Virus record (IMG/VR): IMGVR_UViG_3300008110_001145
Coordinates: 1-25,412 of that record
Source of the DNA: a virus
Direction: 5' to 3' (one strand)
DNA: 25,412 nt
The position numbers and the translations under genes are program-made. Each line of letters begins with the position of its first letter. Within the stretch, counting starts at the first letter, position 1. Shown piece after piece: positions 1 to 25,412 of the stretch. Below the pieces are notes generated by a model that searched no databases, was not told the DNA's origin, and saw only the letters and a program-made list of their open reading frames with translations.

Positions 1-930
1 TATTTTATTTAACAATAATTCTTCCGAAGTAAATTCTTTAGTTTTCTTTAGTTCTTCGTAGAATTTTTCATACCCCATATCGGCGGCATCTTTATCTTTC
101 AAATACATCATTTTGACCTGTATTCCATTTTTTCTAAAATACTCTGCTGCTTTCAATGCTTCATTCATCGCATCGTTATCCAATGAAATGATAATATCAC
201 TAACTCCACTCATAAATATTTTCTCAACCAATTGTTTAGAAGGAAACTTACCTAAAAGTGGAATTGCGTTTCGTTTGATTGTGATTGCATCAAATACACC
301 TTCACAAAGTATAATCGGTTCTTTCCAATTTACCTGTGATTCAAATGCTATAACATTCTTGCTGATTGGTGGGTTTTTGTATTTCATCTTCTCATCCGTA
401 TAATAAGAACGAGAAACAAAGTAATTAAGTGACCCATCGGAATTATATGATGGAATTATTACTCGTCTTGCATATAATCCCTCTTTACAATATCCTATGT
501 TATATTTGATTATATCTTTTTGTGTAATGCCTCTTTCATTGAGGTAATGTATAGCGTGTTTATATTCTGGATTAAATCCCTTTGGTTCTTCTGCTAAACT
601 AATAAATTCTTTTGGAAGAGAAATGTATACTTTTGTTTCGGCATCTTCTTGCTGTGGATTCCAATTGCTATCTCCGTATATTTCTCTAATAATGGATATA
701 GTTTTCCTATCCACATCAAGTTTACGAAGTAGGGATGTCAATTTCTTACCACCACTATTACAAGTCCAACAATGCCACTTTTGAGTTTCAGTATTTACCT
801 GTAGTTTTTGTTTATGGTGATTACAAAACGGACAATAAAATGCTAATTCGTTACCCTTTAATACGGAGTAACTACCCAACGTATTAGACAACGTGGATAT
901 TACGATATTTTTATCAGTCTGCTTCAACAC
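1..930 (-). CDS. DnaG-type DNA primase, zinc finger plus Toprim (3' end outside window)
   Basis: The open frame reads from a GTG at 930 off the left edge, giving the first 310 codons. Residues about 31-60 form a zinc-binding site (CPFCNHHK, then WHCWTC), the CHC2-like finger of phage and bacterial primases. Further on is a Toprim core: IILCEGVFDAI gives the Glu-Gly-x-x-Asp motif and IISLDNDA gives the Asp-x-Asp pair. The protein should make RNA primers for lagging-strand synthesis, the role of T4 gp61. No ATG precedes the zinc finger. An in-frame TAA lies seven codons upstream of the GTG, so GTG 930 or TTG 927 must start it if the conserved pre-finger stretch (STLSNTLGSY) belongs to the protein. 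A Bacteroidota-type promoter overlaps the region just upstream. The family call is firm; the exact start is not. Confidence 0.9.
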   Translation of the reverse strand, partial: MLKQTDKNIVISTLSNTLGSYSVLKGNELAFYCPFCNHHKQKLQVNTETQKWHCWTCNSGGKKLTSLLRKLDVDRKTISIIREIYGDSNWNPQQEDAETKVYISLPKEFISLAEEPKGFNPEYKHAIHYLNERGITQKDIIKYNIGYCKEGLYARRVIIPSYNSDGSLNYFVSRSYYTDEKMKYKNPPISKNVIAFESQVNWKEPIILCEGVFDAITIKRNAIPLLGKFPSKQLVEKIFMSGVSDIIISLDNDAMNEALKAAEYFRKNGIQVKMMYLKDKDAADMGYEKFYEELKKTKEFTSEELLLNKI

Positions 931-934
931 AAAC

Positions 935-966
935 CAAATATACGAATATTATTTTAAAATACCAAA
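935..966 (-). promoter_or_regulatory. Bacteroidota-type promoter for primase
   Basis: On the minus strand TTTG (966-963) is followed after exactly 20 bases by TATATTTG (942-935). This matches the known Bacteroides/Flavobacterium pattern of a -33 TTTG, a 19-21 base spacer and a -7 TAnnTTTG. The box ends four bases before the GTG at 930, so the transcript would have almost no leader. The pattern is short and the DNA AT-rich, so chance cannot be excluded. Confidence 0.55.
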
Positions 967-967
967 T

Positions 968-1303
968 TTATTCAGAAAACCATTCATCCGGTATTACCTT
1001 ATCCGCATATTTAAAACCATTCTTCTCACACCAATCGGCATAAGTGGTTTTGGATTTTTTATTGATTTTATTTTTTGAATTTGTAAAAACAAAACGAATA
1101 TCCAATTCGGGATTTTGTTGTTTTACTAAAAGGTGTTTTTTCCTATCTGCTAATACGAATCTACCTTTTGTTTCTACTCTGATACCATTCGGTAACTTAA
1201 AATCAGGATGGTAAGTATGTTCAGAAGCAGGTATAATATAAGATACCTCTTCGGACTCATATTGGACAGATAATCCTCTATTTTTTGTAACTTTTTTTGC
1301 CAT
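968..1303 (-). CDS. T7 endonuclease I-like Holliday junction resolvase, N-terminally short
   Basis: 111 aa. The sequence lines up with phage T7 endonuclease I (gp3, 149 aa) from T7 residue 22 onward: YIIPASEHTYHPDF, LPNGIRVETKG, DRKKHLLVKQQNPELDIR and KYADKVIPDEW all have close T7 counterparts. Asp34, Glu44 and Lys46 correspond to the T7 catalytic residues Asp55, Glu65 and Lys67. The enzyme should cut branched DNA during replication, recombination or packaging. The N-terminal T7 segment that carries catalytic Glu20 and contributes to the dimer is missing: an in-frame TAA lies three codons upstream of the ATG, and that region codes for the preceding gene. The protein may be inactive, may use another acidic residue, or may be a trimmed variant of the family. 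It sits between the primase and a 69-aa unknown. Confidence 0.9.
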   Translation of the reverse strand: MAKKVTKNRGLSVQYESEEVSYIIPASEHTYHPDFKLPNGIRVETKGRFVLADRKKHLLVKQQNPELDIRFVFTNSKNKINKKSKTTYADWCEKNGFKYADKVIPDEWFSE

Positions 1304-1312
1304 TAAAATAAA

Positions 1313-1522
1313 TTATTTTGGCGGATTATCGCTATATTTTTTAGCGTTAAGTTCGCCACCTCTTCCTATTTTTAATTTTGCTGCAGATAGTACTTGATCA
1401 TCTGCCTTTTTTAAATCATTGGTAGTATATGGTGTTTTTGCAGCCACCCCTGCATCGTATGAAATTTTATCTACTCCCAAAGTTGATTTGTTTGAATTGT
1501 ATAAATCTAAAATTGTTGCCAT
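1313..1522 (-). CDS. Hypothetical 69-aa protein
   Basis: I do not recognise this protein. It begins MATILDLYNSNKSTLG and is hydrophilic, rich in Lys, Ala and Asp, with no membrane segment, cysteine pair or catalytic motif. The ATG at 1522 follows a spacer holding the 12-mer CTATATTTATTA (1547-1536), also found before two other genes here, so it may head its own transcript. It ends nine bases before the endonuclease I start, which suggests co-transcription with it. Codon use resembles the neighbours. A minor virion or DNA-associated protein is possible but nothing in the sequence shows that. Confidence 0.65.
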   Translation of the reverse strand: MATILDLYNSNKSTLGVDKISYDAGVAAKTPYTTNDLKKADDQVLSAAKLKIGRGGELNAKKYSDNPPK

Positions 1523-1535
1523 AAGTTTTTGTTTA

Positions 1536-1547
1536 TAATAAATATAG
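1536..1547 (-). promoter_or_regulatory. Putative phage promoter element CTATATTTATTA
   Basis: On the minus strand this 12-mer ends 13 bases before the ATG at 1522. The identical 12-mer is at 5009-4998 and an 11/12 match at 16869-16858, each just upstream of a start codon. TATATTTA differs at one position from the Bacteroidota -7 pattern TAnnTTTG. No clear -33 box is visible. Confidence 0.35.
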
Positions 1548-1578
1548 GATTATGAAATAAACCATACCACATATTACT

Positions 1579-1992
1579 TTATTGGTTGTAGTTTAAGCAA
1601 TTTGATTCTATTTTTACATAATTACTACCGTTTGCTGTAGCTATTGAATATTTCTCACCATATATGACATATATCGGTATCCCCACCGCATGACTTGAAA
1701 ACTCACCATCAAGACTAATTAATTCATGGTTAGTACAGAAATCCGAATTTTCCGCACAAATTATACTTTTTTGTTTACTTATAATACCATCGGTTGTTGG
1801 CAATTCATTACTAATATATACTTCAAATTTTGTATAAGTTATACCATTTCTTTCATATACATCAGTATCGTATGATGGTATTGGATTAACAATCTCTATG
1901 TTTCTATTTTTTGCTTTTATAGCTCTAAATACCACATAAGCAAAGCAAATAAGAACAAATGTTATAAAAAGTATTCCAAATAATTTTTCCAT
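1579..1992 (-). CDS. Hypothetical membrane-anchored protein
   Basis: 137 aa. Residues about 4-24 (LFGILFITFVLICFAYVVFRA) are one hydrophobic segment followed by basic residues (KAKNR), as in a signal anchor. Residues about 33-137 are polar and beta-rich, with three cysteines (Cys79, Cys86 and Cys132) that could form disulfides outside the cytoplasm. The orientation is ambiguous: the positive charges after the segment favour a cytoplasmic C-terminal part, the cysteines favour the outside. I do not recognise a family. It stands alone between the last virion gene (12 bases upstream) and the 69-aa unknown. A role in the host envelope, such as exclusion or lysis control, would be guesswork. Confidence 0.7.
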   Translation of the reverse strand: MEKLFGILFITFVLICFAYVVFRAIKAKNRNIEIVNPIPSYDTDVYERNGITYTKFEVYISNELPTTDGIISKQKSIICAENSDFCTNHELISLDGEFSSHAVGIPIYVIYGEKYSIATANGSNYVKIESNCLNYNQ

Positions 1993-2004
1993 GGTTTAAA
2001 ATAA

Positions 2005-2994
2005 TTATGTATCAAATCTAATAATAAAGTTCAAAGGAATATCAGGTTCGGATTTAATGGGTTTTGGTAATTTTGCAACCGCTATTAAATCACAATTATC
2101 ATCGTATAATCCTACCGTAGTTATGAAAGGTGTTAAGAAAGAGCCTGTAGAATCAACCGAAGAACTTAAATAATAATGTTCAAATCCACCGGATACCCAA
2201 GTATTTGTTATAGATGAAGATATTGAACCGGAGTATGTATAATCCATAATATCACCATTTTCTAAAGTGCTTCTTTTTCTTATATACTTTACACCAGGAT
2301 TAGTTATAACATTAAATGTTTTACCATCGGAATCCGTAAAACTTGCGGTTTCTCTACCCACTAATACATATGCAGATGGGTTAGTTGAAACATTAAATTC
2401 GCTCTCATTTAAAACAAGCAAATACTCATACTCATATATTGTTTCGGTTGATTTATAATTCAATTCCCAACTTGAAGTTAGCATTGAATTTGAACCGCTT
2501 GTTATTACAATTAAACCTTGACTATAAAAAATATTTCCAATTCTATGCGTACTACCACTAACTAAATTACCATGTTTATCATCTAAATATTCAGTAGTAC
2601 CATTTAAAAGGGATACTGATCCTTTTTTTATACCTTCACCGATATTAATTTGTGGTATTGATATTACTTTTGCATCTGTTCCTAAAAATCTTTCTTTATT
2701 TGAACTATCCGTATTATATACATTTGTTTTATCTCCAAATCTTATAAACGGATTATCCTCATTACCATTATAAAATTGTGCACGTAATTGTCCGTATACG
2801 GAATGTGGATAATATAATCTAGTTTCATCTGTGTTTGAAACCGTAGATGATTCAAAATCATTCACAACGTTTCCAATACTTGCACTATATATAAAAACTG
2901 ATGATCCCGATGCGTTTGTTTCATCAAAGGACCATTCTTTATAAACCTTAAAAGGTCTAATACTAATATCAGATTTTGGTATTCTTTTTAACAT
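2005..2994 (-). CDS. Virion structural protein, paralogue A (TTVGLYDD family)
   Basis: 329 aa from the ATG at 2994 (MLKRIPKSDISIRPFKVYKEW). A TTG at 3021 also opens the frame but lies in the T-rich tail of a terminator and is unlikely to be used. The protein is Ser/Thr/Asn-rich and beta-predicted, typical of phage fibre or baseplate proteins. It shares with the protein encoded just upstream (3090-4346) the block VYGQLR near residue 80, a middle block with a Phe/Glu-rich strand before NPS, and the C-terminal TTVGLYDDNCDLIAVAKLPK. The pair therefore looks like an old tandem duplication. A virion location is inferred from the baseplate genes before it; no enzyme motif is visible. The terminator at its 5' side implies a separate promoter or read-through. 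Confidence 0.75.
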   Translation of the reverse strand: MLKRIPKSDISIRPFKVYKEWSFDETNASGSSVFIYSASIGNVVNDFESSTVSNTDETRLYYPHSVYGQLRAQFYNGNEDNPFIRFGDKTNVYNTDSSNKERFLGTDAKVISIPQINIGEGIKKGSVSLLNGTTEYLDDKHGNLVSGSTHRIGNIFYSQGLIVITSGSNSMLTSSWELNYKSTETIYEYEYLLVLNESEFNVSTNPSAYVLVGRETASFTDSDGKTFNVITNPGVKYIRKRSTLENGDIMDYTYSGSISSSITNTWVSGGFEHYYLSSSVDSTGSFLTPFITTVGLYDDNCDLIAVAKLPKPIKSEPDIPLNFIIRFDT

Positions 2995-3020
2995 ATCACA
3001 TATAAATATCTCAATAAACA

Positions 3021-3048
3021 AAAACCCAATCTTGGTAGGTTGGGTTTT
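3021..3048 (-). terminator. Rho-independent terminator between the paralogues
   Basis: On the minus strand AAAACCCAA and TTGGGTTTT form a perfect 9-bp stem around a 10-base loop. The run TTTTTGTTTATT follows, giving the U-rich tail. It lies downstream of the stop at 3090 and upstream of the ATG at 2994, so it would end the long baseplate transcript or reduce expression of paralogue A. The T-tail supports the minus-strand direction. Confidence 0.7.
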
Positions 3049-3089
3049 GTATTGTGGATTGATTCCACATAATATAGGTTATTCTCCTT

Positions 3090-3962
3090 TTAGAAATCTA
3101 ATTTAACTTTAATTGCAACTTCCTTATCAAAGGATTTTTCAATCGGTTTGGATACTTTTGCAACGGCCAATAGTTCATTTGCATCATCATACAATCCAAC
3201 CGTAGTTACATATACTCTAGGATTTTTTTCAAATGTTGATTGAACAAATTGTCCTGTTGATCCTGTTACAAATGTTGGATTATTTGAGAAATTAAACTCT
3301 CTATTGTTTGCTCTTACAAAGTAATGTGATGTAGAAACGTTTTCGGTTCTACGAGCTTGGAAATCTGCACCAGAGTTTAATGAATTAAACAATGCAACCG
3401 AACCCGAATTACTTGTATATGTTGATCCGCTTAATGAATTATTGTGATATACACCAACCATACTATTACCCGCTCTAGCAAGCTTACCATCTACATCTTT
3501 TAATGCGGTAGGGTTGAGTAGTATAATACCCATATCAGGATAGAATAATCCCCATCCTTGATTACCATTTGCAGTTGAACAGGTATAGGTATTTATAGAT
3601 GCGGTTAATGCAGTTCCAATATTCAACGAACCACTAACCATATTATATACTCTTCCTGATGTAGATACGTTTTCATCCGTTCCACCACTATCATCAATCA
3701 ATGTTACAGTTTTACTTGCTCCGGATAGTGTTATTGAAATATTTCCTGGATCCAATCTTTCTTTATATCTTGATCTGTTTATGTTTATTGCGTAAAATGC
3801 ATCCAAATCAGTAGCTCCTGCAACAGTTCCACCATATACACTAAATTTTTGATCTCCTGTACCAAGTAAAACGTTTCTCAATTGAGAATATACCGCCTTT
3901 GTCGATAAAAATGATTTATCATCTTGCTCTAATGTCGGTGCACCCCATCCATCTACATCACC
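3090..3962 (-). CDS. Virion structural protein, paralogue B, C-terminal part after in-frame TAA
   Basis: This open frame starts directly after the TAA at 3963-3965 and is in the same frame as the upstream 127-aa reading frame. Its first codons read GDVDGWGAPTLEQDD and then KSFLSTKAVYSQLR, the latter matching VYGQLR in paralogue A, so codons upstream of the first usable initiator (TTG at 3881) clearly code for protein. There is no ATG, GTG or TTG between 3962 and 3882. The C-terminus carries TTVGLYDDANELLAVAKVSK, the family mark shared with paralogue A. The simplest reading is that this and the upstream frame are one 418-aa protein with one nonsense codon. If only the TTG is used, a 263-aa fragment lacking the conserved block would result. 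Function: virion, probably fibre or peripheral baseplate, by context. Confidence 0.75.
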   Translation of the reverse strand, partial: GDVDGWGAPTLEQDDKSFLSTKAVYSQLRNVLLGTGDQKFSVYGGTVAGATDLDAFYAININRSRYKERLDPGNISITLSGASKTVTLIDDSGGTDENVSTSGRVYNMVSGSLNIGTALTASINTYTCSTANGNQGWGLFYPDMGIILLNPTALKDVDGKLARAGNSMVGVYHNNSLSGSTYTSNSGSVALFNSLNSGADFQARRTENVSTSHYFVRANNREFNFSNNPTFVTGSTGQFVQSTFEKNPRVYVTTVGLYDDANELLAVAKVSKPIEKSFDKEVAIKVKLDF

Positions 3963-4346
3963 TTATGCGATAGAAAATTGAACCTCTTCTGATCCAGTAT
4001 TTGCAGATGCGTATACATCTATATAATACTTTCCACTTACATCGTTGAGTTGTTCGGATGATGTATAAAATGCAGTTAAAGATCCAGTATCATTACTCCA
4101 TATACCAGAAGTAACAATCTCCGTTCTGTTTGTCACTTTATCAACCGGGCCGAATTTTTTATAAATACCATTGGTTATGGTTGTAAATTCTGCACTTATT
4201 TGTTCACCTTGTCCTAAAAATTGGTTTACAATGTTTACCAATTCATTTGTATCAAGGGGAGTACCGGAAGTGTTTGCAACCGCAGCTAAGTACTGTGATA
4301 AGTTACTTGCTAAAAGGGCCCCTCTATTGTCTCTAATTATTGCCAT
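3963..4346 (-). CDS. Virion structural protein, paralogue B, N-terminal part ending at TAA
   Basis: 127 aa, starting at ATG 4346 (MAIIRDNRGALLASNLSQ) eight bases after the stop of the preceding gene. The N-terminal part (residues 1-65) is predicted helical; the rest is beta-rich and Ser/Thr-rich, ending EEVQFSIA followed by TAA. If the TAA were a Tyr codon the protein would run on without any frame change as FSIAYGDVDGWGAP into the downstream frame, which holds the blocks conserved in paralogue A. I therefore treat this as the front third of one gene interrupted by a nonsense codon. It could also be an independent short protein with the downstream part made separately, but the lack of any initiator right after the stop argues against that. 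Confidence 0.75.
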   Translation of the reverse strand: MAIIRDNRGALLASNLSQYLAAVANTSGTPLDTNELVNIVNQFLGQGEQISAEFTTITNGIYKKFGPVDKVTNRTEIVTSGIWSNDTGSLTAFYTSSEQLNDVSGKYYIDVYASANTGSEEVQFSIA

Positions 4347-4354
4347 AATTTATA

Positions 4355-4978
4355 TTATTGAACGTATGTTACTGTTACTGGAATTGTTTGTGAACCACCC
4401 GTTTCATTTCCGTAAACGGTTATTGTGGTTTTAATAGTTGCAGTCAACGATGGATTAGGAATAAATTTGAATGTTAATCCTTTTGCAAGCGCTGCTGTTG
4501 CGGATACATCATCACCGATAAATACAGGTACCGAACCAACTTCTGATGTAACGCCTTCTCCCACAATATCTCCTGCATTTTTATTTGCTAATACAATCGT
4601 ATACCCCAATGTTCTATTACCAGCTGGTGATGTTGTTGGAGATAATGCAACTTCTCCACTTTTTTGGTTTACTGATATGTTAGGAACACCAAACTCCACA
4701 ACAGGAATTCTAGTTGTATTTTTTGGTAGAGTTACCAACTTATATCTCATTACTTGGGTTTCATCAGGGGAGGCCTCTAATACAGGCATATTTTTGATAG
4801 ATGCATCATAGTATGCAGACCCTAATGGATGTGCTGGTTCATATAATGAATAATCAATTTCATCATCTGCCAAAGCAAATTGGGTTATATTCAACCCCAA
4901 TCCTGCTGCAAGTTTTTCTCTACCTTTTTTAGTAAGAATTGCATCAACTGTCAATTCTGTATTGCTTAAATATCCCAT
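4355..4978 (-). CDS. Virion structural protein of T4-like phages, 207 aa
   Basis: The N-terminus reads MGYLSNTELTVDAILTKKGR and continues with a helical stretch and FALADDEIDYSLYEPAHP, a combination I associate with conserved but functionally unassigned structural proteins of T4-like phages from aquatic samples. The C-terminal half (from about residue 105) is beta-rich and Thr/Val/Gly-rich, with a last strand TIPVTVTYVQ, consistent with an immunoglobulin-like or beta-sandwich decoration domain. There is no signal peptide or catalytic motif. It follows the giant gp7-like gene and has its own candidate promoter 12-mer 19 bases upstream, so it may head the transcript for paralogue B. Precise location in the particle is unknown. 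Confidence 0.75.
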   Translation of the reverse strand: MGYLSNTELTVDAILTKKGREKLAAGLGLNITQFALADDEIDYSLYEPAHPLGSAYYDASIKNMPVLEASPDETQVMRYKLVTLPKNTTRIPVVEFGVPNISVNQKSGEVALSPTTSPAGNRTLGYTIVLANKNAGDIVGEGVTSEVGSVPVFIGDDVSATAALAKGLTFKFIPNPSLTATIKTTITVYGNETGGSQTIPVTVTYVQ

Positions 4979-4997
4979 ATTATTATATTACGTTTGT

Positions 4998-5009
4998 TAA
5001 TAAATATAG
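4998..5009 (-). promoter_or_regulatory. Putative phage promoter element CTATATTTATTA
   Basis: Minus-strand 12-mer identical to the one at 1547-1536, ending 19 bases before the ATG at 4978. It lies in the short gap after the 1797-aa gene, a natural place for a promoter serving the 207-aa virion protein and paralogue B. Confidence 0.35.
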
Positions 5010-5025
5010 TTTTTATTAAAAAATA

Positions 5026-8000
5026 TTACTCAACTTCCAAAATTGGTTCACTTGAATCCCTTCCTGCTTTATTTACTCTCAATGTATTTGGATTGGTAAC
5101 GAAAACCTCAACAGGAGGAGAACCATCCAATGTAGTTGCCGCTGTATTTTTAGATCCTCTGTAATATGAGTTTTCCAACCCTCTTGTCAAATCACCAACT
5201 CTCTTATAATGATATTGTGTATAACCATCAACAGGAACTACACTTGTTATTCTGCCACCAACTACTGGGAATCCACCATATGTAGTGACCGTGCCAGGAG
5301 TAGTTACAAAATCCAAATTATTTCCAGTTGCAGTTGCTCCTAAATAATTATCAAGTCCTGTAAGCGTTGCATTATATACCGTTCCTGTGGTTTGTGGATA
5401 CCTAAATTGCAACTCATCGGTTTGAATATTTAAAATTATCAAATCAGCGGTGTATGATACTAAATCGGAATCTAAAAATGTTATTTCATCATTTTCTAAA
5501 TCTATTGCCGGTATTGTAATATTATCACCAACCGTTAATGGTGTTAGTGGTTTTATATTAAGAGTCCTTTCTTCGTATGGTATTTCTGTAATGTTATAAC
5601 CGGCTCTAGGGTCACCCACACCATCAATAAATTCTTTAAATGTAACGTGTGTTTTAACTTTTGCTTCCGTTAGATAATAAACTATAACTCTTTCGGTTTG
5701 TAATATACCATTCGAATCATAATAAGATCTTATAGAATGACCATGCATCGAGTAAATACCAAATCCCAAATTTTCGGATGCATCCTGTCCAAATGTTGAA
5801 AACGATTGGTTTTGTGATTCAATTTGTAAAGTTGGATCATCGGATTTTGCATCGATATTCGTTTCGTAGTATTCATTTTCAGCTGACAACAAATTTGTTT
5901 CATCTAAATTTATAAACCCATCGTTTTGATACTCATCAGCTGATAAAGTATCAATAGTAGTATCATTTATATTTGTTTCATATTGATTATCCTCACCGCC
6001 CAATTCATACTCATCGTTGGCATCAATATACAAATTAATATCTGAAGTCTCTGCAGAAAGTATTCTATTTTCAGTAGTATCTAATTCAGATTCATTATAA
6101 TCATTTGATCCTGTTGGTTTATTTTGTTGTATTTTACTCCTTTCTAAAAAGTGAGGTTCAATTAATAAACCGGTCGTTGCCTTAACCCTTGCCGGTAACA
6201 TCTTCTTAATATCATCAAACATAGATTTCTCATATAGTTTGATGAGATTTATATATTCGTATATATCTCTGTTATCGTATCTTTTAAAATAATAATTTCT
6301 TAATTCATCCAACGATTTATAGTTAGATTTGTATCTATCTGCCGGATTTCCAATATAATTATCTAAATTAAAACCCCCAATGGATTTTGCAATATCAATA
6401 TTCAGTTCTTTTGTAGGAGAAAAGAATAAACCAACTCTATTAGAATCTACCGGAGCTTGATCAAATGCTTTTTTAGTAACCCTACTCTTTACGGATAAAT
6501 CCACACCAACACTTCCGGATATTTTTTCACCATCTAATGTATATTGTGATTCAAATCTAACTTTATTTGTAGAATATCTTGATGAACCTATGTTTGGTAT
6601 TTCCAATACATTGGATCTCTCTATACTTTGAAAATTAAACGGATATTCTGTAATATTATCAAAACCGACTGCAGATGCGGAGTATATTGTATACGCATTA
6701 TTAGAAAAAATAGTAGATCCTGATATTATGTTAATTTGTTCCGTTTCTAAATCATTTCGGCTAACACTACTACTAAAATATATGTTAGTATCAACATTAA
6801 TAAGTGATGAAGTTTCTGCTAAATTTTTAGGATATTCAAAATCTAAACGAAAATACAAATCGGAAGTAGATGCAGTTATACTATTACCATTTACCATCTC
6901 TGGAAACGATACGTGTTGGTAAAACACATCTTTATTGAGTGGTTCACTCCACAAACGAAACTCATCCAAACTACCACTATAACTTTGGTTGTTTCCTATT
7001 CTTAATATACTACCTAATTCATAATTATGAGAAACGGGCGATGTGGTTACACTATCTTCAAATATTGTTTTTTCGTTGTTTGTTTGTTTAACACTTAAAA
7101 TAAATGTATCATTTGGAGATCCTATTTCTCTTGTTAAACAAACTCCAAAAAAAGAACCATTGAATATTGGTAAAGTGGATGTTTGTAAAACACCTGCTCC
7201 ATAATCAAATATAACTTTACCATATTTACTATCAACCGAACCACTTAATGATATGTTCCAATCACCACTACCTGTGACAAGTGTCCATTCATCCGCATAT
7301 GCCGGTCTTACGAACATTTCAATTGTATCTGGCCTTCTACCCTTGTCCGTATCTTTCCACGGCATTTCTATATATGCACCATCATTGAAAACCAATGCAT
7401 TTGATATATTATCAAAAACAAATTTTGATTTATTAGTTTCCAAATCGGTTGGTTCCGGACCACCAAATTCTATTATAGATAAATTAGATGCAGGAATACC
7501 ATAACATGCCATTAATGCATATATTCCTCTACGTGATCCTTTATGTTTTAAAAGATATGGTAAGTTATTTACTATTCTTCTCCATACCTCATTTGTTCTT
7601 GCTTTTACTGGATTTGTTTGTGTAGTATTACCATCGGAATCCATACCAAATACCAACTTCCAAAGTTGTGCATTTGAATCTAATGTCAATGCATTCCAAT
7701 TAAAGGACTTTAAAGTATCGTATAATAATTTATCAGATATTCCATTCTTTGATTTGTATCCTAATCCTCTATTTTTTTCAATTGCTTTTGTGTAAAAATA
7801 TATGTTATCAAAATGGTGTCCTATCATTGAAAGAAATAACAAGTAACTTTCATTTTCAGAATAATCGGATATGTATGCCGGTATGTTATTAAGAACATAG
7901 TTATAGTTCATAGTATCATAATCCTCAGCCAATTCTATTATAGTTTCATACCAATCTGTAACTTCCGTTGATGTACTATTTTTTCTGCTATTTCCTGAAT

Positions 8001-10419
8001 AAGGCCAACCAAAAGATGATGATTCATATAAAAACGATTCAAATCCATCAAATCCTTGTATAATTTTTCTTTTTTTATTTAAGTTTTTTTCTCTCTCTTG
8101 TATTGCGGATATTGATCCTGTGTGTATACCGGTAAGTGCACTAGATCCCGTAGATAGTGATGCTGATATCGCACTTTCGTATGTTTCAATTAACTGTACT
8201 TTATAAACAAAGTTATCAACTCTCTCTTTGGCTGAACTAAAATGTACGAAATTTTCCCAGAGTATACTACCTGTGTTTATATTAGAACCACTATAATATT
8301 CTATATTTAAATTTGTAGTATCAAAAATAGAACTACTCAAATACGTCTGTATTAATTCGGATGAACTTGATACGGATGAACTTAATATTAAGTCATCTAG
8401 GGATTCATAATTTGTAGATTTACCTTTTACAAAATCAATATCAATACCAAAATTAGGTCCCTTTAACGGCGGACAGCTTACGGAATCTTGTTCATTTAAT
8501 ATAATAGTTTCTATTAATGGATTTGCCATTAATTTTGTAATCCAAAAAGTTGAATTATCCAATACATTTGCAGGTAAAGGACTATATAATTTTAATATTG
8601 TTGATTTTACTTCTTTGGTTATTATTGTATTACCAAACTCATCCTCTGTTTTATCGGATAATGTCCAATTATCATCTTCCCAAGAAGAAATTAATATTTG
8701 CTCATCGTTTCCAAAATTAGCAAGATGAGTTAAGTATTTACTTTCCTTTTGTGGTTCTGAAAACGGAATACTATCTACAAATGCATCAAATATTGCCTTT
8801 CTTATAGAATCTTCATCCAATTTTATGGATGGTAAAATTAGCTTCGTTGTTATTTCATATGAGTTTCCAACTAATTCTTCGGGCCCACCTGTATTTAGTG
8901 GTGTAAGTATTAATGTTACGTTATCACTTCCATTCCAATTTTGAAATTTGTTGGCTAACTCTCTTAAATTTATTTTAAAAAAACTATTTGGAGGTAGATT
9001 TTTGAATAAAACGATTTTTGTTTTATCTTTTTGTAATAATTCTACATTTATATGCGTTGTAGCAAATGTATTATATGTAATATCATATGATATATTATAA
9101 TCCGAAAAACTAGGTATATCTATTTCGGTTGGAAAGATTATTTGAGTTATAGATGGAAAATCATTAATTGAAATAAAATTCAATATTATTTCAATTTTAT
9201 CTCCTGTTCCATACTTTTCACTTTCAGCAACTAAAATAACTTTTTTTAATCCATATACTTCTAAAAAGTCTTTAATAAAAAATAAGTTAACTCCACCAGA
9301 TTTAGCATCTACTTTGATAAACTTATCAGCAGAAATATATGCATTTACATAATCTGCATTTTCTGTGGTGAAATCTACAAATACTATCTTCTCCGTATCG
9401 GATTCTTTTACTTCAATATCGTATCTATCTCTTAAAGAACTTATTTTAGGACGTTCCGATGGTACTAATTTTTGTAATTGAGCAAATACTACAACACCAT
9501 TTAATAATTCTTTAGATGCTATTTTAAACGATTGCGTCGTTTTATTCCATTTTGTGAAATCATTGGTGTTTGTTTCCGCAACCGTTTTATTTGCCCAATA
9601 AATATCAGAATACAGAGTATCTTTTGGTAATGTACCTTCTATTTCAAATATAACATACCCAGTATCTAATATTGATTTTTTTATTTGCTTACCATCTGTA
9701 GATCCTTCTGATAAAGATATTATATCCGTATCAACGATATCATTTGTACTATTTGATAATGTATATTTTAACGATATAGAATCTCCTATTTCCGATGTAA
9801 GATTTGTAGCAAATGCGATTTCATATCCAACGGTTGTATCATCTTGTGGAGTTGATATCGGTGGATCTGGCTCCGGATTTAATGTTACAATCGGTCTAGT
9901 CTTTGCTTCAAACGAAAATTGTAAATCTATTGTTCCGGATGTAGTTCCTAATTCTCTAACATTTTTTAATACGTAATTTGAACTGATGGAATCGTATGCA
10001 TATTCTTCAACAAATATTTGATCAGAATCTAAAAGTCTTCCTGTTATACTCTGTGTGGACCTTATCGATACTATGAAGTAATTTATTGTTCTTCTACCGG
10101 CGATTTCCGAAGTATATGTTCTGGAATTACCAAATGTTAGGGATGGTGAGTACGTTAGTTTGACAGCTGTTCCGATTCCAACATCAGTTCCGTTTTCTAA
10201 AAATCTTGCAGCCTCAATTGATTGTAAAGATATATTTAAAGTTCCATCGTTTCCAGATGGTGGAACCCACACTCCACCGCCGGTTGTACCACCTCCAGTT
10301 GTCCCTCCGCCGGTCGTACCACCTCCAATTAAAGTATCTCCTGTACCACCAATAAACGTTTCATTGTTAGTAGTAACATCTCCGCCAAAAAGGTTTTCAG
10401 TTGGTGATTCTAATCCCAT
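5026..10419 (-). CDS. Giant baseplate protein: gp7/P2 gpI-like segment plus lectin-like domain
   Basis: 1797 aa. Residues 32-49 are a GGGTT repeat linker. Residues about 50-900 are beta-rich, then predicted helical. Around 950-985 lies LPYLLKHKGSRRGIYALMA followed by CYGIP and an EFGG turn. This resembles the conserved core of P2 gpI/T4 gp7/Afp12 wedge proteins (His/Lys-Lys-Gly-Ser/Thr, then a helix and Gly). Residues about 1025-1195 (DTIEMFVRPAYADEWTLVTG to GSLDEFRLWSEPL) read like a concanavalin/LamG-type jelly roll. Residues about 1440-1545 are a low-complexity Asn/Asp/Glu/Ser linker with recurring LSAE/LSAD and YETN. The C-terminal part is beta-rich. The place in the gene order after gp25 and gp6 matches P2 (W, J, I) and supports the wedge role. 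T4 gp7 is 1032 aa, so the extra domains are additions, perhaps for surface binding. Similarity is recognised by eye only; the wedge call is moderate, virion membership is likely. Confidence 0.65.
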   Translation of the reverse strand: MGLESPTENLFGGDVTTNNETFIGGTGDTLIGGGTTGGGTTGGGTTGGGVWVPPSGNDGTLNISLQSIEAARFLENGTDVGIGTAVKLTYSPSLTFGNSRTYTSEIAGRRTINYFIVSIRSTQSITGRLLDSDQIFVEEYAYDSISSNYVLKNVRELGTTSGTIDLQFSFEAKTRPIVTLNPEPDPPISTPQDDTTVGYEIAFATNLTSEIGDSISLKYTLSNSTNDIVDTDIISLSEGSTDGKQIKKSILDTGYVIFEIEGTLPKDTLYSDIYWANKTVAETNTNDFTKWNKTTQSFKIASKELLNGVVVFAQLQKLVPSERPKISSLRDRYDIEVKESDTEKIVFVDFTTENADYVNAYISADKFIKVDAKSGGVNLFFIKDFLEVYGLKKVILVAESEKYGTGDKIEIILNFISINDFPSITQIIFPTEIDIPSFSDYNISYDITYNTFATTHINVELLQKDKTKIVLFKNLPPNSFFKINLRELANKFQNWNGSDNVTLILTPLNTGGPEELVGNSYEITTKLILPSIKLDEDSIRKAIFDAFVDSIPFSEPQKESKYLTHLANFGNDEQILISSWEDDNWTLSDKTEDEFGNTIITKEVKSTILKLYSPLPANVLDNSTFWITKLMANPLIETIILNEQDSVSCPPLKGPNFGIDIDFVKGKSTNYESLDDLILSSSVSSSSELIQTYLSSSIFDTTNLNIEYYSGSNINTGSILWENFVHFSSAKERVDNFVYKVQLIETYESAISASLSTGSSALTGIHTGSISAIQEREKNLNKKRKIIQGFDGFESFLYESSSFGWPYSGNSRKNSTSTEVTDWYETIIELAEDYDTMNYNYVLNNIPAYISDYSENESYLLFLSMIGHHFDNIYFYTKAIEKNRGLGYKSKNGISDKLLYDTLKSFNWNALTLDSNAQLWKLVFGMDSDGNTTQTNPVKARTNEVWRRIVNNLPYLLKHKGSRRGIYALMACYGIPASNLSIIEFGGPEPTDLETNKSKFVFDNISNALVFNDGAYIEMPWKDTDKGRRPDTIEMFVRPAYADEWTLVTGSGDWNISLSGSVDSKYGKVIFDYGAGVLQTSTLPIFNGSFFGVCLTREIGSPNDTFILSVKQTNNEKTIFEDSVTTSPVSHNYELGSILRIGNNQSYSGSLDEFRLWSEPLNKDVFYQHVSFPEMVNGNSITASTSDLYFRLDFEYPKNLAETSSLINVDTNIYFSSSVSRNDLETEQINIISGSTIFSNNAYTIYSASAVGFDNITEYPFNFQSIERSNVLEIPNIGSSRYSTNKVRFESQYTLDGEKISGSVGVDLSVKSRVTKKAFDQAPVDSNRVGLFFSPTKELNIDIAKSIGGFNLDNYIGNPADRYKSNYKSLDELRNYYFKRYDNRDIYEYINLIKLYEKSMFDDIKKMLPARVKATTGLLIEPHFLERSKIQQNKPTGSNDYNESELDTTENRILSAETSDINLYIDANDEYELGGEDNQYETNINDTTIDTLSADEYQNDGFINLDETNLLSAENEYYETNIDAKSDDPTLQIESQNQSFSTFGQDASENLGFGIYSMHGHSIRSYYDSNGILQTERVIVYYLTEAKVKTHVTFKEFIDGVGDPRAGYNITEIPYEERTLNIKPLTPLTVGDNITIPAIDLENDEITFLDSDLVSYTADLIILNIQTDELQFRYPQTTGTVYNATLTGLDNYLGATATGNNLDFVTTPGTVTTYGGFPVVGGRITSVVPVDGYTQYHYKRVGDLTRGLENSYYRGSKNTAATTLDGSPPVEVFVTNPNTLRVNKAGRDSSEPILEVE
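10277..10328 (-). repeat. 15-bp tandem repeat coding for Gly-rich linker
   Basis: Three imperfect 15-bp units at 10277-10291, 10292-10306 and 10307-10321 plus a partial fourth. On the plus strand they begin CCGCCGGTTGTACCA, CCTCCAGTTGTCCCT and CCGCCGGTCGTACCA. They encode GGGTT units at residues 32-49 of the giant protein. It is locally GC-rich in an AT-rich genome. Such repeats can change copy number and so vary linker length. Confidence 0.8.
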
Positions 10420-10437
10420 TCTTTTTATATAAATATT

Positions 10438-11754
10438 TTATTCTATAAATAATTTTGTATTGTATATTTCCGTAAATCCACCTCCACCGGTTTCATCTCT
10501 AACCAATACCCCACCACCACCTGTTGGTGCACCACCTCCACCTGAAATAATAATTTCAGGTTCTGGTGTAGGTTGTGGTTCTCTTATTATAGGATCTGGT
10601 TCCGGAGTAGGATCCGGTACTTGTATAATTGGTTCCTCCACAGGCTGTTCTATTGGTTCCTCTATTATAGGATCCTGTAGTCTTGGGTTTATTGGGCCAG
10701 GATCCAATATTACAATCTCTTTTGGTAAAGTATCATCGAATTCAAAATTAGTGTTTGATGGACTATAAACATTTACTTTTTCGACAACAGGAGTTGGAAA
10801 TGAATCCAAAGTATTTTGTATTTGCTTTTCCAATTCAACAACTTTAAACTCTTCTGGTATTGATTCAATCTTTACAGTTCTTCTTTTTAAGAAAAACGAA
10901 TTGTACTCAATACATAAAAATAAAATATCATTAATATCGTTTAAAATATCAGAAAAAATATATCTTTCACAATCTTCAAATCTAATGTCAGATGGTTTAC
11001 CAAAATTGGTTTCTGTTATTTTATAGTGCTTATTTGTTAAATAATAGTTTACCGATAGTTTGAAATCTTCAAATATTTTTTTTCTAAAATTATCAAACCT
11101 ACTTAATCCAAAATCTTTTTTTAAAAAAATAAAAAAATCTTTTCCATATTTTGATTCAATATAATCATCTACTTTTGTTAAAAAATTATTTTCGAAAGAA
11201 GTTAGTGTATCTAATAATGTTTTTTTATAAAAAGAAAAATCTTTGCTTAAATTGTTTAGATTGGAAAATTCTTTCTTATTGAGTTCTGTTAATTTTTCAT
11301 CCTTTGTTTTTAATGGTATAATTCGTACCTCTTCTCTAGATGGTGCTATTTCTTGAATCCATACCCTATTCAATACATTATCGGAACCAACCGAATTCCT
11401 CACAAAATTTATATTAACTTTTAATATACCATTTGTAAATCCCAAATCGTTTAGCAATTTTTCTACATCAATTGCAATTTCATCAAGACCGGTTACATTT
11501 GTTACATTGTATATATAATTTTTAATATCATTTGTTTTTATATATGCCACACTTTTCCCAGATTCTTGTGGTAGTAAATTGTTATTAATATCGTACACTG
11601 CGACTTCCATAACATCGTATTTACATTCACCAAATTCCGTTCCCTCAATTTCATTTTTGGTTACTATAAAAATATCTTCTTTATTTAAAAACTTACCCTC
11701 ATTTTCGGTTTTTAAATTTATACTATCGAAGTTTGTATATTTTTTTATACTCAT
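10438..11754 (-). CDS. Tail/baseplate-associated protein with Pro/Glu and Gly-rich C-terminus
   Basis: 438 aa, not assigned to a named family. Residues 1-150 are mixed beta with NRVWIQEIAPSREEVRIIPL near residue 130, a motif I associate with phage tail proteins. Residues about 150-320 are helical and Lys/Phe-rich. Residues about 340-400 form a Pro/Glu/Asp-rich stalk (repeated EPI, TPEPDPII and TPEPEIII), and about 400-430 are glycine clusters (GGGGAPTGGGG, DETGGGG). The stalk is probably extended and flexible. The gene starts four bases after the coiled-coil gene and ends 18 bases before the giant gene, whose N-terminus is also Gly-rich. The two may be halves of one ancestral protein or docking partners. 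Virion location is inferred from context. Confidence 0.65.
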   Translation of the reverse strand: MSIKKYTNFDSINLKTENEGKFLNKEDIFIVTKNEIEGTEFGECKYDVMEVAVYDINNNLLPQESGKSVAYIKTNDIKNYIYNVTNVTGLDEIAIDVEKLLNDLGFTNGILKVNINFVRNSVGSDNVLNRVWIQEIAPSREEVRIIPLKTKDEKLTELNKKEFSNLNNLSKDFSFYKKTLLDTLTSFENNFLTKVDDYIESKYGKDFFIFLKKDFGLSRFDNFRKKIFEDFKLSVNYYLTNKHYKITETNFGKPSDIRFEDCERYIFSDILNDINDILFLCIEYNSFFLKRRTVKIESIPEEFKVVELEKQIQNTLDSFPTPVVEKVNVYSPSNTNFEFDDTLPKEIVILDPGPINPRLQDPIIEEPIEQPVEEPIIQVPDPTPEPDPIIREPQPTPEPEIIISGGGGAPTGGGGVLVRDETGGGGFTEIYNTKLFIE

Positions 11755-11758
11755 AATA

Positions 11759-12928
11759 TTAGTTTGTTGAATCGTAAGAACCAGGATGGGATTTTATCAT
11801 ACTCATCTTATAAAATTTAGATTTTTCAGTACCATCTACTCTTTTTATACTTACTTTTAAATCATTTCCACTATATTCTACCGACCCCCAATGTCCACCA
11901 AAAATTCCACCCTTTGGATAGGACTTGTAATTGGCAGCTGCCCCTTCATTTACCCTCAATTCTATTTCTTTTGTACCACCATTTGCCGGTAAACTAAAAG
12001 AAGTTTCATTCAAATTAAACCAAGCAGGGTTACCACCTTTAAAATTTACAACCAAATTAACATCAACAGGATTTTTATCATTGTTGGTTAAAATAAGAGT
12101 TTGTCCATTTATCCACTTATGCCCACCACCCGATTTCAACACCGCAAATATTTCAGGCCTATTTGGATTTGCTTTAACCTTCAATTTAGATACAACAACA
12201 TCGTTGATAACATCCGCTCCCGCTGCCAATGCTTCTGCCTGTGTTCCCTGTACAATTGCTTGTTGCTGTTGTACCGCACCTAACTGTGCTTGCAATCCTT
12301 CTATTATAGAGTTTAAGGTATCAATTTGTTTAATAAGTGCTTTAATTTGTGCTTTAAAGCCTGTATTTTGAGCTTGTAATGATGTTCTTAATATCGATTC
12401 TTCTATTGACTTTTGTAATGCAGTAGATATTTGTATTGCAAAATCATCAATCGTTTTACTTAAAGTATCCAACTGATTAACCAATGTATCATTCGACTGT
12501 TCAATAGATAATCGATTATTTATTTCGGTTTGCAATTGTGATTTTACATTCGTAATGTCTGACTGTAACTTTTCAATTAAATCGGTAGCCGTTTTTAATT
12601 GTTTAGTTAAATCGGTGTTTATGGTAAGTTGCTCATCGTATAGTGGTTTTGGAACTAAATCCTTTTTAGGTATGGGAATATTTGGTTTTAATTCCTTTAC
12701 TTCCGTATCTACTGCTTTTAATAATTCCTCATTATCATATTTTGGTTTAACCAATGACTTGAATAATAAAGATGATGCAACGTTTTCTTGATTTACATTT
12801 GTAATATTGTATTCGTTTTTAACGGATGCCGCAGAACCTTCCCTTGCAAGGATAGTTTCTAAATCTTGCTTTCTCTTTTCCTGCAGTTTTTCTGCAATTG
12901 CTTCCAATGATGTAAGTCCTGTACCCAT
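11759..12928 (-). CDS. Coiled-coil baseplate/tail protein with C-terminal beta domain
   Basis: 389 aa. Residues about 1-90 are helical and polar. Residues about 95-235 carry heptad-like hydrophobic spacing (TDLIEKLQSDITNVKSQLQ, IDTLNSIIEGLQAQLGAVQ), ending in a Gln/Ala-rich stretch, and should form a long trimeric or dimeric coiled coil. Residues about 245-389 look like a beta-sandwich (GGHKWINGQTLILTNNDKN, NGGTKEIELRV) with a Gly/Trp-rich loop (GGIFGGHWGSVEYSG). The ATG overlaps the stop of the DNRLRE-like gene by one base, so translation is coupled. By layout this resembles fibritin-like or short-fibre connectors, but I see no family signature and assign only a structural role. Confidence 0.65.
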   Translation of the reverse strand: MGTGLTSLEAIAEKLQEKRKQDLETILAREGSAASVKNEYNITNVNQENVASSLLFKSLVKPKYDNEELLKAVDTEVKELKPNIPIPKKDLVPKPLYDEQLTINTDLTKQLKTATDLIEKLQSDITNVKSQLQTEINNRLSIEQSNDTLVNQLDTLSKTIDDFAIQISTALQKSIEESILRTSLQAQNTGFKAQIKALIKQIDTLNSIIEGLQAQLGAVQQQQAIVQGTQAEALAAGADVINDVVVSKLKVKANPNRPEIFAVLKSGGGHKWINGQTLILTNNDKNPVDVNLVVNFKGGNPAWFNLNETSFSLPANGGTKEIELRVNEGAAANYKSYPKGGIFGGHWGSVEYSGNDLKVSIKRVDGTEKSKFYKMSMIKSHPGSYDSTN

Positions 12929-13908
12929 TATTCTACTATTTCAAACATAAATTTATTATCAATTATAGTCGATATTCCACTCTCTTCTACCTTTATTTTT
13001 AACAAATAATTTCGTGTCATTGGTAATGTTGATAAATCTAATTTAAAATAATTTCCATTAGAATCACAACTAACTTTTGAATACTCTCCAAATGGAACTA
13101 TTACATCCCTTGTAACATAATCTTCTAACTGATAGTATGTTGATCCTGTTGGTAAGTACTTAATCTGATCGTATTGAAACGTTGATCCAAATGATTTTAA
13201 TGGAAACATATCTCTTATCACATAAGAACTATCATCCCAAACCAATTCTAATTTTGGTTCGTATATTGTATTTGTTTCTTTTGAAAAAAACTTTATAACA
13301 CCGTAATCCAATGTATTATTATATTCGTTGTTAAGACTATGATGTAATATAAATCCATTATTTGGAAGTGTTCCACTAATCCACAATTTAACTATATCCG
13401 TTACATCCATTCTCAAATCCGATACTTCATAATTGAAAGATTGCGATGCCTCACTTGCCGTATACCAAGTACCACCCTCCGCATTTGCGGAACCCGTAGT
13501 TCCAACAGCATATGTTGCAGTACCACCGATAGTATTATCTTGCCATTTATTTATTCCATCTCTATATTTCCAACTTACACCATCTGTTGTTATATTATCA
13601 AATCTAGTACCTGTTCCCATTGTCCAACTTTGTGAAACGGCGTTTGCGTATATCGTATACTCCAACGGAATCTCTTCAGCAACGGCGGTCTTTAGGTTTA
13701 AATAACATTTCCAACTTCCCGTAATACTATTGGTATGTAATGATTGTGATACAGAATCTACATTAAATTTTATTAAACTCCTTGAAATATCTTTTATATC
13801 TCCGTAATAAAGTTTACCAACTTCTAATAAACCATCTCTACCGGCGTTTTGATCCGGTTGTTGAAGATAAATACTGGCATCGTATGATGATGAAAATAGT
13901 TTATGCAT
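12928..13908 (-). CDS. DNRLRE-like beta-sandwich virion protein
   Basis: 326 aa. The first 215 residues follow the layout of DNRLRE/CBM96-like domains: an opening SYDASIYLQQPDQNAG, a GLLEVGKLYYGD strand, SRSLIKFNVDSV, a tryptophan-rich middle (SWKYRDGINKWQD, GGTWYTA), SFNYEVSDLRMDVTDIVKLW with SGTLPNNGFILHH, and a late FFSKETNTIYEPKLELVW. In other proteins such domains attach to carbohydrate or build surface appendages. The last 100 residues are a further beta domain. The gene overlaps gp6 upstream and the coiled-coil gene downstream by one base each, so it is made in step with the wedge. Its place directly after gp6 suggests a peripheral wedge component; carbohydrate binding is inference. 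Confidence 0.6.
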   Translation of the reverse strand: MHKLFSSSYDASIYLQQPDQNAGRDGLLEVGKLYYGDIKDISRSLIKFNVDSVSQSLHTNSITGSWKCYLNLKTAVAEEIPLEYTIYANAVSQSWTMGTGTRFDNITTDGVSWKYRDGINKWQDNTIGGTATYAVGTTGSANAEGGTWYTASEASQSFNYEVSDLRMDVTDIVKLWISGTLPNNGFILHHSLNNEYNNTLDYGVIKFFSKETNTIYEPKLELVWDDSSYVIRDMFPLKSFGSTFQYDQIKYLPTGSTYYQLEDYVTRDVIVPFGEYSKVSCDSNGNYFKLDLSTLPMTRNYLLKIKVEESGISTIIDNKFMFEIVE

Positions 13909-15932
13909 TATAAGGCCCTCCCTTTTATGTCTTTATTAGGATATTTAACTTCAAAAACACAAGGATCTAAAGATGGATAAACTATTTTACCCTCTGTGGC
14001 TTCCTGTATGTTGTACCTATTTGGTGAGTAGTTTCCACCATCACTTGCACACAAATTATATATTTTAACAGATGGAACACTCATTACACCTTCTACGTTT
14101 GCAATTATTAATTCTAATTCAGATATATTAATTGGTTTATTAAATGTCCAATTATCTATGTTGAAATAATCTTGTAACTCATTTATACACTTTGTTATAA
14201 CTTCACTTTTATTATATTCGGAATAAACTATTATTTCAAAATCGCACCCTATATTAACTATAAAACCATCTATTATATTGACGGCATCGGTTACCATTCT
14301 ATATTCACCTATATATGTTTTTAAATTTTCTTTAACCGCCTGATTAAGGTTTGTCAATTTTTTATTTGCATCAAACCCTAAAACATACATATTAATTGCA
14401 AACGGGTTGTTTACTTCTGATATAGATGTTTTCTTTTGTGTTAAATATTTAACTAATTCTTTTTGAATATCCTGTCTATTTTTATCTTTCAATCCTTCAA
14501 CCACACCAACAAATTCTGCTATATTTTTTGGTGATGCTAATATAGATGCAGGAGAATTATTATCTATTTCCCCATCCGGACTTACATATACTTTTGCAAC
14601 ACTTCCGTATCTCTCTGGCATAGATAATGCTCTAACCACATAATCCTCCCTAGTTACTGCTCTGTTTTGTGAACCGAATGTTGCTAAACCGTTTTGCCTT
14701 ATTTCTTCAATGGATTCCGAACCCCTACCACCGGTTGCAGATTCCTCATTTTCTACTGCAATAGAATTTTTCATACTCTCATATAATGGTAGATTTACAT
14801 CTGGTATTGATAACAAATCTTCATCAAATTCTATTCTATTTATGGTTGTCAAATCTCCCTGATTTACATTAGATTCCACTCCACCACCTACCAAATATTT
14901 TACGGTTAACGTTCTCCCGGCCGGCGCTATACCAAATGTGTTTGTTTTTAAAAAATTAGATGGGTCAATTCCCTGATTTACTCTTTTTATAGAATTTGCA
15001 AGTCCTAACCCTAAATTTTTAGAATTTGGTAATATTATTTCATCACTCATATTCACATCACCGCTACCAAATTGTATAGTAGTAGTATTATCTGAATTTA
15101 TTAAAACACAAAATCTTCTTGGTGCTTTTTGTAATTCCAATATATACGGAACGGTATTCGAATATTGTGATGAATTACTATTAATATCCGTATTTGGTTT
15201 TTCTACAAAAACACTTTCTTGTGCCAAATATGGTACTTCATAATATTTGTTATTATTTTCATCCGTTATAGATGTTATTTCTATGATATTGGTATCATTA
15301 ATGTTTACGGTTGGATAATCTAAATTGCCGGCTGGCACAAAAATGGTTGTAGAAACTTCATTTGCTGAAATTGCTTTTACTTTTTTTGTTATTAAATAGA
15401 ATGTTGGTTCTCCGGTTGTAGTGTTTCTTTCGTGCACCGATATTTCCCTATCGGTTTCGCTTGCAAAATCAACAACATCTGTGGTTCTAAATATTACATT
15501 TGAATTAGTAGTAGATGCAACCTGAAGTCCTTCACTTATTTTTAAATAATAATTTTCGTCCGGTTCATAGTTAGGTGACCCCTTTGATGGAACCAATTGA
15601 TAAACGGTTAATGTTGTAACCGCCGGTGTTGTTACCTTTGGTTTATATCCCATCGCCTGTGCCAATGCCATAACATTTTTTCTCTCCGTTGCATATGCAA
15701 GCATTGATTCTTTTAATTGAGTATCTTGATAAAAAGATAAAACATCACCAATTGCCGCAGCCTGCTCTATAAAGACCATACCAGGCGACGCCTCATTAAA
15801 ATCGGAGTAGGTATTTGGGAAGTAAGTTTTTGTGTAATCTATTAAATTTTGTTTTAATGATTCAAAATCCTTACCGACATAGTTTATGTCTTTATTTGTA
15901 CCCCAAGATTTTTTTACACTTTTTATAGCCAT
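13908..15932 (-). CDS. gp6: Baseplate wedge protein gp6 (baseplate J-like)
   Basis: 674 aa, close to T4 gp6 (660 aa). The N-terminus has the typical order: GKDFESLKQNLIDYTKTYFP, then NEASPGMVFIEQAAAIGDVL, FYQDTQLKESMLAYATERKN and a helix ending in MGYKP. A later segment with GRGSESIEEIRQNGLATFGS and AVTREDYVVRALSMP is the core of the baseplate_J family, and the C-terminal part has the ferredoxin-like folds with VNIIDGFIVNIGCDFEI. In contractile machines gp6 dimers with gp7 form the inner iris around the tube; P2 gpJ is the equivalent. It starts two bases after gp25, as in many phages of this type, and overlaps the DNRLRE-like gene by one base. Confidence 0.92.
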   Translation of the reverse strand: MAIKSVKKSWGTNKDINYVGKDFESLKQNLIDYTKTYFPNTYSDFNEASPGMVFIEQAAAIGDVLSFYQDTQLKESMLAYATERKNVMALAQAMGYKPKVTTPAVTTLTVYQLVPSKGSPNYEPDENYYLKISEGLQVASTTNSNVIFRTTDVVDFASETDREISVHERNTTTGEPTFYLITKKVKAISANEVSTTIFVPAGNLDYPTVNINDTNIIEITSITDENNNKYYEVPYLAQESVFVEKPNTDINSNSSQYSNTVPYILELQKAPRRFCVLINSDNTTTIQFGSGDVNMSDEIILPNSKNLGLGLANSIKRVNQGIDPSNFLKTNTFGIAPAGRTLTVKYLVGGGVESNVNQGDLTTINRIEFDEDLLSIPDVNLPLYESMKNSIAVENEESATGGRGSESIEEIRQNGLATFGSQNRAVTREDYVVRALSMPERYGSVAKVYVSPDGEIDNNSPASILASPKNIAEFVGVVEGLKDKNRQDIQKELVKYLTQKKTSISEVNNPFAINMYVLGFDANKKLTNLNQAVKENLKTYIGEYRMVTDAVNIIDGFIVNIGCDFEIIVYSEYNKSEVITKCINELQDYFNIDNWTFNKPINISELELIIANVEGVMSVPSVKIYNLCASDGGNYSPNRYNIQEATEGKIVYPSLDPCVFEVKYPNKDIKGRAL

Positions 15933-15934
15933 TA

Positions 15935-16372
15935 TTAGTTATTTAATACAATTTTTACAGAGTCTCTTAAATTTGGATTAGATGTTAAAGAAAAATTAAT
16001 TTCTAAACCTATCCTATTATTATCCTTTTGTTCATCATCACTATCTATGATGATTTGATTTATGCTCAAATATGGTAACCAAATATTAACGGCCTCTACT
16101 ATTGAATTTTCTATTAAAAAATCTATATCTCCATCAACCGATTGTTCGAATATAACCTTCCAAATATCACATCCAAAATCAGGTTGCATTAACCTTTCAC
16201 CTTTTTGTGTTAATAATAAATTTTTAATATTATTTTTTGCTTGAGATAATGTAGTATAGTTAGTAGCAAATATACCATCAGTTTCGGGATTAATATTAAT
16301 ACCGATACCAATTTTTTTATAACTATTTTCAGTTAAATCATTTACATTTACTTTACCTAACTCTATTGCCAT
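15935..16372 (-). CDS. gp25: Baseplate wedge protein gp25 (GPW/gp25 family)
   Basis: 145 aa (T4 gp25 is 132 aa). The family core is visible: ATNYTTLSQAKNNIKNLLLT then QKGERLMQPDFGCDIWKVIF and, after a short loop, an acidic helix and an amphipathic segment (NIWLPYLSINQIII). The LLLTQKGERLMQPDFG turn is the hallmark of the lysozyme-like gp25/gpW family, which joins the wedge to the sheath and is needed for sheath assembly. The ATG overlaps the stop of the 157-aa gene by one base, and gp6 follows two bases after its stop, so wedge proteins are translated together. Confidence 0.93.
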   Translation of the reverse strand: MAIELGKVNVNDLTENSYKKIGIGININPETDGIFATNYTTLSQAKNNIKNLLLTQKGERLMQPDFGCDIWKVIFEQSVDGDIDFLIENSIVEAVNIWLPYLSINQIIIDSDDEQKDNNRIGLEINFSLTSNPNLRDSVKIVLNN

Positions 16373-16845
16373 TATTTAAATCTCTTTACTAATTCAGAAT
16401 AATCTCTCGTCAATGCTTTTATAGTAGCATCTTGCAAATCATCTCCTGTTGATTGAACACTTTGTACGTTTCTGTAATCCATTGTTTCCCAATCTTCTTC
16501 CATACTTTTTTGTGGTTGTAACATATCCAATACACTTCCTCCTGACTGTCCACCTTCCACACGTTCTGCAGCGGAAAATGGTTGAGTCATATTCAATACC
16601 TCATTCAACATTGGATTTTTTGTATACTCCTTTGCTGGTCTGTTTTGTGTTGGTGTTACCGTTTGCTTTCTTACGGGAGCAGTACTGTTTACTTCCGTCA
16701 TTTCCATTAATGATGGTTGCTTTCTTTCTTTGTTTAATGTAACCGCACCGGATTTAATCAATTTTGCCAATTCTTCTTTGACTTGTTGTTTAACTTCGTT
16801 TTTGACAACTTCTTTGATTAATCCGACCAATAATTTCGAATCCAT
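16372..16845 (-). CDS. Hypothetical 157-aa protein before gp25
   Basis: The N-terminus (LLVGLIKEVVKNEVKQQVKE through about residue 30) is an amphipathic helix that could form a coiled coil. Residues about 35-115 are rich in Pro, Gln, Thr, Ser and Asn and probably disordered, with NPMLNEVLNMTQPF and GSVLDMLQPQ as short helical motifs that could bind partners. The C-terminal 25 residues (DATIKALTRDYSELVKRFK) are again helical. No catalytic motif is present and I do not know the family. It heads the gp25-gp6 group, with the 12-mer TTATATTTATTA 12 bases upstream of its ATG. A scaffold or assembly helper for the wedge would fit but is inference. Confidence 0.65.
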   Translation of the reverse strand: MDSKLLVGLIKEVVKNEVKQQVKEELAKLIKSGAVTLNKERKQPSLMEMTEVNSTAPVRKQTVTPTQNRPAKEYTKNPMLNEVLNMTQPFSAAERVEGGQSGGSVLDMLQPQKSMEEDWETMDYRNVQSVQSTGDDLQDATIKALTRDYSELVKRFK

Positions 16846-16857
16846 AATAATTGTTTT

Positions 16858-16869
16858 TAATAAATATAA
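16858..16869 (-). promoter_or_regulatory. Putative phage promoter element TTATATTTATTA
   Basis: Eleven of 12 bases match the minus-strand 12-mer seen at 1547-1536 and 5009-4998. It ends 12 bases before the ATG at 16845 and lies in the only gap (35 bases) between the 182-aa and 157-aa genes, so it could drive the wedge gene group. Confidence 0.35.
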
Positions 16870-16880
16870 AAAGATAAAAT

Positions 16881-17429
16881 TTAATCAGGTACAACATACC
16901 CAGACCATGGTAAAACTCCTGGTGCAGGTGGTGCTGGTGGTGGATACTGTGCTAATACAACGTACAATCCACTAACCGTTGATAAATGAATTTTTGCAGC
17001 CGTAATGAACGCATTCAAAAAAACAGATGAATCATTATTTGGGGGAACAGGTATTGGACTCCAAGTTCCCGGATTCAATACCGTACCCTGTGTTAATACA
17101 ATATTTGCTATTGCTCCGGGTGCCGGAATCAATGGTGGTATTGGTGCCATAGTTCCACCTGCCCAATATGATATTATCGCAGGTCCTATAACATCCAATA
17201 GTGTAAGTGATTTAGACATTTGTGTTTGCGTTAAAAAAGATATTAATTGAGCTTCCATCGCAGCCGGGTTACCTTTTAATAGAGGAATTGGATTTATTGT
17301 TTCCTTTCCAGATTTTATTGCAATATCATATGCGGTTGTAAATGCTTTTGCAAATCCATTTATATTATTCCCAAACAAATTTGATTGCATGGCGGGTAGT
17401 AAAGTCGATTTAAATGTTGTCCATGACAT
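16881..17429 (-). CDS. Hypothetical 182-aa protein of the baseplate cluster
   Basis: The protein begins MSWTTFKSTLLPAMQSNLFG and is mostly helical to about residue 90, with moderately hydrophobic stretches (SLTLLDVIGPAIISYWAGG). A Pro/Ile/Gly-rich turn (MAPIPPLIPAPGAIANIVL) precedes GTVLNPGTWSPIPVPPNN, then a further helix (FLNAFITAAKIHLSTVSGLY) and a Pro-rich tail (PPPAPPAPG). I associate this arrangement with unassigned structural proteins in T4-like phages but cannot name it. The ATG overlaps the stop of the frame encoding the C-terminal part of the OB-fold protein by one base, so it is translationally coupled to the hub or spike gene. A structural role near the baseplate is inferred. Confidence 0.65.
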   Translation of the reverse strand: MSWTTFKSTLLPAMQSNLFGNNINGFAKAFTTAYDIAIKSGKETINPIPLLKGNPAAMEAQLISFLTQTQMSKSLTLLDVIGPAIISYWAGGTMAPIPPLIPAPGAIANIVLTQGTVLNPGTWSPIPVPPNNDSSVFLNAFITAAKIHLSTVSGLYVVLAQYPPPAPPAPGVLPWSGYVVPD

Positions 17430-17707
17430 TACTTTGATAAAAAGTTTGTACTCGATAAGAGTTTGTTTAACTTATTTTTAATCGATGTAAAGGTTGCTCT
17501 ATTTACAGGTCCTGTTGCAGATGGTCCAGATGGTGTCAGATATTGTTGTTGGTTTATAGCATCGATTAACTCTTTCATAATTGCTACCAATTCACCACCC
17601 AATACCATCTTTTGTACATCTGCACCGTCGTTTCCTTCACCTTTATTTTTTCCTAAATATACTTTACCGTTTTCGGAATTCAGAATTAATAAATAACTGA
17701 TCTCCAT
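17429..17707 (-). CDS. gp5/VgrG-like protein, C-terminal part in shifted frame
   Basis: 92 aa. The frame is open only from the ATG at 17707, because a TAG precedes it directly; it overlaps the end of the 270-aa frame by 44 bases. After about ten residues without obvious meaning it reads ILNSENGKVYLGKNKG, then VQKMVLGGELVAIMKELIDA and a C-terminal helical LSSTNFLSK. That series (Asn-Ser strand, YLG, a VLGxxL helix, then a final helix) is what I expect at the C-terminus of gp5/VgrG-like spike proteins, following on from the GDQLFINSE that ends the upstream frame. I infer one 348-aa protein split by a +1 shift somewhere in 17664-17707. A genuine separate small gene is possible but less likely. 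Confidence 0.7.
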   Translation of the reverse strand: MEISYLLILNSENGKVYLGKNKGEGNDGADVQKMVLGGELVAIMKELIDAINQQQYLTPSGPSATGPVNRATFTSIKNKLNKLLSSTNFLSK

Positions 17708-18476
17708 CTAAATCTTTTGAATTAGGATAATTTTTAAATCCTACTTTTTGTTTTTTTATAGTTTCTTTGAAAGGTATTTTTACCTTACCAGATGTTATGT
17801 ATACCGATGTACCATCTTTATTTATATCCTCTTCTACTAATTCTCCAATTTTTTTATTGTCAAATTCTGGATTTTGTTTATTGCGGATGAATATAGATGG
17901 AGATGATGTTTTGTTATCTGCTGACAAAAAGAATTCGGAAAATCTAATAGTATTACCAACTCTACCACTTATAATTGTATCACCTTCTTTTGGTTTTAAA
18001 TATTTTACCTTTTCCTTTACCTCATAACTTTTCTTTTTTGATTCTGTTAAGTTTGGTTTAGTATTTGGTGTGCCGGTTGATTTATTTTCTTTATATTGTT
18101 GGTTTTTGGAAGTATTATCCAAATTTTCTAATTCTTTATCTTTTGAAGCTTCGGATATTTTATAATCTTCTCTATAATTTGGATATTGATTATTAGAAAA
18201 TGGCATCCAAAAATATTCTCTATTGTTTATTATAATAAAAACGGTTTCACCAACTATTGGAAACGTCATATTATTTTTATCAAACGGAAATGCGTAATTT
18301 TCTAATTTATACGAATTATCTCTTGCAAATTCGATTGCACCCAAAAAGCGGCTATCTTTGCCCAAAAAGTTTTTATTATTGTTATAATATTTAACAAAAT
18401 CATTTTGAGTATCTAATTCTTTGAAATCATCTTCCGATAGATATACCTTTTTAACAGTTGCTAAAAATGCTTCCAT
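17664..18476 (-). CDS. gp5/VgrG-like OB-fold baseplate hub protein, N-terminal part
   Basis: 270 aa. Residues about 70-95 (FPIVGETVFIIINNREYFWM) have the shape of an OB-fold strand pair from gp5/VgrG/gpV-type spike proteins. After a Lys/Asn/Ser-rich linker (residues 105-155), residues about 160-265 give EGDTIISGRVGNTIRF, SPSIFIRNKQNPEFD, EDINKDGTSVYITSG and GDQLFINSE, the beta pattern that leads into the spike part of this family. No lysozyme domain like that in T4 gp5 is seen. The frame then runs into FRKR and TAA at 17664, while the expected continuation is in the +1 frame. The ATG overlaps the stop of the coiled-coil gene by one base. Hub or spike assignment is moderate; the frame break is well supported. 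Confidence 0.7.
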   Translation of the reverse strand: MEAFLATVKKVYLSEDDFKELDTQNDFVKYYNNNKNFLGKDSRFLGAIEFARDNSYKLENYAFPFDKNNMTFPIVGETVFIIINNREYFWMPFSNNQYPNYREDYKISEASKDKELENLDNTSKNQQYKENKSTGTPNTKPNLTESKKKSYEVKEKVKYLKPKEGDTIISGRVGNTIRFSEFFLSADNKTSSPSIFIRNKQNPEFDNKKIGELVEEDINKDGTSVYITSGKVKIPFKETIKKQKVGFKNYPNSKDLDGDQLFINSEFRKR

Positions 18477-18883
18477 TATTGTACTTTCGTTTTTATTTCT
18501 TCAATTTCTATTTCCAAATCAACCATTTTTTCTTTTGTTTTTTCTTCAACGGCATTAATGGTATCTTCCATATCTTGAAGTAATTGTGCCTTTTCATTTT
18601 CACTTAACCAACCATCTTCACCAATTCCCTTCGCTTCTGCAGCTGCAAGTCTTTGTGCAATAGTTGCAAGTTTAATTAGATGATCATCGTTTTTAACCGA
18701 TACTTCTATTAAGTCTTTTATGATTGGAGCAATAACAGTTGCCTCACCAACATTTTTAATTAATTTCCTTAATGATTCAATCAAATCAGAAATATTTTTC
18801 TTTTTGTTTAATTGGTTTTCGTATATATCTTTAAATAATGATGATAGATTCTTACCATCAAATAATTGAAACTCTGCTGCCAT
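18476..18883 (-). CDS. Hypothetical coiled-coil protein of the baseplate cluster
   Basis: 135 aa, almost entirely helical. It starts MAAEFQLFDGKNLSSLFKDI, and residues about 15-100 contain amphipathic helices (ISDLIESLRKLIKNVGEA, LIKLATIAQRLAAAEAKGIG). Residues about 95-135 are a highly charged coiled coil (MEDTINAVEEKTKEKMVDLE). There is no membrane segment or catalytic motif. It begins 23 bases after the carbamoyltransferase stop, so it opens the structural gene group, and its stop overlaps the OB-fold gene by one base. An assembly chaperone or a rod-like hub part would fit; neither is shown by the sequence. Confidence 0.65.
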   Translation of the reverse strand: MAAEFQLFDGKNLSSLFKDIYENQLNKKKNISDLIESLRKLIKNVGEATVIAPIIKDLIEVSVKNDDHLIKLATIAQRLAAAEAKGIGEDGWLSENEKAQLLQDMEDTINAVEEKTKEKMVDLEIEIEEIKTKVQ

Positions 18884-18906
18884 AATTAGTTTTTATATAC
18901 TAATAA

Positions 18907-19647
18907 TTATTTACTTATCAAATAATTACCCAATACCAAATAATCCATATCACAATTTAAAAATGTCCAAATTGCTTTTTCTGGATCGTTGGTCATTGTG
19001 TGGTCTTTTAAATTAAACGATGTATTTAATAAAATAGGTGTTCCTGTTATCTTTTCAAATTCCTTTAATAAATTATAATAGAGTGGGTTTTGTTCTCTTT
19101 TTACCGTCTGTATTCTTGCTGAATTATCAACATGAGTTACGGATGGAATCCGTATTTCGGAAATAACTTGAACGACTTGATTCATATATGGTACATCCTC
19201 TTCCGATTTAAAGTATTTTTGATAATCCTCATGTGTTACCGATGGAGCAAAGGGTCTAAACATTTCTCTCTTTTTGACAACCTTATTAATTCTATCTCTA
19301 ATATCTGGAAGATGTGGATTACCCAATATAGAACGATTACCCAATGCTCTTGCACCAAATTCCGTTCTACTTTGAAACCACCCAACAATACTACCACCTT
19401 TTATTAGATTTGCTACCACTTTACACAACTCATCATCATCACCTATAAACTGAATTCGTACTTCATTGTTAGTTTTAGTAATAATATCAAATAATTCATC
19501 ATCACTCCACTCCGGCCCCAAATATGGTGATTGATTATCACCACCTTTTACTTTAGGGTTTCCCAATGTGATATGCCAATGCCATAAACATGCACCAATT
19601 GCAGAGCCTGCATCTGATGGTGCAAATTGCAAATGGAATCCAAACAT
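18907..19647 (-). CDS. Carbamoyltransferase, C-terminal part after frameshift
   Basis: In this frame the codons after the duplication read FAPSDAGSAIGACLWHWHIT and continue to the stop at 18907. GGSIVGWFQSRTEFGARALG then NRSILGNPHLPDIRDRINKV and REMFRPFAPSV are the signature of the C-terminal domain of NodU/CmcH carbamoyltransferases. The ATG-like entry at 19647 (MFGFHLQ) lies before the duplication and is not a real start: those residues are out of register with the family. Removing one copy of the 7-bp repeat joins this part in frame to the N-terminal part at ...NVWIPFAPSDAGSA. On its own it would lack the N-terminal kinase-like domain and be inactive. Confidence 0.93.
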   Translation of the reverse strand: MFGFHLQFAPSDAGSAIGACLWHWHITLGNPKVKGGDNQSPYLGPEWSDDELFDIITKTNNEVRIQFIGDDDELCKVVANLIKGGSIVGWFQSRTEFGARALGNRSILGNPHLPDIRDRINKVVKKREMFRPFAPSVTHEDYQKYFKSEEDVPYMNQVVQVISEIRIPSVTHVDNSARIQTVKREQNPLYYNLLKEFEKITGTPILLNTSFNLKDHTMTNDPEKAIWTFLNCDMDYLVLGNYLISK

Positions 19648-20626
19648 TTTTAAAATTAGTATGGTGTTTTATTTTACCATTGGCAGTTCCGTTATACGCA
19701 CATCCACCACCCAATACCAAATTAGGACTACTCCAATTACTATTAACTCTATTCAATATAAAATAAAATATCTTTTCATACCATCTTTGTAACGCTGCGG
19801 CCAAATCTTTATGATGTTGCTCAATTGGTTCATCTTTAAAACGAGGTAAAAATCCAATCAACTTTATTAAGTTTTGATTGAACATATCGTTTTCGGATTT
19901 TTCGTATGTAAAGTATTTTTGATTTATTTGTAATAATTCTCCCAATCTATCATACTTTTCTATTTTTTCGAAAATATGTTCATATTTTGATGCATCACCA
20001 TATGGTGCCAATCCCATAACTTTATACTCACCTTCATTTGGTTTGAATCCCAAATAAGCAGTAAATGCGGAATAAACTAATCCCAATGAATTTGGAAATG
20101 TTACTCTTGTAAGTTCTTGAAATTTACCATCTCTACAAAGTGTTGCTAATATGGTTTCTTCTTCACCAACCCCATCAACGGAAACACCAATCGCAGAATC
20201 AAATGGTGATGTGTAATAAGAAAATGCTAAATGTGAAAGATGATGCTTTGTGTAAACTACTACACCATCGTATCCGATGGATTCTAATATTCCACTTATA
20301 TTACCTTCACCCTGTGACCATCTTTTAAGAAATCCTTTCCATTTACCATTTGCAGAGTTTATTAAAAAATCTTTCCAATTTCCTGTAATGGATTTTTTAA
20401 CTCTTTTAAATTTTAAATTAGGTTCTTCATACCAGCACACCATATCAACCTCATCAATTGTAATTTGTGCGTAATCTAATACCCATTGGATTGCCTTAAA
20501 CGGAAAAGAACTATCGTGCTTTATACCCGATAGTTTCTCTTCTTCGATTGCTGCTATTACTTTTCCATCAATAACCAATGCTGCTGCGGAATCGTGGTAG
20601 AATCCTGATAATCCTAGTTGAATCAT
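19553..20626 (-). CDS. Carbamoyltransferase (NodU/CmcH family), N-terminal part before frameshift
   Basis: 357 aa, of which about the first 330 are genuine. MIQLGLSGFYHDSAAALVID and AAIEEEKLSGIKHD open the ASKHA-like fold; KHHLSHLAFSYYTSPFD and VSVDGVGEEETI are the metal/phosphate loops; NLVLGGGCAYNGTANGKI is the conserved glycine motif before the linker. The last residues (AICTIRCRLCNWCMF...) are out-of-frame translation caused by the duplication at 19621-19634. Enzymes of this family move a carbamoyl group from carbamoyl phosphate to a hydroxyl, on sugars, antibiotics or, in some phages, possibly modified bases. Without the extra 7 bases the gene (20626-18907) would encode 570 aa, the usual family length. 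It follows the sigma factor by two bases. Confidence 0.95.
   Translation of the reverse strand: MIQLGLSGFYHDSAAALVIDGKVIAAIEEEKLSGIKHDSSFPFKAIQWVLDYAQITIDEVDMVCWYEEPNLKFKRVKKSITGNWKDFLINSANGKWKGFLKRWSQGEGNISGILESIGYDGVVVYTKHHLSHLAFSYYTSPFDSAIGVSVDGVGEEETILATLCRDGKFQELTRVTFPNSLGLVYSAFTAYLGFKPNEGEYKVMGLAPYGDASKYEHIFEKIEKYDRLGELLQINQKYFTYEKSENDMFNQNLIKLIGFLPRFKDEPIEQHHKDLAAALQRWYEKIFYFILNRVNSNWSSPNLVLGGGCAYNGTANGKIKHHTNFKNVWIPFAICTIRCRLCNWCMFMALAYHIGKP
19621..19634 (-). repeat. 7-bp tandem duplication causing frameshift
   Basis: Plus-strand TGCAAAT occurs twice in a row (19621-19627 and 19628-19634); on the coding strand this is ATTTGCAATTTGCA. With one copy, CCA TTT GCA CCA TCA GAT GCA gives PFAPSDA, the residues conserved in carbamoyltransferases. 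The second copy shifts the frame. Confidence 0.95.
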
Positions 20627-20628
20627 AA

Positions 20629-21318
20629 TTAAATTTTAATATCTCCGTTTTTATCAAATTCATTATATAACTCCAATTGTTTTTCTTTCATTTTATTTAC
20701 AACTTTTGTTATATAGTGAGTGGGGTGTCCTGTCATTTCTCTTATTAAAAGATACAAAGATTTTTTGTTAAAGTTTTCTATATACTCTGCTCTTCTAAAT
20801 AGTTCCAACACAGCATCTGCGATTTGCATATCTCTCTTTTTTGGAAAGTAATTTTCTAAATGCCTATCCCAATACTCCAACATTAAATTGTTAAAAACTC
20901 TATATTCATCATTTCTAACTTCTTCTCTAAAATTATTTTCTTTATCCCAACTTTCTGGCATATTTGAAATAACATCTGTATCTTTATATCGTTTGTAATT
21001 TGCATTATTATTTAAAATAAGATAGTTCCTTGCAACAATAGTAAAATAGGAAAACGCCTTACCTTTACCTGCTCTATACATATGTATCTTTTCAATCATA
21101 AAGGTCACCACTTCTGACATAACATCTTGTGGGTCATCATCAAAATATGTAAACTTCCATTTGTTATATACTATTTCCGCCAGTTTATCAAAAGCGGATT
21201 TTATACGTTCTCTATAAATTTTATCTTTTAATAACTGGTCTTCCGTAGAATTATATTCTATGATAGCATCTTCCGTATCTTTTGTAAAATATTGTTTTTG
21301 ATTTTTCTTTCTTGGCAT
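20629..21318 (-). CDS. gp55: Late-gene RNA polymerase sigma factor, gp55-like
   Basis: 229 aa. The start MPRKKNQKQYFTKDTEDAI and following EYNSTEDQLLKDKIYRERI, PQDVMSEVVTFMIEKIHMYR and AGKGKAFSYFTIVARNYLIL are the sigma region-2-like core found in T4 gp55 relatives. The run AFSYFTIVARNYLIL is the most telling. The C-terminal part is helical (KSLYLLIREMTGHPTHYITK) and may reflect a region-4-like or dimer element. The protein would bind host RNA polymerase core and direct it to late promoters together with the sliding clamp and a co-activator. T4 gp55 is 185 aa. It is flanked by a small membrane protein and the carbamoyltransferase, with two-base gaps on each side. Confidence 0.88.
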   Translation of the reverse strand: MPRKKNQKQYFTKDTEDAIIEYNSTEDQLLKDKIYRERIKSAFDKLAEIVYNKWKFTYFDDDPQDVMSEVVTFMIEKIHMYRAGKGKAFSYFTIVARNYLILNNNANYKRYKDTDVISNMPESWDKENNFREEVRNDEYRVFNNLMLEYWDRHLENYFPKKRDMQIADAVLELFRRAEYIENFNKKSLYLLIREMTGHPTHYITKVVNKMKEKQLELYNEFDKNGDIKI

Positions 21319-21320
21319 TT

Positions 21321-21581
21321 TTATTGTTTTTTGAATCGTTCAATAGTTTCTTTTATTTGATAAAATATAGAACCTACATCATCATCCTTCTCAAACATTT
21401 GACGTTCATCAATTTGTCTTAATGCTTCCAGTAATGCTTCGTTTCTTTTTATTTCCGACTGAATGAAGTTTTGATTTTCTTCAATTATATCTTCGTATTT
21501 TTCTAATTTTTTAAATAAATTAAAAATTATATAAATAGATAATCCAAATAATATTGATATTATAAATAATGATGTTTCCAT
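21321..21581 (-). CDS. Small membrane protein with coiled coil
   Basis: 86 aa. Residues about 4-23 (SLFIISILFGLSIYIIFNLF) are a single membrane segment, followed by a charged helical stretch (residues 24-64) with heptad character. The C-terminus has MFEKDDDVGSIFYQIKETIE, an acidic-hydrophobic motif. I associate similar motifs with small unassigned proteins next to gp55-like genes, but cannot name a function. The gene lies one base after the peptide deformylase stop and two before the sigma factor start, so it is co-transcribed with both. The C-terminal motif might be a binding peptide for a replication or transcription partner; that is speculation. Confidence 0.7.
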   Translation of the reverse strand: METSLFIISILFGLSIYIIFNLFKKLEKYEDIIEENQNFIQSEIKRNEALLEALRQIDERQMFEKDDDVGSIFYQIKETIERFKKQ

Positions 21582-21582
21582 A

Positions 21583-22218
21583 TTAAACTATTTCATACCC
21601 TTTTAAAAAATAACCGTTTGCTTTTTTATATTTTACTTCTACCATTTCCCCGTCAGGTGATTTCATTACAACTTTATCATTTCTACCATAAGTTTGATTT
21701 TTAACAACCGTAGTAGTGTAAACTCTATCTTTAATTGTAAATCCATCCAAATGGTCAATCTCATGTTGAACAATGACGGTCATCATCGTTTCTTTGGAAA
21801 TTTGTTCACCTGCTTTATCACCATCCGGATTAATTTCAAAAGTTAATTCACCCAAATTATCCGTATCTATTACAACTTTACATGCTCTAATAGTTCTGAT
21901 TGGTCTTTCAATTGTTCTTGGAATAGAAAGACACCCTTCATAGAATAAAAATCCTTCTTTTGACTTTTCTTTAACAATGGGGTTTAAAAGAAATAATTCT
22001 TCATCTCCAAATCTAATTAAACATGCTCTTTTTTTAATTCCCAATTGAGTTGCAGAAATACCCAAACCAGGATAAGTTGCCATACCCATTGATAAAGTAT
22101 CTCTTAACATATCAGCTTCTTCTTGGGTCATTTCCGTTTTAGGACATGGTGTTTTTAGATATTCTCTAAATTCTTTAGTTTCAAAACCATTTTTGTCTTT
22201 GTCAATTACTAATTTCAT
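21583..22218 (-). CDS. def: Peptide deformylase
   Basis: 211 aa with all three catalytic motifs. Motif 1 is GLGISATQ at residues 51-58, motif 2 is EGCLSIP at 94-100 with metal ligand Cys96, and motif 3 is QHEIDH at 151-156 with His152, Glu153 and His156. The enzyme removes the formyl group from new N-terminal methionines, using Fe(II) or another metal. Phages carry their own copy to keep up with high protein synthesis or to favour chosen proteins; in some cyanophages photosystem proteins are the proposed targets. The C-terminal extension after the HExDH helix (about 50 residues) is longer than in phage minimal forms. Its start overlaps the end of the DUF2061 gene by 17 bases, suggesting coupled translation. 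Confidence 0.97.
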   Translation of the reverse strand: MKLVIDKDKNGFETKEFREYLKTPCPKTEMTQEEADMLRDTLSMGMATYPGLGISATQLGIKKRACLIRFGDEELFLLNPIVKEKSKEGFLFYEGCLSIPRTIERPIRTIRACKVVIDTDNLGELTFEINPDGDKAGEQISKETMMTVIVQHEIDHLDGFTIKDRVYTTTVVKNQTYGRNDKVVMKSPDGEMVEVKYKKANGYFLKGYEIV

Positions 22219-22429
22219 TTTTTTTGTTTTTTAATCCATATGGTATGTATTGATACCATAATCTTTCGTGAATAAAATATATTAAGGGTTTAAATAATAG
22301 TTCTGCTACACCAACCATTCCTGCCCATTTAATAGGTAATCCTGCTGCAAGTGTAAGGAGTATTGTTGTTACAGTTCCAATAATTCTATAACTTATGCTT
22401 TTTGCTATATGTCTTTTAACTAAAGGCAT
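22202..22429 (-). CDS. DUF2061 family membrane protein
   Basis: 75 aa. The pattern KRHIAKSISYRIIGTVTTIL, then a second hydrophobic segment around GMVGVAELLFKPLIYFIHER ending in LWYQYIPYG, fits DUF2061: an amphipathic first helix with the Ser-x-Arg motif, two membrane segments and the terminal HER-x-W. The family is widespread in bacteria and of unknown function; in sulfate-assimilation loci some members are fused to or next to other enzymes. In this phage it sits between an oxygenase gene (one-base overlap) and peptide deformylase (17-base overlap). The short basic C-terminus (KNKKNEISN) is probably cytoplasmic. Confidence 0.85.
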   Translation of the reverse strand: MPLVKRHIAKSISYRIIGTVTTILLTLAAGLPIKWAGMVGVAELLFKPLIYFIHERLWYQYIPYGLKNKKNEISN

Positions 22430-22968
22430 TATAATAATGTTTTTTTATCTTTTATAACAAAATCAAACGGGCATATTAAACTATATCGTATACCACTTGT
22501 GACGGGTAATACTCTATGTGATAACTTATTACTGGAAATTATCATCATATTTTTTTTGGGATTTATTTTTATTTTTTTATTATTTTCATCAATATATTCA
22601 AATTCACCACCTTCAAAATCATCGTTCAAATATAAAATTGTAGTAATATCACACATATCATAGTGAAAATTATCATTTTTATTGGAATCAAAATCCACTT
22701 TATTTAACCAAATTGTATTTTGTAATAAAATATCGCATGGTATTGTACCGGTTTTTTTAACAGAACTTTTTGTCCTTAATACTATTTTAGCAAAAATATC
22801 TTTTAAATTTGGAGCATTTTTACTTATAAAAAACCTATTATAATAGTTTTTACCACCATCAGGCCCTTCTTTTGGTGTTTCTGATATTACAAACCCATCG
22901 CATAGTTCTTGTAATTTTTTGTTATCATCTATATCTAATAAATCAAAATTATTTTCTATTATAATCAT
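22429..22968 (-). CDS. 2OG-Fe(II) oxygenase (prolyl-hydroxylase-like)
   Basis: 179 aa. The double-stranded beta-helix motifs are present: His102 and Asp104 in NFHYDMCD (HxD), strand TTILYLNDDFEGGEFEY, then His151 in KLSHRVLPV and Arg161 in GIRYSLICPF, which would bind Fe(II) and the 2-oxoglutarate carboxylate. The spacing fits the family of small 2OG oxygenases often carried by T4-like phages. Substrate is unknown; protein prolyl or other side-chain hydroxylation is the usual guess. It overlaps the DUF2061 gene by one base and starts eight bases after the nucleotidyltransferase stop. A second possible oxygenase is two genes upstream. Confidence 0.85.
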   Translation of the reverse strand: MIIIENNFDLLDIDDNKKLQELCDGFVISETPKEGPDGGKNYYNRFFISKNAPNLKDIFAKIVLRTKSSVKKTGTIPCDILLQNTIWLNKVDFDSNKNDNFHYDMCDITTILYLNDDFEGGEFEYIDENNKKIKINPKKNMMIISSNKLSHRVLPVTSGIRYSLICPFDFVIKDKKTLL

Positions 22969-22976
22969 AATCCACT

Positions 22977-23354
22977 TTATTTATCTACCGAATACAATAT
23001 TACATCCCCATTAGAATCCATATAACCCTGTCTAATTTTTGTACCACTAATTGATTCTATATCAGCTGGCGGTTCGTGATATATTACTTCATAACCAACA
23101 CCTCTACCATAATTTACACTTTCAATATCTGGAATAATTGATATAAATAATTTATCCCAATTTTGTTGGAAGAATGGTTCATTTTGTAACATTACTAACA
23201 CTTCATTTGCTGATTTGGGGTTGTTCTCATCTTTTGGAACATCTCTAATTGCTACCCAAACATTTTTTCCTTTATCCATTTGTTGACGGATTAACCATTC
23301 GTGTCCTTTGTGCCAGTTCTGCCATCTTCCAATATACAATGCGTATTTTTTCAT
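22977..23354 (-). CDS. Nucleotidyltransferase, NMN adenylyltransferase-like
   Basis: 125 aa from the ATG at 23354 (MKKYALYIGRWQNWHKGHEW). A TTG 13 codons upstream also opens the frame but lies inside the upstream 57-aa gene, so I prefer the ATG, two bases after that gene's stop. GRWQ at residues 9-12 and HKGH at 15-18 form the HxGH nucleotide-binding motif, and ISGTKIR at 102-108 is the second family motif (ISGT-x-IR). These mark the cytidylyltransferase-like superfamily, which includes NadM, NadR and phage NMN adenylyltransferases. The likely reaction joins NMN and ATP to NAD+, but other nucleotidyl transfers are possible. It is shorter than typical NadM (about 170 aa). A role in NAD+ supply or in countering NAD-depleting defence is inference. 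Confidence 0.75.
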   Translation of the reverse strand: MKKYALYIGRWQNWHKGHEWLIRQQMDKGKNVWVAIRDVPKDENNPKSANEVLVMLQNEPFFQQNWDKLFISIIPDIESVNYGRGVGYEVIYHEPPADIESISGTKIRQGYMDSNGDVILYSVDK

Positions 23355-23356
23355 AA

Positions 23357-23530
23357 TTAATTTTTTTCTATTAGTGATTCTATTAATACCCAACCAAAGA
23401 ATAAGATACCAATTGGCAAGTTAACCGAATATCCCAAACTAACTGCCAATCCCAATCCTATTACCGTTTTAATCGATTTAAATCCATCTTTAAGCGTTCT
23501 TTTATACCAATAATCAAAGTAGTTTCTCAT
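23357..23530 (-). CDS. Small 57-aa membrane protein
   Basis: The frame runs from an ATG at 23530 to TAA at 23357-23359. It begins MRNYFDYWYKRTLKDG and then has a hydrophobic stretch from about residue 22 to 52 (TVIGLGLAVSLGY, then LPIGILFFGWVLIESLI), enough for one long or two short membrane segments, ending EKN. The gene fits tightly: two bases before the nucleotidyltransferase ATG and one base after the oxygenase stop. The basic N-terminus (YKRTLK) should stay in the cytoplasm. No family is recognised. Together with the 86-aa and DUF2061 proteins it is the third small membrane protein in this accessory stretch. Confidence 0.7.
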   Translation of the reverse strand: MRNYFDYWYKRTLKDGFKSIKTVIGLGLAVSLGYSVNLPIGILFFGWVLIESLIEKN

Positions 23531-23531
23531 T

Positions 23532-24170
23532 TTATAATATAGTTTTTTGTTTTTTTAAATATTCAAATCCAATGTTTCCTGCTATTACTACCCTATCCGT
23601 TGTAGAATTTGGTGCATCATTTGGAGCATGTGGAATATCTGCATTCATTACAATTAAATCATCCTCACATGGTCTATACCAATATTCTTTTTGATTTTCA
23701 CCGATAAAATATAAAACACCATCCTCATCATTCATAATATTTGGCATCTGTAAATAATAAACAAATGTATATGTTGGTATAAACATTTCTTTTTGCTTAT
23801 TAATTTCAGAATGTGTGTGATACATTTTTTTATTACCATACCGATATCTTTGTGTTGGGTTTACGGATTTAACCACATTTATCCAAGTTTCTATGTTTAT
23901 TTTATTAAATAATGATTTTGTTTCATTTGTATATAATTCTTTACAATTATCAATTGAATACTGTGTGACTAAATCTATTTCATTTTTAATATCAATAGTT
24001 CCATCGAATTCATTATTAGTTGATATAATAAGACCATATGCATCGTTATTAATATTTTTTGATGAATTTATTATATTATTGACTAAATTAATTAAATCAT
24101 TTTTTTTATCACAAAGATTTAACTTTGTTTTCCAAATATATGTTGAATTATCAAATATTAACTTTTTCAT
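23532..24170 (-). CDS. Possible 2OG-Fe(II) oxygenase or cupin-like protein
   Basis: 212 aa. The N-terminal 100 residues are Asn/Asp/Lys-rich without a clear signature. From about residue 110 a beta-helix pattern appears: MYHTHSEIN gives His120-x-Glu122 as a possible metal site, then MFIPTYTFVYYLQMP, EDGVLYFIG, CEDDLIVMNADIPHAPNDAP with His181, and DRVVIAGNIGFEY with Arg193. This HxE...H...R order fits 2OG-Fe(II) oxygenases or a related cupin. Assignment is weaker than for the oxygenase at 22429-22968, to which it may be distantly related. It starts eight bases after the UV endonuclease stop and ends one base before the 57-aa gene. Confidence 0.6.
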   Translation of the reverse strand: MKKLIFDNSTYIWKTKLNLCDKKNDLINLVNNIINSSKNINNDAYGLIISTNNEFDGTIDIKNEIDLVTQYSIDNCKELYTNETKSLFNKINIETWINVVKSVNPTQRYRYGNKKMYHTHSEINKQKEMFIPTYTFVYYLQMPNIMNDEDGVLYFIGENQKEYWYRPCEDDLIVMNADIPHAPNDAPNSTTDRVVIAGNIGFEYLKKQKTIL

Positions 24171-24178
24171 TTATAAAT

Positions 24179-25123
24179 TTACAATGTATATGATTCAACC
24201 GAACTTAACCCACTATATTCACAAATATTTTTAGTAGTAATAAATGGTAGTATTGCCAATTCTTTTGCTTTTGCTTCAACCATAATATCTACATCCAATC
24301 CGTAAGTATTTGGAAGAGAATTAATGTAATCGGAATGTGCCTGTGGTTTAAGTTTGATGTTATTTTCGTGTAATGCCTTTGATTCGGAATAATGTACTTC
24401 CTGTGTGATACCCATTGGCCAAGTTGTTGCTGCCAATTTAAGTGCATCCTCTTCGGATAAATCTCCTGTACAAAATTGATGATGGTGGTAATCAAATACA
24501 ATAGGAATGCCGGTTCTTTCGTGAATGTACATCAAATCTCTTACGGAATACATGCTATTCTTATCATCATTTTCTAATGTAAGCCGCTTTTGAACCGATT
24601 TAGAACACCTTTTGAAATTTGTGATAAATCTATCCATTGCACTCTTTTTATCTCCGTAAACCCCATTACAATGAATATTAATGTTATTGTAAGGTGATTT
24701 ATCTAATCCCATCATATCAAATATCTTACCATGTAGTTCCAAATCCGCAATAGCGTTTTCAACTACCGATTCTTTTGGTGATGTTAGTACACAAAATGGA
24801 CCAGGGTGAGAATTTATACGCATATTGTGAAATTTAGCAAAATCACCTGCTTTTTTCAATTCTCTTTTAATTTCTTTGTAATCTTTAAGTTGGGTTAGGT
24901 CGATGTGGTCACCCCAAGGAATTACCGCCGATGATAAACGGAAGAATTTAATTCTATTCATTCTGTTCCACTCTAAAATTCTAATAATATCCGAAGAATT
25001 CTTAAGTGCAAGTTCGGAAACGTAATCTAAACCTTTGGTGTTGAAGGTTTTCTTAACCATAGCACGATTTGTACTTACGTGCTTACCCATTGTCATATTA
25101 ATACATGCATATCCTATATTCAT
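24179..25123 (-). CDS. uvsE: UV damage endonuclease (UvdE/UvsE)
   Basis: 314 aa, close to the bacterial UvsE length. The TIM-barrel motifs are easy to follow: MNIGYACINMT at the N-terminus, IKFFRLSSAVIPWG around residue 58, AKFHNMRINSHPGPFCVL near 95, NNINIHCNGVYGDK near 147, KRLTLENDD near 180 and IVFDYHHHQFC near 210. The His, Glu and Asp residues in these motifs bind the metal cluster. The enzyme nicks DNA 5' of UV photoproducts such as pyrimidine dimers and starts repair. T4 uses the unrelated DenV for this job, so this phage has a different solution, fitting exposure to sunlight. A gap of 39 bases separates it from the preceding partial gene. Confidence 0.96.
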   Translation of the reverse strand: MNIGYACINMTMGKHVSTNRAMVKKTFNTKGLDYVSELALKNSSDIIRILEWNRMNRIKFFRLSSAVIPWGDHIDLTQLKDYKEIKRELKKAGDFAKFHNMRINSHPGPFCVLTSPKESVVENAIADLELHGKIFDMMGLDKSPYNNINIHCNGVYGDKKSAMDRFITNFKRCSKSVQKRLTLENDDKNSMYSVRDLMYIHERTGIPIVFDYHHHQFCTGDLSEEDALKLAATTWPMGITQEVHYSESKALHENNIKLKPQAHSDYINSLPNTYGLDVDIMVEAKAKELAILPFITTKNICEYSGLSSVESYTL

Positions 25124-25162
25124 AGGTACTAATATAGTAAAAATAATTTAAAACACCAAATT

Positions 25163-25412
25163 TTAATAAATTTTGATATTTTCTTCTTGGGATTTGATTC
25201 TATTAAGTTCTCTGACAGAACCATTTTTGTTATTTATCCAGTATTGGACTGCTTTTGGATTATTTATCCACAACTTTGTATTATTCCACGGAAATTCGGG
25301 ATGCATAAACTCTTCCCACTTTAAGTTTAAAGATTCGTTATCACTTTCGGAAATATTTTCCACTATAACCGGGGTTTCTTCTTCAATTGGTAAATTTTTT
25401 CCACTATCTTCG
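25163..25412 (-). CDS. C-terminal end of an unknown gene (5' end outside window)
   Basis: The frame is open from the right edge down to TAA at 25163-25165, giving about 82 residues. A GTG at 25363 could open it, but the frame continues upstream through acidic, proline-containing sequence (NLPIEEETPVIVEN), so it is more likely the tail of a longer protein. The segment is hydrophilic, with several tryptophans (LNLKWEEFMHPEFPW, KLWINNPKAVQYWINN). No family is recognised. It precedes the UV endonuclease by 39 bases and reads in the same direction. Confidence 0.55.
   Translation of the reverse strand, partial: EDSGKNLPIEEETPVIVENISESDNESLNLKWEEFMHPEFPWNNTKLWINNPKAVQYWINNKNGSVRELNRIKSQEENIKIY

Follow-up and report, generated by a model that had tools for sequence, protein, structure and literature searches.

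An in-frame TAA private to one contig interrupts a conserved tail-region gene of a T4-like phage and is most likely a sequence or assembly error

Described relatives and the interrupted gene

In phage Q-beta, the stop of the coat-protein gene is a fixed feature of the virus, and its read-through yields the extended A1 protein, which is part of the virion. The locus studied here is like A1 in idea, in that one virion gene would give two forms via a leaky stop, but the stop is constant in Q-beta, whereas here it is private to one contig. Homologues were also found in two isolate phages. The hypothetical protein WWT39514.1 of Microcystis phage Mel-JY01 aligned with residues 68-418 of the gene product at 39.5% identity, carries Tyr where the window has the TAA, and occupies the same spot in the tail-gene order, but it is encoded by one unbroken CDS and is without the N-terminal ~60 residues. 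Similarly, the hypothetical protein immuto35A_164 of Flavobacterium phage vB_FspM_immuto aligned with residues 62-418 at 34.4% identity and follows the baseplate wedge gene in the same gene order; it differs in having a Phe at the TAA site and, again, a single unbroken CDS. The shared gene order, together with homology along most of the length, places all three proteins in one family.

The window, which is the whole 25,412-nucleotide stretch analysed (positions 1 to 25,412 of IMG/VR record IMGVR_UViG_3300008110_001145), comes from a T4-like (contractile-tail) environmental phage. The interrupted gene lies in its tail/baseplate region, downstream of the baseplate wedge genes (gp6-like, 13908-15932; gp25-like, 15935-16372), and the gene order matches that of immuto. 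Given this position, it is fair to regard the gene as a putative virion gene. Pfam, PHROGs and PDB sequence searches with its product returned no family. AlphaFold modelled the product with moderate confidence (mean pLDDT 57.8); a Foldseek search with that model gave no match below E = 0.38. A literature search on this phage type found nothing. The features of the gene are as follows:

3090..4346, minus strand: conserved 418-codon tail/baseplate-region gene, interrupted by TAA here only (80 homologues over residues 1-418)
3966..4346, minus strand: 5' part, the 127 codons that precede the TAA (reading-frame translation)
3963..3965, minus strand: codon 128, an in-frame TAA here and TAT (Tyr) in each of the 80 homologues (homologue codons)
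3090..3962, minus strand: 3' part, 290 codons, holding the most conserved region (homologue alignment)

Translation of the minus strand from 4346 to 3966 gave 127 amino acids ending in EEVQFSIA, followed by the TAA at 3965-3963 and then by 290 open codons up to the terminal TAA at 3092-3090. The first 27 codons after the internal TAA contain no ATG, GTG or TTG; TTG first occurs at codon 156 and ATG at codon 236. Apart from these two positions and the strand, which it left unstated, a sequence-only reading of the window had described the same features, and translation and a codon check bore them out.

The codon at the TAA site

From an IMG/VR scan we kept 80 homologues that were 70-100% identical to the gene and all matched residues 1-418. 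The position of the TAA was occupied by TAT in every one of them, and by a stop in none. The gene was unbroken in 79 of the 80; the exception, L054 (913-2086, 92% identical), is frameshifted elsewhere, near residue 323. A scan of genome contigs added one more homologue, on a Roseiflexaceae MAG contig, which also has Tyr at this site. The earlier guess of a Tyr codon was right. The continuity of the frame is not due to chance: the homologue alignment runs from residue 1 to 418 with no gap or break where the TAA stands, and the 290 codons past the TAA are the remainder of the gene. The isolate phages, each with one CDS, agree with this single-gene reading. A product stopping at residue 127 would be without the family's best-conserved part.

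The Tyr at this site is encoded by TAT in 80 of 80 homologues, while all other conserved Tyr columns show some TAC (5 to 55 of 80). This position may be under a mild codon constraint, with the counts taken regardless of kinship among the sequences.

Two of the homologues, L002 and L003, are contigs from other metagenomes with 99.948-99.959% DNA identity to the window over 3.8-4.8 kb. Over this length only two bases differ from the window, at 3563, an N/D difference at codon 262, and at 3963, the stop itself. When IMG/VR was scanned with a pattern admitting either allele, only L002 and L003 were returned, both with TAT. Since the TAA is private to the contig, it reflects either a mistake in sequencing or assembly or a one-off mutation rather than a new two-protein mechanism. 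The earlier observation and its single-gene reading are correct, but what was found is ordinary. Comparison with near-identical contigs settles the gene structure here and also reveals several private gene-breaking lesions; we suggest that an in-frame stop in a lone metagenomic phage contig be compared in this way before recoding is proposed.

Private lesions and the origin of the stop

The TAA belongs to a lesion-rich contig. Three other private lesions that break genes were found in the window:

1281..1283, minus strand: point at which a T7-endonuclease-I-like resolvase gene (968-1303) has privately lost 75 bp in frame (L002/L003 comparison)
17680..17688, minus strand: junction of a private ~160-bp deletion in a tail-region gene (unbroken ORF in L083)
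19617..19630, minus strand: private 7-bp tandem duplication in a carbamoyltransferase gene (18907-20626; relatives' alignment)

The resolvase copies in L002 and L003 hold 25 extra codons, including SGLEE, and the intact copy matches PF05367 (E = 1.6e-57). The 75-bp deletion takes out FKSGLEES, the first Glu of which aligns with Glu20 of T7 endonuclease I, an established catalytic residue. The deletion thus removes the catalytic Glu of the resolvase. The ~160-bp deletion splits a 404-codon gene, which is one unbroken ORF in L083, into frames 17664-18476 and 17429-17707, and this frameshift is supported by the ORFs of 39 relatives. None of the relatives that could be aligned over this site has the 7-bp duplication, L083 (99.7% identity) among them; here the ORFs of 52 relatives show the frameshift, and the intact carbamoyltransferase copy in L083 matches PF02543/PF16861. 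Counting only lesions supported by 24 or more relatives, there are 3 in the 25 kb of the window versus ~6 in 1,363 kb of related loci, a contrast that is somewhat inflated, as the related loci had been selected for matching well and so appear to have a lower rate. Among the other substitutions between the window and its siblings, three could be polarised (3563, 15333 and 19978), and at these the state in the window is common among relatives, and so the four lesions are its only private derived changes in the ~13.6 kb compared.

Lesions were also seen in related contigs. L003 is without 149 bp (window 6112-6260) of a 1797-aa tail gene that are present in the window and in more distant relatives; this deletion breaks the frame and is private to L003. 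Well-supported private stops or frameshifts were found in addition at L044:4445, L093:1600 and 4800, L034:900 and L148:1100, and such lesions are therefore general, if rare, in these assemblies.

The carbamoyltransferase gene stands at the start of a region (18907-25123) in which phage-borne metabolic and repair genes lie beside the tail genes. Judged by eye from the translations, this region also encodes a peptide deformylase, two 2OG-oxygenase-like proteins, a nucleotidyltransferase and a UV-endonuclease-like protein.

We consider a sequence or assembly error to be the probable source of the TAA, in view of the three other private lesions that break genes in this contig. The gene is a single continuous 418-codon frame, and the TAA would be a single wrong base in the consensus of this contig, at a codon for Tyr throughout the close family. 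We infer that the cause was technical rather than a real mutation.

A true nonsense mutation of recent date, in a phage genome that is defective or in the minority, is possible but clearly less likely. The truncated product would then be missing the 290 conserved residues of the C-terminus, and this gene and the three others would be dead or complemented in mixed infection. Recent decay is indeed what four independent gene-breaking lesions on a single contig resemble, and both the separate break of this gene in L054 and the private deletion in the large tail gene of L003 are consistent with it. Real damage in a defective genome is also made possible by the 75-bp and ~160-bp deletions, since these have little homology at their junctions and are atypical of the products of point errors. 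Gradual decay, however, would bring private silent and missense changes, none of which were present in the stretches compared, and the near-identical contigs are intact at every lesion site. For these two reasons we favor error over real damage. It is highly improbable that the TAA is instead a real allele of a sub-population, tolerated because suppression or the intact protein comes from the host or from co-infecting phages, with a genome of four broken genes persisting as a defective, complemented element.

Rejected readings: read-through, suppression and a separate downstream gene

The sequence-only reading had also offered ochre read-through or suppression, with a 127-aa and a 418-aa form made from one virion gene. 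In its favor, the frame does stay open for 290 codons beyond the TAA. Relatives would be expected to keep a programmed read-through stop, flanked by coding sequence before and after it, but no stop stands at this site in any of the 80 homologues or in the isolate phages, and the TAT in the near-identical contigs contradicts the proposal. The codon also falls within a predicted beta-strand (residues 122-130 of the moderate-confidence model), not at a domain border. In a phage that recodes or suppresses ochre codons, TAA should be avoided as a terminator and frequent within frames, and a suppressor tRNA should be present; the window does not fit this description. TAA terminates 25 of the 26 gene frames inspected, and the window, part of a record that is itself a fragment, yielded no tRNA gene, which makes ochre reassignment or general suppression very unlikely. 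If TAA were generally read as a residue, translation would extend past nearly every gene end. Read-through and recoding were thus rejected on the conservation of Tyr and the use of TAA as a terminator, and with the stop private and three other private gene-breaking lesions in the contig, we regard a programmed two-form mechanism as highly improbable.

Least probable of all is a division into two genes with the second one beginning downstream of the TAA: a TTG-started 263-aa frame does begin at 3881, but this TTG encodes the Leu in the VYSQLR stretch, and in none of the homologues is there a boundary at this point or a start belonging to the 3' part itself. A separate downstream gene was rejected because the unbroken homologues contradict it. 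The VYSQLR stretch has its counterpart in the neighboring gene:

2005..3021, minus strand: adjacent paralogue (BLASTP E = 6e-9, C-terminus; alignment)

The C-terminal 55 amino acids of the two products are 40% identical in BLASTP. VYSQLR aligned with VYGQLR of the paralogue, in agreement with the likeness that had been noticed between KAVYSQLR and VYGQLR. The true start of the paralogue likely lies inside its listed frame, at MLKRIPKSD.
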